Positions 1 through 64,000 of a stretch of 64,000 nucleotides of DNA are shown in pieces. Each line of letters begins with the position of its first letter. The stretch's first letter is position 1. The translations under genes were made by a program, and so were the position numbers. The stretch lies in NCBI RefSeq assembly GCF_024978135.1, contig NZ_JANTEZ010000004.1, positions 1 to 64,000 of the forward strand, given 5' to 3'. The DNA is from Herbiconiux gentiana. GTDB taxonomy: Bacteria > Actinomycetota > Actinomycetes > Actinomycetales > Microbacteriaceae. Below the pieces are notes generated by a model, which worked only from the letters and a program-made list of their open reading frames with translations, was not told the origin of the DNA and searched no databases.

Positions 1-118
1 GAGGCGGGCGCGGTGGCGGGCGGCACGCGCGGAGGCGGGCGCGGTGGCGGCCGGCACGCGCCAGGGGGCGCGGTGGCGGCCGGCACGCGCCAGGGCGGGC
101 ACGGAGCCGGGACGCGCC
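1..118. repeat. Tandem G+C-rich repeat, about 30-bp unit
   Basis: About four degenerate copies of a 28-32 bp unit run head to tail; the shared core reads GCGGTGGCGG-CCGGCACGCGCC. The last copy is the most diverged. The array starts at or before the window edge, so its true length is unknown. It ends just before a TAGACT box and the GTG start of the first gene, so it lies in that gene's upstream region. No open frame with protein-like composition covers it. It may be an expanded promoter-proximal repeat or the 3' end of a repetitive gene to the left. Confidence 0.7.
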
Positions 119-131
119 TAGACTGCGGAAC

Positions 132-836
132 GTGAGCGATGACGGAGGCGAGAGCGCTGCGACCGAGCGGGCGCAGGCCGAGCACCGGTGGCCCGCCGCG
201 ATCGGGGTGCTGGTCATCCTGAGCTGTTACGCGCTGCTTCCGCCGAACCTGTTCGGCACCGTGCGCTACGGCGTGATCGCGCTCTGCGTGGCTCTGCTGA
301 TGGCCGTGATCGTGGTCAACCCGCACCGGCTGGTGCGCGAGACGGCGGTGTCGAAGCGGCTCGGGCTCGCGCTGACCCTGGTGATCGGGTTGACGAACCA
401 GGTGCTGCTGGTGGTGCTGATCAGCATGCTCGTGCAGAACGCCGAGGACGGCCCGACCCTGTTGCTCGGCGCCCTCGAGGTCTGGCTGACCAACGTGATC
501 GGCTTCGCGCTGCTGTTCTGGGAGCTCGACCGCGGCGGGCCCGTGGTGCGCACGCAGCGCCCGCGGAGCGAGCTGCCGCCGGCCGACTTCCGCTTCCCTC
601 AGGACGAGGACCACGACGCGATCGACGAGGTCGCCGCGCACTCGTCGCAGAAGAGCAACTGGCGGCCGGGCTTCGTCGACTACCTCTACTTCTCGCTGTC
701 GAACTCCATGGCGTTCAGCCCCACCGACACGATGCCGCTGACCCACCGCACCAAGCTGCTGATGGGCCTCGAGGCCTTCGCGGGCTTCGTGCTGCTGGCG
801 CTCGTCATCGCCCGTGGGGTCAGCCTGCTCGGCTGA
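132..836 (+). CDS. Multi-pass membrane protein of unknown function
   Basis: This 234-residue protein has about five or six hydrophobic segments (near residues 20-40, 47-63, 79-102, 113-131 and 213-232) separated by a charged, acidic loop near 140-180. The C-terminal part reads YLYFSLSNSMAFSPTDTMPL and then a final helix, which recalls DUF1345-like membrane proteins and the pore-region style of small channel proteins, though I cannot place it firmly. The GTG start at 132 lies 7 nt after a TAGACT box, so the transcript may be leaderless. It converges on the next gene across a 31-bp gap holding a near-perfect palindrome. No substrate can be inferred. Confidence 0.75.
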   Translation: MSDDGGESAATERAQAEHRWPAAIGVLVILSCYALLPPNLFGTVRYGVIALCVALLMAVIVVNPHRLVRETAVSKRLGLALTLVIGLTNQVLLVVLISMLVQNAEDGPTLLLGALEVWLTNVIGFALLFWELDRGGPVVRTQRPRSELPPADFRFPQDEDHDAIDEVAAHSSQKSNWRPGFVDYLYFSLSNSMAFSPTDTMPLTHRTKLLMGLEAFAGFVLLALVIARGVSLLG

Positions 837-848
837 ACATCAGCCGAG

Positions 849-873
849 AGCTTATATCAGCGTGATATCAGCT
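849..873. promoter_or_regulatory. 25-bp near-perfect palindrome with GCTTATATC half-site
   Basis: The sequence from 849 to 873 is an inverted repeat with a single mismatched pair (AGCTTATATCA, centre GCG, TGATATCAGCT). It overlaps the stop codon of the minus-strand membrane gene and sits between two convergent genes. It is A/T-rich unlike a GC-rich terminator and shares the 9-mer GCTTATATC with the site before satD at 2411-2419. A protein binding site is more likely than a terminator, but this is inference. Confidence 0.5.
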
Positions 874-1764
874 GTGGGCTGATAACCAGAGCGCTCCGGC
901 CCCGAGCAGCGCGAGTGCCCAGCTGACGAAGCTGCCCACGAGGAAGTACTCGGCCTTCGACCCGCCCGCCTTGTCGTTCGAGATCTCGGGGAAGCGCACG
1001 ATGCCCTTCGCGGCGAGCAGTCCGGCCACGATCGGCAGCGCGCCCACGAGCGACAGCGCCACGATCAGCAACCGCTCGAGCGGCCCGATCAGCCGCCCAC
1101 CGCGCAGGTCGGCCACGGTCGGCACCGCACCGCCCGCAGTGCCCTCGCTCGACCGCACGACCACTCGCGTCCGCCACGGGAACGACGTGCGCAGCTCGAG
1201 AGTCTGGGCCCCGTTGTCGGCGACCGGCCCCGCAGCAGCCTCAGCCACCCCGTCGAACAGCGCCGGCCTCAGCGCCGACCGCACCACGATGTTCGCGCTC
1301 TCGATGAGGAACAGCAGGATGCCCGCCCCGAGCACCACCGTCTCGATGCCGAGGCCGGCCACCACACGCACCGGCGACTGCGCCAGCCCGTCGACGAGGT
1401 AGCCCGCGGGCTCGTCGAGCGGGTTCCAGAACACCGACGCGGCGAGCACCACCAGCACCGCGACGGCGGGCAGGATGCGCAGCCGAGGGTGCCGCGAGGG
1501 AGCGACGGCCGGGCTCCCGGCCGGTCGGGCGCCGGCGTCGGCCGCGGTCGAGACCACCCAGCCCACGGCCAGCCCGAGTGGCAGAGTCAGCCAGGGCAAC
1601 GGCACGCCGAGGCCGGTGGCCGCGAGCCCGAGGAGCACGGCCCAGGCCGCCGCGACCAGGACGGCGACGCCGACGCGGGCGCTCCGCCGAGCATCCGGAA
1701 CCAACCCCGAGCGGGCGATGTCGGCGCTGCCGATCAGGGCGAGCAGCACCGCCGCGAGGATCAC
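868..1764 (-). CDS. Membrane protein coupled to SatD-family gene
   Basis: The 298-residue protein has about six hydrophobic segments: two or three near the N-terminus (residues 1-75), two in the middle, and two near the C-terminus. The C-terminal stretch holds FPEISNDKAGGSKAEYFLVG followed by the last helix. The GTG start at 1764 overlaps the TGA of satD in GTGA, so translation is almost certainly coupled; a longer open frame upstream is antisense-like shadow and was not used. Membrane partners next to SatD proteins are known in other bacteria. The specific function is unknown, and I do not assign a domain. Confidence 0.8.
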   Translation of the reverse strand: MILAAVLLALIGSADIARSGLVPDARRSARVGVAVLVAAAWAVLLGLAATGLGVPLPWLTLPLGLAVGWVVSTAADAGARPAGSPAVAPSRHPRLRILPAVAVLVVLAASVFWNPLDEPAGYLVDGLAQSPVRVVAGLGIETVVLGAGILLFLIESANIVVRSALRPALFDGVAEAAAGPVADNGAQTLELRTSFPWRTRVVVRSSEGTAGGAVPTVADLRGGRLIGPLERLLIVALSLVGALPIVAGLLAAKGIVRFPEISNDKAGGSKAEYFLVGSFVSWALALLGAGALWLSAHS

Positions 1765-2396
1765 AGGGCCGCCCTCAGCGCGGCCGTCGCGGTGAGCACG
1801 TTGATGCCGCCCGAGCGCCGGAGCGCCTGGGAGACCGCCCCCTGGGAGATGCCCTCCTTCTCGGCCAGCTCGGCCTGCAGGCGACCGCGCAGGGTGCCGT
1901 AGGCGAGACGCCGGGCGCGCGGGTTCATCGAGCTGACCACGTGGTCGCGCGTGAGCAGATAGGCGTTCACGGTCGCCTCCAGACGGCTGTCGACGTCGCC
2001 GGCGAACCAGCTGCGAAGGGTCGGGGTGCGCGAGTCCTCGCGCTGGTGCGCCTGGTCGATCGCCGCCCGGGCGTGCCACCAGGCCGAGCCGTCCTGCACC
2101 GCACCGCGGGTGCCGCGGCCGACCTCGCGCAACTCGCCCCAGCCGATGCCGAAGCGGCAGTCGAGACCCTCGGGCAGGGCGAGTCGGGCGGCGAGGGTCG
2201 CTTCGAGGGCCGACCCGAGCGACGGATAAGCGGCCTGGAACTCGTCGCCGACGGTCGCCTCGAGCGGCGAGATGCCGGGCACGATCTCGTCGACACCCGC
2301 GAACGCCCGCTCGAGCGCGCCCTGAGCCGACGCACGGTCGGCGATCTGCTTCGAATCGACGATGTCGACGATCACCGCTGCACGTTCGGAGGCCAT
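1761..2396 (-). CDS. SatD-family protein with C-terminal helix-turn-helix
   Basis: The 211-residue product matches the SatD family (named from a streptococcal acid-tolerance locus): N-terminal VIVDIVDSKQIADR, a GDEFQAAY segment near residues 50-57, and a C-terminal region with LAEKEGISQGAVSQALRRSG, which looks like a helix-turn-helix. The architecture suggests a sensor or nucleotide-fold domain fused to DNA binding. Four ATAAG/CTTAT half-sites lie between its start and the upstream peroxiredoxin stop, so autoregulation is a natural guess. It is coupled by a 4-bp overlap to a membrane protein. The biochemical role of SatD is not established; the regulatory role is inferred. Confidence 0.8.
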   Translation of the reverse strand: MASERAAVIVDIVDSKQIADRASAQGALERAFAGVDEIVPGISPLEATVGDEFQAAYPSLGSALEATLAARLALPEGLDCRFGIGWGELREVGRGTRGAVQDGSAWWHARAAIDQAHQREDSRTPTLRSWFAGDVDSRLEATVNAYLLTRDHVVSSMNPRARRLAYGTLRGRLQAELAEKEGISQGAVSQALRRSGGINVLTATAALRAAL

Positions 2397-2399
2397 GGC

Positions 2400-2444
2400 A
2401 TAAGCCTAGCGCTTATATCGGTCGAATATAAGGTGAGGGCTTAT
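2400..2444. promoter_or_regulatory. Cluster of ATAAG/CTTAT half-sites before satD
   Basis: The 48 bp between the peroxiredoxin stop and the satD start contain ATAAGC (2400-2405), GCTTAT (2411-2416), ATATAAG (2426-2432) and GCTTAT (2439-2444). Residues 2412-2432 form a perfect inverted repeat, CTTATAT-N7-ATATAAG. In a genome this G+C-rich such A/T-rich symmetry is unlikely by chance. The likely role is an operator for the HTH-bearing SatD protein. Confidence 0.6.
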
Positions 2445-2918
2445 TCAGACCCGCGCCGGCAGCAGCTCGTCGAGCGCGGCGCGATAGGCCGCGATCGAGC
2501 GGGGCTCCCCGGGCGCGGTGATGAACGAGGCGCGGATGATGCGGTTGGTGTCGATCAGGAAGGTCGCCCGGTTGGCGAAGCCCTTCTCGTCCAGGAACAC
2601 CCCATAGTCTTTCGCCACGTCGCCGTGCGGCCAGAAGTCGGCGATGAGATCGAACTCGTACCCCTCCTTCTCGGCCCAGGCGCGCAGGGTGGCCTTCGAG
2701 TCGACCGAGATGCCGATGAGCTTGACGTCGGCGTCGTCGAACAGGGAGAGGTTGTCCTCCAGCGCGCACAGCTCGCTCGTGCAGACGCCCGAGAAGGCGA
2801 GGGGGAAGAACACCAGGGCCACGGGCTTCTTGCCCTGGAACTGGCTGAGCCGGATGCGCTCCCCGTACTGGTTGGGGAGGTCGAAATCGGGAGCGAGGGT
2901 GTCGTTCTCCAAAGCCAT
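2445..2918 (-). CDS. AhpE-like peroxiredoxin
   Basis: The 157-residue protein reduces peroxides with thiol chemistry in the cytoplasm. The start at 2918 (MALENDTLAPDFDLP) is chosen because it has GGAAAGG upstream and fits the usual family length of about 155; an upstream in-frame ATG would add an unlikely N-terminus. The peroxidatic motif PLAFSGVC places the active cysteine at residue 46, with a second cysteine at 51; serine replaces the more common threonine in the PxxxTxxC motif. A good promoter lies 50-78 bp upstream. It is divergent from aceE. The family assignment is strong; the exact subclass (AhpE versus BCP) is less so. Confidence 0.9.
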   Translation of the reverse strand: MALENDTLAPDFDLPNQYGERIRLSQFQGKKPVALVFFPLAFSGVCTSELCALEDNLSLFDDADVKLIGISVDSKATLRAWAEKEGYEFDLIADFWPHGDVAKDYGVFLDEKGFANRATFLIDTNRIIRASFITAPGEPRSIAAYRAALDELLPARV

Positions 2919-2967
2919 GATCGGCTGCCTTTCCGCTGCCGGGTGTCTCTCGGCAAACGCGCGTGCA

Positions 2968-2996
2968 ATGTTAGACCTCTTGCGGATGAACTCCAA
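2968..2996 (-). promoter_or_regulatory. Sigma-70-type promoter of the peroxiredoxin gene
   Basis: Reading the minus strand, TTGGAG (2996-2991) and TAACAT (2973-2968) are separated by exactly 17 nt. The predicted transcript begins about 40 nt before the ATG and contains GGAAAGG as ribosome binding site. This is the cleanest canonical promoter in the window. Confidence 0.6.
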
Positions 2997-3129
2997 GCGC
3001 CACGGCCTCGCCTAGCGGGCGCAGGAACACCGCTTTAACTCAGTAGGCTTGTCCTCGGCGTTCCGAACCCCATCCTGGCAAGGGCGCCCGACGAGAACAG
3101 ATCTGTAACCAACAGAAGAGAGGTCGCCG

Positions 3130-5856
3130 GTGACTGTCAACGACCAGGACCCGTACTCCTCGGGGCATATCGACTCCGATCCCGAAGAGACCGCCGAGTG
3201 GAACGAGTCGCTGGACGCGCTCGTCGAGGCGCGCGGCCACGGCCGAGCACGCGACATCATGCTCAGCCTGCTGAAGCGCTCGAAGGAACTGCACCTCGGT
3301 GTGCCGATGGTTCCGACGACCGACTACATCAACACCATCGCGCCCGAGAACGAGGCGCCCTTCCCGGGCGACGAGGCCCTCGAGCGCAAGTACCGGGCGT
3401 GGATCCGCTGGAACGCCGCCATGACCGTGCACCGGGCGCAGCGGCCCGGCATCGCGGTCGGCGGCCACATCTCGACCTACGCGTCGAGCGCCGCGCTCTA
3501 CGAGGTGGGCTTCAACCACTTCTTCCGCGGCCAGGACCACCCGGGCGGCGGAGACCAGATCTTCATCCAGGGCCACGCCTCCCCCGGCACCTACGCCCGC
3601 GCCTACCTCGAGGGCCGGCTCGACGAGAACCAGCTCGACGGCTTCCGCCAGGAGAAGTCGCACGCCGGCGGTGGCCTGAGCTCCTACCCGCACCCGCGGC
3701 TGATGCCCGAGTTCTGGCAGTTCCCGACGGTCTCGATGGGCCTCGGCCCGATCAACGCGATCTACCAGGCCCAGGCCAACAAGTACCTCACCAACCGCGG
3801 CATCAAGGATGCGTCCGACCAGCAGGTCTGGGCGTTCCTCGGCGACGGCGAGATGGACGAGGTCGAGAGCCGCGGCCAGCTCCAGGTCGCCGCGAACGAC
3901 GGCCTCGACAACCTCAACTTCGTGATCAACTGCAACCTGCAGCGTCTCGACGGCCCGGTGCGCGGCAACGGGAAGATCATCCAGGAGCTCGAGAGCTTCT
4001 TCCGCGGTGCCGGCTGGAACGTCATCAAGGTGATCTGGGGCCGCGAGTGGGACGACCTGCTCGCCCGCGACACCGACGGCGCCCTGCTGAACCTCATGAA
4101 CACGGTTCCCGACGGCGACTTCCAGACCTACAAGGCCGAGTCGGGCGCGTACGTGCGCGAGAACTTTTTCGGCCGCGACCCGCGCGCCCTGAAGCTCGTC
4201 GAGGGCTACTCCGACGACGAGATCTGGAACCTCAAGCGCGGCGGCCACGACTACCGCAAGGTCTACGCGGCCTTCAAGGCGGCCTCGGAGCACAAGGGCC
4301 AGCCCACGGTCATCCTGGCGCACACGATCAAGGGCTACGGCCTCGGGCCGTCGTTCGAGGGCCGCAACGCGACCCACCAGATGAAGAAGATGACCCTCGA
4401 CAACCTCAAGATGTTCCGCGACGAGATGCACATCCCCATCTCCGACGCGCAGCTCGAGGAGAACCCGTACCTGCCCCCGTACTACAAGCCGGGCGAGGAC
4501 GACGAGGCCATCCAGTACCTGCACGAGCGCCGGCGCGCGCTCGGCGGCTACCTGCCCGAGCGTCGCACGAAGTACACGCCGGTCAACCTGCCCGACGACT
4601 CCAGCTACCAGACCCTGAAGAAGGGCTCGGGCAACCAGGAGATCGCCACGACGATGGCGTTCGTGCGCCTGCTGAAGGACCTGACCCGCTCGAAGGACTT
4701 CGGCAACCGCGTGGTGCCGATCATCCCCGACGAGGCCCGCACCTTCGGCATGGACGCGTTCTTCCCGTCGAACAAGATCTACAACCCCAAGGGCCAGACC
4801 TACACCTCCGTCGACCGGGAGCTCCTCCTGGCCTACAAGGAGAGCCCCCAGGGTCAGATCATCCACGTCGGCATCAACGAGGCCGGCGCCATGGCGGCGT
4901 TCACCGCGATCGGCACGAGCTACTCGACCCAGGGCGAGCCGCTCATCCCGATCTACGTGTTCTACTCGATGTTCGGCTTCCAGCGCACGGGCGACGCCCT
5001 GTGGGCGGCGGGCGACCAGATGGCGCGCGGCTTCGTGATCGGCGCCACCGCCGGCCGCACCACCCTCACGGGTGAGGGCCTGCAGCACGCCGACGGCCAC
5101 TCGCCGCTGCTCGCGTCGACCAACCCCGCGGTGGTGAGCTACGACCCGGCCTACGGCTACGAGCTCAACCACATCGTGCGGGCCGGTCTCGAGCGCATGT
5201 ACGGCGGGCAGCACGACGACCCGAACGTCATGTACTACCTGACGGTCTACAACGAGCCGCACGTGCAGCCGGCCGAGCCCGAGGGTCTCGACGTCGACGG
5301 TGTCGTGCGCGGCATCTACCGCCTCAAGTCGGGCTGGATCGAGGGCCCCAAGGCCCAGATCCTCTCCTCCGGCGTGGCGGTGCCGTGGGCGCTCGAGGCG
5401 CAGGAGCTGCTCGCGAACGACTGGGGGGTGTCGGCCGACGTCTGGTCGGTCACGTCCTGGGGCGAGTTGCGCCGCGACGGTCTGCGGGCCGAGTCGCACA
5501 ACTTCCTTTACCCGAACGACGAGCGCCAGACGGCCTACGTCACCACCAAGCTGCAGGATGCGCAGGGTCCGTTCGTGGCCGTCAGCGACTACATGCACGC
5601 GGTGCCCGACCAGATCCGTCAGTTCGTGCCCGGTGAGTACGCCACGCTCGGCGCCGACGACTTCGGCTTCTCCGACACGCGTCCGGCGGCCCGTCGCTTC
5701 TTCAAGATCGACGGCCCCTCGGTCGTGGTGCGCGTGCTCGAGCAGCTCGCGGCCCGCGGCGAGGTCGACCAGAACGCTCCGTCGTGGGCGATCGAGAAGT
5801 ACCGTCTCTACGACGTCACGGCCGGCACCTCCGGCTCGGCGGGTGGCGAGAGCTGA
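3130..5856 (+). CDS. aceE: Pyruvate dehydrogenase E1 component, homodimeric
   Basis: The 908-residue enzyme decarboxylates pyruvate with thiamine diphosphate and passes the acetyl group to the E2 lipoyl domain, making acetyl-CoA. The length and the absence of a split alpha/beta arrangement fit the AceE type. The thiamine-diphosphate motif GDGEMDE lies near residues 238-244, with the closing [11 protein letters not shown] about 25 residues later; [20 protein letters not shown] and [13 protein letters not shown] are typical AceE signatures. The GTG start is preceded by AGAGAGG. E2 and E3 genes are not adjacent. fasR follows 44 bp downstream, linking acetyl-CoA supply to fatty-acid control by position. 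Confidence 0.97.
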
Positions 5857-5900
5857 CCCGCAGCAGATGATCAGAGGATCGATCGCGGTCGAGGGTGCCG

Positions 5901-7130
5901 ATGCCTAAGACCAAGGAGCAGACACTCGCGTGGCTGCGCACCATCTCGGGCGAGCTCTCGACCGCGACGATCAAGAAGCTCGACGCCACGCTGCCCTGGT
6001 ACGGCGACATGCCACCGGGGCGGCGTTCGGCCGTCGGGCTCGTGGCCCAGCAGGGCATCAAGTCGTTCATCCAGTGGTACGACGACCCGACGACCACCAC
6101 CTGGATCGCCGCCGACGTCTTCGGCTCCGCACCGCGTGAGCTCCTCCGCTCGGTGAGCCTGCAGCAGACGCTCCAGCTCATCCGGGTGGTCGTCGAGGTC
6201 GTCGAGGAGCGGGTCACCGGCACCGACGCCTCCCTCCGCGAGGCGATCCTGCTCTACTCGCGCGAAATCGCCTTCGCCGCCGCCGACGTCTACGCGCGGG
6301 CAGCCGAGGCCCGCGGTCTCTGGGACGCCCGGCTCGAGGCCCTGGTCGTCGACAGCATCCTGAGCGGCGAGTACGACGACGAGCTGCCCTCCCGCATCGC
6401 GGCCCTCGGCTGGCACGGGCACGGCGAGGTCAGCGTGCTGGTCGGCACGACGCCGCGCCAGCTCGACGTCGACCAGCTGCGCCGCACGGCCCGGCACCTG
6501 AACGCCGACCTCCTGATCGGTGTGCAGGGCGGCCGCCTCGTGCTCGTCATCGGGCGCGCCCAGCCGGCCTCCTCCTCCGAGCAGGTCCCGGATGCGCAGT
6601 CCGCCGACTCCGCGAGCGACACCGCCCCGGCCGAACCGGTGCTCTCCTTCCTCGACATCGCCACGCAGCTCGAGCCGGGCTTCGGACCGGGCCACCTCGT
6701 GCTCGGGCACGAGGTGCCGAGCGTGGTCGACGCCTCGCGCAGCGCCAAGGCGGCCCTCGCCGGCTTCGCGGTCGCCCGCGCCTGGCGGAACGCCCCTCGC
6801 CCGATGCTCGCCGACGACCTGCTGCCCGAGCGGGCTCTCGCCGGCGATCCACTCGCCCGCTCGACCCTGGTCAACCGCGTCTACCGGCCGTTGCAAGACC
6901 AGTCACCGGAGCTCATGGCCACCCTGTGGTGCTATCTCGACAACGGCCGGTCGCTCGAGGCGACGGCGCGCGAGCTGTTCGTGCACCCGAACACCGTGCG
7001 CTACCGCCTGAAGCGGGTCACCCAGGTGATCGGCTGGGACGCCACCGGCGCCCGGGAGGCCCTCATCCTGCAGTCGGCGCTCATCCTGGGCTCGATGAAC
7101 GACCACGACTCGCCGGGGCACCGGCGCTGA
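5901..7130 (+). CDS. fasR: FasR-type activator of fatty-acid synthesis (PucR/CdaR HTH)
   Basis: The 409-residue protein carries at its C-terminus the PucR/CdaR helix-turn-helix (SLEATARELFVHPNTVRYRL, near residues 351-371), the mark of this class. The N-terminus (LAWLRTISGELSTATIKKLD, then MPPGRRSAVGLVAQQGI) matches the actinobacterial protein always found before fabD. In Streptomyces coelicolor the orthologue FasR activates the fabD operon. I choose ATG 5901, with GAGGG five bases before it; GTG 5895 would add two residues. A low-complexity linker of Ser/Ala/Asp lies near 220-245. It probably binds the 95-bp region ahead of fabD; no operator was identified here. Confidence 0.9.
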   Translation: MPKTKEQTLAWLRTISGELSTATIKKLDATLPWYGDMPPGRRSAVGLVAQQGIKSFIQWYDDPTTTTWIAADVFGSAPRELLRSVSLQQTLQLIRVVVEVVEERVTGTDASLREAILLYSREIAFAAADVYARAAEARGLWDARLEALVVDSILSGEYDDELPSRIAALGWHGHGEVSVLVGTTPRQLDVDQLRRTARHLNADLLIGVQGGRLVLVIGRAQPASSSEQVPDAQSADSASDTAPAEPVLSFLDIATQLEPGFGPGHLVLGHEVPSVVDASRSAKAALAGFAVARAWRNAPRPMLADDLLPERALAGDPLARSTLVNRVYRPLQDQSPELMATLWCYLDNGRSLEATARELFVHPNTVRYRLKRVTQVIGWDATGAREALILQSALILGSMNDHDSPGHRR

Positions 7131-7225
7131 GCCGCCGGTGTTCTGTATACCTTCGACAATGGATCTCGGAGTGTGTTGGCGCTGGTCGACACGGGCTCCG
7201 ACCGAACACCTGGAAGACTGAAGCA

Positions 7226-8146
7226 ATGATCGTCGTCGTGTGCCCCGGCCAGGGGTCCCAGACCCCCGGCTTCCTCGAACCGTGGATCTCCGAGTCCTCC
7301 TTCCGTGACACGCTCTCCGAGCTCGGCGCCGCCGCGGGCTCCGACCTCGTGACGCACGGCACCCTGAGCGACGCCGACACCATCCGCGACACCGCGGTGG
7401 CGCAGCCGCTGATCGTGGCGGCGGGGCTGCTGACGCTGCGCACCCTGTTCGCCGACGGCCGCCGCGAGCGGGTGGGCGGCATCGCCGGCCACTCCGTGGG
7501 CGAGATCACGGCAGCGGCGGGGGCGGGCATCCTGAGCGAGACCGACGCGATGCGCTTCGTGGGCGAGCGCGGCCGTGCCATGGCCGACGCGGCCTCCCTC
7601 ACCACCACCGGCATGAGCGCCGTGGTGGGTGGCGACCAGGCCGCGCTGCTCGAGCTCTTCGACGAGGTCGGCGTCATCCCCGCGAACTACAACGGCGGCG
7701 GTCAGATCGTCGTGGCCGGCGAGCCCGAGGCGCTGGCGGTGCTGACGGAGCGGGCGCCGCGCGGGGTGCGGGTCATCCCGCTCCAGGTCGCGGGGGCCTT
7801 CCACACCCGCTACATGGCCCCGGCGGTCGAGCGGCTCGCCGCCGTCGCCGCGACACTCGCGCCGGCCGATCCGACGCTGCCGATCTGGACGAACAACGAC
7901 GGTTCGCTCGTCACGAGCGGCCCGCGCTTCGTCGAGCTGCTCGTCGGCCAGGTCTCCTCGCCGGTGCGCTGGGACCTCTGCATGGAGTCCTTCGCCGCCG
8001 CCGGCGTCACGGGACTGATCGAGGTCTCCCCCGCCGGAGCCCTCACCGGACTGGCGAAGCGCGGGCTCAAGGGCGTACCCGCGGTCGCCGTGAAGACCCC
8101 CGACGACCTGCCGCAGGCCATCGAGCTCATCGACCAGGCCGCCTGA
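7226..8146 (+). CDS. fabD: Malonyl-CoA:ACP transacylase
   Basis: This 306-residue enzyme moves malonyl from CoA to acyl carrier protein for fatty-acid elongation. The nucleophile elbow GHSVGE places the active serine at residue 90, and the paired histidine is residue 193 in GAFHTRYM. The start ATG 7226 (MIVVVCPGQGSQ) begins exactly at the conserved N-terminal motif; longer open frames upstream run through fasR and are not real. It is first in the fabD-fabH-acpP-fabF run, 38 bp before fabH. The 95 bp upstream hold the likely FasR target region; I could not define a promoter there with confidence. Confidence 0.97.
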   Translation: MIVVVCPGQGSQTPGFLEPWISESSFRDTLSELGAAAGSDLVTHGTLSDADTIRDTAVAQPLIVAAGLLTLRTLFADGRRERVGGIAGHSVGEITAAAGAGILSETDAMRFVGERGRAMADAASLTTTGMSAVVGGDQAALLELFDEVGVIPANYNGGGQIVVAGEPEALAVLTERAPRGVRVIPLQVAGAFHTRYMAPAVERLAAVAATLAPADPTLPIWTNNDGSLVTSGPRFVELLVGQVSSPVRWDLCMESFAAAGVTGLIEVSPAGALTGLAKRGLKGVPAVAVKTPDDLPQAIELIDQAA

Positions 8147-8184
8147 GCGACCGCACCACCTCCGGAAAGGCAGCGCGAACCCGA

Positions 8185-9189
8185 ATGACCACGCCCACCC
8201 TGAAGCAGTCCACCGGACCGCAGTTCACCCGCATCTACGCGATCGGCGCCGCCCGGGGCGATCTCTCGGTGCCGAACGACGACCTCGTCGGCCCGATCGA
8301 CTCCTCCGACGAGTGGATCCGCCAGCGCACCGGCATCATCGAGCGCAAGCGCGCCTCGCACGACGTGCTCGCCGTCGACCTCGCCCAGAGCGCCTCGCTC
8401 GAGGCGATCGAGGGCGCGGGCATCGCCCCCTCGCAGATCGGCGCCATCCTCGTCTCGACCATCTCGAACCCGGTGATCACGCCGTCGCTCGCCACCCAGG
8501 TGGCCGAGCGGATCGGCGCGCCGCACGCGGCCGCCTACGACATCAGCGCCGCGTGCGCCGGGTACGCCTACGGCATCGGCCAGGCCGACTCGCTGATCCG
8601 GGCAGGGCTCGCCGAGTACGTGCTCGTGATCGGCGCCGAGAAGCTCTCGGAGTTCGTCGACCCGACCGACCGCTCGATCTCCTTCCTCCTCGGCGACGGC
8701 GCGGGAGCCGCGATCATCGGCCCGAGCGACTCCGTCGGCATCGGCCCCACCATCTGGGGCTCCGACGCCACGAAGCGGGACGAGATCTACATGACCGGAA
8801 CCAACATCGGCTTCCGCGACCAGGAGTCGGAGTGGCCGACGCTGCGGCAGAACGGCCAGGCGGTCTTCCGCTGGGCCGTCTGGGAGATGGTCAAGGTCGC
8901 GAACCAGGCCATCGAGGCCGCCGGCATCACGGTCGACGACCTGGCCGCGTTCATCCCGCACCAGGCGAACATGCGCATCATCGACGAGTTCGCCAAGCAG
9001 CTGAAGCTGCCCGAGACGGTCGCCATCGGCCGTGACATCGCGACCACCGGCAACACCTCGGCCGCCTCGATCCCGCTCGCGACCCACCGGCTGCTCGAGG
9101 AGCAGCCCGGGCTCTCGGGCGGGCTGGCGCTGCAGATCGGCTTCGGCGCCGGTCTGGTCTTCGGCGCCCAGGTGGTCGTGCTGCCGTAG
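8185..9189 (+). CDS. fabH: Beta-ketoacyl-ACP synthase III
   Basis: The 334-residue enzyme starts each fatty-acid chain by condensing an acyl-CoA with malonyl-ACP. The Cys-His-Asn triad is visible: Cys124 in SAACAGYAYG, His259 in IPHQANMRI and Asn290 in GNTSAASIP. DEWIRQRTGI near the N-terminus is the usual substrate-entry signature. In this bacterial group FabH usually prefers branched short-chain primers, which gives iso and anteiso membrane lipids; that is family knowledge, not shown here. The start has GGAAAGG 18 bases upstream and a poorer site nearer, but the N-terminal alignment supports it. Confidence 0.97.
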   Translation: MTTPTLKQSTGPQFTRIYAIGAARGDLSVPNDDLVGPIDSSDEWIRQRTGIIERKRASHDVLAVDLAQSASLEAIEGAGIAPSQIGAILVSTISNPVITPSLATQVAERIGAPHAAAYDISAACAGYAYGIGQADSLIRAGLAEYVLVIGAEKLSEFVDPTDRSISFLLGDGAGAAIIGPSDSVGIGPTIWGSDATKRDEIYMTGTNIGFRDQESEWPTLRQNGQAVFRWAVWEMVKVANQAIEAAGITVDDLAAFIPHQANMRIIDEFAKQLKLPETVAIGRDIATTGNTSAASIPLATHRLLEEQPGLSGGLALQIGFGAGLVFGAQVVVLP

Positions 9190-9202
9190 TCCGGCGCCCG
9201 AC

Positions 9203-9208
9203 TACACT
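9203..9208 (+). promoter_or_regulatory. Possible internal -10 box before acpP
   Basis: TACACT lies 38 bp before the acpP start, in the short gap after fabH. No convincing -35 hexamer sits at 16-18 nt; the best candidate, GTGCTG, is 19 nt away. acpP normally needs much more product than its neighbours, so an internal promoter would make sense. Confidence 0.3.
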
Positions 9209-9246
9209 GAGACTCGGTCAAAATCACACCCTCAAGGAGAACAAAC

Positions 9247-9495
9247 ATGGCATTGTCCACCGAAGAAGTCCTGGCCGGCCTGGCCGAGCTGATCAACGAC
9301 GAGACCGGCATCGCCACCGACACCGTCGAGCTGGACAAGTCCTTCACCGACGACCTCGACATCGACTCCATCTCGATGATGACCATCGTCGTGAACGCCG
9401 AGGAGAAGTTCGACGTGAAGATCCCCGACGAAGAGGTCAAGAACCTGAAGACCGTCGGCGACGCCGTCAGCTTCATCGTCGCAGCCCAGGGCTGA
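9247..9495 (+). CDS. acpP: Acyl carrier protein
   Basis: The 82-residue acidic protein carries growing acyl chains on a phosphopantetheine arm attached at Ser41 in the DSI motif (DLDIDSISMM). The length and helix pattern are typical of AcpP. AAGGAGAACAAAC gives a very strong ribosome binding site. A possible own promoter lies upstream, and a strong stem-loop follows the stop at 9503-9551, so its RNA may accumulate above that of fabF. It serves FabD, FabH and FabF encoded around it. Confidence 0.97.
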   Translation: MALSTEEVLAGLAELINDETGIATDTVELDKSFTDDLDIDSISMMTIVVNAEEKFDVKIPDEEVKNLKTVGDAVSFIVAAQG

Positions 9496-9502
9496 GACCC
9501 CC

Positions 9503-9551
9503 GCGGCTGGTCGGCAGGATCGTCGGCGTGATGCTCGATCCTGCCGGCCGC
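9503..9551 (+). terminator. Strong stem-loop between acpP and fabF
   Basis: CGGCAGGATCG (9512-9522) pairs perfectly with CGATCCTGCCG (9536-9546), extended by GCGGC (9503-9507) with GCCGC (9547-9551). It begins 8 bases after the acpP stop. No run of T follows, so partial termination, RNA processing or 3'-end protection of the acpP message are all possible. Confidence 0.6.
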
Positions 9552-9607
9552 ACTCCGCGCCTGCATCACCACCCGTCCTGGACTGACCACCCATAGAAAG
9601 TTTCACC

Positions 9608-10846
9608 ATGAGCACGAAGAAGATCGTCGTCACCGGAATCGGCACGACCTCGCCCCTCGGCGGAACCGCCCGCGAGTCGTGGCAGAACCTCCTCGCCGGC
9701 CAGTCCGGTGCGTCGACCCTCGAGCAGAGCTGGGTGGCCGAGAACCAGCTGCCCGTGACCTTCGCCGCTCAGGCTCGCGTTCCCGCCGCCGACGTGCTGG
9801 AGCGCATCGAGACCAAGCGCCTCGACCCGGGCAGCCAGTTCGCGCTCATCGCCGCGCGTGAGGCCTGGGCCGACGCCGGCTCCCCCGAGGTCGTGCCCGA
9901 GCGCTTCGGCGTCGACTGGGCCACCGGCATCGGCGGCGTCTGGACGCTGCTCGACGCCTGGGACACCCTGCGCGAGAAGGGCCCGCGTCGCGTGCTCCCG
10001 ATGACCGTTCCGATGCTCATGCCGAACGGCCCCGCCGCGGCGATCGAGATGTCGCTCGGCGCCCGCGCCGGTGCGCGCACCGTCGTCTCCGCCTGCGCCT
10101 CGAGCACCGAGTCGATCGCGAACGCCTACGACCACCTGCAGGCCGGACTCGCCGACATCATCATCGCGGGCGGGTCGGAGGCGGCCATCCACCCGCTGCC
10201 GATCGCCTCGTTCGCGTCGATGCAGGCGCTCTCGAAGCGCAACGACGACCCCGCGACGGCCTCGCGCCCCTACGACCTCACCCGCGACGGCTTCGTGCTG
10301 GGCGAGGGCGGCGCCGCCCTCGTGCTCGAGACCGAGGAGCACGCGCTCGCCCGCGGCGCCCGCATCTACGCCGAGCTGCTCGGCGGTGCGGTCACGAGCG
10401 ACGCGTATCACATCACCGCTCCCGACCCCGAGGGCTCGGCGGCGGCCCGCGCCATGATCGCGGCGATCTCGAACGCCGGCTACTCGCTCGACGACGTCGC
10501 GCACATCAACGCGCACGCCACCTCGACGCCGGTCGGCGACATCGCGGAGTACAAGGCGATGGAGCACGTGTTCGGTGAGCGTCTGGCGGGCATCCCGGTG
10601 TCGGCCACGAAGGCGTCGACGGGTCACCTGCTCGGTGGCGCCGGCGGCATCGAGGCCATCTTCACGGTGCTGGCGCTGCACGAGCGCACCGCGCCGCCGA
10701 CGATCAACCTCACCGAGGCCGACCCGGCCATCCCGCTCGACGTGGTGCGCGAGCCCCGCGCCCTGCCCGCGGGCGACCTCGTGGCGATCAGCAACTCCTT
10801 CGGCTTCGGCGGCCACAACGCCGTCATCGCCTTCAAGACGGCCTGA
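9608..10846 (+). CDS. fabF: Beta-ketoacyl-ACP synthase II
   Basis: The 412-residue condensing enzyme elongates acyl-ACP with malonyl-ACP. Its active-site residues are Cys163 (SACASSTES), His303 (NAHATSTPVGD) and His340 (KASTGHLLGGAGG), the standard Cys-His-His set. Length matches FabF. It is separated from acpP by a 112-bp gap that contains a strong stem-loop, so its level may be set separately. A long palindrome follows the stop and separates it from the convergent DUF3145 gene. Confidence 0.97.
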   Translation: MSTKKIVVTGIGTTSPLGGTARESWQNLLAGQSGASTLEQSWVAENQLPVTFAAQARVPAADVLERIETKRLDPGSQFALIAAREAWADAGSPEVVPERFGVDWATGIGGVWTLLDAWDTLREKGPRRVLPMTVPMLMPNGPAAAIEMSLGARAGARTVVSACASSTESIANAYDHLQAGLADIIIAGGSEAAIHPLPIASFASMQALSKRNDDPATASRPYDLTRDGFVLGEGGAALVLETEEHALARGARIYAELLGGAVTSDAYHITAPDPEGSAAARAMIAAISNAGYSLDDVAHINAHATSTPVGDIAEYKAMEHVFGERLAGIPVSATKASTGHLLGGAGGIEAIFTVLALHERTAPPTINLTEADPAIPLDVVREPRALPAGDLVAISNSFGFGGHNAVIAFKTA

Positions 10847-10861
10847 CGCCCACCAGGCCTC

Positions 10862-10921
10862 ATCGAGTTGCCTCTATCCGCCCTGAAACTGCCATTTTAG
10901 GGCGGATCGGGGCAACTCGAT
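10862..10921. terminator. Long interrupted palindrome between convergent genes
   Basis: ATCGAGTTGCC (10862-10872) pairs with GGCAACTCGAT (10911-10921), and inside it ATCCGCCCT (10876-10884) pairs with AGGGCGGAT (10899-10907). The TTTT at 10895-10898 is inside the loop. It lies between the 3' ends of fabF and the DUF3145 gene and can fold on both strands, so a bidirectional terminator is the simplest reading. Its size and symmetry also recall dispersed palindromic repeats. Confidence 0.65.
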
Positions 10922-10933
10922 CCGCCGCGGGGG

Positions 10934-11440
10934 TCAGCCGAAGGAGCGGTGGAGCCAGACCACGGGCGACATGTCGCTGGCGTAGCGGAAGGGCTCGAGC
11001 TCGTCGTCCCACGCCTGGCCCAGGGCGAGACGCAGCTCGCGGTGCAGCTCGAGCGCATTGGTGCCCGCCGACTCCATGGCGCTGCGGATGCGGTCTTCGG
11101 GGATGACGGTGTTGCCCGCGCTGTCGACCTGCGCGTAGAAGACGCCGAGGTCGGGCGTGTGCATCCACCGGCCGCCGTCGGTGCCCTCGCTGGGCTCCTC
11201 GGTGACCTCGTAGCGCAGGTGCTCCCAGCCGCGCAGGGCGGAGGCGATGGCGGCACCCGTTCCGGGCTCACCCTCCCAGTAGAAGTCGGCACGTTGGGTT
11301 CCGCGCAGCACGGGCTGCTCGATCCAGTCGAAGTTCACCGCACGACCGACAGCGCGACCTGCGGCCCACTCGATGTGGGGGCAGAGCGCGCGGGGAGCGG
11401 AGTGGACGTAGACCACTCCGCGAGCACCGTTCGCCGCCAT
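10934..11440 (-). CDS. DUF3145 family protein
   Basis: The 168-residue protein (MAANGARGVVYVHSAPRALC, later HIEWAAG and a C-terminal MSPVVWLHRSF) matches DUF3145, a family confined to actinobacteria and often next to the fatty-acid cluster, as in Streptomyces. No catalytic motif is evident. I choose ATG 11440 with GGAGAAG upstream; an in-frame ATG at 11521 would add a basic 27-residue tail and overlaps a possible -10 (CACAAT) with TTGTTA 18 nt before it. The function is unknown; neighbourhood suggests a link with lipid metabolism. Confidence 0.85.
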   Translation of the reverse strand: MAANGARGVVYVHSAPRALCPHIEWAAGRAVGRAVNFDWIEQPVLRGTQRADFYWEGEPGTGAAIASALRGWEHLRYEVTEEPSEGTDGGRWMHTPDLGVFYAQVDSAGNTVIPEDRIRSAMESAGTNALELHRELRLALGQAWDDELEPFRYASDMSPVVWLHRSFG

Positions 11441-11582
11441 TTTCTTCTCCGTTCGTGAGGGACGTCTTCCCCAACGGCCTGTGAACGGAGTTCTGGCGGT
11501 GCTGTTCGTTTGTGCTCTCATTGTGCCAGTGCCGATCCCCGAATAACAACCGTGTCATCCGCGGTTCGTGAACCTCCCAGCC

Positions 11583-11600
11583 TAGACTCGGCATTGTCTA
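11583..11600. promoter_or_regulatory. Inverted repeat TAGAC-N8-GTCTA before the PadR gene
   Basis: TAGAC (11583-11587) and GTCTA (11596-11600) are symmetric and lie 30 bp before the PadR-like start. PadR proteins often repress their own genes through such a dyad with an 8-nt spacer, although the textbook core is ATGT/ACAT. The first arm with its next base, TAGACT, could also be a -10 box. Confidence 0.4.
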
Positions 11601-11630
11601 CGCAGTGAACAATTCCGCGGGAGGAGCGTC

Positions 11631-12179
11631 ATGTCGATCAGGTCGGGCATCCTCGCCGTGCTGACGGCGACCGACGCCTATGGCCTGCAGCTGCACGGCG
11701 AGCTCGAGGAGCGCACCGAACGGGTGGGCCGAGTGAACGTCGGGCAGATCTACTCCACGCTCGACCGTCTCGTCGGCGCGGGGCTCGTGCGGGCATCCGG
11801 AGCCACCGACGACGGACTGCCGCTCTACGGCCTCACCGACGACGGCACCGCCGCCGCCGAGACCTGGCTGGCCGACGCTGCGATCGACGGCGCCGACCCC
11901 TGGGGTGACACCACCTTCAAGGTGCTGCTCAGCACCAGCCTCGGGCACCCCGGCGCCCGTGCGCTCGTCGAGGGCTACCGCGTGGCCTGGCAACGGGAGG
12001 CAGCCGGGGCCACTGCGCCCCAGTCCCCCGGCGACCTCGCCCGCCGCCGCCTCGCCGAGGCCGCGCTCGCCTGGCTCGACGACCTCGAGCGGCTGCCCGG
12101 CGGCCTCGAGGCGCTGCAGGCACCGCTACGGAACGAGCGCCCCCGTCGAGGCCGCCGCCCGGCGACGTCGCCACAGTGA
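11631..12179 (+). CDS. PadR-family transcriptional regulator
   Basis: The 182-residue protein has the winged-helix start of PadR regulators (ILAVLTATDAYGLQLHGELE, then NVGQIYSTLDRLVGAGLV) and a C-terminal helical dimer segment rich in Ala and Leu, with a basic tail. GGGAGGAG precedes the ATG. The ligand is unknown. Its last 54 bp overlap, tail to tail, the end of the transglutaminase gene, so the C-terminal tail is written over another reading frame. No exporter gene is adjacent on the same strand, so the target is not obvious. Confidence 0.88.
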   Translation: MSIRSGILAVLTATDAYGLQLHGELEERTERVGRVNVGQIYSTLDRLVGAGLVRASGATDDGLPLYGLTDDGTAAAETWLADAAIDGADPWGDTTFKVLLSTSLGHPGARALVEGYRVAWQREAAGATAPQSPGDLARRRLAEAALAWLDDLERLPGGLEALQAPLRNERPRRGRRPATSPQ

Positions 12180-14618
12180 CACGGGCAGATAGCGGGCGAG
12201 CGCGCGATCGCGGGGCTGCGCCTGGGCGTCGAGCCCGCTGATCACGGCCACGAGGTCACGGGCGATCCGAGCGCGCGTCTCGTCTCCGGCCGTGCCGGGA
12301 GGCGCGTACTGCTCGTACTCGGCGGCGAGCCGCAGGCGCACGAGGGCATCGACGGGCACCATGTTCTCGGCGGTCAGCCGCTGCTCGACATCGGCCAGCG
12401 TGTCGCCGTGCGAGCGCTGAAGGCGGTGGTCGTCGAGGGTGTCCTCGAGCTCGAGCCAGGCGAGCGTGCCCGGCTGCGGGTCGGTGGCCAGTCGACGGAT
12501 GCGCCCCCGCCGTACGAGGCGACGGGCAGCGTAAGGCGCCAGCACGATCAGCCCCACGGCCACGAGCACTCCGGCGAAGATCGACCAGCCCCGCACCTGC
12601 GCCAGCACCTGCTGCTCGGCCGACTGGGTGGCCCCGACGTCGCCGCGCTCGGGCCCCGCGGAGTTCGTGGCCGTCGAGGTGGAGCTCGGCGCCGGAGCGG
12701 CGGAGTCGGTGGTGGACTGCTGGGCGTAGTCGGGCAGGCTGTAGTCGGGAGGCGTGATGTCCAGGCCGGGCGTCGGCTCGAACGGCAGCCAGCCGATGCC
12801 CTCGAAGTACAGCTCGGGCCAGGCGTGCAGCTGGTCGGTGTAGACCTCGTAGACGGGGCGGCCGTCGGCGGTGCTGTCGGCCGTCTGACCGGGCGCGTAG
12901 CCCACGGCGACGCGCGACGGGATGCCGAGTGTGCGCGCCATGACGGCCATGGCGGCCGAGAAGTGCACGCAGTAGCCCTCCTTCTTCTCGAGGAAGGCGG
13001 CGATCATCTCGGCGTTGCTGCCGTCGTAGCCGTTCGAGGCCGGAGCGGCGAGCGAGTAGCGGAACTGCCCCGAGCGGAAGAACTCCTGCAGCGCGACCGC
13101 TCGATCGTAGTTCGTGGCGGCTCCCGCCGTGACGGTCGACGCCTCCTGCGCGATCACCGGGGGCAGGTCGGCCGGCAGCTGGAGGTAGCCGGCGAGGTCG
13201 TCGGGCACGGTGGCGCCGGCGGCGGCGAGCTGCTCGGCGGTGGGCGCGACCGCGAGGCTCGTCGCCTCGTAGTTGATGCCGCGGGTGTCGCCCTGCAGGT
13301 CGGTGATGGTGAAGGTGTTCGGCGTGATCAGCCAGTTGCCGCTCAGCGAATCGACCCGCTGGCTCGGGTAGGGCAGGGGCAGCCAGTCGCTGCGGAGGCC
13401 GGCGATCGAGACGGTGGTGGTCACGTCGGTGACCGGCACGTCGGCCGCGAGCCCGGGCGGGGTGCCGAACTGCTGGCCCTGGTACTCCACGCCGTCGTAG
13501 GGCGCCTCGGGCTCCCAGGTGCCACCCGAGAAGTCGCTGAGGTTCACCATCTTGAGGTAGAGCCCCTCCTCGGCCGAGGTGGAGTAGGTGAGCGAGAGCA
13601 CCGGGTCGCTGCGCCGCAGGTCGCGGCCGAGCTGGATCGTGGGGTCGACTCCGGTGGCGTAGGTCGAGGCGAACGGAGTGCCGTCGCCCTGCTCGGTGAG
13701 GTCGGCGGCGGTGAGTCCGGGCGTGACGGTGGGCAGCACGACCATCGCCGCGACGGCCGCGACGGCGAGCCCCAGGGCGAGCAGGGGGTTCCGCCCTCCG
13801 GCGGCGGGCCGGATGCTCGGGGTCGGCCCACCGCGAGACCCCGACACGCTGTGGGGGCCCGCCCCGACGGCGCCAGCCCCTATGCGGCCGGACCCGCTGC
13901 GGCCGTCCCCGATGCGCGCCCCCGTCCACAGCACCAGCAGGAACGCGAGGCCCGTGAGCAGGTAGACGAGCACCTGCGGCTCGTCACGCCGCACGAGCGG
14001 TGCGATCGTCAGCACCGCGAGCGGCCCGGTTCCGCTCAGCGCCGGCACGCGGAGCCCCGCGGCCAGCTCGTCGCTGACGAGGGCGATCAGGCCGATCGAC
14101 ATCACCAGCAGCTGCGTGAGCTCGGGTACGGCGACGGCGGGCACCTCCTGCACCGCGATCGACTCGCGCGCGGCGGCGAGGTCGGCCGAGAGGTCGGCGA
14201 CGGTGTCGAGCGTCGGCAGCACGAACCAGGTCGTGCCGGGGGCGTAGAGCACCACGACGATCGCCACCCAGAGCAGCACCGCCGCCCCGACCACCACGAC
14301 CTCGGGCACCCCCCGGGCCCGCAGCAGCGCCGAGACGCCGAGCAGCACCCCGACCATCGCCATGGTGGCGAACCACCAGCCGATGCCCTGCAGGAGCGGC
14401 GACAGGCTGAACAGGGCGAAGCCCATGGTCAGGCCGACGGCGAGGGTCGTCTTCCACGTTCCCCGGCGCTCCCGTCGACGGGCGGCGGATGCTCGCCCGC
14501 GCTCACTCGTCGGCCGCCCGCCGCGACCGCCGTCGACCGCCTCGTCGGGGCGCGCCCGATCGCGCGGCGTCCCGCCGGAGGGCACCGGCGCGGCCGGAGG
14601 GCGCAGCAGCGTGCTCAT
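12126..14618 (-). CDS. TgpA-like membrane transglutaminase
   Basis: The 830-residue protein has a basic, Pro/Arg-rich start, about six membrane helices within residues 55-265, a large extracytoplasmic region with a papain-like transglutaminase core, a Ser/Thr/Ala-rich linker, one more helix near 680-700 and a cytoplasmic tail. The core shows Cys550 (EGYCVHFSAAM) and His598 (LHAWPELYF). It is the third gene after MoxR and DUF58, overlapping the latter by ATGA. Such trios are common; the substrate is unknown, with cell-envelope protein crosslinking or cleavage suspected. The 3' end overlaps the PadR gene by 54 bp. Confidence 0.9.
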   Translation of the reverse strand: MSTLLRPPAAPVPSGGTPRDRARPDEAVDGGRGGRPTSERGRASAARRRERRGTWKTTLAVGLTMGFALFSLSPLLQGIGWWFATMAMVGVLLGVSALLRARGVPEVVVVGAAVLLWVAIVVVLYAPGTTWFVLPTLDTVADLSADLAAARESIAVQEVPAVAVPELTQLLVMSIGLIALVSDELAAGLRVPALSGTGPLAVLTIAPLVRRDEPQVLVYLLTGLAFLLVLWTGARIGDGRSGSGRIGAGAVGAGPHSVSGSRGGPTPSIRPAAGGRNPLLALGLAVAAVAAMVVLPTVTPGLTAADLTEQGDGTPFASTYATGVDPTIQLGRDLRRSDPVLSLTYSTSAEEGLYLKMVNLSDFSGGTWEPEAPYDGVEYQGQQFGTPPGLAADVPVTDVTTTVSIAGLRSDWLPLPYPSQRVDSLSGNWLITPNTFTITDLQGDTRGINYEATSLAVAPTAEQLAAAGATVPDDLAGYLQLPADLPPVIAQEASTVTAGAATNYDRAVALQEFFRSGQFRYSLAAPASNGYDGSNAEMIAAFLEKKEGYCVHFSAAMAVMARTLGIPSRVAVGYAPGQTADSTADGRPVYEVYTDQLHAWPELYFEGIGWLPFEPTPGLDITPPDYSLPDYAQQSTTDSAAPAPSSTSTATNSAGPERGDVGATQSAEQQVLAQVRGWSIFAGVLVAVGLIVLAPYAARRLVRRGRIRRLATDPQPGTLAWLELEDTLDDHRLQRSHGDTLADVEQRLTAENMVPVDALVRLRLAAEYEQYAPPGTAGDETRARIARDLVAVISGLDAQAQPRDRALARYLPVSLWRRRRAAASTGALVP

Positions 14619-15871
14619 GCGAGCCCCCGCGCCTCACCGAGCGACCGCCACAGCACCGGCAGGCTCTCGTCGGGCGAGCAGTCGACCACGGTCCAGCCCG
14701 CCGAGCGCAGCTCGGCGGAGGGCCCGACGGCGGCCCGAGCATCCGTCTCGCCCACCACGAACACGACCGCGTGCGACGACATGCCCGCGAGACCCCGGAT
14801 GCGGTCGGCCGCCCCCCGAGCGTTCGACACGATGGCGAACACCGGCGGGGCGTCGGGAGACGTCAGCGCGGCCTCGTCGACCGCGGCTCGGAAGTCGCTC
14901 GCGTGGTGCACCGCATCGGGGCCGGTGCGGGCGAGCTCGCGCACCGCCCGGGAGGCGCCGAACGGCGCGACGAGCACCTCGGCCCCGTCACCCCCGCCGT
15001 GACCGACGAGCCGCACGCCGAAGCCCTCGTTCATCAGATGCACCGCGATCGAGGCCATGGTGCTGACCGCCCATTCGAAGTCGTCTCCCGGAAGGAACGA
15101 GTGGGCGTCGAGCAGGATCACCGCGTCCTGGTCGTTGCGCTGGTCGTCCTGCCGGACCATGAGCTCGCCGTGCTTCGCCGTGGCCGGCCAGTGCACGCGC
15201 CGCATGGAGTCGCCCGGCAGGTACTTGCGGGCGATGACGTCCTGCTCCCCCGCCCCCACGAGGCGGCGCGAGACCTGCTCGGCGCCGTCTCCGGTCGACA
15301 GCCTGAGGTCGACGCGGGCGAGCTCGTAGACCGTCGGGGTGATCAGCACGGTGTCGGTGCCGCCGAAGCCGAGCCGTCTCGTGGCGCAGCCGAAGGGGTC
15401 GGTGAGGGTGAGCTCGAGCGGGCCGATCGGATGCTCGCCCCGCCGGCTGGTGTCGAGCGGGTAGTCGAGGCGCTGCACGGGCGGCTCGTCGAGGGTCGAG
15501 GAGGAGTAGCGCTCGAGCGGCGGGAACAGCGCGGGGGGCGCGGACTCGAGCGGCGGCGAGGTGCGCTCGCGCCACGCGGCCGCCGGGGTGCGGAGGCCGC
15601 CCCAGTTCTGCAGGAACATCGACACGGTGACGGCCTGCCCGACGGTGCCCGTCTCGGGTGTGAAGCGTCGGCGAACGGTGATGGCGATTCGCCGCAGCGC
15701 CACCCAGGCGAACGAGAAGAGGGGCACCGCGAGCAGGAAGCAGGCGAGGTAGGCGAGCTCCTGGCGCCGGAGCAGCTGCGTGAGCACCAGGGTCGCGACG
15801 CCGGCCGCGACGAAGCCCCAGCCGCGCACGGTGAGGCGCGGCAGGGAGCGGGTGGGCCGGGGACTCGGCAC
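14615..15871 (-). CDS. DUF58 domain protein, membrane-anchored
   Basis: The 418-residue protein starts with a short basic tail and two hydrophobic helices (residues about 15-60), then a large domain with the DUF58 hallmark RKYLPGDSMRRVHWPATAKHG near residues 220-240 and a von Willebrand-like fold after it (DAVILLDAHS). I choose the GTG at 15871, three bases after the MoxR stop; the much longer open frame upstream is the MoxR gene read in another frame. It is coupled by ATGA to the transglutaminase. DUF58 proteins usually act with a MoxR ATPase as a chaperone-like module. Confidence 0.9.
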   Translation of the reverse strand: MPSPRPTRSLPRLTVRGWGFVAAGVATLVLTQLLRRQELAYLACFLLAVPLFSFAWVALRRIAITVRRRFTPETGTVGQAVTVSMFLQNWGGLRTPAAAWRERTSPPLESAPPALFPPLERYSSSTLDEPPVQRLDYPLDTSRRGEHPIGPLELTLTDPFGCATRRLGFGGTDTVLITPTVYELARVDLRLSTGDGAEQVSRRLVGAGEQDVIARKYLPGDSMRRVHWPATAKHGELMVRQDDQRNDQDAVILLDAHSFLPGDDFEWAVSTMASIAVHLMNEGFGVRLVGHGGGDGAEVLVAPFGASRAVRELARTGPDAVHHASDFRAAVDEAALTSPDAPPVFAIVSNARGAADRIRGLAGMSSHAVVFVVGETDARAAVGPSAELRSAGWTVVDCSPDESLPVLWRSLGEARGLA

Positions 15872-15873
15872 GA

Positions 15874-16908
<1,035 letters not shown>

Positions 16909-17002
16909 GGGCGGAGATCTCCTCGATCGACGATGATGCAGGGTCGGGCCGGGGTGGGTGCCCGCCTGCCATTCACGATAAGCGCCACGGCCGACAATTT
17001 CA

Positions 17003-17017
17003 CCCCTTACTCAGGGG
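17003..17017 (-). terminator. Short hairpin after the 52-residue ORF
   Basis: On the minus strand CCCCT and AGGGG enclose a 5-nt loop, followed by GAAATTGT. It lies about 40 bases after the small membrane gene and about 95 bases before the MoxR start. The stem is only five pairs, so terminator function is uncertain. Confidence 0.3.
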
Positions 17018-17058
17018 CTGCATAGACGGCTCACACCCACGGACCGCGGGCCGACCGA

Positions 17059-17217
17059 TCAGAGGAAGCGCTGCACGGCCAGGTAGACGAGCGCACTGGT
17101 GAGCAGAAGCGCCCCGATCACCACCACCGGGGCGAAGGCCCGATGGCCCGACAGCCGCTGCCACGGAGTCGACAGCTCCGGCCGCCGGAAGTCCTTCTGG
17201 ATGTCGCGTTCTGCCAT
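17059..17217 (-). CDS. Small single-helix membrane protein, 52 residues
   Basis: The frame reads MAERDIQKDFRRPELSTPWQ, then a basic RLSGHR, then a hydrophobic helix VVVIGALLLTSALVYLAV and a short QRFL end. GGAGGGG lies six bases before the ATG, which is excellent. The third codon positions are G/C-rich as in its neighbours, and a competing 85-residue frame over the same DNA looks like noise. It lies 150 bp before the MoxR start on the same strand. Topology is probably N-terminus inside with one transmembrane helix. No family is recognised; it may be a small accessory of the MoxR operon or independent. Confidence 0.6.
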   Translation of the reverse strand: MAERDIQKDFRRPELSTPWQRLSGHRAFAPVVVIGALLLTSALVYLAVQRFL

Positions 17218-17326
17218 GCGCCCCTCCGCTTGACCGGTGACGGACCCGTCCCGTCACGCGGTGTTCGGAGCGGGCCGCCCCCCGGATTGGTCACAAGGGA
17301 CACGAAAGTCGCAAAACCGCACGTCG

Positions 17327-17400
17327 TAGGGCGGACGGGACTTGAACCCGTGACCGACGGATTATGAGTCCGCTGCTCTGACCAGCTGAGCTACCGCCCC
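17327..17400 (-). tRNA. tRNA with CAT anticodon (Met or Ile2)
   Basis: The minus strand folds as a 74-nt tRNA: acceptor GGGGCGG with CCGCCCT and discriminator A, D-loop AGCTCAGCTGGTCAGAGC, anticodon loop CTCATAA giving CAT, and T-arm with GGTTCAAGTCC. CCA is not encoded. The absence of the three G-C pairs of initiator anticodon stems excludes initiator Met. CAT serves both elongator Met and, when modified to lysidine, Ile for AUA; sequence alone does not settle which. Confidence 0.93.
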
Positions 17401-17458
17401 GGGACCGCGGCCGGAGAGCTGCGGAACCGAGACGATCCTACCCCGGCGCCCTCGCCGC

Positions 17459-18718
17459 TCAGGCCGGGGGCGTGCTCGAGACGGGGTGCGCCTGCTCGGG
17501 CACGGGCTCGCCCCGGTAGATGTGCTCGAAGGTCGTCAGCGTGCGCTGGATGTCGTGCGCCGCCACGATGCTGAGCGACTCGTTCTTGAACCGGTCGAGC
17601 TCCCCCTGCGGCAGGGTGAGCACTCGCTCGAGGCGGTCGGCGAGCTCCTGGGCGTCGCCCGGGGCGAAGAGGTAGCCGTTCTCCCCGTCGTGCACGAGGT
17701 GCGGCAGCGCCATGGCGTTCGCGGCGACCACGGGCAGACCGCTCGCCATCGCCTCCATGGTGGCGATGCTCTGCAGCTCGGCGATGGATGGCATCGCGAA
17801 CACGGTGGCCCGCGTGTAGAGGCGCTGCTTCTCCTCCTCGGTGACGTAGCCGGTGAAGGTGACCCGGTCGCCGATGCCGAGCTGCTGGGCCATAGCCTGC
17901 AGGTTCTTCAGCTGGTCGCCGCCGCCGACTATGTCGAGCTTCGTCTCGAGCGAGTCGGGCAGCAGCTGGATGGCCTTGAGCAGCACGTCGAGGTGCTTCT
18001 CACCGGTGACGCGGCCGACGAAGATGACGCGGTTCTCGGTGCGCGGGCCGAAGGCCGGCGTGAAGAGCGAGGCGTCGACACCGCAGGAGATCGCGTAGAC
18101 GTCGCGGAGCCCGGTCTCCTTCTCGAAGTAGTCGGCGGCACGGCGGGTGGGCGCCGTGACGGCGTCGGCGCGCGCGAACGAGCGCCGCGCGGCGGCCCAC
18201 GCCAGGCCGATCGCCCAGTTCTGCAGGACCTTCGGGATGCCCGTGAAGGCCAGCATGTTCTCGGGCATGAAGTGGTTGGTGCCGACGATGCGGATGCCCC
18301 GCTTCTCGGCCTCGGTGGACAGGCCGCGCCCGACCACGATGTGCGACTGGAAGTGCACGACGTCGGGCTTCACCTCGTCGATGATGCGCGCACTGTTCTG
18401 GCGGATGCGCCAGGGCAGGGCGAAGCGCAGCCAGTCGTGCGGGTACCAGCGCCAGCTGTAGAGCCGGTGCGCCGTGATGACGTTGCCGTCGTAGACCTCT
18501 TTCCACGTGCCGTGCTTGCGGCCGGCGGAGGGGGCGACGACGTGCACGTCGTGTCCGCGCGAGGCGAGGCCCGAAGCGAGGTGCTCGGAGAAGCGGGCTG
18601 AGCCGTTGACGTCGGGCGAGAAGGTGTCGGCGCCGATCAGGATGCGCAGCGGCCGGTCCGTCGTTCCGGGTGCCGGCCGGGCATCCGGTGCGGTGTTCGG
18701 ATCACGGGAGTCAGTCAA
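17459..18718 (-). CDS. GT4-type glycosyltransferase, group 1
   Basis: The 419-residue enzyme has a two-domain GT-B layout: an N-terminal acceptor domain (ILIGADTFSPDVNGSARFSE) and a C-terminal donor domain with VIFVGRVTGEKHLDVLL and the E-x7-E motif in ELQSIATMEAMASGLPVVA. The resemblance is to lipid-modifying transferases such as diacylglycerol glucosyl- or mannosyltransferases, but donor and acceptor cannot be fixed. A Pro/Ala/Thr-rich tail at each end is probably unstructured. It is followed by tRNA-Met/Ile and lies downstream of the DMT-like transporter gene on the same strand, 70 bp apart. Confidence 0.88.
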   Translation of the reverse strand: MTDSRDPNTAPDARPAPGTTDRPLRILIGADTFSPDVNGSARFSEHLASGLASRGHDVHVVAPSAGRKHGTWKEVYDGNVITAHRLYSWRWYPHDWLRFALPWRIRQNSARIIDEVKPDVVHFQSHIVVGRGLSTEAEKRGIRIVGTNHFMPENMLAFTGIPKVLQNWAIGLAWAAARRSFARADAVTAPTRRAADYFEKETGLRDVYAISCGVDASLFTPAFGPRTENRVIFVGRVTGEKHLDVLLKAIQLLPDSLETKLDIVGGGDQLKNLQAMAQQLGIGDRVTFTGYVTEEEKQRLYTRATVFAMPSIAELQSIATMEAMASGLPVVAANAMALPHLVHDGENGYLFAPGDAQELADRLERVLTLPQGELDRFKNESLSIVAAHDIQRTLTTFEHIYRGEPVPEQAHPVSSTPPA

Positions 18719-18788
18719 ACCGTCGTCTTCCTTGGGATGGGGGCGGACCGCACGGCGGCGGTGACCGCGTATAGAGGAGAAAACTACC

Positions 18789-19691
18789 CTAGTGCTGTGC
18801 CTGGGGGTGGTAGCGCGCCAGCCCGAACACGCCGACGACCGCGACGATCCCGAAGGCGACGAAGGCGAACAGCGCCCAGAGCGGCGCCTGCGACGCCTCG
18901 CCCAGCACGAGGATGCCGATGCCGACCGCGACGAGCGGGTCGATCACGGTGAGGCCGGCGATGACCAGGTCGGGTGGCCCGGAGGAGTAGGCGTTCTGCA
19001 CGAAGTAGCCGCCGAGCGCGGCGGCGGCCAGCAGGCCGATCAGCGCGAGCACCGTCAGCCACTCGAAGTCGGCCTGGAAGATGCGGCTGATGACGACCTT
19101 CGCGAGCGTGGCGACGAAGCCGTAGAGCACGCCCGCACCGACGATGTAGGCGATGGCCTTGAACCGGCGTCGCAGGAACGCGAAGCCCACGGCGAACAGC
19201 GCGAGCACGACGGCCAGCACGATCAGGATGATGATCAGCTCCCGCGTGCCGACCGGCTTGTCGACCGCGGTGAAGGCGGCGACGAGCACGAACAGGCCGA
19301 CGCCGCCGACGCAGAGCATGATCGAGATGACCGAGCTGCGATTGAGCTTCACCTTGCTCACGCGGGAGTTCAGCACGGCCGTGATCACGAGGGCGACCGC
19401 GCCGAGCGGCTGCACCACGATGATCGGTGAGAAGCCGAGGCTCGTGAGCTGGAAGACGATCGCGAGACCGAGCATCAGGGTGCCGAGCACCCAGGAGGGC
19501 CGGCCGAGCAGCGCCATCATCTGGCGGGTGTTCAGGCCCTTGTTCGCCTGATTCGTGTTCGCCTCGACCTTCGCGACACCGCGGTGCTGGAACTGCGCCC
19601 CGAGGCTGAGGAAGACCGCTCCGACGAGGGCGATCGGGATGCCGATGAACTGCTTCGGGTCGAGAGCGATCGGCTCGGTCAGCGAAAGCAT
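18789..19691 (-). CDS. DMT-superfamily membrane transporter, NIPA/EamA-like
   Basis: The 300-residue protein has about nine or ten hydrophobic helices. The first follows PKQFIGIPIALVGAVFLSLG, with AQFQHRGVAKVE after it, and VVQPLGAVALVITAVLNSR is a typical drug/metabolite transporter pore segment. The balance of features is closest to the NIPA-like magnesium transporter branch, which is only a tentative call. I use ATG 19691; GTG 19703 would add four residues and neither has a good ribosome binding site. It is divergent from def with a 54-bp gap. Confidence 0.8.
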   Translation of the reverse strand: MLSLTEPIALDPKQFIGIPIALVGAVFLSLGAQFQHRGVAKVEANTNQANKGLNTRQMMALLGRPSWVLGTLMLGLAIVFQLTSLGFSPIIVVQPLGAVALVITAVLNSRVSKVKLNRSSVISIMLCVGGVGLFVLVAAFTAVDKPVGTRELIIILIVLAVVLALFAVGFAFLRRRFKAIAYIVGAGVLYGFVATLAKVVISRIFQADFEWLTVLALIGLLAAAALGGYFVQNAYSSGPPDLVIAGLTVIDPLVAVGIGILVLGEASQAPLWALFAFVAFGIVAVVGVFGLARYHPQAQH

Positions 19692-19733
19692 GTCGAGAGG
19701 CACCCGTCGACAGTACCGTGCGGGCACCGCCGT

Positions 19734-19739
19734 TAGGCT
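19734..19739 (+). promoter_or_regulatory. TAGGCT box of a probable leaderless def transcript
   Basis: TAGGCT ends six bases before the def ATG, so transcription would begin at or next to the A of the start codon. No ribosome binding site lies in between. A TCGACA hexamer at 19707-19712 is too far to be a good -35. Confidence 0.4.
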
Positions 19740-19745
19740 TAGCGA

Positions 19746-20342
19746 ATGGCCGTTCTCCCGATTCGGATCTCCGGCGATCCGGTGCTGCACACCCCCGCCT
19801 CCCCTGTCGTCACGATCGACGACGAGCTCCGCGCCCTCGTGGCCGACATGTTCGAGACCATGGACGCCGCTCCCGGTGTCGGCCTCGCCGGCCCCCAGGT
19901 CGGCGTGCCGCTCAGGCTGTTCGTCTTCTCCTACACCGAGGACACGGGCGAGGAGGAGGGCGACGACACCGGCTCCCTCCGCGAGTACCGCGGCGTCGCG
20001 ATCAACCCCGAGCTCTACATCTCCCCCACGTCGGTCGAGCCGGCCGATCCCGACACCGAGTCGGAGGGCTGCCTGTCGTTCCCGGGCGAGCGCTTCCCCC
20101 TGGTGCGCGGCGAGTCGGCCATCCTGCGGGCCACCGACCTCGACGGCCGGCCCTACGAGATCGAGGCGCACGGCTGGCTGGCGCGCATCTTCCAGCACGA
20201 GTTCGACCACCTCGACGGACTGCTCTACGTCGACCGCGTCGACCCCGTGTACGCGAAGGTGGCGCGCAAGATCGAGCGCAAGAAGGGCTGGGGCGTTCCC
20301 GGCAACGCGTGGCTCCCCGGGGTCGACGAGCTCGACGCGTAG
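19746..20342 (+). CDS. def: Peptide deformylase
   Basis: The 198-residue metalloenzyme removes the formyl group from new proteins. All three motifs are present: GVGLAGPQ (residues 44-51), EGCLS (107-111, metal ligand Cys109) and HEFDH (151-155). An acidic insert (TEDTGEEEGDDTGS, residues 64-77) between motifs one and two is longer than in many orthologues. The C-terminus carries a short helical tail, as is common in actinobacterial copies. No methionyl-tRNA formyltransferase gene is adjacent. Confidence 0.96.
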   Translation: MAVLPIRISGDPVLHTPASPVVTIDDELRALVADMFETMDAAPGVGLAGPQVGVPLRLFVFSYTEDTGEEEGDDTGSLREYRGVAINPELYISPTSVEPADPDTESEGCLSFPGERFPLVRGESAILRATDLDGRPYEIEAHGWLARIFQHEFDHLDGLLYVDRVDPVYAKVARKIERKKGWGVPGNAWLPGVDELDA

Positions 20343-20412
20343 CGCCTGCGGCGGCGTCTGGGCGTCTCGCCGTCTTGGGGGGGGTGAGCGCGGGGTGGTG
20401 CGACGGGTGGGC

Positions 20413-20718
20413 TCAGGTGAGCATCCGGATGCCCGCGGCCACCAGCGCCGCAGCGATCACCACGACGACGAACGGCACGCGCAGCGCGTAGAGCACGGCG
20501 GCCACCAGCACGGCCGGCACCCTCGCGTCGACCTGGATCGCCTGCCCGACGCCCAGGGTCTGCACGCCGATCAGGGCCGCCAGGAGCGCGACCGTCATCA
20601 GGTTCGCGATGCGCGCGACCGTGGGGTGTTCGAAGGCTTTCGGCGGGATGAGGTAGCCCGCGACCTTGAGGGCGACGCAGACGATCGAGGCGAGGATGAC
20701 GATCTGCCAGGCGGTCAT
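20413..20718 (-). CDS. azlD: AzlD-family branched-chain amino-acid transport subunit
   Basis: The 101-residue protein has three or four membrane helices and the typical AzlD frame with VAGYLIPPKAFEHPTVARI near residues 19-37. It forms a two-part exporter with AzlC, encoded immediately upstream with overlapping ATGA. Substrates in known members are branched-chain amino acids or analogues. No adjacent regulator was found. Confidence 0.9.
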   Translation of the reverse strand: MTAWQIVILASIVCVALKVAGYLIPPKAFEHPTVARIANLMTVALLAALIGVQTLGVGQAIQVDARVPAVLVAAVLYALRVPFVVVVIAAALVAAGIRMLT

Positions 20719-21419
20719 GCGTGACCTCCCTTCGCCCCGAACAGGTTGAAGCCGCCCACGACGAGCGCCACCCCGGCGGCGACGAGCACGGGCAGGCCGG
20801 GCACCAGCACGGGCGTCAGGAGCATCGCGACCACGGCGGCGGCCACGGCGACCGCCTGCGTCTGCCGCTCCTTCAGGCGCGGCCAGAGCAGCCCGAGGAA
20901 GGCGGCGGCGGCCGCGGCGTCGAGCCCGTAGGCGCTGACGTCGCCGAGCAGATCGCCGATCAGGGCCCCGACGAGGGTCGTGAGGTTCCAGCCGAGGTAG
21001 ATGGCGAGACCGGTCACCCAGAAGCCCACCCGCTGCGCCGACGGGGTGGTCTGGGCGGTCGAGACGGCGACCGACTCGTCGATGGTCAACTGCGCGGCGG
21101 CGGCGCGGCGCCAGAAGCCCGGGCCGATCACGGGGGCCATCCGGATGGAGTAGAACACGTTGCGGGTGCCGAGCAGCGCGGCGCTCGTGATCGCGGCGGG
21201 GCCGGCGGCGAGGCCGCCCGAGGCGAGCACGCCGATCAGCGCGAACTGCGATCCGCCGGTGAACATCACGAGGCTGAGAAAGCAGGTCTGCCAGACGTCG
21301 AGGCCCGAGAGGGTCGCGAGGGCGCCGAACGAGATGCCGTACACCGCGGTGGCGAGGCCGACGGCGAGACCCGAGCGGAGGGCGGCGCGCTCCTCGGGGG
21401 TGCGCTGCGTGGCCATCAT
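20715..21419 (-). CDS. azlC: AzlC-family branched-chain amino-acid permease
   Basis: The 234-residue membrane protein shows the AzlC motif GISFGALATLSGLDVWQTC, then FTGGSQFALIGVLASGG, and TIDESVAVS. It has about six helices. Start: ATG 21419 is used; ATG 21416 is adjacent. It is coupled to azlD by a 4-bp overlap. The pair probably exports branched-chain amino acids. The gap to the divergent 100-residue ORF is 123 bp. Confidence 0.92.
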   Translation of the reverse strand: MMATQRTPEERAALRSGLAVGLATAVYGISFGALATLSGLDVWQTCFLSLVMFTGGSQFALIGVLASGGLAAGPAAITSAALLGTRNVFYSIRMAPVIGPGFWRRAAAAQLTIDESVAVSTAQTTPSAQRVGFWVTGLAIYLGWNLTTLVGALIGDLLGDVSAYGLDAAAAAAFLGLLWPRLKERQTQAVAVAAAVVAMLLTPVLVPGLPVLVAAGVALVVGGFNLFGAKGGHA

Positions 21420-21542
21420 CCGATGATGCCAGGTGCCCGAACCGTGAGCGAGCCGTGAGCCGGCGGCAACCCCTGGCCGCCCTCAGACCCCGAGCGTAGG
21501 GTGCCGAGGAGATGCACAGGGTGTGGGAACGGACGATCGACG

Positions 21543-21845
21543 ATGATTGAGCACGAATACGGGCGGGTGGTGCACCACGGCGGGCGTACCTTCCTCGCCA
21601 CCGAGACGATGGCCGAGATCTTCGCCGCCGCGGCCGCCGACATCGTGGCGCGGGGTGACACCGAGTTGGTTCCGCTGCTGCACCGTGGCGGGGTCGACCT
21701 GCTGCTCGTGGGGCCGTTGACGCCGATCGCGGTGACGCGCATCGAGATCGGCCGGGCGCCGAAGCCTCCGGTCACGGCCCCGGCGAAGTCGGCTGAGGCC
21801 GTTTCCGACGCCGACGCCGACGCGGAGAAGCGCACCGCCGTCTGA
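21543..21845 (+). CDS. Hypothetical small protein, 100 residues
   Basis: The frame starts MIEHEYGRVVHHGGRTFLAT with a short hydrophobic stretch and ends in an Ala/Asp-rich tail (ADADAEK) after PVTAPAKSAEAV. No family is recognised. ATG 21543 has only a weak ribosome site; ATG 21501 upstream in frame would add a cysteine-containing tail MPRRCTGCGNG, which is less likely. The stop lies inside the first copy of a 41-bp tandem duplication. The protein looks real by codon bias. Confidence 0.6.
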   Translation: MIEHEYGRVVHHGGRTFLATETMAEIFAAAAADIVARGDTELVPLLHRGGVDLLLVGPLTPIAVTRIEIGRAPKPPVTAPAKSAEAVSDADADAEKRTAV

Positions 21846-21917
21846 CCCGGCGGCCGAGCACTGACAAGAAGAGCATCGCCGTCTGACCCGGCGGCCGAGC
21901 ACCGACCAGAAGAGCAC
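21836..21917. repeat. 41-bp tandem duplication
   Basis: Copies at 21836-21876 and 21877-21917 both read CGCCGTCTGACCCGGCGGCC, then GAGCAC-GAC-AGAAGAGCA, with three or four differences. Copy one contains the end and stop codon of the preceding ORF, so copy two repeats that 3' end out in the gap. Shorter echoes of GAGCAGCACCGAC follow. It points to recent slippage. Confidence 0.85.
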
Positions 21918-21941
21918 CGACAAGAGCAGCACCGACGAGAA

Positions 21942-21971
21942 AAGGCCCCGCGGGTGGAGCCGCGAGGCCTT
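21942..21971 (-). terminator. Intrinsic terminator after tRNA-Asn
   Basis: On the minus strand AAGGCC-T-CGCGG pairs with CCGCG-G-GGCCTT around a 6-nt loop, and is followed by TTTTCTC. This is a classic intrinsic terminator, 2 bases past the tRNA 3' end. Read in the other direction there is no T run. Confidence 0.85.
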
Positions 21972-21973
21972 CG

Positions 21974-22046
21974 CTCCCCGACTTGGACTCGAACCAAGAA
22001 CCTGCCGGTTAACAGCCGGCTGCTCTGCCAATTGAGCTATCGAGGA
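21974..22046 (-). tRNA. tRNA-Asn (GTT)
   Basis: The minus strand folds as a 73-nt tRNA: acceptor TCCTCGA with TCGGGGA and discriminator G, D-arm AGCTCAATTGGCAGAGC, anticodon loop CTGTTAA giving GTT (Asn), and T-arm GGTTCGAGTCC. CCA is not encoded. One G-T wobble occurs in the acceptor stem. Confidence 0.97.
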
Positions 22047-22112
22047 ATGTCGCTGCCTGAACAGCGCTCAATACATTACCACCACTTTCGCGGCGCTCCT
22101 GACACCTCGGCG

Positions 22113-23132
22113 TCAGTACCCGGCCTCGGGGTCGACCCGGCCCGCGAACTCGCCGGTCTCGAGGAACGCCCGCACGTTCTGACGGATCCGCTCCGCCAGG
22201 AGCGGCGCGATCATCTCGGGCGTGTCCGCCGAGTGCGGGGTGATGATCGCGGTGGGCATCGAGAAGAGCGGATGCCCGTCGGGCAGCGGCTCGGGGTCGG
22301 TGACGTCGAGGGCGGCCCCCGCGATCGCACCGCTCTGCAGGGCGGCGACGAGCGCCTCGGTGTCGACCAGACCGCCCCGGGCGATGTTCACCAGGTGGGC
22401 CGTGTCGGGCAGGAGCTCGAGCTGGCGGGCGCCGATGAGCTTGTCGGTGCCGGCGGTGAAGGCGGCCGCGACGATCAGCAGGTCGGCCTCCGGCAGCACC
22501 TCGTCGAGCCGATCGGCCGAGACGGTGCGGTCGGCCCCCTCGACGGGGTCCGCGGAGCGGCGGACGATCGTCACGGACACCCCGAACGGCTGGAGCAGCC
22601 GCAGCAGCTCGAGCGCGATGCCGCCGGCCCCGATGATCACGACGTTCAGCCCGTAGAGCGAGGCGCCGATCTTGGGGCCCCAGCTGGTGGCCCGGATGCG
22701 CGTCGGCAGCTCGCGCAGCAGGGCGAGGGCGAGCGTCAGTGCGTGTTCGGCGACGGGCTGGGCGTAGGCGCCCTTGGCGCTCGTCCAGACGAGCCCGGGG
22801 CGGTCGTGGTCGCGGATGGAGTCGGCGAACGCGTCGACGCCGGCCCACGGCAGCTGCACCCACCCGATGCCCGGGTGGGCCGAGATGACCTCGTCGAACT
22901 GCTCGGGGCGGTCGTGGGCGAGCCAGACGACTCCCCGGGTGTCGTCGTCGAGCGGGGCGACCGTGCCGCCCGCCGCTTCGACGGCCTCGACGAAGGTGGG
23001 GTCGGCCTCGGGCAGCACGGCGATCGGGCCGGGCTCGGGGCGCTCGGCCTCGGGCAGGGCGTCGACGGAGACCGCCAGCACCTCGCGGTGGCGGCCGTCG
23101 AACGATCGGGGTGTGGCGGGTCGGGGCGTCAT
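22113..23132 (-). CDS. D-2-hydroxyacid dehydrogenase, NAD-binding family
   Basis: The 339-residue enzyme has the formate/glycerate dehydrogenase layout: nucleotide-binding VVIIGAGGIALELLRLL near 180-200 and catalytic residues in NIARGGLVDTEAL (Arg), ALDVTDPEPLP (Glu) and ITPHSADTP (His). The start ATG 23132 overlaps the end of the ABC ATPase gene (ATGA). The substrate is not determined; glyoxylate/hydroxypyruvate reductase-like activity is possible. The upstream longer frame across dnaG is spurious. Confidence 0.9.
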   Translation of the reverse strand: MTPRPATPRSFDGRHREVLAVSVDALPEAERPEPGPIAVLPEADPTFVEAVEAAGGTVAPLDDDTRGVVWLAHDRPEQFDEVISAHPGIGWVQLPWAGVDAFADSIRDHDRPGLVWTSAKGAYAQPVAEHALTLALALLRELPTRIRATSWGPKIGASLYGLNVVIIGAGGIALELLRLLQPFGVSVTIVRRSADPVEGADRTVSADRLDEVLPEADLLIVAAAFTAGTDKLIGARQLELLPDTAHLVNIARGGLVDTEALVAALQSGAIAGAALDVTDPEPLPDGHPLFSMPTAIITPHSADTPEMIAPLLAERIRQNVRAFLETGEFAGRVDPEAGY

Positions 23133-24106
23133 CGGATTCCTCGGGTCTCGTCGTCGGTCGGGAGCCCGTCGCCGTCGTCGGTCTCGAGTTCGTCGCCGGT
23201 CGCCGGCTCGTCGCCGGTCGCCGGCTCGTCGTGGATTTCGTCCTGCTCGTAGTCGTCGTCCTCGAGCTCGTCCTCCCCGTACTCGTCGGCGTCCGGCGCG
23301 TCGCCGTTCAGCTCCTCCGCGAGGCGCACCACGTAGGGGTGACGGGGATCGGCGAGCACGTCGTCGATCGGCCCGAGGCCCACGACCACGCCCTCGTGGA
23401 TCACGGCGACGCGGTCGGCGCTCCGGCGCAGGGTGTCGAGGTCGTGGCTGACGATCAGGGCGCTCGCCCCGCGGGCCCGCTGCAGCCCGGCGATCACGTC
23501 GACCACGGCGCTGCGCACCGAGACGTCGACTCCGGCCGTGGGCTCGTCGGCGATCAGCAGCACCGGGTCGAGGATCAGCCCGCGCGCCACCGCCACCCGC
23601 TGCCGCTGCCCGCTGGACAGCTCGTGCGGGAGCTTCAGCATCGTGCCGACCGGCAGCAGCAGGGCGTCGATCAGGGTGGCGGCCTTCAGGCCCGCCTCGT
23701 GCCGGTCGTAGCGCCGGTCGCGCAGAAGCAGAGGTTCCGCGACGAGCTCCGCCACCGTCATGTTCGAGGTCAGCTTCGACCCGGCGTCCTGCGCCACGTA
23801 GCCGACGCCGAGGGTGAGCCGGCCGAGCTTCCCTCGGCGGATGTTCCGGAGCTCGAGCCCCAGCACCTCCAGGCTGCCCCCGATGATCTTGGGCGACGGC
23901 TCCTTGGAGGCCCGCAGGGCGGCCTGCCCCGACGCGACGTGGGCGAGCGTCGACTTGCCCGATCCGCTCGACCCGACGAGCCCCACGATCTCGCCGGGGG
24001 CGACCGTGAGCGTGAACCCCTTCACGGCGGTGAAGGCGGGGCTGACGCTGTGCGAGGGGTACTCGATCGTCACGTCGGAGGCGGAGAGCACGTTTCGTTC
24101 GACCAT
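23129..24106 (-). CDS. ABC transporter ATP-binding protein with acidic tail
   Basis: The 325-residue ATPase has Walker A GSSGSGKS (residues 45-52), signature LSSGQRQRVAVARG, Walker B VLLIADEPTAG and switch VSHDL, in the style of the peptide/nickel (Dpp/Opp) branch. After the normal end near residue 270 it carries about 50 extra residues dominated by Asp and Glu, with an exact repeat of DEPATG encoded by an 18-nt tandem. No permease or binding protein lies next to it. Overlap with the downstream dehydrogenase suggests co-expression. Confidence 0.9.
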   Translation of the reverse strand: MVERNVLSASDVTIEYPSHSVSPAFTAVKGFTLTVAPGEIVGLVGSSGSGKSTLAHVASGQAALRASKEPSPKIIGGSLEVLGLELRNIRRGKLGRLTLGVGYVAQDAGSKLTSNMTVAELVAEPLLLRDRRYDRHEAGLKAATLIDALLLPVGTMLKLPHELSSGQRQRVAVARGLILDPVLLIADEPTAGVDVSVRSAVVDVIAGLQRARGASALIVSHDLDTLRRSADRVAVIHEGVVVGLGPIDDVLADPRHPYVVRLAEELNGDAPDADEYGEDELEDDDYEQDEIHDEPATGDEPATGDELETDDGDGLPTDDETRGIR

Positions 24107-24214
24107 CAGGCTTCGAGCCTAGGCCGAGAGCCGCCCGCGGGCCCGACGGCGCGGCGGATGCCCGGAGATTGCGCAGCCCGCACGATCGACCCGCGCGGCC
24201 GCCTGCGACAGGGG

Positions 24215-26350
24215 CTACTCCCCCACGAAGGCCCGCCGCTCGGCCTCGAGCTGCGCCGACTGGATCTGGATCTCGCGATAGAGCACGGGCTCGGCCACCC
24301 GGTCGGTGCGCTGCAGCCGAAGCACCAGCTCGTCCTTGCGGCGGCTCAGGTCGCGTTCGACGAGGGCCCGCACGACGCCGCGCAGGTAGTTCTCGGGGGC
24401 CCGCTCCGGGCGCTCGGGGATGGGGGCCACGGCGAGCTGCTCGACCAGGGTGCGGTACTCGGGCGGCACGTCGGCCTGCACGGTCTGCACGAAGTCGGGC
24501 CGGTCGAAGTGCTCGACGTTGCGGCCCACGGCGTCGCGCACCGCGGCCAGCGGAGCACTGGCGAAACCGCAGCCGGTCGAGCGGGTGAGCAGCTCGGCGC
24601 CGATCACCGTCGGCGACTGCAGCATGGCCATCAGGGCGTCGCGCTCGCGGCGCACGGTGGTCGTGGACGGCAGTTCGGTGATGGAGACGGCCGGCACCTC
24701 GACGGGCACGGGCTCGAGCGTGGTCACCGACGCGACCTGCGGATCGGCGGCCGGCGACGGCCGGTACCCGCCCTGATCGCCCGAGGCGCCCTGGCCGCCC
24801 TGCCCGCGCTGATCGCCCGAGCCGCCCTGACCGGCCTGCCCGCGCTGACCGCCGGACGCACCCTGACCCCCCGCGGGGCCCAGCCCCCGCTGACCGCCCT
24901 GAGCAGCCTGACCGCCCTGGCCGCCCGGGCCGCGCCGATCGCTCAGCGCGCCCTGACCAGCAAACCCACCCTGACCGCCGCGACCGTCGCCCGCGCCCTG
25001 CCCCCTGCCCTGTCCGGCGCTCGAGCCGCCGCTCCGCACCGAGTGCTCCACCGCCTGCTGCACCACATCGAGGTCGGTGCCGAGCATCTTGGCCAGCTGC
25101 CGGGTGTAGGCCGGCCGCAGCGCCGAGTCGCGGATGTCGGCGACGATCGGCGCCGCGTCCCGCAGCGCCGCCACGCGGCCCTCGACGGTGTCGAGGTCGT
25201 ACGCCGACAGCTTCTGCCGGATGACGAACTCGAACATCGGCTTCTTGCTCTGGATCAGGCGGCGCACTGCGTCGTCGCCCTTCGCCAGGCGGAGGTCGCA
25301 CGGGTCGAGCCCGTCGGGCGCCACGGCGACGTAGGTCTGGGCGGCGAACCGCTGCTCTTCGCTGAAGGCGCGGAGCGCCGCCTTCTGCCCCGCAGCGTCG
25401 GGGTCGAAGGTGAACACGACCTCGCCGAGGCCGGCGGAGTCGTCGGAGAGCACCCGCCGCATGATCTTGATGTGGTCGACGCCGAACGACGTGCCGCAGG
25501 TCGCCACCGCCGTGGTGACCCCGGCGAGGTGGGCCGCCATGACGTCGGTGTACCCCTCGACCACGACCACCTGACGGCTGCGCGCGATGTCGCGCTTGGC
25601 CAGGTCGAGCCCGTAGAGCACCTGGGCCTTGTGGTAGACGATCGTCTCGGGGGTGTTCAGGTACTTCGGGCCCTTGTCGTCGTCGAACAGCCGGCGGGCG
25701 CCGAACCCGACGGTCTGACCCGTCTGGTCGCGGATCGGCCAGATCAGCCGCCCGCGGAAGCGGTCGTAGGTGCCGCGGTCGCCCTGGCTGAGCAGGCCCG
25801 CCGCGGTGAGCTCCTGCTCGGTGTAGCCGCGACCGCGGAGGTGCTTGCCGAGGTTGTCCCAGCCCTGGGGCGCGTAGCCCACGCCGAAGCGAGCGGCCGC
25901 CGAGGCGTCGAAGCCGCGCTGACCGAGGAACGCCCGGCCCGCGTCGGCGCCCGGGGAGGTGAGCTGCTCGGCGAAGTACTCCCGCGCGGCCTCGTTGGCG
26001 GCGAGCAGACGCGCCCGGTTGCCCTGGTCGGCCGCCGCTCCCCCGTCTTCGTAGTGCAGCTGGAAGCCGATCTTGGCCGCGAGCCGCTCGACGGCCTCGG
26101 TGAAGGTGACGTGATCCATCTTCTGCAGGAAGGTGAAGACGTCGCCGCCCTCTCCGCAGCCGAAGCAGTGGTAGTACCCCACCTGCGGGCGCACGTGGAA
26201 GCTCGGCGACCGCTCGTCATGGAACGGGCACAGCCCCTTCATGGAGCCGACGCCGGCGCTCTTCAGCGTGACGAAGTCGCCCACGACGTCGGCGATATTG
26301 ATGCGCGAACGGACCTCGTCGATGTCGTTGCGACGGATCAGCCCTGCCAT
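24215..26350 (-). CDS. dnaG: DNA primase with Gly/Gln-rich interdomain linker
   Basis: The 711-residue primase lays RNA primers for replication. The zinc site is CPFH...HCFGC (Cys41, His44, Cys62, Cys65), followed by the TOPRIM core with VVEGYTDVMAAH near 258 and FTFDPDAAG. Between the catalytic core and the C-terminal helicase-binding region, residues about 438-528 are an array of GGQGGQ-like units containing almost only Gly, Gln, Ala, Arg and Ser. That linker is far longer than usual. The start ATG 26350 begins MAGLIRRNDI; the neighbouring out-of-frame ATG at 26366 repeats the same eight bases. dgt lies just upstream. Confidence 0.95.
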   Translation of the reverse strand: MAGLIRRNDIDEVRSRINIADVVGDFVTLKSAGVGSMKGLCPFHDERSPSFHVRPQVGYYHCFGCGEGGDVFTFLQKMDHVTFTEAVERLAAKIGFQLHYEDGGAAADQGNRARLLAANEAAREYFAEQLTSPGADAGRAFLGQRGFDASAAARFGVGYAPQGWDNLGKHLRGRGYTEQELTAAGLLSQGDRGTYDRFRGRLIWPIRDQTGQTVGFGARRLFDDDKGPKYLNTPETIVYHKAQVLYGLDLAKRDIARSRQVVVVEGYTDVMAAHLAGVTTAVATCGTSFGVDHIKIMRRVLSDDSAGLGEVVFTFDPDAAGQKAALRAFSEEQRFAAQTYVAVAPDGLDPCDLRLAKGDDAVRRLIQSKKPMFEFVIRQKLSAYDLDTVEGRVAALRDAAPIVADIRDSALRPAYTRQLAKMLGTDLDVVQQAVEHSVRSGGSSAGQGRGQGAGDGRGGQGGFAGQGALSDRRGPGGQGGQAAQGGQRGLGPAGGQGASGGQRGQAGQGGSGDQRGQGGQGASGDQGGYRPSPAADPQVASVTTLEPVPVEVPAVSITELPSTTTVRRERDALMAMLQSPTVIGAELLTRSTGCGFASAPLAAVRDAVGRNVEHFDRPDFVQTVQADVPPEYRTLVEQLAVAPIPERPERAPENYLRGVVRALVERDLSRRKDELVLRLQRTDRVAEPVLYREIQIQSAQLEAERRAFVGE

Positions 26351-26384
26351 CTCACCCGCCCTGCCATCTCGCCCACCGGTCTTT

Positions 26385-27725
26385 CTAGGATAGAGCCCGC
26401 CTGGGCCCCTCGGCCGCGAGCAGCTCTTCTCCCAGCCGGCCCGCATCAGCGGGTGAGCAGAGCCGCTCGTACCAGGACAGGGCCGTCTGGTCGGTGAGGC
26501 TGGCGACCTGGTCGACGACCACCCGCCGGGCGGCCCGGTCGTCGGCGGCGTGACGCCAGTCGTCGGCGAACGCCGGGTCGAGCGCGGCCCCGTCGCTCTG
26601 CCAGAGGCGGTCGGCCAGCTCCATCAGGAGGCCGCGCTGCTGCTGGTAGAGCGGCTGCCGAGCGTCGTTCGACATGACGAACACCGAGACGATGCCCTTC
26701 AGCGTGGCGATCTCGGCAGCGACCCACTCGGGCACGATGACGTCGGCGCCGTAGCGGGTGATGCTCGGCGTGGGGAACGCCTCGCGGGTGGCCCGGGTGG
26801 CGGCACCGGCGAAGCGCCCGATCAGCTGGCTGGTGAGGTTCTTCAGCCGGGCGTGGGCCCGGCGCGAGTCGTCCCACTCCGAGAGCCACACCTGCAGCGA
26901 GTCGAGCCGTTCGAAGGCCTCGCTCAGCTCGTCGAGCGAGAAGCCGCCGCCCGCCCGCGCGTGGATGCTGCGCACCAGATCGGCGTGGTCGACCCGGCGG
27001 CCGAGCACCCGCACGTCGATGTAGCCGTTCAGCACGGCGTCTTCGAAGTCGTGCACCGAGTAGGCGATGTCGTCACTCAGATCCATCACCTGCGCCTCGA
27101 CGCAGAGGGTGCGGTCGGGCGCACCCGCGCGGAACCAGTCGAAGACGGGCGCGTCGTCGTCGTAGACGCCGTACTTCAGCCGGCCGCTCGGGTCTTCGAC
27201 GGGGTCGGACGCGGCCCACGGGTACTTGCAGCTCGCGTCGAGACTCGCGCGGGTGAGATTGAGGCCGTAGCCCTGGCCGCCGTCGTCGAACACCTTCGCC
27301 TCGAGCCGGGTGAGGATGCGCAGGCTCTGCGCATTGCCCTCGAAGCCGCCGATCGACTGCGCCCACTGGTTCAGGGCCTTCTCGCCGTTGTGGCCGAAGG
27401 GCGGATGCCCCAGGTCGTGGGCGAGGCACGCCGAGTCGACGACGTCGGGATCGAGGTCGAGGCTGGAGGCGAGCTCGCGACCGACCTGCGCGACCTCGAG
27501 CGAGTGGGTGAGCCGGTTGCGCGCGAAGTCGGCGACCACCGTCGGGCTCAGCACCTGCGTCTTGGCCGCCAGGCGGCGAAGCGACGAGGAGTGCAGGATG
27601 CGGGCACGGTCGCGCTGGAAGTCGCTGCGGCGGGTGTAGTGCTCCTCGGGCAGCATGCGCTCGGCGTCGGACTCGGCGTAGCCCTTGGTGGGGGCGAAGG
27701 TCTGCAGGTCGAGGGCGTCAGCCAC
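26385..27725 (-). CDS. dgt: Deoxyguanosinetriphosphate triphosphohydrolase-like HD protein
   Basis: The 446-residue enzyme cleaves dNTP to deoxynucleoside and triphosphate. Metal-binding HD motifs appear in RLTHSLEV (His74) and HDLGHPPFGHNGE (His103, Asp104), and later DIAYSVHDFEDA. The GTG start at 27725 overlaps the end of dusB by 8 bp with GGAG six bases upstream. dusB-dgt-dnaG is a conserved order in this group. The longer reading frame upstream is dusB in another frame. Confidence 0.93.
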   Translation of the reverse strand: MADALDLQTFAPTKGYAESDAERMLPEEHYTRRSDFQRDRARILHSSSLRRLAAKTQVLSPTVVADFARNRLTHSLEVAQVGRELASSLDLDPDVVDSACLAHDLGHPPFGHNGEKALNQWAQSIGGFEGNAQSLRILTRLEAKVFDDGGQGYGLNLTRASLDASCKYPWAASDPVEDPSGRLKYGVYDDDAPVFDWFRAGAPDRTLCVEAQVMDLSDDIAYSVHDFEDAVLNGYIDVRVLGRRVDHADLVRSIHARAGGGFSLDELSEAFERLDSLQVWLSEWDDSRRAHARLKNLTSQLIGRFAGAATRATREAFPTPSITRYGADVIVPEWVAAEIATLKGIVSVFVMSNDARQPLYQQQRGLLMELADRLWQSDGAALDPAFADDWRHAADDRAARRVVVDQVASLTDQTALSWYERLCSPADAGRLGEELLAAEGPRRALS

Positions 27726-28902
27726 CGCTGTGCTCCAGCTCGGCCGCGGCGACCTCGGCGCGCCCTGCGCCCTCGAGCGACCGCGACTCGAGCCAGCGGT
27801 CGGGCAGCGACGGCTTCTTCGGGCTGCCGGCCCGGCCGCGCGGCCCCTCGGCGTCGGCACCCGGGTAGGGCATCGACCAGTCGAGCTCGGCCAGGATCTC
27901 GTCCATCTGCTCGAGGCTCTGCACGGTGCTGAGCGCGGCGCGCACCTCGTGGCCGGCCGGGTAGCCCTTGAGGTACCAGGCGACGTGCTTGCGGATGTCG
28001 CGGCAGGCCCGACCTTCGTCGTCGTAGAACTCCACGAGCAGTTCGGCGTGACGACGGAGGGTCTGCGCGACCACCCCGAGCGACGGCGCCGCCCGCAGGG
28101 CGGCGGCCTCCTCGGCCGAGAGCTCCCCGGCGCGCACCCGGAACGCCGCGGCCAGGTCTCCGAACAGCCACGGCCGGCCGAGGCAGCCGCGCCCGACGAC
28201 GACGCCGTCGCAACCGGTCTCGTCGACCATGCGGATGGCGTCTTCACCCGACCAGATGTCTCCGTTGCCGAGCACCGGGATGGAGGTGATCGTCTCTTTC
28301 AGCGTCGCGATGGCCGACCAATCGGCCTGCCCGCTGTAGAAGTCGCTTGCGGTGCGGGCGTGCAGGGCGATGGCCGCGGCACCCGCGCCCTCGGCGGCCT
28401 TCGCGGCCTCGAGGTAGGTGAGGTGGTCGGAATCGATGCCCTTGCGCATCTTCACCGTGACCGGAACGTCGCCGGCGGCCTCGACCACCGACTCGACGAT
28501 CTCCCGGAAGAGATCGAGCTTCCAGGGCAGCGCCGCTCCCCCGCCCTTCCTCGTGACCTTGGGCACGGGGCAGCCGAAGTTCATGTCGATGTGGTCGGTG
28601 CGGTCTTCGTCGACCAGGATGCGCGCGGCCTCGGCCATGGTGGCCGGGTCGACGCCGTAGAGCTGGATGGAGCGGGGCGTCTCGCTCGGGTGGTGGGTGA
28701 TGAGGCGGAACGTCGCCTCGTTGCGCTCGACCAGGGCGCGGCTCGTGATCATCTCGCTCACGTAGAGCCCGGCGCCGAACTCACGGCAGAGCCGGCGGAA
28801 CGCCGTGTTCGTGATGCCCGCCATGGGGGCGAGCACGACCGGCACGTCGAGCCGGATGGGCCCGATCTGCAGCTTGTCGGGGGTGAGGGTTGAAGTGGTC
28901 AT
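27718..28902 (-). CDS. dusB: tRNA-dihydrouridine synthase B-type
   Basis: The 394-residue flavoenzyme reduces uridine in tRNA. It opens with VPVVLAPMAGITNTAFRRLC; catalytic Cys111 is in MNFGCPVPKVTRKGGGAAL, and NGDIWSGEDA and GVVVGRGCLGRPW bind FMN. The C-terminus has an extra Ala/Arg-rich tail. ATG 28902 is the family start. It is first in a dusB-dgt-dnaG group and divergent from the YbaK gene across 64 bp. Confidence 0.93.
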   Translation of the reverse strand: MTTSTLTPDKLQIGPIRLDVPVVLAPMAGITNTAFRRLCREFGAGLYVSEMITSRALVERNEATFRLITHHPSETPRSIQLYGVDPATMAEAARILVDEDRTDHIDMNFGCPVPKVTRKGGGAALPWKLDLFREIVESVVEAAGDVPVTVKMRKGIDSDHLTYLEAAKAAEGAGAAAIALHARTASDFYSGQADWSAIATLKETITSIPVLGNGDIWSGEDAIRMVDETGCDGVVVGRGCLGRPWLFGDLAAAFRVRAGELSAEEAAALRAAPSLGVVAQTLRRHAELLVEFYDDEGRACRDIRKHVAWYLKGYPAGHEVRAALSTVQSLEQMDEILAELDWSMPYPGADAEGPRGRAGSPKKPSLPDRWLESRSLEGAGRAEVAAAELEHSGG

Positions 28903-28966
28903 CGGGTCAATTCTCCCAGACGTGGGCGGCCGTGGTGACGCGGCCGGGAATCCTGTGGAGGGATCG

Positions 28967-29506
28967 GTGGTTGCTCCGACTGTGACGGACAAGACGAGCA
29001 CCGCGACCGGCGAGACGACTGCAGACGGCCCCACGGGCACCGACCGCGTGCGCGAGCACGCCGAGCGGCTCGGTCTCGATGTGGAGGTGGTCCAACGCCC
29101 CGAGGCGGGCTCCCTCCAGGAGGCCGCCCGACTGCTCAGCCTCGACCCCGCCGACATCGCGAAGAGCCTCGTGGTCAAGCGCCACGACGGCGACTTCCTC
29201 TTCGCCCTCATCCCGGGCGACCGCCAGATCAGCTGGCCGAAGCTCCGCACCCTGGTGGGCGTGAACAAGCTCTCGATGCCGCACCAGGACGTCGCCCTGG
29301 CCGCCACCGGCTACGAGCGCGGCACGATCACCCCGCTCGGCAGCACGACCGACTGGCCGGTCTACCTCGACGAATCGTTCGCCGGCCGCCGCATCGCGAT
29401 GGGCGCCGGGGCGCACGGCCACAGCGCCTACGTCGACGCGGATGCGCTGGCCGAAGCCCTGGGCGCGACCGTCGCCGACATCAGCGAACCGCTCCCCGAG
29501 CGCTAG
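28967..29506 (+). CDS. YbaK/EbsC-family aminoacyl-tRNA deacylase
   Basis: The 179-residue protein carries the YbaK/EbsC fold that clears mischarged tRNA. After a Thr/Gly-rich leader, the domain begins RVREHAERLGLDVEVVQRPE and contains VVKRHDGDFLFALIPGDRQI and GSTTDWPVYLDESFAG. Start: GTG 28967 is chosen because GGAGGG sits just before it; GTG 28982 would shorten it by five residues. It ends in TAG that forms CTAG with the stop of a minus-strand small ORF. Family assignment is good; tRNA specificity (Pro or Cys type) is open. Confidence 0.9.
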   Translation: MVAPTVTDKTSTATGETTADGPTGTDRVREHAERLGLDVEVVQRPEAGSLQEAARLLSLDPADIAKSLVVKRHDGDFLFALIPGDRQISWPKLRTLVGVNKLSMPHQDVALAATGYERGTITPLGSTTDWPVYLDESFAGRRIAMGAGAHGHSAYVDADALAEALGATVADISEPLPER

Positions 29507-29649
29507 AACGAGCAGGAGTCGCCCTCGCAGCTCGCGCCCGGCAGCGCCAGCACGGTCAACGCGGGCGCCGCGACGACAGGCGCGACGTCGGTCTGAGCAC
29601 CGGTCTCACCCGGCGCCGACGCCCCGGCACGAGCATCCGCCCCCGTCAC
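29503..29649 (-). CDS. Small 48-residue protein with two C-terminal cysteines
   Basis: The frame runs GTG 29649 to TAG 29503 and reads MTGADARAGASAPGETGAQT, DVAPVVAAPALTVLALPGAS and CEGDSCSF. The GTG overlaps the stop of the DsbA-like gene as GTGA, the usual coupling in this genome. Its stop codon and that of YbaK share a CTAG palindrome. The last eight residues (CEGDSC plus two) put a Cys-x4-Cys pair at the very end, which would suit a thiol partner of the DsbA-like protein. No family is recognised and this may still be chance. Confidence 0.5.
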   Translation of the reverse strand: MTGADARAGASAPGETGAQTDVAPVVAAPALTVLALPGASCEGDSCSF

Positions 29650-30338
29650 GACCCAACCTCGACCCGCTCGCCGGCGACCTGCGCCAGCACTTGCGCGAAC
29701 GTCGCCGCATCCTGAGCCCCGGAGACCCCGTACTTGCCCTCGAAGACGAAGAACGGCACACCCTGGATGCCGAGCTCCTGCGCCTGGCGCTGGTCGGCCC
29801 GCACCGCGGCCACGTTCTCGCCCGACTCGAGCGAACGCACCACGTCGTCGCGGTCGAGCCCGAGCTCGGCGGCGAGGTCGGCCAGGTCGTCGATGCGCCC
29901 CACGTGGCGGCCCTCGACGAAGTAGGCCTTGAGCAGGCGTTCCTTCATCTCGAGCTGCACCCCGTGCGCCTTGGCGTAGTGCATCAGCTCGTGCGCCTTC
30001 ACCGTGTTGGTGTGCTTCAGGGCGTCGTAGTCGTAGTCGAGCCCGACCGAGGAGGCGATGCCGGTGACCCGCTCGAGCATCTTGGCGGCCTGCGCGGCCG
30101 GGATGCCCTTGTGCCCCGAGAGGAACTCGATCTCGTCGCCGTCGAAGTCGACGGGGGTGTCGGGCGAGAGCTCGAAGGAGTGGTACTCGATCTCGACGGG
30201 AACAGAGCCCTCGGTCGAGGCGTACTCCTCGATGCCGAACTCAAGCTTGCGCTTGCCGATGTAGCACCACGGGCAGGCGATGTCGCTCCAGATGTCGATC
30301 TTGATGGCCTCGGAACCCGAGGCGGAAGAGTCAGTCAC
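29646..30338 (-). CDS. DsbA/FrnE-family thiol oxidoreductase
   Basis: The 230-residue protein has a thioredoxin-like domain with CPWC at residues 22-25 (SDIACPWCYIGKRKLE), and a helical insertion with VKAHELMHYAKAHG. The cis-Pro segment GVPFFVFEGKYGVSGAQ closes the active site. There is no signal peptide, so it works in the cytoplasm as in FrnE relatives. It lies 28 bp after uppS on the same strand and overlaps a 48-residue ORF. Confidence 0.92.
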   Translation of the reverse strand: MTDSSASGSEAIKIDIWSDIACPWCYIGKRKLEFGIEEYASTEGSVPVEIEYHSFELSPDTPVDFDGDEIEFLSGHKGIPAAQAAKMLERVTGIASSVGLDYDYDALKHTNTVKAHELMHYAKAHGVQLEMKERLLKAYFVEGRHVGRIDDLADLAAELGLDRDDVVRSLESGENVAAVRADQRQAQELGIQGVPFFVFEGKYGVSGAQDAATFAQVLAQVAGERVEVGS

Positions 30339-30366
30339 ACGAGGGGCAACGCGAACGGATGCCCGG

Positions 30367-31194
30367 TCATTCCTCCTCGGGTGACGGCGTCTCCGCGGCC
30401 GGCGCGTCGACCGCCCCGCCGAACCGTCGGTTGCGCCCGGCGTAGTGCTCGACGGCCTGCCACAGGTCGACCCGGCTGAAGTCGGGCCAGAGCCGGTCGA
30501 GGAACACCATCTCGGCGTAGGCCGACTGCCAGGGCAGGAAATTCGAGGTGCGCTGCTCGCCCGAGCTGCGCACGAACAGGTCGACGTCGGGCAGCTCGGG
30601 CACGTACAGGTGGCGCTGGATAAGCTTCTCCGAGACGGCCGAGGGGCGGATGCGGCCGGCCGCGACGTCGTCGGCGATCGCGCGCACCGCGTCCGTGATC
30701 TCGTTGCGGCCCCCGTAGTTGACGCACATCGTCAGCGTCAGGGTGCTGTTTCGCGCCGTGAGGCGCTCGGCGAACTGCAGCTCCTTGATCACGCTCGCCC
30801 AGAGCCGCGGCCGGCGGCCGGCCCAGCGGATGCGCACACCCCACTCGTTCAGCTGGTCACGTCGGCGGTGCAGCACGTCGCGGTTGAAGCCCATCAGGAA
30901 GCGCACCTCGTCGGGCGAGCGCTTCCAGTTCTCGGTCGAGAAGGCGTAGACGCTGACGTGCTTCACGCCGATCTGCACCGCTCCCGCGACCACGTCGAGG
31001 AGGGCGGCCTCGCCGGCGCGGTGGCCCTCGATGCGGGTGAGGCCGCGCTGGTTCGCCCAGCGGCCGTTGCCGTCCATCACGATGGCGACGTGTTTCGGCA
31101 CGGCGGCGGCCGGGATCTCGGGCGGGTACAGTCCCGTCCAGTCGAGGGGGCGGAAGGGCTCGGCCTTCGGCGACGTGAATGGAACGGGACTCAA
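30367..31194 (-). CDS. uppS: Undecaprenyl diphosphate synthase (cis-prenyltransferase)
   Basis: The 275-residue enzyme extends farnesyl-type diphosphate into the polyprenyl carrier of cell-wall sugars. Family motifs are visible: [17 protein letters not shown] with Asp41, [15 protein letters not shown], and [21 protein letters not shown] choose TTG 31194 ([13 protein letters not shown]) with GAAGG about 10 bases upstream; it starts 16 bases after recO ends, and no ATG or GTG suits in frame nearby. The upstream longer frame is recO. recO-uppS is a typical order. Confidence 0.9.
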
Positions 31195-31210
31195 CTCGAC
31201 TGCACCTTCT

Positions 31211-31948
31211 CTACGACCGGCCCGGCTGCCGTTCGACGTGCTCGAGCGATCGGAGCCCGCGTTCCAGGTGCCACTGGGTGTACGCGGCAACGATACCGCT
31301 CGCGCGGGAGCGCACCTGGGACTCCGCCGCGTCGGCCGTCGTCCAGTCGCCCGTGAGCAGGGCGGCCAGCAGCTCGAGGGTGCTCGTGTCCAGGCGCGGG
31401 GTGCCGGGCGGAGCGACGGATTCGGCGACCACGCCGCCGAGCTGCACCACGAACGCGGAATGCGGCCCGGGCTCGCCCGTCACCGCGCAGTCGTGGAAGC
31501 TCGGCGCCCAGCCGGCCATCGACAGCGCCCGCAGCAGGTAGGAGTCGAGCGTGGCGGTCGGCCCGTGCTCGCCCCGGGCGAGCGAGCGGAGGGCTCCCAC
31601 CAGCAGCAGGTACTGCTGAAGCGAGGGCTCCTCCTCGGTGAGCTTGTCGGCGGTCTCGACCATGGCGCTGGCTGCGGTGTAGCTCGCGTAGTCGGCGGTG
31701 ATCTCGGCCCCGTAGGAGCCGATCGTCACGGCCTGGGTGATGGTGTCGAGCGTGCGGCCCTCGTAGAACTGCACGTCGGCCACCATGAACGGCTCGAGCC
31801 GGGCGCCGAACTTCGACGCGGTGCGGCGCACCCCGCGCGCTACGGCCCGCACCTTCCCGTGATGACGGGTCAGCAGAGTGACGATGCGGTCGGCCTCACC
31901 CAGCTTGTGGGTGCGCAGCACCACGGCGTCATCACGATAAACGGGCAC
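31211..31948 (-). CDS. recO: DNA repair protein RecO
   Basis: The 245-residue protein helps load RecA onto gaps. The N-terminal OB-type fold starts [21 protein letters not shown] and continues with [22 protein letters not shown]. The usual zinc cysteines are not seen, which is frequent in actinobacterial copies. The GTG 31948 lies five bases after a GATAAT box, so a leaderless transcript is likely. It follows leuA across a strong terminator. It is probably co-transcribed with uppS. Confidence 0.93.
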
Positions 31949-31953
31949 GGTCC

Positions 31954-31959
31954 ATTATC
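31954..31959 (-). promoter_or_regulatory. GATAAT box of a probable leaderless recO transcript
   Basis: GATAAT on the minus strand (31959-31954) ends five bases before the recO GTG at 31948. No ribosome binding site separates them and no clear -35 hexamer is seen. Confidence 0.4.
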
Positions 31960-31980
31960 CCGCGCGGGCCGGCCGCCCGG

Positions 31981-32028
31981 GTCGCACAAACGCCCCTCCC
32001 CGAGGGTGGAAAGGGGCGTTTGCGCGAC
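31981..32028 (-). terminator. leuA terminator hairpin
   Basis: GTCGCACAAACGCCCCT (31981-31997) pairs with AGGGGCGTTTGCGCGAC (32012-32028) with one mismatch and a 14-nt spacer. It lies 55 bases after the leuA stop on the minus strand. Neither side has a long T run, so it may work as a strong stem or with Rho. Confidence 0.75.
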
Positions 32029-32082
32029 CGCGACGCGGAGCGGTGCGGGACGAACGGCGCGGGACGAGCGGCGCGGGACGCG

Positions 32083-33870
<1,788 letters not shown>

Positions 33871-33887
33871 TCAGCCATCGGCGAACT

Positions 33888-33926
33888 CCGCGACGAGGGA
33901 GGCCTGAGAACTAGGACTCGTCGCGG
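33888..33926 (-). promoter_or_regulatory. leuA attenuator stem-loop
   Basis: On the minus strand CCGCGACGAG (33926-33917), which covers the last leader codons, pairs perfectly with CTCGTCGCGG (33897-33888). The 19-nt loop contains the leader stop codon. A ribosome that reaches that stop would block the stem, and one stalled on the Leu run would free it. How the stem couples to the leuA start 44 bases later is not clear. Confidence 0.6.
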
Positions 33927-33955
33927 CAGCTAAGAAGGAGCAGACCGAACAGCAC
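33911..33955 (-). CDS. leuA leader peptide, leucine-rich
   Basis: The 14-residue frame is MLFGLLLLSCRDES, with five Leu codons (CTG, CTG, CTC, CTT, CTT), two of them the rare CTT. It starts with GTG, lies 67 bases before leuA, and is followed by a stem-loop overlapping its end. Such leaders are known before actinobacterial leuA and act by ribosome stalling on leucine codons. A TAATCT box six bases before the GTG makes a leaderless leader likely. Confidence 0.75.
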   Translation of the reverse strand: MLFGLLLLSCRDES

Positions 33956-33961
33956 GGGCTC

Positions 33962-33989
33962 AGATTAGCACGCCCGTCCGGCGTCACAA
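33962..33989 (-). promoter_or_regulatory. Promoter of the leuA leader transcript
   Basis: On the minus strand TTGTGA (33989-33984) and TAATCT (33967-33962) are 16 nt apart. Six bases separate TAATCT from the GTG of the leader peptide, placing the start of transcription at the leader start codon. Confidence 0.6.
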
Positions 33990-34039
33990 TCGTCATGAAC
34001 CGGATGCCCGGCCCACCCCGCGCCTAGTCTGCGATCACC

Positions 34040-34483
34040 ATGACCGTCCTGACCGCCCTGCTCGCACTCGCCGCCCTCGCCGCCCTCACCGCCGTGACGG
34101 TGCTCGTCGGAGTGCTGTGGCGCCGCCGGCAGGGTACGGCCGTCGCGGTCTCGCCCGCTTCGGCGCCGACCGCGATCGACCCGGCGCTCTTCGGCGCCTC
34201 TGCCGACCGGTTCGGCAGCCGGGCGACCCTCGTGCAGTTCTCGACGGCATTCTGCTCCGGATGCCCGGCCACCCGCCGCGTGCTCGGCGAGCTCTCTGCG
34301 CGCACCGAGGGCGTCGAGCACCTCGAGGTCGATGTCGGCGAGCGAGCCGATCTCGTGCGCCGCTTCGCCATCCTGCAGACCCCGACCACCCTGATCCTCG
34401 ACCGGCACGGAGTCGTTCGCACCCGCATCGGCGGGGTCGTCCGCCGGTCCGTCGTCGAGGAGCGACTGGAGGCCCTCCGATGA
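34040..34483 (+). CDS. Membrane-anchored thioredoxin-like protein
   Basis: The 147-residue protein starts with a hydrophobic helix (residues 3-26) and a WRRRQ positive stop-transfer, then a thioredoxin domain with CSGC at 72-75 (FSTAFCSGCPATRR) and the cis-proline segment LQTPTTLILDRHG. The motif CSGC is unusual next to the common CGPC. The domain probably faces outside if the helix is N-in, but a type II orientation is not proven. It is coupled by ATGA to the DUF4395 gene. It is divergent from the leuA leader. Confidence 0.88.
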   Translation: MTVLTALLALAALAALTAVTVLVGVLWRRRQGTAVAVSPASAPTAIDPALFGASADRFGSRATLVQFSTAFCSGCPATRRVLGELSARTEGVEHLEVDVGERADLVRRFAILQTPTTLILDRHGVVRTRIGGVVRRSVVEERLEALR

Positions 34484-34947
34484 TCGACCCCCGTTCCCCC
34501 CGCTTCGGCGCCGGCATCACGGCGGTGCTTCTCGCCGTGGTGATCGTGCTCGGGCTGAGCGCTCCGCCGGCGGGCGACGTCGCGTCGCGCATCCTGAACC
34601 CGCCGTACCTGCTGCTCGGCGCGATCAGCGCACTCTTCCTGTGGGGCACGACCGCCGGGGTCGCGCGGCATCCCTACGGGCTGCTGTTCCGCACGCTCGT
34701 CCGGCCGCGACTGGGGCCGCCGCGGGAGCTCGAGGATCCGCGGCCGCCGACCTTCGCCCAGGGCGTCGGCTTCGTCGTGACCGCCGCCGGGCTCGTGCTC
34801 GGGGCTCTCGGTGTGCCGTTCGCCGTGTCCGTCGCCGCCGCCCTCGCCTTCGTGGCCGCGCTGCTCAACTCGGCCTTCGGCTACTGCATCGGCTGCCAGC
34901 TCTACCTCGTGCTCCTCCGCCTCCGACCCTCCGGCGCGCGGGCCTGA
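34480..34947 (+). CDS. DUF4395 membrane protein with CIGC motif
   Basis: The 155-residue protein has four hydrophobic helices and the DUF4395 pattern, with a C-terminal FGYCIGCQLYLVLLR (Cys136 and Cys139). Members are often next to thioredoxin-like genes and the Cys pair suggests electron transfer across the membrane. The ATG overlaps the end of the thioredoxin gene. The partnership is inferred from position and cysteines. Confidence 0.88.
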   Translation: MIDPRSPRFGAGITAVLLAVVIVLGLSAPPAGDVASRILNPPYLLLGAISALFLWGTTAGVARHPYGLLFRTLVRPRLGPPRELEDPRPPTFAQGVGFVVTAAGLVLGALGVPFAVSVAAALAFVAALLNSAFGYCIGCQLYLVLLRLRPSGARA

Positions 34948-35005
34948 GCCTGGGCCCGCGAGGGGCCTGGCGGTAGGCTGGGCGCACCGACACGGGAGGT
35001 TGTCC

Positions 35006-35431
35006 ATGGCTGTGACGAGTGAGTCGACGACGGTGTGGCGGGGTGATCTCACGAGCGGATCGGGCACGACCACCCTCGACAGCTCCGGGGCCGCGAGCCT
35101 CGCGGTGAACTGGCGGGCCCGCTCCGAGGGCGCCGAGAGCGTCACCACTCCCGAGGAGCTGCTGGGCGCCGCCCACGCCTCCTGCTACTCGATGGCCTTC
35201 GCCGCCGCGCTCGCCCGCTCGGGCCACGCGCCCGAGTCGCTGCAGACCACGGCCGCGGTCACCTTCGACCCGGCGCACGGCATCACGGGCAGCCACCTCT
35301 TGGTCAGCGCCGTCGTCCCGGGCATCGACGAGGCCGAGTTCCAGCGCATCGCCGACGACGCGAAGAGCGGATGCCCGGTGTCCAAGGCCCTCGCCGGAAT
35401 CCCCATCACGCTCGAAGCGAGCCTCGCGTGA
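35006..35431 (+). CDS. OsmC/Ohr-family organic peroxide reductase
   Basis: The 141-residue protein has the two reactive cysteines of the family: Cys60 in AAHASCYSMAF and Cys123 in SGCPVSKALAG. ATG 35006 (MAVTSESTTVW) has GGGAGG six bases before it, and a TAGGCT box 26 bases upstream may be its promoter. It is followed by a GTGA-coupled epimerase gene. It is closer to OsmC than Ohr in length and start. Confidence 0.93.
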   Translation: MAVTSESTTVWRGDLTSGSGTTTLDSSGAASLAVNWRARSEGAESVTTPEELLGAAHASCYSMAFAAALARSGHAPESLQTTAAVTFDPAHGITGSHLLVSAVVPGIDEAEFQRIADDAKSGCPVSKALAGIPITLEASLA

Positions 35432-36321
35432 CCGCGCCGAAGACGGTGCTGATCGCCGGAGGCTCCGGCTTCATCGGCACCGAGCTCACCCGTCAGCTGC
35501 GCGCCGAGGGGCACACCGTGCTCATCCTCGTGCGCCGCCCGGCCCGAACGCCCACGGAGCGCTCGTGGGACCCGGAGGCCCGCTGGATCCCGACGGCCGT
35601 GATCGACGGGGTCGACGCCGTGGTGAACCTCTCGGGCGCCTCCATCTCGAAGCTCCCCTGGACCTTGCCGTACAAGCGCGAGATCCTCCAGTCGCGGGTG
35701 CTCGCCACCGGCACCCTCGTCGATGCGATCGCGCGGGCCGAGAACCCGCCCGAGGTCTTCATCTCGGGCTCGGCCGTCGGCTTCTACGGCGACCGGCCGG
35801 GCGAGGTGCTCACCGAGTCGTCGCCGCTCGGCACCGGCTTCCTGGCCAGGGTGACGGATGCGTGGGAGCGCGCCGCCGCACCGGCCGCCGCGCACACGCG
35901 GCTCGTCACGGCGCGAACGGGCCTCGTCGTGGGCAAGGGCGGCGGCGCCCTGAAGCCGCTCACCCTGCTCGCCAAGCTCGGACTCGCGGGCCCCGTCGGC
36001 AGCGGCGAGCAGATCTGGCCCTGGATCAGCCTCCACGACGAGGCGGCCGCCCTGCGCTACCTCATCGGATCCGACCTCGAGGGCCCGGTGAACCTCGTCG
36101 GCCCGCGCCCGGCACCCGCCTCGGAGGTCGTGCGCACGCTCGCCGAGGACCTGCACCGCCCCTACTGGCTGCCGGCCCCCGCCTGGGCGCTGAAGGCGGC
36201 CCTCGCCGACGCCGGCCGCGACCTGCTGCTCTCCGACCAGGACGTCTCGGCCCAGAAACTGCTCTTCAACGGCTTCACCTTCCGCGACGGCACCATCCAG
36301 TCGGCCCTCAGCCAGCTCTGA
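35428..36321 (+). CDS. TIGR01777-type NAD(P)-dependent epimerase
   Basis: The 297-residue protein shows a Rossmann start VLIAGGSGFIGTELTRQL with GGSGFIG at residues 11-17 and the family-specific NLSGASI and SAVGFYGDRPGEVLTE. The YxxxK of canonical SDR members is not seen; this branch (SulA/YfcH-like) lacks a known substrate. It overlaps the osmC stop as GTGA. Confidence 0.9.
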   Translation: MTAPKTVLIAGGSGFIGTELTRQLRAEGHTVLILVRRPARTPTERSWDPEARWIPTAVIDGVDAVVNLSGASISKLPWTLPYKREILQSRVLATGTLVDAIARAENPPEVFISGSAVGFYGDRPGEVLTESSPLGTGFLARVTDAWERAAAPAAAHTRLVTARTGLVVGKGGGALKPLTLLAKLGLAGPVGSGEQIWPWISLHDEAAALRYLIGSDLEGPVNLVGPRPAPASEVVRTLAEDLHRPYWLPAPAWALKAALADAGRDLLLSDQDVSAQKLLFNGFTFRDGTIQSALSQL

Positions 36322-36363
36322 CGGCGCGGGACGCGCGCCCCGCGCCGTCTGACGCAGCAGCGA

Positions 36364-36819
36364 TCAGCGCGCGGCGCGGCGCTCCGCGGCCTCGAGGCGT
36401 ACCGCCGAGCGCAGGGCGGCCCGCGCGCGTCGGCGGTCGCCGGAGGCGTCGTACGCGAGGCCGAGCCGGAACCACGCCCGCCAGCTCGTCTCGTCCTGCT
36501 CCACCGCGGACTTCCAGCGGCCGAAGTCGGCGTCGGCCGCCTCCCGCTCGGGGCGGCCGCTCGTGCGCTTGGGCAGGTCGTCGGGCGGCAGCTCGCCCTC
36601 GCGGTCCATGCGTTCGACGAGCTGCTCGGTGCGCACGCCGAACCAGAGCTCGCGGGCGAGCGCCCAGGCCCCGACGAGCGGCAGCGCGATCAGGGTCACC
36701 CCGATCACGACGGCGATCGGCTCGCCTGTGAGCACGAACATCACGGCGCGCTGCCCGACGAGCACCAGGTAGATCGCGAGCACGACCGCCATCACGATGG
36801 CGGCGATGCGCCCCTTCAC
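36364..36819 (-). CDS. Membrane protein with TPR-like C-terminus
   Basis: The 151-residue protein has two N-terminal helices (residues 5-27 and 35-57), a charged linker with GELPPDDLPKR, and an end that looks like one tetratricopeptide repeat (SWRAWFRLGLAYDASGDRRR). GTG 36819 overlaps the dapB stop as GTGA. No function is known. Longer frames upstream are dapB and GNAT shadows. Confidence 0.8.
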   Translation of the reverse strand: MKGRIAAIVMAVVLAIYLVLVGQRAVMFVLTGEPIAVVIGVTLIALPLVGAWALARELWFGVRTEQLVERMDREGELPPDDLPKRTSGRPEREAADADFGRWKSAVEQDETSWRAWFRLGLAYDASGDRRRARAALRSAVRLEAAERRAAR

Positions 36820-37643
36820 GGGGTCACGCTGGTGGCGGTGGCCGCCTGACCCGACACGTTCTCGGGCCCGACGGGGGGCACCGCGGCACCCGACGAAGAC
36901 GCCCCGCCCGGCAGCCCCAGGTCGATCAGACTCTCCAGCCCCACCGTCACCCCCCGCGCGGTCGACGCGGCCCGCAGCGCCACCAGGATGCCCTGCGTGT
37001 ACGAGCTCTGCGAGATCGTCTCGTGCGTCAGCGTCAGCACCTCGCCGGTGCCGCCGAAGATCACGTCCTGCTTGGCGACGACCCCCGCCAGCCGCAGGCT
37101 GTGCACCGGGATGCTCGCGACCTGCTGCCCGCGGGCGCGCTGGTCGGTGTGCGGCGCGGCGACGGGTCCGCGCGCGCCCCGGGCGGCCGTCATCAGCTCG
37201 GCCGTGCGCACGGCCGTGCCCGAGGGCGAGTCGACCTTGCGGGCGGCGTGCGCCTCCACGATCTCGATCGAGTCGTAGAACCGCGCCGCCATCGTGGCGA
37301 ACGAGGTGGCGAGCACCGAGCCCAGCGAGAAGTTCGGGATGACCACCACGCCGTTCGCCGGCTCGTCGCCCAGCAGGCGCTTCAGCCCGGCGACCCGGTC
37401 GGCCGACCAGCCCGAGGTTCCGATGAGCACGTTGCGCCCGTTGGTCAGGGCGTACTCGACGATCTTCTGGCTCACCCCGGGCACGGTCACGTCGACCACG
37501 ACGTCGGCGACCAGCATCTCCGAGAGCTCGCTGGCCGAACCGAGCGAGGCGACGAGCTCGAACTCCGGATGCTCGGACACGATGCCCGCCACCAGTCGGC
37601 CGAGCTTTCCCGTTGCGCCGACGACGGCCACCTTCACAGTCAT
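36816..37643 (-). CDS. dapB: 4-hydroxy-tetrahydrodipicolinate reductase
   Basis: The 275-residue enzyme makes tetrahydrodipicolinate for lysine and diaminopimelate. NAD(P)-binding GATGKLG lies at residues 9-15, and the catalytic HAARKVDSPSGTA contains His, Lys and the SGT substrate loop. The C-terminal 25 residues (after GLPGG) are an extra Ser/Gly/Pro tail. It couples to the downstream membrane protein gene. No dapA is adjacent. Confidence 0.95.
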   Translation of the reverse strand: MTVKVAVVGATGKLGRLVAGIVSEHPEFELVASLGSASELSEMLVADVVVDVTVPGVSQKIVEYALTNGRNVLIGTSGWSADRVAGLKRLLGDEPANGVVVIPNFSLGSVLATSFATMAARFYDSIEIVEAHAARKVDSPSGTAVRTAELMTAARGARGPVAAPHTDQRARGQQVASIPVHSLRLAGVVAKQDVIFGGTGEVLTLTHETISQSSYTQGILVALRAASTARGVTVGLESLIDLGLPGGASSSGAAVPPVGPENVSGQAATATSVTP

Positions 37644-37652
37644 CCCCCCAAC

Positions 37653-38159
37653 CTACCCGGCGCCGTCGGACGGGGCGTCGCCGAGCGGCTTGCGGTACCA
37701 CCGCGTGGCGTTGGGGTTGTCGTTGTAGGGCTCGGTGGGCACGAAGCCGGTGCGGGCGTACAGCCTCGCCGCGGCCTCCAGGGTGTGGTGCGTGTCGAGC
37801 ACGAGCTCGGTGGCTCCGAGCCTCCGGGCGCTGTCTTCGAGGGCGTCGAGGAGCGTGACGCTCCAGCCGCGCCCGCGGGTCGCCGGGTCGAGCCACACGT
37901 GCTTCACCTCGGCGCGCACGGCGCCGCCGTCGCGGGCGGGGTCGGGCGTGAGCATCCGGATGCCGCCGCAGCCCACCGGCCGGCCGGAGTCGTCGTCGAC
38001 CACGAGGAACACGCCCCGTGAGCCGTCGAACTGCTCGGGCGCCGGCAGGGTCACCGTGTAGCCGCCCGCCTGCGGGAATGCGGCCGAGCGGAACGCGAAG
38101 TAGTCGCGCAGCAGCTGCTGCTCAGCGGGCTGCGACACGTCGCCCGGGCGAACGCGCAT
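37653..38159 (-). CDS. GNAT-family acetyltransferase
   Basis: The 168-residue protein has the acetyl-CoA binding motif EVKHVWLDPATRGRGWSVTL near the middle, with beta-strands around and an ARLYARTGFVPTEPYNDNPN end typical of GNAT. The usual R/Q-x-x-G-x-G/A is RGRGWS. Substrate unknown. It sits between dapB and the phosphatase gene, 9 bp before dapB. Confidence 0.88.
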   Translation of the reverse strand: MRVRPGDVSQPAEQQLLRDYFAFRSAAFPQAGGYTVTLPAPEQFDGSRGVFLVVDDDSGRPVGCGGIRMLTPDPARDGGAVRAEVKHVWLDPATRGRGWSVTLLDALEDSARRLGATELVLDTHHTLEAAARLYARTGFVPTEPYNDNPNATRWYRKPLGDAPSDGAG

Positions 38160-38198
38160 CAGGTCCCCTCGATGCGCATCAGATGCACCGGATGCGCA

Positions 38199-38801
38199 TC
38201 AGTACGGCTGCGGGTCGTTCATGCCTGTGCGCAGCTCCACCGGCAGGTGACCGAGGTCGTTGAAGGCGACGAGCTCGGGCAGGCGCCCGGTCTTCCAGCG
38301 CAGGATGGTGAGCCCGGCGTGCGCCTGGTTGAGGCCGGCCCAGCGCCACTCCGGCGCATCCATCGCCTCGCGCACGAACCAGGCGATCACGAAGTTGTGC
38401 GTGATCAGCAGGTCGTGGCTGGAGTCGCGGGAGGGCGTCAGGAACTCGGACACCGCATCCGCCATCTGGGCCCGGCCGGCCTCGACCTCGTCGTCGGTGA
38501 CGGAGTTGAAGAAGGGCTCGAAGGTGTGGGGCATCTGCGGCGAGTAGCCGGTGGGCACGCAGTCGAACAGCAGCGCGCTCGGCTGCGGGTCGAGGGCGGG
38601 CAGGTGCTCCGACATGATCTGCGCGGTCTGCTCGGCGCGCTGCAGCGGCGAGTGCCGCACCGAATCGAAGGGCACTCCCCCGAGCCGGTCGGCGATGAGG
38701 CGCGCCTGGCGCTGGCCGCGCGGCGAGAGCGGGCCGTCGGCGACCCCGTGCTCGGCGTCGAGCTGCTCGCCGTGCCGCACGAGGTAGAGCGTGTGACCCA
38801 T
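38199..38801 (-). CDS. Histidine phosphatase family protein
   Basis: The 200-residue protein has RHGE at residues 9-12 (LYLVRHGEQLDAEHG) and the second His in LLITHNFVIAW, the two catalytic histidines of the phosphoglycerate-mutase branch. ATG 38801 abuts the M16 stop in a TGATG junction. Substrate is unknown. Confidence 0.92.
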   Translation of the reverse strand: MGHTLYLVRHGEQLDAEHGVADGPLSPRGQRQARLIADRLGGVPFDSVRHSPLQRAEQTAQIMSEHLPALDPQPSALLFDCVPTGYSPQMPHTFEPFFNSVTDDEVEAGRAQMADAVSEFLTPSRDSSHDLLITHNFVIAWFVREAMDAPEWRWAGLNQAHAGLTILRWKTGRLPELVAFNDLGHLPVELRTGMNDPQPY

Positions 38802-40162
38802 CAGGCTCCCACCGTCGTGGCGAAGGCGTCCTCGGTGATCGGGCCGACCGCCGCGATGCTCACCGAGCCCTCGAGCAGGGTGGCCGCCAGCTGCTGCACG
38901 TCGTTCTCGGTCACCTCGGACAGGCGGCGCACGCTCTCGTCGAGGTCGACGAACTCGCCGACGGTCAGCTCGCTGCGACCGAGGCGCGACATGCGGGTGT
39001 CGCTGTCCTCGAGGGCGAGCGCGGCCGATCCCGAGAGCTGGCCGAAGGCGCGGCGCAGCTCGTCGGCGGTGATGCCGTCGTCGGCGAGGCGGCGCAGCTC
39101 CGACAGCATGAGCTCGGTCACCGCGCCCTCGCGTCCCGGCGTGCATCCGGCATACATCAGGAAGATGCCCGCGTCGGAGTAGCTCGGCGCGTAGGAGTAG
39201 ACCGAGTACGCCAGGCCCCGGCGCTCGCGCACCTCCTGGAACAGGCGCGACGACATGCCCCCGCCGAACACCGAGTTGAGCACGGCCATCACGGTGCGGC
39301 GGTCGTCGGTGGCCACGATGCCGGGCAGCCCCACCATCACGCTGGCCTGCTCGGTGGGCTTGGTGACGACGGTGAGCGGATGGCCCGTGTCGAGCGCGAC
39401 GGGCGTCGACGAGCGGCGCGCACGCGGGGTGGCGGGGGTGCTGAGATCCCACTCCGAGCGCCCGAGCGACTCGATGACTGCGGCGACCAGCACGTCGTGG
39501 TCGACGGCTCCGGCCGCAGAGACCACGAGGTCGTTGGGCCGGTAGGCGGCCCGGTAGTGCTCCCAGACGGCCTCACGGGTGACCGCGCGAATGGCCTCGG
39601 GGGTGCCGCCGACGGGTCGGCCGAGCGGATGCCCGCCCAGCACGGCCTCGAACAGGCGCTCGCCCGCGACGTCCGAGGGGTCGTCCTCCGCCATGGCGAG
39701 CTCCTCGAGGATGACGCCGCGCTCGGTCTCGAACTCGACCGGGTCGAGGAGGGCGGAGGTCACCATGTCGGAGAGCACGTCGACCGCCATCGGCAGGTCG
39801 GCGTCGCGCACCTTGGCGTAGTAGCAGGTGTACTCCTTGCTGGTGACGGCGTTGTGCTCGCCGCCCACGGAGTCGAAGGCGATCGCGATGTCGAGCGCGG
39901 TGCGGCTCGGCGTGCCCTTGAACAGCAGGTGCTCGAGGAAGTGGGTGGAGCCGTAGCGCGAGGGCGTGGAGCCGACCGCGCCGAGCTCGTCGCGGGAGCC
40001 GGCGGCGACCCAGTAGCCGATGGTCGCCGAGCGCGAGCCCGGGATGTGCTCGGTCAGGATGCGCACACCGCTCGGGAGGATCGTTCGCCGCACCAGCCCT
40101 TCGGCGGCGGTGCCGATCGAGAGTTCCGGGAGGTCGAGCGGGAGGTTCACGGCGCTGTTCAT
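38801..40162 (-). CDS. M16-family zinc metallopeptidase
   Basis: The 453-residue peptidase has the inverted zinc motif HFLEH (His74, Glu77, His78) and a downstream glutamate in ETERGVILEELAMAEDD, so it is catalytically competent. The PqqL/processing-peptidase-like layout includes the second half with FGGGMSSRLFQEVRERRG. ATG 40162 was chosen over an in-frame upstream ATG that would add an odd, low-complexity N-terminus. It follows pnp across a terminator, a common order. Confidence 0.92.
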   Translation of the reverse strand: MNSAVNLPLDLPELSIGTAAEGLVRRTILPSGVRILTEHIPGSRSATIGYWVAAGSRDELGAVGSTPSRYGSTHFLEHLLFKGTPSRTALDIAIAFDSVGGEHNAVTSKEYTCYYAKVRDADLPMAVDVLSDMVTSALLDPVEFETERGVILEELAMAEDDPSDVAGERLFEAVLGGHPLGRPVGGTPEAIRAVTREAVWEHYRAAYRPNDLVVSAAGAVDHDVLVAAVIESLGRSEWDLSTPATPRARRSSTPVALDTGHPLTVVTKPTEQASVMVGLPGIVATDDRRTVMAVLNSVFGGGMSSRLFQEVRERRGLAYSVYSYAPSYSDAGIFLMYAGCTPGREGAVTELMLSELRRLADDGITADELRRAFGQLSGSAALALEDSDTRMSRLGRSELTVGEFVDLDESVRRLSEVTENDVQQLAATLLEGSVSIAAVGPITEDAFATTVGA

Positions 40163-40215
40163 CTCCGCCAGCCTATCCCGCCCTCCCCGAACGCCGGCTG
40201 ACGGCGCCCCGGGCC

Positions 40216-40255
40216 ACGGATGCACGGACGACGGATGCACAGACGACGGATGCCC
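40216..40255. repeat. 15-bp direct repeats ACGGATGCAC-GACG
   Basis: Units at 40216-40230 and 40231-40245 differ by one base (ACGGATGCAC then GGACG or AGACG) and a third, changed after ACGGATGC, begins at 40246 and feeds into the terminator stem. The 15-bp period and placement suggest slippage next to the hairpin. Confidence 0.7.
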
Positions 40256-40284
40256 GCCCCGGCGATCCGGGACGGGCATCCGTC
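40245..40284 (-). terminator. pnp terminator hairpin
   Basis: GACGGATGCCCGCCCCGG (40245-40262) pairs with CCGGGACGGGCATCCGTC (40267-40284) with one mismatch and a 4-nt loop. It lies 31 bases after the pnp stop on the minus strand. No T run follows. It separates pnp from the M16 peptidase gene. Confidence 0.75.
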
Positions 40285-40314
40285 ATTCAGGGCTGGAAGG
40301 CCCCGGTACTGCTA

Positions 40315-42585
40315 TCAGGCCTCGGCGGGAACCTCGACGGGCTCGCCGTCGGCGGTCTCGGAGATCACCGGAGCGAGCGACAGCTTTCCGCGGTCGTCGA
40401 TCTTCGTGATCTGCACCAGGATCTTCTGGCCGACGCCGAGCACGTCCTCGACGTTCTCGACCCGCTTGCCACCGGCGAGCTTGCGTACCTCGGAGATGTG
40501 CAGCAGGCCGTCCTTGCCCGGGAGCAGGGAGACGAACGCACCGAAGGTCGCGAGCTTCACGACGGTGCCGAGGAACTGCTCACCGACCTCGGGGTTCTGC
40601 GGGTTCGCGATGGCGTTGACCTGCTGGCGCGCGGCCTCGGCCGAGGGGCCGTCGACGGCGCCGATGTAGACGGTGCCGTCCTCCTCGATGGAGATGTCGG
40701 CGCCGGTCTCGTCCTGGATCGCGTTGATCGTCTTGCCCTTCGGGCCGATCAGCTCACCGATCTTGTCGACGGGGATCTGCACCGAGATGACGCGCGGCGC
40801 GGTGGGCGCCAGCTCGTCGGGCTCGTCGATCGCGGCGTTCAGCACCGAGAGGATCGCGTCGCGCGCGGCCTTCGCCTGCTTCAGCGCACCGTCGAGCACG
40901 GCGGTGGGGATGCCGTCGAGCTTGGTGTCGAGCTGGATCGCGGTGACGAACTCGCTCGTGCCGGCGACCTTGAAGTCCATGTCGCCGAGGGCGTCCTCCG
41001 CACCGAGGATGTCGGTGAGCGCCGCGTAGCGGGTCTCACCGTCGACCTCGTCGGAGACGAGGCCCATCGCGATGCCGGCGACCGGGGCGCGCAGGGGCAC
41101 ACCGGCGTTCAGCAGCGACAGGGTCGACGCGCAGACGGAGCCCATCGAGGTGGAGCCGTTGGACCCGAGGGCCTCGGACACCTGACGGATGGCGTAGGGG
41201 AACTCCTCGCGGCTCGGCAGCACCGGCACGAGGGCGCGCTCGGCGAGGAAGCCGTGCCCGATCTCGCGACGCTTCGGCGAACCGACGCGGCCGGTCTCAC
41301 CGGTCGAGTAGGGCGGGAAGTTGTAGTGGTGCAGGTAGCGCTTGTGCGTGATCGGCGACAGCGAGTCGATCTGCTGCTCCATCTTCAGCATGTTCAGCGT
41401 GGTGACACCCAGGATCTGGGTCTCGCCGCGCTGGAAGATGGCGGAGCCGTGCACGCGCGGGATGACCGCGACCTCGGCGTCGAGCGGGCGGATGTCGGCC
41501 AGGCCGCGCCCGTCGATGCGCACGCCGTCGCGGAGGATGCGGCCGCGGACGACCACCTTCGTGACGGACTTGTACGCGGCGGAGACCATCGGGGGCACGT
41601 CGCCGCCGAGCTCGCCGGCCTCGACCTTGGCCTGGATGGCGGCCTTGACGCGCTCCTTGAGGGCGTCGTCGGCGTTCTGGCGCTCGGTCTTGTCGGCGAT
41701 CTGGTAGATGCCGACGAGCTCGTCGTAGGAGAGCTCGGCGACCGCGTCGTAGGCCTGCTGGGTGTAGGGCAGGAAGATCGGGTATTCCTTGATCTCCTTG
41801 GCGGCCTGATCGGCCAGCGACTTCTGCGCCTCGACGAGCTGCTTGATGAAGGGCTTGGCGGCCTCGAGGCCCTCGGCCACGACGGCCTCGTTCGGCTTGG
41901 TGGCGCCGCCCTTGATCAGGTTCCAGCTGTTCTCGGTGGCCTCGGCCTCGACCATCATGATGGCGACGTCGGACGAGCCGTCGGAGTTCTCGACCACGCG
42001 GCCGGCGACGACGAGGTCGAACACCGCATCCTGCAGCTGCGAGAACTTGGGGAACGCGACCCACTGGTCGGGCTCGGTGCCGTAGCCCGGCATGAGCGCG
42101 AGGCGGATGCCGCCGATCGGGCCCGAGAAGGGCACACCCGAGATCTGGCTCGACGCGGAGGCCGCGTTGATGGCCAACGAGTCGTAGAACTCGTCGGGGG
42201 CGATGCTCAGCACGGTGATGACGACCTGCACCTCGTTGCGGAGGCCGGTGATGAACGACGGGCGCAGGGGCCGGTCGATCAGACGGCAGACGAGGATCGC
42301 CTCGGTGGAGGGGCGGCCCTCACGACGGAAGAACGAGCCGGGGATCTTGCCGGCGGCGTAGCTGCGCTCCTCGACGTCGATCGTCAGCGGGAAGAAGTCG
42401 AAGTTGTCTTTCGGGTGCTTGCCGATGCTCGTGGCGCTCAGCAGCATGGTGTCGTCGTCGAGGTAGGCGGCGACTGCTCCCTGGGCCTGCTGCGCGAGGC
42501 GGCCGGTCTCGAAGCGGACGGTGCGCTTGCCGTACTTGCCGTTGTCGATGACGGCTTCGGCGAACTTGATCTCAGGACCTTCCAA
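40315..42585 (-). CDS. pnp: Polynucleotide phosphorylase
   Basis: The 756-residue enzyme degrades RNA phosphorolytically. It has two RNase PH domains, a linking helical domain, and C-terminal KH ([20 protein letters not shown]) and S1 ([19 protein letters not shown]) domains, in normal order. Phosphate-binding [13 protein letters not shown] in the second PH domain is intact. In actinobacteria this protein was once called guanosine pentaphosphate synthetase. The 250-bp 5' region is rich in stem-like repeats. It is followed by a terminator and the M16 peptidase gene. Confidence 0.97.
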
Positions 42586-42838
42586 GAGGTCTTTCTCCTT
42601 TGTTTAGCGTCGCAGCCCCGTGTGGGCCACGACTCCTCGCGTCGGAGCGGCATGCTGTTCAACAGCACCTGCTGTTTAGCAGCACTGCTGTTCACAAGCA
42701 CAGCTGGTCACCAGTAGAAGGACTCCGGATGCACTCCGGAACGCCACCACCGAGGACCAGCTTCTCGATCCTCAGGGATCGGCCCGCTCTCGACCTCCTC
42801 AGTCTATCAGTCCGGGTCCGGATCCCCGCGGTGGCGCG
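42586..42838 (-). promoter_or_regulatory. pnp 5' region with CAGCA repeats and hairpins
   Basis: This 253-bp stretch is the longest gene-free interval in the window. In the transcript sense it holds a TAGACT box near 42800, hairpins GATCCCTGAGGATC and CCGGAGTGCATCCGG, then GAACAGCA, TAAACAGCA and GAACAGCA in close repeat with TGCTGTT facing them, and AAAGGAGAAAGA just before pnp. PNPase 5' leaders are often cut by RNase III and repressed by the enzyme, so autoregulation is plausible. No gene is seen on either strand. Confidence 0.5.
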
Positions 42839-43420
42839 CTAGAGCAGGATCTCGAGCCGTCGCGCGCGCTCGGCGCCCGTCACGGTGACGGGGACCGTCG
42901 CGGCCACCCGCTCGCCCGGCAGCTCGCCGAGCATCCGGTGCACCCGCTCGTCGACCTCGCGCGGCACGAAGCCGACCCGGTGCACGCCGCCCGCGTCGTC
43001 GAGGAGATCGACGGCGACCCGCAGCTCGCGGCCGAGCCAGCGACTGGCGTCGTCGGTGAGCACGGCCCGCACGGTGCGGGACTTCGCCACCGCGGCCTCG
43101 ATGGCGGTCTGCCGCCGCTCGCTCTCGACGACGCGGGTGCTGACCGGCACCTCGCCGAGGCCGGGGAACGGCACTAGGTCGACGCCGCTCAGGTCGTGCC
43201 GGGAGTTCTCGCTGTCGTGCCCCTTCCGGCGCAGCAGCGGGACGATCAGCGCCAGCGCCGCCGCGACGGCGATCGCAAGCAGCAGCACGGAGGCGATCGG
43301 TCCGAGAACCGGCAGCTCGGGTCGGGCCACCAGGCTGGCGGCCATCGCCGCCACCAGCACGACGGCGAACAGCAGCGCCTCCCAGCGCCAGAGCGGCTTG
43401 AAGCGGCGACGGGTCTGCAT
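42839..43420 (-). CDS. Membrane protein at the end of the type III PKS operon
   Basis: The 193-residue protein has two helices (residues 13-33 and 37-60), then a soluble domain with SGVDLVPFPGLGEVPVSTRV and VRAVLTDDASRWLGRELRV, and a C-terminus with VTVTGAERARRLEILL. The start is 5 bp after the methyltransferase stop on the same strand, so it is probably in the operon. No family is recognised. It may be unrelated to polyketide chemistry. Confidence 0.75.
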   Translation of the reverse strand: MQTRRRFKPLWRWEALLFAVVLVAAMAASLVARPELPVLGPIASVLLLAIAVAAALALIVPLLRRKGHDSENSRHDLSGVDLVPFPGLGEVPVSTRVVESERRQTAIEAAVAKSRTVRAVLTDDASRWLGRELRVAVDLLDDAGGVHRVGFVPREVDERVHRMLGELPGERVAATVPVTVTGAERARRLEILL

Positions 43421-43425
43421 GATCT

Positions 43426-44181
43426 CTACTCTGCCGTACCGGCGGCCTCGGGTTTGGCGGCGTAGCTCAGCAGCAGGCGGTAGGGCGACTGCGACTCGAC
43501 CGTCCAGCCGCGCCGGGCGACCACGGCGAGCTCCCCCTCGGTGTAGCTGCGGCGGATCGAGGTGAGCCCGTCCTCCCGCAGGAAGGAGTGGCGGAACACC
43601 GGCAGGGGAAGCGCGGTCAGCAGCCAGTAGGCCGCGTACGCGCCTCGGCTGCGGCGGATGTCGCTGTGGATCGCGAGGCCACGGGTGAGCAGCTCGCAGT
43701 CGACCAGCAGGTCCTCGAGCTCGACGGGCGTGAGGTGGTGCAGCACGTGGTTGGAGATGACGAAGTCCCAGCGCTGGGCGACGTCGACGAATTGGGAGCT
43801 GGTCGCGCGGGCGAAGCGCACGCCGTCGGGGTTGGGGGCGTCCTGGGCCGCGGCGATGGCCCGCGCATCCGGATCGATGCCGACGACGGTGAGCTGCAGG
43901 CCGTCGCGCTTCGCCCAGCGCGCGAGGGCCCGGGCGATGTCGCCGCCGCCGCAGCCGACGTCGAGCAGCGTCGAGGGCTCGGTGGCCGACAGCAGCGGGC
44001 GGATGCGCTCGGAGTAGGTGCCGTGCCAGCCGGCGACGAGCCGGTTCATGGTGCGGAACTGCCGGTAGGTGCGGGCGAGCAGCTCGGGGTCGGCGTCGTC
44101 GTGGTCCATCAGCTCGCGCGCGTCGACGGCGCGCTTGCGGAGCGGCCGCGCGCCGGGGGGCTTGCGCTCGAGCCGGGCCAT
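43426..44181 (-). CDS. SAM-dependent methyltransferase of the PKS operon
   Basis: The 251-residue protein has motif I LLDVGCGGGDIARAL near residue 73, then VVGIDPDARAIAAAQ and DFVISNHVLHHLTP. The ATG shares a base with the PKS stop (TGATG), so the two are coupled. Type III PKS genes often travel with such a methyltransferase that alkylates a resorcinol, pyrone or phenol product. The substrate here is inferred, not seen. Confidence 0.9.
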   Translation of the reverse strand: MARLERKPPGARPLRKRAVDARELMDHDDADPELLARTYRQFRTMNRLVAGWHGTYSERIRPLLSATEPSTLLDVGCGGGDIARALARWAKRDGLQLTVVGIDPDARAIAAAQDAPNPDGVRFARATSSQFVDVAQRWDFVISNHVLHHLTPVELEDLLVDCELLTRGLAIHSDIRRSRGAYAAYWLLTALPLPVFRHSFLREDGLTSIRRSYTEGELAVVARRGWTVESQSPYRLLLSYAAKPEAAGTAE

Positions 44182-45335
44182 CAGCCGGCCGGCCTCAGCG
44201 TGAACAGGCCGGACTCGACGGTGAGCCCGGGGCCGAACGCCACGGCGCAGACCCGTTCCACCGGACGCGAGGCGGCGGGACGCGCATCCATCGTGCCCGT
44301 CACGAGCGCCTGGTCGAGGATCGCCTTCAGCACGAACAGCACGGTCGCGCTGGACATGTTGCCGAAGTCACGCAGCACCTCACGGGAGGGCGCGAGCTGA
44401 GCCGGGCTGAGCCCGAGGGTCTGCTCCACCCGGTCGAGGATGCTCCGGCCGCCGGGGTGGATCGCCCAGTGCGTCGCCGCGCCGGCGCCGGCCTCCCCGA
44501 GCAGCGGGTCGAGCGCGCTCCGGATGTTCTGCTCGATGATCTTCGGCACGTAGCTGGAGAGCACCATCTCGAAGCCGTGGTCGCCGATGGTCCAGGCCAT
44601 GTCGGCCTCGCCGTCGGGCACGACGGCGCTGGAGAACCGGTCGAGCTCGAGGCGCGGGTAGGCCGACTCGCCGGTCTCCCGGGCCGTCACGACGGCGGCG
44701 GCCGCCCCGTCGGCGAACACCGAGGAGGCCACGATCTGGTCGGGCTCGTTCGACGAGCGCACGTGGAGGGTGCACAGCTCGACGCAGACGACGAGCACGA
44801 CCGCGTCGGGGTCGGCGGCGCAGAACGCCGCGGCGATGCGCAGTGCGGGGAAGGCCGCGTAGCAGCCCATGAAGCCAACGTGATGGCGCTGCACGTCGTC
44901 GCGGAGACCGAGTTCGCGCTGCAGCGCCCAGTCGGGGCCGGGTGCGAAGAAGCCGGTGCACGAGGCGGTCACGACGTGGGTGACGTCGGCCGCCGTGATG
45001 CCGGGCGCGAGCGCGTCGATCGCCCGTCTCGCCGCGGTCACCGCGAGGCCGGGCGCGTGCTCGACGTAGAGCCGGTTGCGCTCCCCCGTCGACGGCGACG
45101 AGAACGCCCCGGTCGCCGGGTCGACGAACAGCTCGGTGGGCGCGCTGCCGTCGGCGGCCAGCTCGTCGAGCACGGTGTGCCGGGTGCGGATGCCCGAGGA
45201 GTCGAACGACGTGGCGACGAGGCGCCGGCCTAGCCGGGTCAGCTCGGGCTGCGCGGCGAACAGCTCGCGCACCCGCTCCTGAGCGAGCTCGGTGGGGGGC
45301 ACGGCCGTTTGGATGGATCTGATGCTCGCGGCCAT
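44181..45335 (-). CDS. Type III polyketide synthase
   Basis: The 384-residue enzyme has the complete triad: Cys126 (TASCTGFFAPGPDW), His293 (WAIHPGGRSIL) and Asn326 (DFGNMSSATVLF). It resembles bacterial alkylpyrone or alkylresorcinol synthases, which extend acyl-CoA or acyl-ACP starters with malonyl-CoA. ATG 45335 (MAASIRSIQTAVPP) was chosen over TTG 45347. It heads an operon with a methyltransferase and a membrane protein. The usual FAD-dependent oxidoreductase of larger clusters is missing nearby; an FMN reductase gene lies just upstream. The product is unknown. Confidence 0.92.
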   Translation of the reverse strand: MAASIRSIQTAVPPTELAQERVRELFAAQPELTRLGRRLVATSFDSSGIRTRHTVLDELAADGSAPTELFVDPATGAFSSPSTGERNRLYVEHAPGLAVTAARRAIDALAPGITAADVTHVVTASCTGFFAPGPDWALQRELGLRDDVQRHHVGFMGCYAAFPALRIAAAFCAADPDAVVLVVCVELCTLHVRSSNEPDQIVASSVFADGAAAAVVTARETGESAYPRLELDRFSSAVVPDGEADMAWTIGDHGFEMVLSSYVPKIIEQNIRSALDPLLGEAGAGAATHWAIHPGGRSILDRVEQTLGLSPAQLAPSREVLRDFGNMSSATVLFVLKAILDQALVTGTMDARPAASRPVERVCAVAFGPGLTVESGLFTLRPAG

Positions 45336-45380
45336 CTGCTCATACAAGCACGTTCATCCGCGCCGCGCCCCGGGGTTGCG

Positions 45381-46025
45381 TCAGCGCGCCGGGAACAGTC
45401 CGGAGGGGTCGAAGGAGGCGTCGAGCGCGAACGGGTCGACGACCTCCTCGGAGCGTGTCGACACGACGAGCTGCGCCGCCAGCTCGCGTCCGGCGCGGCG
45501 GATGCGGTCGGGCAGTGAGGCCGTGCCCGACACGTCGGCTCCCCCGCCCCAGTCCTCGCTCGCGGCGAAGACGGCGGTGGGCAGCACGATCGCGCGCAGG
45601 TAGGAGAACAGCGGGCGCACGGCGTGGTCGAGCGCCAGGGAGTGGCGCGAGGTGCCGCCGGTCGCGGCGATCAGCACGGGCAGGCCGGTGAGGGCCGCGT
45701 TGTCGATCACGTCGAAGAACGACTTGAACAGTCCGCTGTAGCTCGCGGTGAAGATGGGGGTGACGGCGATCAGGCCGTCGGCGCGGCTCACGGCGTCGAT
45801 GGCCCTCTGCAGCTTCGGGCTCGCGAAGCCGGTGAGCAGGTTGTTCGTGATGTCCTGCGCGAGGTCGCGCAGCTCGATCACCTCGAGGTCGACGGATGCT
45901 CCGCCAGCGTCGGCCTCGGCCAGGTTCGCCTCGGCCAGGGTCGCCTCGGCCAGGCGGTCGGCGAGCAGTCGCGTGCTCGAAGGCTGGCTGAGGCCGGCGC
46001 TGACGACGACGAGCTTCTTCGACAT
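45381..46025 (-). CDS. NADPH-dependent FMN reductase-like protein
   Basis: The 214-residue protein has the flavodoxin-like start KLVVVSAGLSQPSSTRLLAD and FTASYSGLFKSFFD, a CE1759-type FMN reductase pattern. Residues near 30-44 repeat LAEA three times, from a 15-bp tandem at 45909-45953. ATG 46025 has GGAGGG upstream; an upstream in-frame start would add a poor leader. It lies 45 bp before the PKS gene and may be transcribed with it. It could supply reduced flavin. Confidence 0.85.
   Translation of the reverse strand: MSKKLVVVSAGLSQPSSTRLLADRLAEATLAEANLAEADAGGASVDLEVIELRDLAQDITNNLLTGFASPKLQRAIDAVSRADGLIAVTPIFTASYSGLFKSFFDVIDNAALTGLPVLIAATGGTSRHSLALDHAVRPLFSYLRAIVLPTAVFAASEDWGGGADVSGTASLPDRIRRAGRELAAQLVVSTRSEEVVDPFALDASFDPSGLFPAR
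45909..45953. repeat. 15-bp in-frame tandem repeat within the FMN reductase gene
   Basis: Three copies of a 15-bp unit (GTCGGCCTCGGCCAG and two variants) encode repeated LAEA(T/N/D) in the protein. The repeat is a multiple of three, so copy number can vary without frameshift. Confidence 0.8.
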
Positions 46026-46106
46026 GATGGGGATCCCTCCGAGAACTTCATGCGTTTGCATGTAATCATTCGAACCGCGATCGGCGCCCATCTATTCCCG
46101 AACGCA

Positions 46107-46140
46107 GAACGGGCCGCCACCCGAAGGTGACGGCCCGTTC
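46107..46140 (-). terminator. rpsO terminator hairpin
   Basis: GAACGGGCCG (46107-46116) pairs with CGGCCCGTTC (46131-46140), with an inner CCACC/GGTG pair. It is downstream of rpsO on the minus strand, between rpsO and the FMN reductase gene. T content after the stem is low. Confidence 0.75.
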
Positions 46141-46181
46141 AGAGCGGTACGCGGTGTCGCCCGAAGGGCGAACCCAAGAGA

Positions 46182-46451
46182 TTACCGACGCAGCCCGAGT
46201 CGCTCGATGAGCGAACGGTAGCGGTCGATGTCGATGTCCTGCAGGTAGCCGAGCAGTCGACGACGCTGGCCCACGAGCAGCAGCAGACCACGACGCGAGT
46301 GGTGGTCGTGCTTGTGCTCCTTGAGGTGCTCGGTGAGGTCCTTGATGCGGCGGGTCAGCATGGCGACCTGCACTTCAGGGGACCCGGTGTCACCGGGGTG
46401 GGTAGCGTACTCGTCGATGATCGCCTTCTTGACGTCTGCTTCGAGTGCCAT
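46182..46451 (-). CDS. rpsO: 30S ribosomal protein S15
   Basis: The 89-residue protein binds the central domain of 16S rRNA. Family motifs are present: [39 protein letters not shown] and IERLGLRR at the end. In many bacteria rpsO precedes pnp; here the two are 3.6 kb apart with the PKS operon between them on the same strand. The leader upstream may hold an S15 autoregulatory element, not identified here. Confidence 0.98.
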
Positions 46452-46507
46452 AGATGGGATCCCCTTTCTCTCGTTGCGCGGTGCCAGTCAGCCTGATGCT
46501 GTGGCTC

Positions 46508-46535
46508 TCTTTATCCGCGGCCGTTCACACGGCAA
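46508..46535 (-). promoter_or_regulatory. Possible rpsO promoter
   Basis: On the minus strand TTGCCG (46535-46530) and TAAAGA (46513-46508) are 16 nt apart, about 57 bases before the ATG. The -10 is imperfect. No alternative better pair was found in the 198-bp gap. Confidence 0.35.
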
Positions 46536-46649
46536 CCTGACGACCTTACCAGAAACACGGTCGTAACACTTCGTGCGCAGGTTCGCCCCCGGATCGGGAA
46601 CACAGGATAGTAGAGGTGCGTTGCAGAACACGGAACGGACGGATCGACA

Positions 46650-47720
46650 ATGACAGACACCCTGAACTCAGCCCCCCTCAGCACGGCCACCCTGCCGGTG
46701 CTCGACCTCAGCCGCCTGCACGGCGACGCCGCCGACGCCGAGGCCTTCCGCCTCGAACTCCGCGAGGCCACGCACGACTACGGCTTCTTCTACCTCGTCG
46801 GGCACGGCGTGCCGCACGAGCTGATCGAGCGCGTGATGGCGACCGCGCGCCGCTTCTTCGCCCTCCCCGAGGCCGACAAGCTCGCGATCGAGAACCTCAA
46901 CAGCCCGCATTTCCGCGGCTACACCCGTGTCGGTGGCGAGCTCACCCAGGGCAAGGTCGACTGGCGCGAGCAGATCGACATCGGCGTCGAGCGCGAGCCG
47001 GTGCCGGTCACCGCCGAGACGCCCGACTACATGCGCCTCGACGGCCCGAACCAGTGGCCGGCCGCCCTGCCCGAGCTGCAGGACGTCGTCGGCGAGTGGT
47101 ACGAGGAGCTCAACCGCGTCAGCCTCACGCTGCTGCGCGCCTGGGCCCTTTCGCTCGGCGCCCCGGAGGACGTCTTCGACGCCGCCTTCGCCGAGCGCCC
47201 CTCGACCCTGATCAAGATCGTGCGCTACCCGGGCAAGAGCGACCCCGAGCCCAAGCAGGGTGTCGGCGCCCACAAAGACTCGGGCGTCTTGACCCTGCTG
47301 CTCGTCGAGCCCGGAAAGGGCGGCCTGCAGGTCGAGAAGGACGGCGAGTGGATCGACGCTCCCCCGATCGACGACGCCTTCGTGGTGAACATCGGCGAGC
47401 TGCTCGAGGTCGCCACCAACGGCTACCTCAAGGCCACCGTGCACCGCGTGATCTCGCCGCGCATCGGCGACGACCGCGTCTCGATCCCGTTCTTCTACAG
47501 CCCCGCGCTCGACGCCACCATCCCGGTGCTGCCGCTGCCCGAGGAGCTGAAGGCCGAGGCCAAGGGCATCACGGTCGACCCGCGCAACCCGATCTTCACC
47601 ACCTACGGCGAGAACGCCCTGAAGAGCCGTCTGCGCGCCCACCCCGACGTTGCTGCCAAGCACCACGCCGACCTCGTGGAGAAGAACGCGGCCGCCGCCG
47701 CGCAGAACACCGGGGAGTGA
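46650..47720 (+). CDS. Isopenicillin N synthase-like 2OG-Fe(II) oxygenase
   Basis: The 356-residue enzyme has the DIOX_N start (LPVLDLSRLHGDAADAEA) and the iron site His208-x-Asp210 (GAHKDSGVL) and His265 (ATVHRVISP), with Arg276 and Ser278 (RVS) for 2-oxoglutarate. All key residues are intact. It is coupled to a downstream MFS exporter by GTGA, which suggests production and export of a small molecule, but the substrate is unknown. Confidence 0.92.
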   Translation: MTDTLNSAPLSTATLPVLDLSRLHGDAADAEAFRLELREATHDYGFFYLVGHGVPHELIERVMATARRFFALPEADKLAIENLNSPHFRGYTRVGGELTQGKVDWREQIDIGVEREPVPVTAETPDYMRLDGPNQWPAALPELQDVVGEWYEELNRVSLTLLRAWALSLGAPEDVFDAAFAERPSTLIKIVRYPGKSDPEPKQGVGAHKDSGVLTLLLVEPGKGGLQVEKDGEWIDAPPIDDAFVVNIGELLEVATNGYLKATVHRVISPRIGDDRVSIPFFYSPALDATIPVLPLPEELKAEAKGITVDPRNPIFTTYGENALKSRLRAHPDVAAKHHADLVEKNAAAAAQNTGE

Positions 47721-49087
47721 GCGCAGAACGCGGAGGGAACTCCGATCATCCGGAGGCGCGCCCGGCCGGCCCGGTGACGGGCGAGCCCGCGGCGCGCCGT
47801 TCGGCGTTCGTCGACGTCACCCCGTTGCGGGCGAGCCCCGCCTTCGCCCGGCTCTGGGCCGGGCAGGCGATCTCGGGCGTCGGCAGTCAGATGACGGTGG
47901 TGGCGGTGGGTCTCGACGTCTACCGCCTCACCTCGTCGACCCTGGCCGTCGCCGGGGTGGCCCTGTTCGCTCTCGTGCCGATGATCGTGGCCGGGCTCTA
48001 CGGCGGGATGCTCGCCGACGCCTTCGACCGCCGCCGCGTCGCCCTGATCGCCGCGGTGATCGCCTGGGTCTCGACCGCCCTTCTCGCGGTTCTCGCCTGG
48101 ACCGGGGCGGACAGCGTCGCAGCCCTCTATGCGCTCGCCACGGTGAACGCGGTGTCGGCGACCGTGGTGCAGACCACGCGCTCGGCGATCTACCCGCGCA
48201 TCCTGCCCCGTGAGCTGCTGCCGGCGGCCGCCGCCCTCAGCGGCATCACGACCGGCATCATGGTCACGCTGGGCCCGGCGCTGGCGGGTGTCCTCGTCGC
48301 CTCCGTGGGCTTCGGCTGGACGTACTCCATCGACGTGGTGCTCTTCGTCGCCGCGTTCCTCGGCATCGCGAGCCTGCCGCGCATCCTGCCCGAGGGCGAG
48401 GTTCACCGACCCGGGCTGGCGTCGCTGCGCCACGGCTTCGCCTTCCTCAAGCGTGCGCCGAACATCCGGGCGTCGTTCCTGATCGACATCGCGGCGATGA
48501 CCTTCGGGCAGCCGCGGGTACTCTTCCCCGCCGTGGGTGTGCTGGTGCTCGGCGGCGGACCCGTCACCGTCGGTGTGCTGACGGCGGCCTTCGCCATCGG
48601 CTCGCTGCTCGCGAGCGTGTTCTCGGGCCGGCTCGGTCAGGTGCGCTGGCAGGGCCGCGCGATCGCGCGCGCGGTGCAGTCGTACGGGGTGTTCACCGCC
48701 CTGTTCGGCGTGGTGCTGCTCGTCGCCTCGGTGACGGGCGGCCCCGTCGGCCAGGACTGGTCGGCGGTCGACCTGGCCGGGCTCGCCCTCGCGTCGCTCG
48801 CCCTGATGGGCGCCGGGGTCAGCGACGAGATCAGCGCCATCTTCCGCTCGACCATGCTGCAGACCGCGGTGCCCGACAACATGCGCGGCCGCCTGCAGGG
48901 TGTGTTCACCGTGGTCGTCACGGGCGGGCCACGCATCGGCGACCTCTACGTGGGCGCGCTCTCGGTGGTGGCGGCGCTCTGGCTGCCGCCGCTCGTGGGC
49001 GGTCTGGTGATCGTCGTCGCGGCCGGTGTCATCCTGCGCTTCGTGCACAGCTTTCGGGCCTACGACGCCCTCGACCCCCGGCCCTAG
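47717..49087 (+). CDS. MFS transporter, enterobactin-exporter-like
   Basis: The 456-residue protein has about 12 helices and begins, after a 30-residue soluble tail, with LWAGQAISGVGSQMTVVAVG, typical of MFS_3 exporters. GGMLADAFDRRRV is the loop 2-3 motif. The GTG start lies at the end of the oxygenase gene. It probably exports a small molecule or a product of the oxygenase; this is inference. Confidence 0.9.
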   Translation: MSAERGGNSDHPEARPAGPVTGEPAARRSAFVDVTPLRASPAFARLWAGQAISGVGSQMTVVAVGLDVYRLTSSTLAVAGVALFALVPMIVAGLYGGMLADAFDRRRVALIAAVIAWVSTALLAVLAWTGADSVAALYALATVNAVSATVVQTTRSAIYPRILPRELLPAAAALSGITTGIMVTLGPALAGVLVASVGFGWTYSIDVVLFVAAFLGIASLPRILPEGEVHRPGLASLRHGFAFLKRAPNIRASFLIDIAAMTFGQPRVLFPAVGVLVLGGGPVTVGVLTAAFAIGSLLASVFSGRLGQVRWQGRAIARAVQSYGVFTALFGVVLLVASVTGGPVGQDWSAVDLAGLALASLALMGAGVSDEISAIFRSTMLQTAVPDNMRGRLQGVFTVVVTGGPRIGDLYVGALSVVAALWLPPLVGGLVIVVAAGVILRFVHSFRAYDALDPRP

Positions 49088-49133
49088 CCGCGATACCGGC
49101 CCTACCCGCGATAAGCCCCAGCCGCGATAGCGA

Positions 49134-51371
49134 CTAGAGCCCCTCGGGCGCCCGCTCCCCCGGCGCCAGCACCAGGCTGAGCCGCTGGGTCGACCGGGTC
49201 ATCGCCACGTACAGAGCGGATGCTCCGCGAGTCGACTCCGCGACGACACCCTCCGGCGACGCCACGACGACCGAGTCGAACTCGAGGCCCTTCGCCTCGG
49301 CCGGCGACAGCAGCGCGATCGGACGGGAGAGCCCCCGCACCCCGACTCCCACGTCGTCGCCGAACGCCTCGGACAGCGCCGCCCAGAGCGCCCCCGACCG
49401 CGAGGCCGGCGCGATCACCGCGATGGTTCCGCCCTGCTCGGCCATCTCGTCGGCGTGGGCGACGACGGCGTCGGCGAACGCGACCTCGGTCGCCGTCCCG
49501 ACCGCCTCGACCGGCCACTCGGTGGTGCGCACGGAGCGCGACCGGGTGACCTGGAGGCCGTGCGCGACCGCCACCCGCTCGGCGGCGTCGACGATCTGCG
49601 ACGGCGTGCGGTAGTTGACCGTCAGCTCCTCGAGCCGCCAGTTCTCACCGACGAGCGGCGAGAGCGTCGACTCCCAGCTCATGGACGACGCGGCGGAGCT
49701 CGCCTGCGCGACGTCGCCGACGATCGTCAGCGACCGCAGCGGGGCCTTGCGCAGGAGCACCCGCCACTGCATCGGCGACAGCTCCTGCGCCTCGTCGACC
49801 ACGATGTGCCCGTAGGTCCAGCTGCGGTCGGAGGCGGCCCGCTCGGCGGTGGTGAGCACCGCATCCTGCTCCGCGAAGCCGGCGACGACGGTCTCGGCCG
49901 AGACCATGCCCTCCACGTCCATGTTGCTGATGGCGGTGCGGGCGTTCTCGAGGTCGCGCTTGCGCTGCTGCTTCTCGGCGCGCTTCTGCGCGGCGTCGCC
50001 CGCGTCGTAGTCGCCCAGCAGTTCGGCGGCCTCGTCGAGCAGCGGCACGTCGGACACCGTCATCGCCGCCCCGCGCTCCCGCCGCAGCAGCTCGCGCTTG
50101 GCCTTCGACCAGTGCGCCGTGATCGAGGCGAGCCACTGCGGCCGGGCGTAGAGGTCTTCGAGCAGCTTCTCGGGGGTCAGGGGGATCCACGCCGTGTTGA
50201 GCGCGACCCGCACGTCGTAGGCGGTGCGGATGTCCTCCCGGAGGTAGGCCAGGTCGGCGTCGTCGACCGTCGAACCGCGCCGGCGCAGCTGCTCGGCGAG
50301 CTGCTTCGTGAGCTGACCCAGGAGGTTCTTGACGAACGACACCCGGCCTTCGTTGTAGGGCTTCCCCGACTCCCGCGCCTTCGCGATCGCGTCGGCGACC
50401 GCCGACGGCTGCAGCACCAGGGTCTCGCCGTTGATGGTGAGCGTCTGCGGCTCCTCGGGCACGCGTTGGCGCGAGCGCACGGCGCGGCGGATGAGCGCCG
50501 CCATCTCGGCCGAGCCCTTCAGCGCCGCGACGGCCGGCACGTCTTCCGCGCTCGCCTCGACGCCCGGGTAGAGCTGGCCGAGGCTCGCCAGCACGACACC
50601 GGTCTCGCCGAGGCTCGGCAGCACGGCGTTGATGTACTGCAGGAACGCCCGGCTCGGGCCGACGACGAGCACACCGCTCGCGCCCAACCGCTCGCGGTGT
50701 GTGTAGAGCAGGTAGGCCGCGCGGTGCAGGGCCACGGCGGTCTTGCCGGTGCCGGGGCCGCCCTGCACGACAAGCACCCCCTGCAGCTCGGAGCGGATCA
50801 CCCTGTCCTGCTCGGCCTGGATGGTGGAGACGATGTCGTGCATGCGCCCCGTGCGCTGCGCCGAGAGGGCCGCGAGCAGGGCGCCCTCGCCCTGCAGGGC
50901 CGTGCCCTCCTCGTCGAGCAGCTCGGCGTCGAACACCTCGTCCTCGATGCGCACGACCTCCCGGCCGCGTGTGGTCAGGTGACGGCGGGCGCGGGCACCG
51001 AGCGGCGTGGCGGCGGTGGCCTGGTAGAAGGCCCTGGCCTGCGGCGCCCGCCAGTCGAGCAGCAGCGGCTCGAGGTTCTCGTCGCGCAGCCCGATGCGGC
51101 CGATGTAGTGGTGGGTGCTGCCGTTGTCGTCGGCCTCGGCGAGCTCGAGCCGGCCGAAGGCGAGTCGTTCGCCGACCTCCCGCAGCTGGCCGATGCGGTC
51201 CTCGTAGGCGCGCGCGAAGGCGTCGCGCTCGGAGCGGCTTTGGTGATTGCCGCCCACGCTCTCGCGGCGCACGGCGGCGAGCTCCCGCTCGGCTTCGGCG
51301 CGCAGACCGTCGAGCCGCTGGTACAGCCCTGACACGTACTCGCGCTCGCGCGCCAATTCTTCGTTGACCAC
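49134..51371 (-). CDS. helR: HelR-like RNA polymerase recycling ATPase
   Basis: The 745-residue protein is a UvrD/HelD-type SF1 ATPase with no separate DNA helicase partners. A long N-terminal coiled coil (residues 1-75) with HQSRSERDAFARAYEDR precedes Walker A GGPGTGKTA near residue 202 and DEAQELSPMQW near 525. HelR removes or rescues stalled RNA polymerase and can protect it from rifamycins. The GTG start has GGGAGG four bases before it, but that sequence is buried in a stem-loop. No rifamycin-associated element was found upstream. The HelR assignment over other HelD types rests on length and N-terminus. Confidence 0.88.
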   Translation of the reverse strand: MVNEELAREREYVSGLYQRLDGLRAEAERELAAVRRESVGGNHQSRSERDAFARAYEDRIGQLREVGERLAFGRLELAEADDNGSTHHYIGRIGLRDENLEPLLLDWRAPQARAFYQATAATPLGARARRHLTTRGREVVRIEDEVFDAELLDEEGTALQGEGALLAALSAQRTGRMHDIVSTIQAEQDRVIRSELQGVLVVQGGPGTGKTAVALHRAAYLLYTHRERLGASGVLVVGPSRAFLQYINAVLPSLGETGVVLASLGQLYPGVEASAEDVPAVAALKGSAEMAALIRRAVRSRQRVPEEPQTLTINGETLVLQPSAVADAIAKARESGKPYNEGRVSFVKNLLGQLTKQLAEQLRRRGSTVDDADLAYLREDIRTAYDVRVALNTAWIPLTPEKLLEDLYARPQWLASITAHWSKAKRELLRRERGAAMTVSDVPLLDEAAELLGDYDAGDAAQKRAEKQQRKRDLENARTAISNMDVEGMVSAETVVAGFAEQDAVLTTAERAASDRSWTYGHIVVDEAQELSPMQWRVLLRKAPLRSLTIVGDVAQASSAASSMSWESTLSPLVGENWRLEELTVNYRTPSQIVDAAERVAVAHGLQVTRSRSVRTTEWPVEAVGTATEVAFADAVVAHADEMAEQGGTIAVIAPASRSGALWAALSEAFGDDVGVGVRGLSRPIALLSPAEAKGLEFDSVVVASPEGVVAESTRGASALYVAMTRSTQRLSLVLAPGERAPEGL

Positions 51372-51374
51372 AGA

Positions 51375-51421
51375 ACCTCCCGAAACCCGGCAAGCAATTC
51401 TACTCGCGGGTCACGGGAGGT
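51375..51421 (-). promoter_or_regulatory. Hairpin hiding the helR ribosome binding site
   Basis: In the transcript, ACCTCCCGTGACCCG (51421-51407) pairs with CGGGTTTCGGGAGGT (51389-51375): 13 Watson-Crick pairs, one wobble, one mismatch and a 17-nt loop. The ribosome site GGGAGG sits in the 3' arm, four bases before the GTG. The loop also contains TAGAAT, which could be a -10; if transcription began there, the stem could not form. It lies 38 bases after the FKBP stop, so a terminator role is possible too. Confidence 0.6.
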
Positions 51422-51458
51422 TCGTCGCACACCCGTCGAACGGATGGGGACAGGAGGG

Positions 51459-51833
51459 TTACGGCACCGAGATCAGGTCGATCACGAAGATCAGGGTCTT
51501 GCCCGCGAGGAAGTGACCGGAGCCGGCGGGCCCGTAGGCGAGGTGCGGCGGGATGGTGAGCTTGCGACGGCCGCCCTCCTTCATGCCCGGGATGCCCTCC
51601 TGCCAGCCGGCGATGAGGCCGTTCAGCGGGAAGCTGATGGTCTCGCCACGACCCCAGGAGGAATCGAACTCGTCGCCCGTCTCGTACTCGACACCGAGGT
51701 AGTGCACCTCGACGGTGGCGCCCGGGGTCGCCTCCTTGCCGGTGCCCTCGACGATGTCGTCGATCACGAGCGTGGTGGGCGCGGGGCCCTCGGGGAAGTC
51801 GATCTCGGGCTTCGAAGCAGTGGAATCAGTCAT
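51459..51833 (-). CDS. FKBP-type peptidyl-prolyl isomerase
   Basis: The 124-residue cytoplasmic isomerase shows VEVHYLGVEYETGDEFDSSW and GLIAGWQEGIPGMKEGGRRK, with IPPHLAYGPAG, the FKBP core. There is no signal peptide. ATG 51833 starts MTDSTASKPEIDFPEG. It lies upstream of helR on the same strand. Domain is complete. Confidence 0.95.
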   Translation of the reverse strand: MTDSTASKPEIDFPEGPAPTTLVIDDIVEGTGKEATPGATVEVHYLGVEYETGDEFDSSWGRGETISFPLNGLIAGWQEGIPGMKEGGRRKLTIPPHLAYGPAGSGHFLAGKTLIFVIDLISVP

Positions 51834-51878
51834 GACTCCATCCAAGCCCACCCGCCCGCGCATGGCAAAGCGGCCCGG

Positions 51879-53132
51879 TCAGGTGAGCGGATGCCCGCCG
51901 GCGGCCCCGGCGAGGGCCAGACGATCCGCGAGCAGCGACTCGAGCAGCGCGGCCTCGTCGTGGCGGGGCGCCGTCGAGGCCCGGCCCGAGAGCATCCGCT
52001 GCCGCACGAAGGCCAGTCGCGTCGCATCGCGCGTGAACGCCCGCATGGCCGGCTCGCCGTTGCCCGGCAGGGTGCGCGCCCAGCGCCGCGCCGCCCGCCG
52101 CCCGGCGCCGGTCGAGAGCATCTCGACCTCGGCCGGGCTGAACCACCCCGCCGCGGCGTACTCGCTGAGCCGGGCGTGGGTGAGCCGCCGTTCGGAGCGT
52201 CGGAGCAGCACCACGAAGACGACCGCGAGCACGAACAGCGGCACCTGCACCACGAAGTAGAGCAGGAAGAAGCCGTCGAGCCCCTCGACGAGGAAGGTCG
52301 ACCCGTTCCACAGGGCGTGCAGCCCCATGGCCAGCAGGAGGCCGAGCAGGAACACGGCGACCGCGGCGAACCAGTGCCGCTGCCGCACGGCGAAGCCGAG
52401 GGCGACACCCGTGCAGGCCGTGAACATGACGTGGGCGAAGGGCGACATGATGCCGCGCAGCACGAAGGTGAAGCCGAGGCCGACGCCGCCCGACTCGATC
52501 AGCGACTGACCGAAGTAGAGGATGTTCTCGGTGAAGGCGAAACCCGCCGCCACGGTGGCCCCGTAGACCAGCCCGTCGACCGGACCGTCGAACTGCCGGC
52601 GGAAGATGATGACGAGCAGGAGCACGCCCGCGGCCTTCGCCCCCTCCTCCACCACCGGGGCCTGGATGACCGAGCTCCACAGGTCACTCGTGGTGGCCTG
52701 ACCGTCGCTCGCGGTGGCGACGATGACCTGCACCCCGAGGTCGACGATCAGCGCGATGGCGACGGACGCCGCCGCACCCCAGAGGAACGCGAACCAGAGC
52801 GCCGGCCGCGGTTCCGGCTCCCAGCGGTCGATCACCGTGACGGCCGTGATCACCACCGAGAGGGGCACGAGCGCGATGATCGCGCAGATGACGACGGCCA
52901 CCGGGCCGAGCCCGAGCACGAGGTAGCCGAGCACCGCGAGGAAGACGAAGGCCAGCACGATGATGCCGACGATCAGCAGCACCAGCGACGCCGTCGACCC
53001 CGTCTGCCGCCGGCCGGGCGCCCCGAGGGTGGGCAGCGGCGGGAGCGCCGCCGCGGGCCCGACGGCCGGGGCCGCGGCGGGCGCGGGGGCCGCGGCGGCG
53101 GACACCGAGTGGCGGGGGTCGAAGAGCGTCAC
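51879..53132 (-). CDS. PrsW-family intramembrane metalloprotease
   Basis: The 417-residue protein has an Ala/Pro-rich N-terminus (residues 1-45), about eight helices, and PrsW motifs: PVVEEGAKAAG (EExxK), FTENILYFG, SPFAHVMFT and LHALWNGS (His pairs). PrsW cleaves anti-sigma factors in Bacillus, but no sigma or anti-sigma gene is nearby. I choose GTG 53132, with GAGGA six bases before it, over TTG 53138. The long soluble C-terminus (ca. 110 residues) is basic and of unknown role. Confidence 0.9.
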   Translation of the reverse strand: MTLFDPRHSVSAAAAPAPAAAPAVGPAAALPPLPTLGAPGRRQTGSTASLVLLIVGIIVLAFVFLAVLGYLVLGLGPVAVVICAIIALVPLSVVITAVTVIDRWEPEPRPALWFAFLWGAAASVAIALIVDLGVQVIVATASDGQATTSDLWSSVIQAPVVEEGAKAAGVLLLVIIFRRQFDGPVDGLVYGATVAAGFAFTENILYFGQSLIESGGVGLGFTFVLRGIMSPFAHVMFTACTGVALGFAVRQRHWFAAVAVFLLGLLLAMGLHALWNGSTFLVEGLDGFFLLYFVVQVPLFVLAVVFVVLLRRSERRLTHARLSEYAAAGWFSPAEVEMLSTGAGRRAARRWARTLPGNGEPAMRAFTRDATRLAFVRQRMLSGRASTAPRHDEAALLESLLADRLALAGAAGGHPLT

Positions 53133-53235
53133 GAGCAATCCTCACGGTAGGGGATGTCCAGCGTAGCGCGAAGCCACGACACTGGGCACCCCCGTGCGCG
53201 AGCGGTCCACTCCCCCTAGGGATCGAGACCCGCGG

Positions 53236-54704
53236 CTAGTACACCTTGCCCGGGTTCATGATCCCGAGCGGATCGAACACCGCCTTCAACCGCAGCTGCA
53301 GCTCGAGCCCGCTCTCGCCGAGCTCACCCTCCAGCCAGCGGCGCTTCAGCACACCCACACCGTGCTCGCCGGTCAGCGTGCCGCCGAGCCGGCGCGCCGA
53401 CTCGAACAGCTCGTCGGCGGCCTGCCAGACGATGTCGGGCGCTCCCCCGATGACGTCGCCGCCCGGCGTGTCGACGAGGGCCGGCGGCACCACGAAGTTG
53501 GGGTGCAGGTTGCCGTCGCCCGCGTGCGCCACCGTCGGGATGTCGAGCCCGTAGGCCGCCCCGATCCGCTCGATCTCGGCGAACATCGCCGGCAGCGCCG
53601 AACGGGGCACGCAGATGTCCTCGATCAGCACCTCCCCGAGCACCTCGAGCGCGGGGTGCATGCTGCGCCGGAACGCGAGCAGCTCCGCCGCGACGACGGG
53701 GTCGGCCGAGAGCTCGACGCTGAACGCCCCGCTCGCGCGCAGCACCTCGGCGATGGCGTCGCCCTCCTCGGCTGCCCCCGCCCCGTCGGTCTGCACCAGC
53801 ACGAACGCGGCGCCCGGCTGGCGGGCGGGCGTGCCGAGGTAGGCGGTCACCGCGGCGACGGTCAGCGCATCCATCAGCTCCATCACTGCCGGCCGCACGC
53901 GCGAGGCGGTGACGGCGGCGCAGGCGGCCGCAGCGGCCGTGAGGTCGGAGAAGAACGCGGCGATGGTGACGACCTGGCCCGGCGGGATGGGCCGGATGCG
54001 CACCGTGGCGCCCACGATCACGCCGAGCGTGCCCTCCGAACCGGTGAACAGCGCGGTGAGGTCGTAGCCCGTGACACCCTTGACGGTGCGGCGCCCGGTG
54101 GAGAGCAGACTGCCGTCGGGCAGCACCACGTCGAGCCCCAGCACGGCCTCGCGGGTGACTCCGTACTTCGCGCACATCAGTCCCCCCGCGTTGGTGGCGA
54201 TGTTGCCGCCGATCGTCGAGATGGCCTTGGAGGCGGGGTCGGGCGAGAAGGCGTAGCCGTGCGGCTCGAGGGCCTCGCCGAGTTCGGCATTGATCACCCC
54301 GGGCTCGACCACCGCCAGTTCGTCGTCGAGAGCGATCTCGAGGATGCGGTCGAGCTGCCGCACGCTCAGCACGATGGCGCCGGGTGTGGCCGTCGCCCCG
54401 CCCGCGAGCCCGGTGCCGGCACCGCGCGGCACCACCGGCACCCGATGGGCGCTCGCGATGCGCAGCACCGCCTGCACGTCCTCGACGCTCCGGGCCTCGA
54501 CCAGAGCGAGGGCACCGCCCTCCGACCACCACCCCGAGCGGTCGGTGCGCAGCGCGTCGAGGGCCGCGGGGTCGACGACCACGCGGTCGCCGAGCTGCTC
54601 CATCAGCTCACGCAGAATCAGCTCACGCAGAGCCAGCTCACGCAGAGCGGATGCCCCGGCCCCCGTCTCGTCGGAATCCGCCGCTCGGGCATCCGTCACC
54701 GTGC

Positions 54705-54708
<4 letters not shown>
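53236..54708 (-). CDS. FAD-linked oxidase, GlcD/D-lactate dehydrogenase-like
   Basis: The 490-residue flavoprotein has FAD-binding PRGAGTGLAGGATATPG near residues 95-111 and the C-terminal oxidase domain with AHAGDGNLHPNFVVP and GEHGVGVLKRRWL. The substrate is a 2-hydroxy acid such as glycolate or D-lactate. Near the N-terminus LREL occurs three times from a 15-bp tandem repeat. The start overlaps the aspartase stop by 4 bp, so the two are probably co-transcribed. Confidence 0.9.
54605..54649. repeat. 15-bp in-frame tandem repeat within the FAD oxidase gene
   Basis: Three copies of AGCTCACGCAGA plus three variable bases encode (A/I)LREL repeats. It is another multiple-of-three repeat inside a gene, at residues about 20-34 of the protein. 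Confidence 0.85.
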
Positions 54709-56258
<1,550 letters not shown>

Positions 56259-56341
56259 GGTGGGGCTCCATTGCTCGTGTCGTGTCGTTCCGCTCGTGGC
56301 GGGACGGCATCGACTCTACTCTCGGGCGTTCCGGGCGACGG

Positions 56342-57745
56342 TCAGCTGAGCCGCCGGAGGAGCCCGCGCACGAAACCGTCCTTGCGCTCGGTGTACGGCG
56401 GATAGACGAGCTTCAGCGTGTCGGGCACGAGGCTCTTCTTGAGCACCGCTTTCTCGTGGCTGAACGTCTCGATGCTGCGCCGCCCGTGATAGGCGCCGAG
56501 TCCGCTCTCGCCCACGCCGCCGAACGGCAGGCCGGGCACGGTGAGGTGCGCCACCGGCACCCCGAAGCCGACGGCTCCCGACGAGGTCTCGGTCAGGATG
56601 CGCCGCCGGGCGGTCGGCGACTCGGTGAACGCGTAGAGCGCGAGCGGCTTCTCCCCGGCCCGGATGACCGCGATGGCGTCGTCGAGCCCGCTGACCGTCA
56701 CGATCGGCAGGATCGGCCCGAAGATCTCCTGCTGCATCACGGGCGCGTCGCGGCCGACGTCGCCGAGCACGGTCGGGGCGATGTACCGCGTGCGGTCGTC
56801 CGTGCGCCCGCCGGTGAGCACGGTGCCGCTGCCGAGCAGGCCCTTCAGCCGGTCGTACTGCTTCTGGTTCACGATGCGGCCGTAGCTCGCGCTCGACCGC
56901 GGGTCGCCGTCGTAGAGCTCCGCGATCGCGGCGACGAGGTGCGGCGCCAGCGCGGCCGCGACCTCGGGGGTGGCCAGCAGGTAGTCGGGCGCGACGCAGG
57001 TCTGGCCGGCGTTCAGGAACTTGCCCCAGGCGATCCGCCGCGCGGTGCCCGCGAGGTCGACGGTGTCGTCGACGTAGACGGGCGACTTTCCGCCGAGCTC
57101 CAGGGTGACCGGCGTGAGGTGCTGGGCGGCCGCCGTCATCACGATGCGGCCGACGGCGGCGTTGCCCGTATAGAAGATGTGGTCGAAGCGCTCGGCCAGC
57201 AGCTGGGTGGTCACCTCGACCCCGCCCTCGACCACGGCGACGGCGCGCTCGTCGAGGTACTGCGGCACGAGCTCCGCGAGGGCGGCCGAGGTGGCCGGCG
57301 CGAGCTCGCTGGGCTTCAGCACCACCGCGTTGCCGGCCGCGAGAGCGCCGACGGCGGGCTCCAGCAGCAGCTGGAGCGGGTAGTTCCAGGGCGCGATGAC
57401 GAGCACGACGCCGAGCGGCTCGAGCATCGTCGAGGCGGCGGCCGGGGCGAGGGCGAGCGGCACCGGCACGCGGCGCGGGCGCAGCCAGCCGCGCAGGTGC
57501 CTCAGGGTGTGGTCGATCTCGGCGACCACCACGTTGAGCTCGGTCAGGGCGGCCTCGGTGGGGTTCTTGCCGAGGTCGGCGAAGAGGGCGTCCTCGAAGG
57601 CGGCGGAGTTCTCGCCGAGCATCCGCTTCATCGCCTGCAGCTGGGCGACGCGCCAGCGCAGCGAACGGGTGACCCCCTCGTCGAAGCCCGAGCGCAGCAC
57701 GGGGACGACCGGGGTGAGGGGCGCGACGATCGGATCTGAGGTCAT
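56342..57745 (-). CDS. Aldehyde dehydrogenase, class 3-like
   Basis: The 467-residue enzyme oxidises aldehydes with NAD(P). Catalytic Cys lies near residue 248 in NAGQTCVAPDY and Glu in LELGGKSP. The C-terminal tail with YPPYTERKDGFVRGLL resembles the coniferyl-aldehyde/fatty-aldehyde group. No oxidoreductase partner is adjacent. It is on the same strand as aspA but 83 bp apart. Confidence 0.93.
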   Translation of the reverse strand: MTSDPIVAPLTPVVPVLRSGFDEGVTRSLRWRVAQLQAMKRMLGENSAAFEDALFADLGKNPTEAALTELNVVVAEIDHTLRHLRGWLRPRRVPVPLALAPAAASTMLEPLGVVLVIAPWNYPLQLLLEPAVGALAAGNAVVLKPSELAPATSAALAELVPQYLDERAVAVVEGGVEVTTQLLAERFDHIFYTGNAAVGRIVMTAAAQHLTPVTLELGGKSPVYVDDTVDLAGTARRIAWGKFLNAGQTCVAPDYLLATPEVAAALAPHLVAAIAELYDGDPRSSASYGRIVNQKQYDRLKGLLGSGTVLTGGRTDDRTRYIAPTVLGDVGRDAPVMQQEIFGPILPIVTVSGLDDAIAVIRAGEKPLALYAFTESPTARRRILTETSSGAVGFGVPVAHLTVPGLPFGGVGESGLGAYHGRRSIETFSHEKAVLKKSLVPDTLKLVYPPYTERKDGFVRGLLRRLS

Positions 57746-57760
57746 GCCGTCATCGTAGGT

Positions 57761-57997
57761 TCAGCCGTGCAGAAACGGCACTATCAAGTAGATGCCGAAG
57801 AGCACCGCGCCGATGCTGAGCGCGAAGCAGAGGTACGACAGCAGCCGCGCCCAGCCCGGCCGCACCGGCTCGCCGGTGGTGGCGTCGGGGTGGGTGAGGC
57901 TCTGGAACCGCAGCCCGAACGAGTACAGGCTGACCACCACGGCGGTCGACACGAGGGCGGCGGCCGCCACGATCAGGAACGCTCCCCAGTCGATCAC
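57761..57997 (-). CDS. Small membrane protein after pit, 78 residues
   Basis: The frame reads MIDWGAFLIVAAAALVSTAV and on, with two helices (about residues 5-27 and 52-73) and an intervening loop with HPDATTGEPVRPGW. GTG 57997 overlaps the Pit stop as GTGA. The small protein is conserved in position next to Pit in relatives as far as I recall, but I cannot confirm it. No function is known; accessory role for Pit is inferred from coupling. Confidence 0.75.
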   Translation of the reverse strand: MIDWGAFLIVAAAALVSTAVVVSLYSFGLRFQSLTHPDATTGEPVRPGWARLLSYLCFALSIGAVLFGIYLIVPFLHG

Positions 57998-59178
57998 TTC
58001 GTGGCCTTTCGCTTGCGGCGGGTCGCTTTCGGGGTGCGCACCGCGATGGTCGCCGCGTCGACCTCGCTCAGGGCGTTCTTCGCGTCGACGTTGTTGCGGC
58101 GCGAGACGACGAAGATCGTCACGATGATGGCGACGCCCGCGACGAGGTCGATCAGCAGGCCCGCCGGGCCGATGCCCGCGACGAACGCGGCCAGGGCGCC
58201 GACGATCGCCGACGCGGGCAGGGTCATCAGCCAACCCAGGCCGATGCGGCCGGCCGTGCGCCAGCGCACCGAGGCGCCCTTGCGGCCGAGGCCGGAGCCG
58301 ATCACCGAGCCCGACGCGACCTGAGTGGTGCTGAGAGCGAAGCCGAGGTGGCTCGAGGCGAGGATGGTGGCCGCCGTGCTGGTCTCGGCGGCGAAGCCCT
58401 GCGCCGGCTTGACCTCGGTGAGCCCGGCGCCGAGGGTGCGGATGATGCGCCAGCCGCCCATGTAGGTGCCGAGCGCGATCGCGAGGGCGCAGGTGATGAT
58501 CACCCAGAACTCCGGCCCCGAGCCCGTGGGCTGGAGGCCCGACGCGATCAGCGTGAGGGTGATCACACCCATCGTCTTCTGCGCGTCGTTCGTGCCGTGC
58601 GCGAGCGCCACGAGCGAGGACGAGAAGATCTGGCCGTAGCGGAACCGCCCGCGCACACCCGACTGGGTGCTGTCGCTCGGCATGCGGGTGATCGCGTAGG
58701 CGAGGCGCGTGGCGACGAACGCGACGAGCCCGGCCACCAGCGGGGCGACGAGCGCGGGGAGGATGACCTTCGACACGAGCACGCTGTAGTCGACGACGCC
58801 GAACCCGGCGCCCACGACGGCCGCCCCGATCAGGCCGCCGAACAGCGCGTGCGAGGAGCTCGAGGGCAGGCCGAACAGCCAGGTCAGCAGGTTCCAGACG
58901 ATCGCGCCGATCAGGCCGGCGAAGATCATCTCGGGCATGATCTGCACGCCCCCGTCGCCCTCCTTGATCAGGCCGCCCGAGATGGTCTTGGCGACCTCGG
59001 TGCTGAGGAAGGCGCCCACGAGGTTGAGCACGGCGGCCAGCGCCACGGCGACCTTGGGCTTCAGCGCTCCGGTCGCGATCGGCGTGGCCATGGCGTTCGC
59101 CGTGTCGTGGAAGCCGTTCGTGAAATCGAAGAACAGGGCCAGCGCGATGACGAGCACGACGACGACGGTGAGATCCAC
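57994..59178 (-). CDS. pit: Inorganic phosphate transporter, Pit family
   Basis: The 394-residue carrier has about ten helices with the Pit signatures NGFHDTANA (residues 21-29) and, in the second half, GTNDAQKTMG. It imports phosphate, probably as metal-phosphate with H+. The GTG start lies at the family's normal position. It is divergent from oligopeptidase B (58 bp apart). The C-terminus is basic and short. Confidence 0.95.
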   Translation of the reverse strand: MDLTVVVVLVIALALFFDFTNGFHDTANAMATPIATGALKPKVAVALAAVLNLVGAFLSTEVAKTISGGLIKEGDGGVQIMPEMIFAGLIGAIVWNLLTWLFGLPSSSSHALFGGLIGAAVVGAGFGVVDYSVLVSKVILPALVAPLVAGLVAFVATRLAYAITRMPSDSTQSGVRGRFRYGQIFSSSLVALAHGTNDAQKTMGVITLTLIASGLQPTGSGPEFWVIITCALAIALGTYMGGWRIIRTLGAGLTEVKPAQGFAAETSTAATILASSHLGFALSTTQVASGSVIGSGLGRKGASVRWRTAGRIGLGWLMTLPASAIVGALAAFVAGIGPAGLLIDLVAGVAIIVTIFVVSRRNNVDAKNALSEVDAATIAVRTPKATRRKRKATK

Positions 59179-59223
59179 CCTGCAACCCTATTCGTTCACC
59201 CGCCGTTCATGTTCCACGGCGAT

Positions 59224-59229
59224 CTACGC
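59224..59229 (+). promoter_or_regulatory. TACGCT box close to the ptrB start
   Basis: TACGCT is followed by GGAGTC and then the ATG 59237, so six or seven bases separate them. A leaderless transcript is possible; GGAG would be an alternative ribosome site for a longer message. Confidence 0.35.
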
Positions 59230-59236
59230 TGGAGTC

Positions 59237-61357
59237 ATGGCATCGCTCCCTCCCCGCGCCCGCAAGGTCCCGTTCGACCGTGTGCACCACGGTGACACCG
59301 TCTCCGATCCCTACGAGTGGCTGCGCGACAAGGAGGATCCCGAGGTCGTCGCCTACCTCGAGGCCGAGAACGCCTACACCGAGGAGGCCACCGCACACCT
59401 CGCGGGGCTCCGCCAGGAGATCTTCGACGAGATCAAGGGCCGCACCCAGGAGACCGACCTCTCGGTGCCGGTGCGCGACGGCGGCTACTGGTACTACACC
59501 CGCACCGCGGAGGGCTCGCAGTACGGCGTGCACTGCCGCGCGCCCATCGCCTCGGCCGACGACTGGACTCCCCCGTCGATCGAGCCGGGCGCGCCGATCG
59601 ACGGCGAGCAGGTGGTGCTCGACGACAACGAGCAGGCCGCCGGGCACGAGTTCTACTCGCTCGGCTCTTTCGACGTCTCCCCCGACGGGCGGATGCTCGC
59701 CTACGCGGTCGACGTCGTCGGCGACGAGCGCTACACCCTGCGCATCCGCGACCTCGACACGGGCGAGGACCTGCTCGACGAGGTGGCCGACACCTTCCCA
59801 GGTGCGGTCTTCTCCGGCGACGGGGAGAGCGTCTACTACCCCACCGTCGACGACGCGTGGCGCCCCGACACCATCTGGCAGCACCGCGTCGGAACCGCGG
59901 GCGGCGACGACCAGGTGGTCTTCACCGAGCCCGACGAGCGGTTCTGGGTCGGCGTCGGCCTCACCCGCAGCCGCCGCTACCTCGAGATCGCGGTCGGCTC
60001 GAAGATCACCAGTGAGGTGCTGCTGCTCGACACCGAGAACCCCGAGGCCGGCTTCCAGGTGGTCTGGCCCCGCCGCGAGGGGGTGGAGTACGCGGTCGAG
60101 CACGCGGTGGTCGGCGGCCGCGACCGCCTGCTCGTGCTGCACAACGACGGGGCGCTCAACTTCGAGCTCGTGGCCGTCGATCCCGCGCATCCGCTCGAGA
60201 CGGCCTCGTGGGAGACCGTGATCGCCCACGACGAAGCCGTACGCCTCGAGGACGTCGACGCCTTCGCCGGCCACCTCACCGTCGACTACCGCCGCGACGG
60301 GCTCACCCGCATCGCGATGCTGCCGCTGGAGGCGGACACCACCTCGCTCGCGGGCGCCTCATTCACCGAGCTCGAGTTCGACGAGCCGCTGTTCTCGGTG
60401 GGCACCTCGGGCAACCCCGAGTGGGAGCAGCCGACCATCCGCTTCGGCTACACCTCGTTCGTCACCCCGTCGTCGGTGTTCGACCACGACATCACCACCG
60501 GCACCTCGACGCTGCTGAAGCAGCAGGCGGTGCTCGGCGGCTACGACCCCGCCGCGTACGAGCAGCGGCGCGAGTGGGCGACGGCGGCCGACGGCACGCG
60601 GGTCCCCGTCTCGCTCGTGGCGCGCCGCGGTGTGCTCGACGCCGGGGAGCCCGCGCCGATGGTGCTCTACGGCTACGGCTCCTACGAGTCCTCGATCGAC
60701 CCCGGCTTCTCGGTGGCGCGGCTGTCGCTCGTCGACCGCGGGGTCGCCTTCGCCATCGCGCACGTGCGCGGCGGCGGCGAGCTCGGTCGGCACTGGTACG
60801 AAGACGGCAAGACGCTCACGAAGAAGAACACCTTCAGCGACTTCGTCAGTGCGGCCGAGCGGATGATCGAACTCGGCTTCACCGCGCCGTCGACGCTCGT
60901 GGCGCAGGGCGGCAGCGCCGGTGGCCTGCTGATGGGCGCGGTGGCGAACCTGGCGCCGCAGCTGTTCGCGGGCATCCTCGCGCAGGTGCCGTTCGTCGAC
61001 GCGCTGACGTCGATCCTCGACCCGTCGCTGCCCCTGACCGTGATCGAGTGGGACGAGTGGGGCGACCCGCTGCACGACCCCGAGGTCTACGCCTACATGA
61101 AGTCGTACTCGCCGTACGAGAACGTGACCGAGCAGGAGTACCCGCGCATCCTGGCCGTGACGAGCCTGAACGACACCCGCGTGCTCTACGTGGAGCCCGC
61201 GAAGTGGACGGCGCGGCTGCGCGACGTGGGCGCACCCGTGCTGCTGAAGACCGAGATGTCGGCCGGCCACGGCGGCGTCTCGGGCCGCTACGAGCGCTGG
61301 CGCGAGGTCTCCTACGAATACGCCTGGACGCTCGACGTGCTCGGCCGCTCGCGCTAG
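59237..61357 (+). CDS. ptrB: Oligopeptidase B
   Basis: The 706-residue S9 serine peptidase cuts small peptides after Arg or Lys. Active residues are Ser560 (GGSAGG), Asp646 (LNDTRV) and His678 (AGHGG). A seven-bladed propeller precedes the hydrolase domain. ATG 59237 (MASLPPRARKVPF) is the family start; the longer upstream frame crosses pit. Its stop shares the CTAG palindrome with the SNF2 gene stop. Confidence 0.94.
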   Translation: MASLPPRARKVPFDRVHHGDTVSDPYEWLRDKEDPEVVAYLEAENAYTEEATAHLAGLRQEIFDEIKGRTQETDLSVPVRDGGYWYYTRTAEGSQYGVHCRAPIASADDWTPPSIEPGAPIDGEQVVLDDNEQAAGHEFYSLGSFDVSPDGRMLAYAVDVVGDERYTLRIRDLDTGEDLLDEVADTFPGAVFSGDGESVYYPTVDDAWRPDTIWQHRVGTAGGDDQVVFTEPDERFWVGVGLTRSRRYLEIAVGSKITSEVLLLDTENPEAGFQVVWPRREGVEYAVEHAVVGGRDRLLVLHNDGALNFELVAVDPAHPLETASWETVIAHDEAVRLEDVDAFAGHLTVDYRRDGLTRIAMLPLEADTTSLAGASFTELEFDEPLFSVGTSGNPEWEQPTIRFGYTSFVTPSSVFDHDITTGTSTLLKQQAVLGGYDPAAYEQRREWATAADGTRVPVSLVARRGVLDAGEPAPMVLYGYGSYESSIDPGFSVARLSLVDRGVAFAIAHVRGGGELGRHWYEDGKTLTKKNTFSDFVSAAERMIELGFTAPSTLVAQGGSAGGLLMGAVANLAPQLFAGILAQVPFVDALTSILDPSLPLTVIEWDEWGDPLHDPEVYAYMKSYSPYENVTEQEYPRILAVTSLNDTRVLYVEPAKWTARLRDVGAPVLLKTEMSAGHGGVSGRYERWREVSYEYAWTLDVLGRSR

Positions 61358-63468
61358 TCCTCGAGCGCCGAGCGCAGCAGGCCCACGAGGGCGTCGAGCT
61401 GCACGCTGTCGGTCGAGCCGATCGCCTGGTCGGAGCCGTCGAGCGCGCGGGCCGCGAGACCCTGCTTCGAGTCGATCAGCTCGGCGATGCGGGTGTCGAT
61501 GGTCTGCGCCGCGACGATCCGCCACGCGGTGACCGGCTCGGCCTGGCCGATGCGGTGCACGCGGTCGATGGCCTGGGTCTGCTCGGCCGCCGTCCACGAC
61601 AGCTCGGCCAGCACCACGTTCGACGCGGCCTGGAGGTTGAGGCCGACGCCCGCCGCGGTGAGCGAGCAGACGGCCACGGCCACCTCGGGGTCGTTGTTGA
61701 AGGCGTCGATCTCGCGCTGGCGCAGCGCGGCCGACTGGTCGCCCCGGATGGACACCGTCTTCAGCTCGCGCTTCGCGAACAGCTCCTCGGCGGCGTTCAT
61801 GACGTCGATGTGCTTGGCGAAGAAGACCACCTTGCCCACCGAGCGGGCGAGCTGCGCGGTGTAGTCGGCGGCGAGGCCGGCCTTCGCGGTGCCGATGCGG
61901 CGCACCATCGTGAAGACGTTCAGGCCGTCCTCGGTGGCCTGCGTGTCCTCGAGCTCCTGGCGGGCCACGAGGCGCATCAGGTCGTCGTCGGGCAGGTCGT
62001 CGACCTCGTCGCCACGGGCGTTGGCCCGGGCCGCGACGAGGCGGCGGTAGCGGGTGACCAGGCGCGCACCGAGCTCGCGCTCGGCCTCGCGGATGGAGCG
62101 GCCGAAGTCGTCGTCGAGCTCCACCGGCAGGTCGACGATGCGCTTGGCGGGCAGGTCGGCGGCCACGTCGATCTTGCGACGCCGCACGATGCCCATGTCG
62201 ATCACGGCCTCGCGCGCCTCGGCGAAGAAGCCCGCGTCGGCGGGGGTGAGGCCGATCTCCTCGAGGTGCTCCATCAGCTCGGGGCCGGGCTTGTCGCCGT
62301 CGATCCAGCCGAGGAACTGCCAGATCGCCCGGAAGTCGTCGACGTCGTTGATCAGCGGCGTTCCGGTGAGCGCCATCATCAGCGGGTTGCCGCCGGGGGC
62401 GGTGTGCCGGATGCGGTCGGCCAGCGCCAGCACGTTGCGCGACCGCAGCGACGTCATGTTCTTGATGAAGTGCGCCTCGTCGACCACCATGCCGCGGAAG
62501 CCCATGCTGCCGAGCCAGGACAGGTGCCGGTCGAGCACCTCGTAGTTGACCACCACGACGTCGGCGAAGGCGTCGAGCGTCTCGCCGTCGCCGTGCACGA
62601 CGGTGGCCCGGCGGTGCGGGGTCCAGAGCTCGACCTCGCGGGCCCAGTTCATCTTCACCACGTTCGGCACGACGGCCAGCAGCGGGTAGGCGTCGGCGAC
62701 GGATGCGGCCAGCAGCGACTGCGCCGTCTTTCCGAGACCGGGCTCGTCGGCGAGCAGGAAGGTGCGGTGCCCCGCCTGCACGCTCTGCAGGAAGCGGGAC
62801 TGGTGCACCATCAGCTCATGACCGGGAGGGGACAGCCGGTCGATCGTGGGCGCCTCGGGCAACTCCATGCTGGCGGCGCGCCCGCCGGCACCGTACTCGA
62901 AGGCGCGGTAGAGCGGGCCGAGCAGTTCCCAGTTCGAGAGCCGGCCGACACCGTGCGGCTTCGCCGGCGTGAGGTCGGGGGCCATGAACGGGTTGGCGAG
63001 CTGGCGCGACTTGACCGACACCGGCACGACCTGGCGCTCGGCGAGTTCCGGCGGCACGACGGTGGCGGTGGGCGCGGGCGCCTCCGGCTCGTCGTCGGGC
63101 ACCTCGTAGCCGGCGTCTTCCAGGTACTCTCGGCGCAGGCTCCGGGCGGCGGGCGAGAGCGGGGCGTCGTTCTCGAGCAGGGCGATCAGCGAGGTGTCGC
63201 GCGCGGCGGTGCGGGCTAGGATCGACGCGATGCCGTCGAGGCGCTTGAGCTGCTCGGCCCGCTCGGCGTCGCCGAGGGTCGTGTCGCCCTTGATGCCGGC
63301 GCGCTCCTCGCGCATCAGCAGCGCCACCACGAGGAACTTCGTGCGGTTGGCGGGGGCGACCTTGCCGCGCTGGGCGGCGGCTTCGACCTCGCGCACCTTG
63401 CGGGCGAGGATCGGGATCAGACCGGTGTTGTCTGCGGTTCGCGAACGGCGGTTGCCGGACCTTGACAA
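61354..63468 (-). CDS. SNF2-family DEAD/DEAH ATPase with unusual N-terminus
   Basis: The 704-residue protein has the helicase core: ATP loop DEPGLGKTAQS near 243, DEAHFIKN near 325, NYEVLDRH, and DRVHRIGQ near the end. About 200 N-terminal residues, with no zinc or SWIM cysteines, are coiled and proline-rich. The start TTG 63468 has GGAGGA three bases upstream; no better start is in frame. Function is unknown; chromatin or RNA-polymerase remodelling is typical of family. It ends in CTAG shared with ptrB. Confidence 0.85.
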   Translation of the reverse strand: MSRSGNRRSRTADNTGLIPILARKVREVEAAAQRGKVAPANRTKFLVVALLMREERAGIKGDTTLGDAERAEQLKRLDGIASILARTAARDTSLIALLENDAPLSPAARSLRREYLEDAGYEVPDDEPEAPAPTATVVPPELAERQVVPVSVKSRQLANPFMAPDLTPAKPHGVGRLSNWELLGPLYRAFEYGAGGRAASMELPEAPTIDRLSPPGHELMVHQSRFLQSVQAGHRTFLLADEPGLGKTAQSLLAASVADAYPLLAVVPNVVKMNWAREVELWTPHRRATVVHGDGETLDAFADVVVVNYEVLDRHLSWLGSMGFRGMVVDEAHFIKNMTSLRSRNVLALADRIRHTAPGGNPLMMALTGTPLINDVDDFRAIWQFLGWIDGDKPGPELMEHLEEIGLTPADAGFFAEAREAVIDMGIVRRRKIDVAADLPAKRIVDLPVELDDDFGRSIREAERELGARLVTRYRRLVAARANARGDEVDDLPDDDLMRLVARQELEDTQATEDGLNVFTMVRRIGTAKAGLAADYTAQLARSVGKVVFFAKHIDVMNAAEELFAKRELKTVSIRGDQSAALRQREIDAFNNDPEVAVAVCSLTAAGVGLNLQAASNVVLAELSWTAAEQTQAIDRVHRIGQAEPVTAWRIVAAQTIDTRIAELIDSKQGLAARALDGSDQAIGSTDSVQLDALVGLLRSALED

Positions 63469-63602
63469 GAGTCCTCCTGGACAGTGAGGCGGAATGCACG
63501 GGCCAGGACGGTAGAGCATCCTGGGGGGTTCAGCATCTCGGGCGGTCGAGCAGGGCGATGGAATCGCGGTCGAGCCGAGGAGCGGGAGATCCCGTGACGC
63601 GC

Positions 63603-63941
63603 TCAGTCTACGCGATGCACCTTGATCAGGAGGCCACTGGCGATGAAGACGATCGCGCCGACGCCGTGGGCGATCTGCCAGCCGATCAGCGGGAGGTCGA
63701 TCGGCAGCACGGGATTCCACAGCACGGCGATGGCGGCGAGCGGCGGCAGCCACCACCACTGCTTCGCCTGCACGGCGAACACGAGCATGATCAGGGCGAG
63801 GATGGCGATGACGAAGCGCGCCACGGTGAACCAGCCGTCGTCGCCGATCACGGCCAGAAAGGCCACCAGGGCGATCGCGCCGAGCAGCCCGGGGGCGAGC
63901 GCGGGGCGGGTGAAGTCGGGGGTGGTCTGTCGCGCGCTCAT
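63603..63941 (-). CDS. DUF6804-like small membrane protein
   Basis: The 112-residue protein has four helices, starting MSARQTTPDFTRPALAPGLL, and the DUF6804 pattern with QWWWLPPLAAIAVLWNPV, then a final helix and IKVHRVD. The Trp cluster near 60-65 and NPV match. No function is known. The gap to the SNF2 gene is 134 bp and shows nothing clear. Confidence 0.8.
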   Translation of the reverse strand: MSARQTTPDFTRPALAPGLLGAIALVAFLAVIGDDGWFTVARFVIAILALIMLVFAVQAKQWWWLPPLAAIAVLWNPVLPIDLPLIGWQIAHGVGAIVFIASGLLIKVHRVD

Positions 63942-63980
63942 GTCTCGCCAATCCTACGCGGCGCTCGGTAGGGTGAACCC

Positions 63981-64000
63981 ATGTCATTCACGTCGGGTGC
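63981..64000 (+). CDS. Partial gene at the window edge
   Basis: ATG 63981 follows a TAGGGT box by six bases, so a leaderless message is likely. Only MSFTSG is in the window and product is unknown. Confidence 0.45.

Follow-up and report, generated by a model that had tools for sequence, protein, structure and literature searches.

Comparative sequence analysis of a probably leaderless LEU element before leuA in Herbiconiux gentiana and of related elements before leuC and leuB

The LEU element before actinobacterial leuA was described in 2005 by Seliverstov, Putzer, Gelfand and Lyubetsky (PMC1262725), whose genome set included Leifsonia xyli. As presented in the available part of that paper, it comprises a leader open reading frame with a Leu run and a pseudoknot to which a hairpin is the alternative; the Leu codons form its base stem with the leuA Shine-Dalgarno (SD) sequence, and the attenuator terminator is reported to be missing. 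The same text cited S. coelicolor codon mutants (Craster 1999) whose behaviour did not agree with classical attenuation and, partly on their account, proposed that a DEAD-box protein (ML1624 orthologs) binds the pseudoknot; Rho was suggested for cys leaders. The S. lividans leuA leader LeuL1 has the sequence MRFGLLLLSCRGEGL, is leaderless in transcriptome data and is described, in the portion of the source available, as lacking a typical Rho-independent terminator (PMC8079986). In the excerpts available, the leuL leaders of C. glutamicum and C. diphtheriae carry four Leu codons in a run before leuA, and a review describes leuL as transcription attenuation (PMC8709942). For the M. tuberculosis leuA leader, Northern blotting is reported to have shown short RNAs 85, 65 and 45 nt in length (PMC3526491).

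The stretch of DNA analysed here (hereafter the window) comprises 64,000 nucleotides of the Herbiconiux gentiana genome. As read from the window sequence, all parts of the feature lie on the minus strand and the leader precedes leuA (Table 1). Because these parts match those described by Seliverstov et al., and a leaderless leader lacking a typical terminator has been published for S. lividans, we classify the feature, on sequence grounds, as a further LEU element. The leader frame reads GTG CTG TTC GGT CTG CTC CTT CTT AGC TGC CGC GAC GAG TCC TAG. Re-reading the sequence reproduced exactly what the initial annotation had claimed, namely a GTG-started frame with five Leu codons and a perfect 10-pair stem enclosing the stop; the stop codon lies inside a 19-nt loop.

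Table 1 Features of the leuA leader in the window (all on the minus strand).
Feature	Position	Strand	Basis
-35-like hexamer TTGTGA, weak and poorly conserved	33984..33989	-	sequence; 21/95 loci match
Extended -10, TGC TAATCT, its end 6 nt upstream of the leader GTG	33962..33970	-	sequence and relatives
Leader ORF MLFGLLLLSCRDES and TAG stop, probably leaderless (GTG at 33955; TAG 33913-33911)	33911..33955	-	window sequence and relatives
Leu codon run CTG CTC CTT CTT	33932..33943	-	codon comparison and fold
Left arm of the 10-bp stem, CCGCGACGAG, overlapping the CRDE codons	33917..33926	-	sequence and alignment
Strand S1 (GUCCU), alternative S2 partner in a small inner hairpin	33913..33917	-	one mismatch in the window
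Strand S2 (UCAGGCC) in the stem loop	33901..33907	-	covariation in relatives
Right arm of the 10-bp stem, CTCGTCGCGG (10/10 pairs with the left arm)	33888..33897	-	sequence and alignment
Strand S3 (GGCUGA), pseudoknot partner of S2	33871..33876	-	author's reading: 6 pairs, one bulged G
leuA SD GAAGGA	33853..33858	-	fold prediction: pairs with the Leu codons
leuA, 2-isopropylmalate synthase, 586 aa (ATG at 33843)	32083..33843	-	NCBIfam

Folding of the window leader revealed no excess stability over shuffled sequences (z -0.96; 32 of 200 shuffles were as good). An Rfam release 15 scan at the gathering score identified two tRNAs in the window and no match to the leader, and a riboswitch, T-box or other Rfam family was dropped on this basis. 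The sole terminator-like site called by a terminator scan of the window lies on the opposite strand, within leuA. An intrinsic terminator or classical transcription attenuator was likewise dropped, since no T-run follows the stem in the window, as the initial annotation had noted, or at 94 of the 95 leuA loci described below. A divergent 147-aa ORF with a CSGCP motif (34040-34483, plus strand), thioredoxin-like by eye, starts 85 bp from the leader start, so that both promoters would share a short intergenic stretch.

Comparison of LeuA among named records placed Herbiconiux closest, followed by other Microbacteriaceae; Leifsonia xyli belongs to the same family as these relatives. Together with 80 loci from named records, the 18 leuA loci of 16 Herbiconiux genomes, including the window's own, gave 98 in total; two of the 18 are second copies. 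Leaving out the duplicates L019 and L020 (same genomes as L006 and L012) and locus L018 resulted in a set of 95. The element was found at 95 of the 96 distinct leuA loci, the exception being L018, a second leuA copy that gave no match to the covariance model introduced below; the 95 include L017, itself a second leuA copy. By eye, the second-copy gene at L018 looks leaderless itself. L017 (genome G015), a divergent copy with 51% identity, has its own element with a perfect 9-bp pseudoknot and an 8-bp helix between Leu codons and SD.

The stem arms form 10 pairs at 92 of the 95 loci and 9 pairs at the remaining three; the leader is 13-20 codons long, and its stop lies in the stem loop at all 95. 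In alignment A1, made of 63 of the 94 distinct sequences hand-picked for spread, the arms were 99.5% paired. The initial annotation had tied its reading to covariation of the stem and to relatives with leuA keeping the Leu run and the paired arms: A1 contained four double-changed pairs in the stem, and both parts were kept at 95 of 96 loci. Two of its suggestions were not retained. The stem over the stop is not special to the H. gentiana genome, being conserved in the relatives examined, and it is not a stand-alone attenuator, but the core of the known LEU element, to which a pseudoknot strand and the base stem of Leu codons and leuA SD also belong; the initial annotation had noticed neither of these two. 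We also observed that the non-coding right arm is almost constant (CTCGTCGCGG at 80/95 loci), perhaps beyond what pairing needs.

In the window, TTGTGA is separated by 16 nt from TAATCT (33967-33962), itself 6 nt from the leader GTG. A promoter scan of the window did not call this promoter, and a -35 hexamer with 4/6 matches at 16-18 nt was found at only 21 of the 95 leuA loci. At 52 leuA loci the leader frame allows a single start codon, and at 50 of these a TAnnnT motif lies exactly 6 nt before it, compared with a background of about 0.001 per position. Across all 95 loci, the spacing from the end of TAnnnT to the start was 6 nt at 85, 7 nt at eight, and 8 or 9 nt at two; as the start codon was chosen partly by this spacing, and set by hand after viewing at nine loci, the 52 loci with a single possible start provide the fair count. 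The 6-nt spacing supports a leader mRNA that is probably leaderless, with transcription starting at the leader start codon. The leaderless start proposed initially is probable from promoter spacing, but it is not peculiar to H. gentiana, the spacing being kept in the relatives examined and S. lividans LeuL1 being leaderless too.

Strand S2 in the stem loop has two possible partners: S1, located at the stop codon, and S3, which follows the stem. In the window the S2:S3 helix is imperfect (six pairs round a bulged G). S2 and S3 changed together in relatives: in Mycetocola AAGCC occurs with GGCTT, in 14 Microbacterium loci GGGCC occurs with GGCCC, and in Pseudoclavibacter soli AAGACC occurs with GGTCTT. 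Three of the five S2:S3 pairs were double-changed in A1 (n = 63), and 69.1% of cells were paired, S3 being misaligned in some rows. Mean S2:S3 pairing was -9.46 kcal/mol with the own partner versus -8.26 kcal/mol with partners from other genera (null sd 0.29), and the lowest of 300 permutations reached -8.94. The own-partner advantage was seen in 24 of 40 genus labels, assigned in this analysis on the basis of record titles for the permutation tests, and was absent in 16. The S1:S2 hairpin had 81.0% of its cells paired and three double-changed pairs, a number reached by 184 of 500 shuffles. These comparisons argue for a pseudoknot between the stem loop and the downstream strand, as in the LEU element; we are less sure of the S1:S2 alternative hairpin.

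The third part of the LEU element, a base stem that joins the Leu codons to the leuA SD, is predicted here from sequence and folding models. The Leu run contains UCCUUC (33939-33934, minus strand), complementary to the leuA SD, and the minimum-energy fold of the window pairs UCCUUC with GAAGGA and UGC with GCA. The last three Leu codons of the 95 leuA leaders comprised 170 CTT, 103 CTC, 11 CTG and 1 CTA; the leuA genes of the same loci contained 125 CTT, 1507 CTC and 2340 CTG among 4184 Leu codons. A single tRNA probably reads both CUC and CUU, so part of this bias could serve tRNA sensing; if it does read both, tRNA choice by itself would not predict the enrichment of CTT relative to CTC. Mean pairing of the Leu run with the SD was -11.4 for own versus -10.15 for foreign partners (sd 0.38), with an own-partner advantage in 28 of 40 genus labels and none in 12.

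Randomly redrawing the Leu codons at leuA codon usage (91 loci) weakened the mean duplex with the SD from -11.14 to -9.46, an effect seen at 70 of the 91 loci and in 27 of 38 genus labels. Pairing no weaker than that of the native leader was retained by an average of 30% of the recoded versions. The mean unpaired fraction of the SD rose from 0.19 to 0.35 (31 of 38 genus labels), and in the window alone from 0.03 to 0.45. A crude mask imitating a stalled ribosome raised SD accessibility at 72 of 95 loci (mean 0.20 to 0.37) and gave no gain at 23; in the window it rose only from 0.03 to 0.20. With a terminating-ribosome mask, mean accessibility stayed at 0.19, yet exceeded the free value at 52 of 95 loci. 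By eye, the right arm and a GACGA stretch near the SD seemed to compete at some loci, but this feature is not kept within Herbiconiux and was dropped.

As almost all of the last Leu codons are CUU or CUC and complementary to the leuA SD, the sensor and the SD lock would be the same bases. We consider it rather likely that a leaderless Leu leader ORF inside a structured 5' leader controls translation of leuA. RNA polymerase would start at or next to the leader GTG, where ribosomes would load directly. When leucyl-tRNA is plentiful, they would reach the leader stop codon and leave; the Leu codons would then pair with the leuA SD, closing the base stem over the 10-bp stem and the pseudoknot, and leuA would remain untranslated. 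When leucyl-tRNA is scarce, a ribosome would stall on the Leu codons, the SD would stay free and leuA would be translated. Loss of the untranslated leuA transcript, by Rho or decay, may contribute. The expectation of the initial annotation that a Leu leader acts through folding rather than simple termination is supported by the kept arms and Leu run and by the lack of a T-run.

The absence of a T-run after the stem at 94 of 95 loci would also suit transcription attenuation without an intrinsic terminator, in which fast completion of the leader exposes untranslated RNA to Rho and a stalled ribosome or the fold protects it. The suggestion of Rho for cys leaders (available part of PMC1262725) and the short 85, 65 and 45 nt RNAs from the M. 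tuberculosis leuA leader (available part of PMC3526491) are consistent with this explanation. We find it unlikely, however: it leaves the complementarity between Leu codons and SD, as well as the choice of CTT and CTC, unexplained.

A covariance model was built from A1, so that its 63 training sequences include that of the window. On the H. gentiana genome, this model scored 98.9 bits at the window element, 96.8 bits at one other place and at most 20.1 bits elsewhere; the weak matches L101 and L102 (20.1 bits) look like coding sequence by eye and were dropped. The second element (G000:C12:510598-510510, minus strand; locus L149, 4511-4599) lies outside the training set, 19 nt before the ATG of leuC. 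Its leader peptide is identical to that of leuA (MLFGLLLLSCRDES); since leuA and leuC leaders differ in several other genera, this identical pair may be a recent copy or result from gene conversion. We conclude from sequence that leuC of H. gentiana is probably controlled by the same kind of switch.

From the matches in 120 genomes of the family, we took the 30 leuC loci with the best scores, a choice that leans to close relatives. The element was upstream on the same strand with at least 60 bits at 26 of the 30 (all except L168, L177, L182 and L190). The leuC start was located beside the element by script at 24 loci; at L165, the leuC match begins about 270 nt away. The -10 spacing was 6 nt at 22 of 26 loci and 7 nt at four, starts being chosen by the same spacing rule. 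The last three Leu codons of the leuC leaders comprised 50 CTT, 24 CTC and 3 CTG, and the leuC genes of the 24 loci 14 CTT, 454 CTC and 333 CTG. Own-partner tests were no more than suggestive in this set (59 of 1000 permutations as good for S2:S3, 80 of 1000 for Leu:SD).

With E values up to 0.01, the model matched 281 of the 296 genomes drawn from the class; with E values up to 0.001, it matched 116 of 120 family genomes. In a phylum sample it matched 26 of 198, nine of these 26 lying outside the class. The strict filters used lose weak matches, and a match alone does not tell which gene follows. We took 33 matches by place (15 + 18), mainly from multi-match genomes and including the H. gentiana leuC element. 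The gene downstream was leuC for nine, leuA-type for 15, leuB for seven and none relevant for two, as assigned by NCBIfam for leuC (L149), leuB (L159, L161, L232) and a leuA-type gene (L224), and by eye for the others. The weak matches L227 and L237, from relatives and two of the 18 extra matches, had no leu gene seen downstream and were dropped.

The seven LEU-like elements before leuB (L159, L161, L232, L234, L236, L238, L239) come from other families and represent five family labels. Three consecutive Leu residues were present in the leaders of 92/94 leuA, 24/26 leuC and 11/12 second leuA-type copies, and in 0/7 leuB leaders, which mix Val, Ile and Leu (Val or Ile in all seven, both in six; e.g. 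MRSVFVLIDCRGEA). At least one Val or Ile occurred in 11/94 leuA, 4/26 leuC and 6/12 second-copy leaders, and both together in 0/94, 0/26 and 1/12, respectively. The -10 spacing before leuB was less regular (6, 7 or 9 nt, none being found in one; n = 7). Five of the seven elements lie 247-356 nt before the leuB start; the longest frame begins 145 nt beyond the element at L234 and 11 nt beyond it at L236, the leuB-like part being further in. Two loci from different families have a tiny ORF between element and leuB, with ARQALQESMD in common (L161, 3623-3721, minus strand; L159, just after the element, translated by eye).

Leader residues thus track the gene served, which points to codons read by a ribosome rather than merely to a protein-bound RNA, although the leuB sample is small and shows a more variable -10 spacing. 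We tentatively propose that the LEU element is a leucine regulon module, a single leaderless switch, read by ribosomes, of which copies stand before leuA, leuC, second leuA genes and leuB. Its sensing codons would act as anti-Shine-Dalgarno, so that codon identity is fixed by pairing, and its residues would be retuned per gene, with Leu alone before leuA and leuC and Val/Ile/Leu before leuB.

The proposal of Seliverstov et al., in which a protein acting in trans masks the SD by binding to the pseudoknot while the leader peptide is incidental, draws support from the right arm, non-coding yet nearly constant as if recognised, and from the cited Leu-codon mutants at odds with classical attenuation (available part of PMC1262725). 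Residues changing with the gene served, as expected if codons are read, and the kept spacing from the -10 to the leader start make this proposal quite doubtful in our view. A chance GC-rich inverted repeat next to a functionless Leu-rich frame would fit the unremarkable fold of the window alone, but is refuted with near certainty by the recurrence of the element at 95 of 96 distinct loci, in 40 genus labels and in 281 of 296 class genomes.

The control of actinobacterial leuA was left open in 2005. The present evidence favours a translational switch that ribosomes read and whose codons serve at the same time as the SD lock; it also extends the element from leuA to leuC and leuB. If the Leu codons are both sensor and lock, Leu-codon mutants in Streptomyces would alter both at once, and this dual role would explain why they behaved unlike classical attenuation. 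A compact leaderless leucine-responsive translational switch, matched across so much of the class, would be useful to understand.

Among known systems, classical attenuators such as the actinobacterial ilvB leaders likewise rely on ribosome stalling at codons for the product amino acid; they have intrinsic terminators, whereas the window leader has neither T-run nor terminator. The C. glutamicum leuL peptide (MTSRANLLLLRRGGSQRS) differs from MLFGLLLLSCRDES, the run of four Leu codons being common to both. LeuL1 of S. lividans (MRFGLLLLSCRGEGL in the available text) and the window peptide are near-identical in different species. With the LEU element, the window leader shares the Leu-run leader ORF, the pseudoknot and the base stem of Leu codons and leuA SD, a likeness drawn from the published description. 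The available text of that paper does not use the word leaderless or name leuB, leuC or leuD, and we recognised no description of a LEU element before leuC or leuB among the literature matches listed, mostly titles and beginnings of abstracts, which is not proof of absence. Beyond the 2005 description, the present analysis places the element before leuC and leuB as well, and adds codon-choice and permutation tests.
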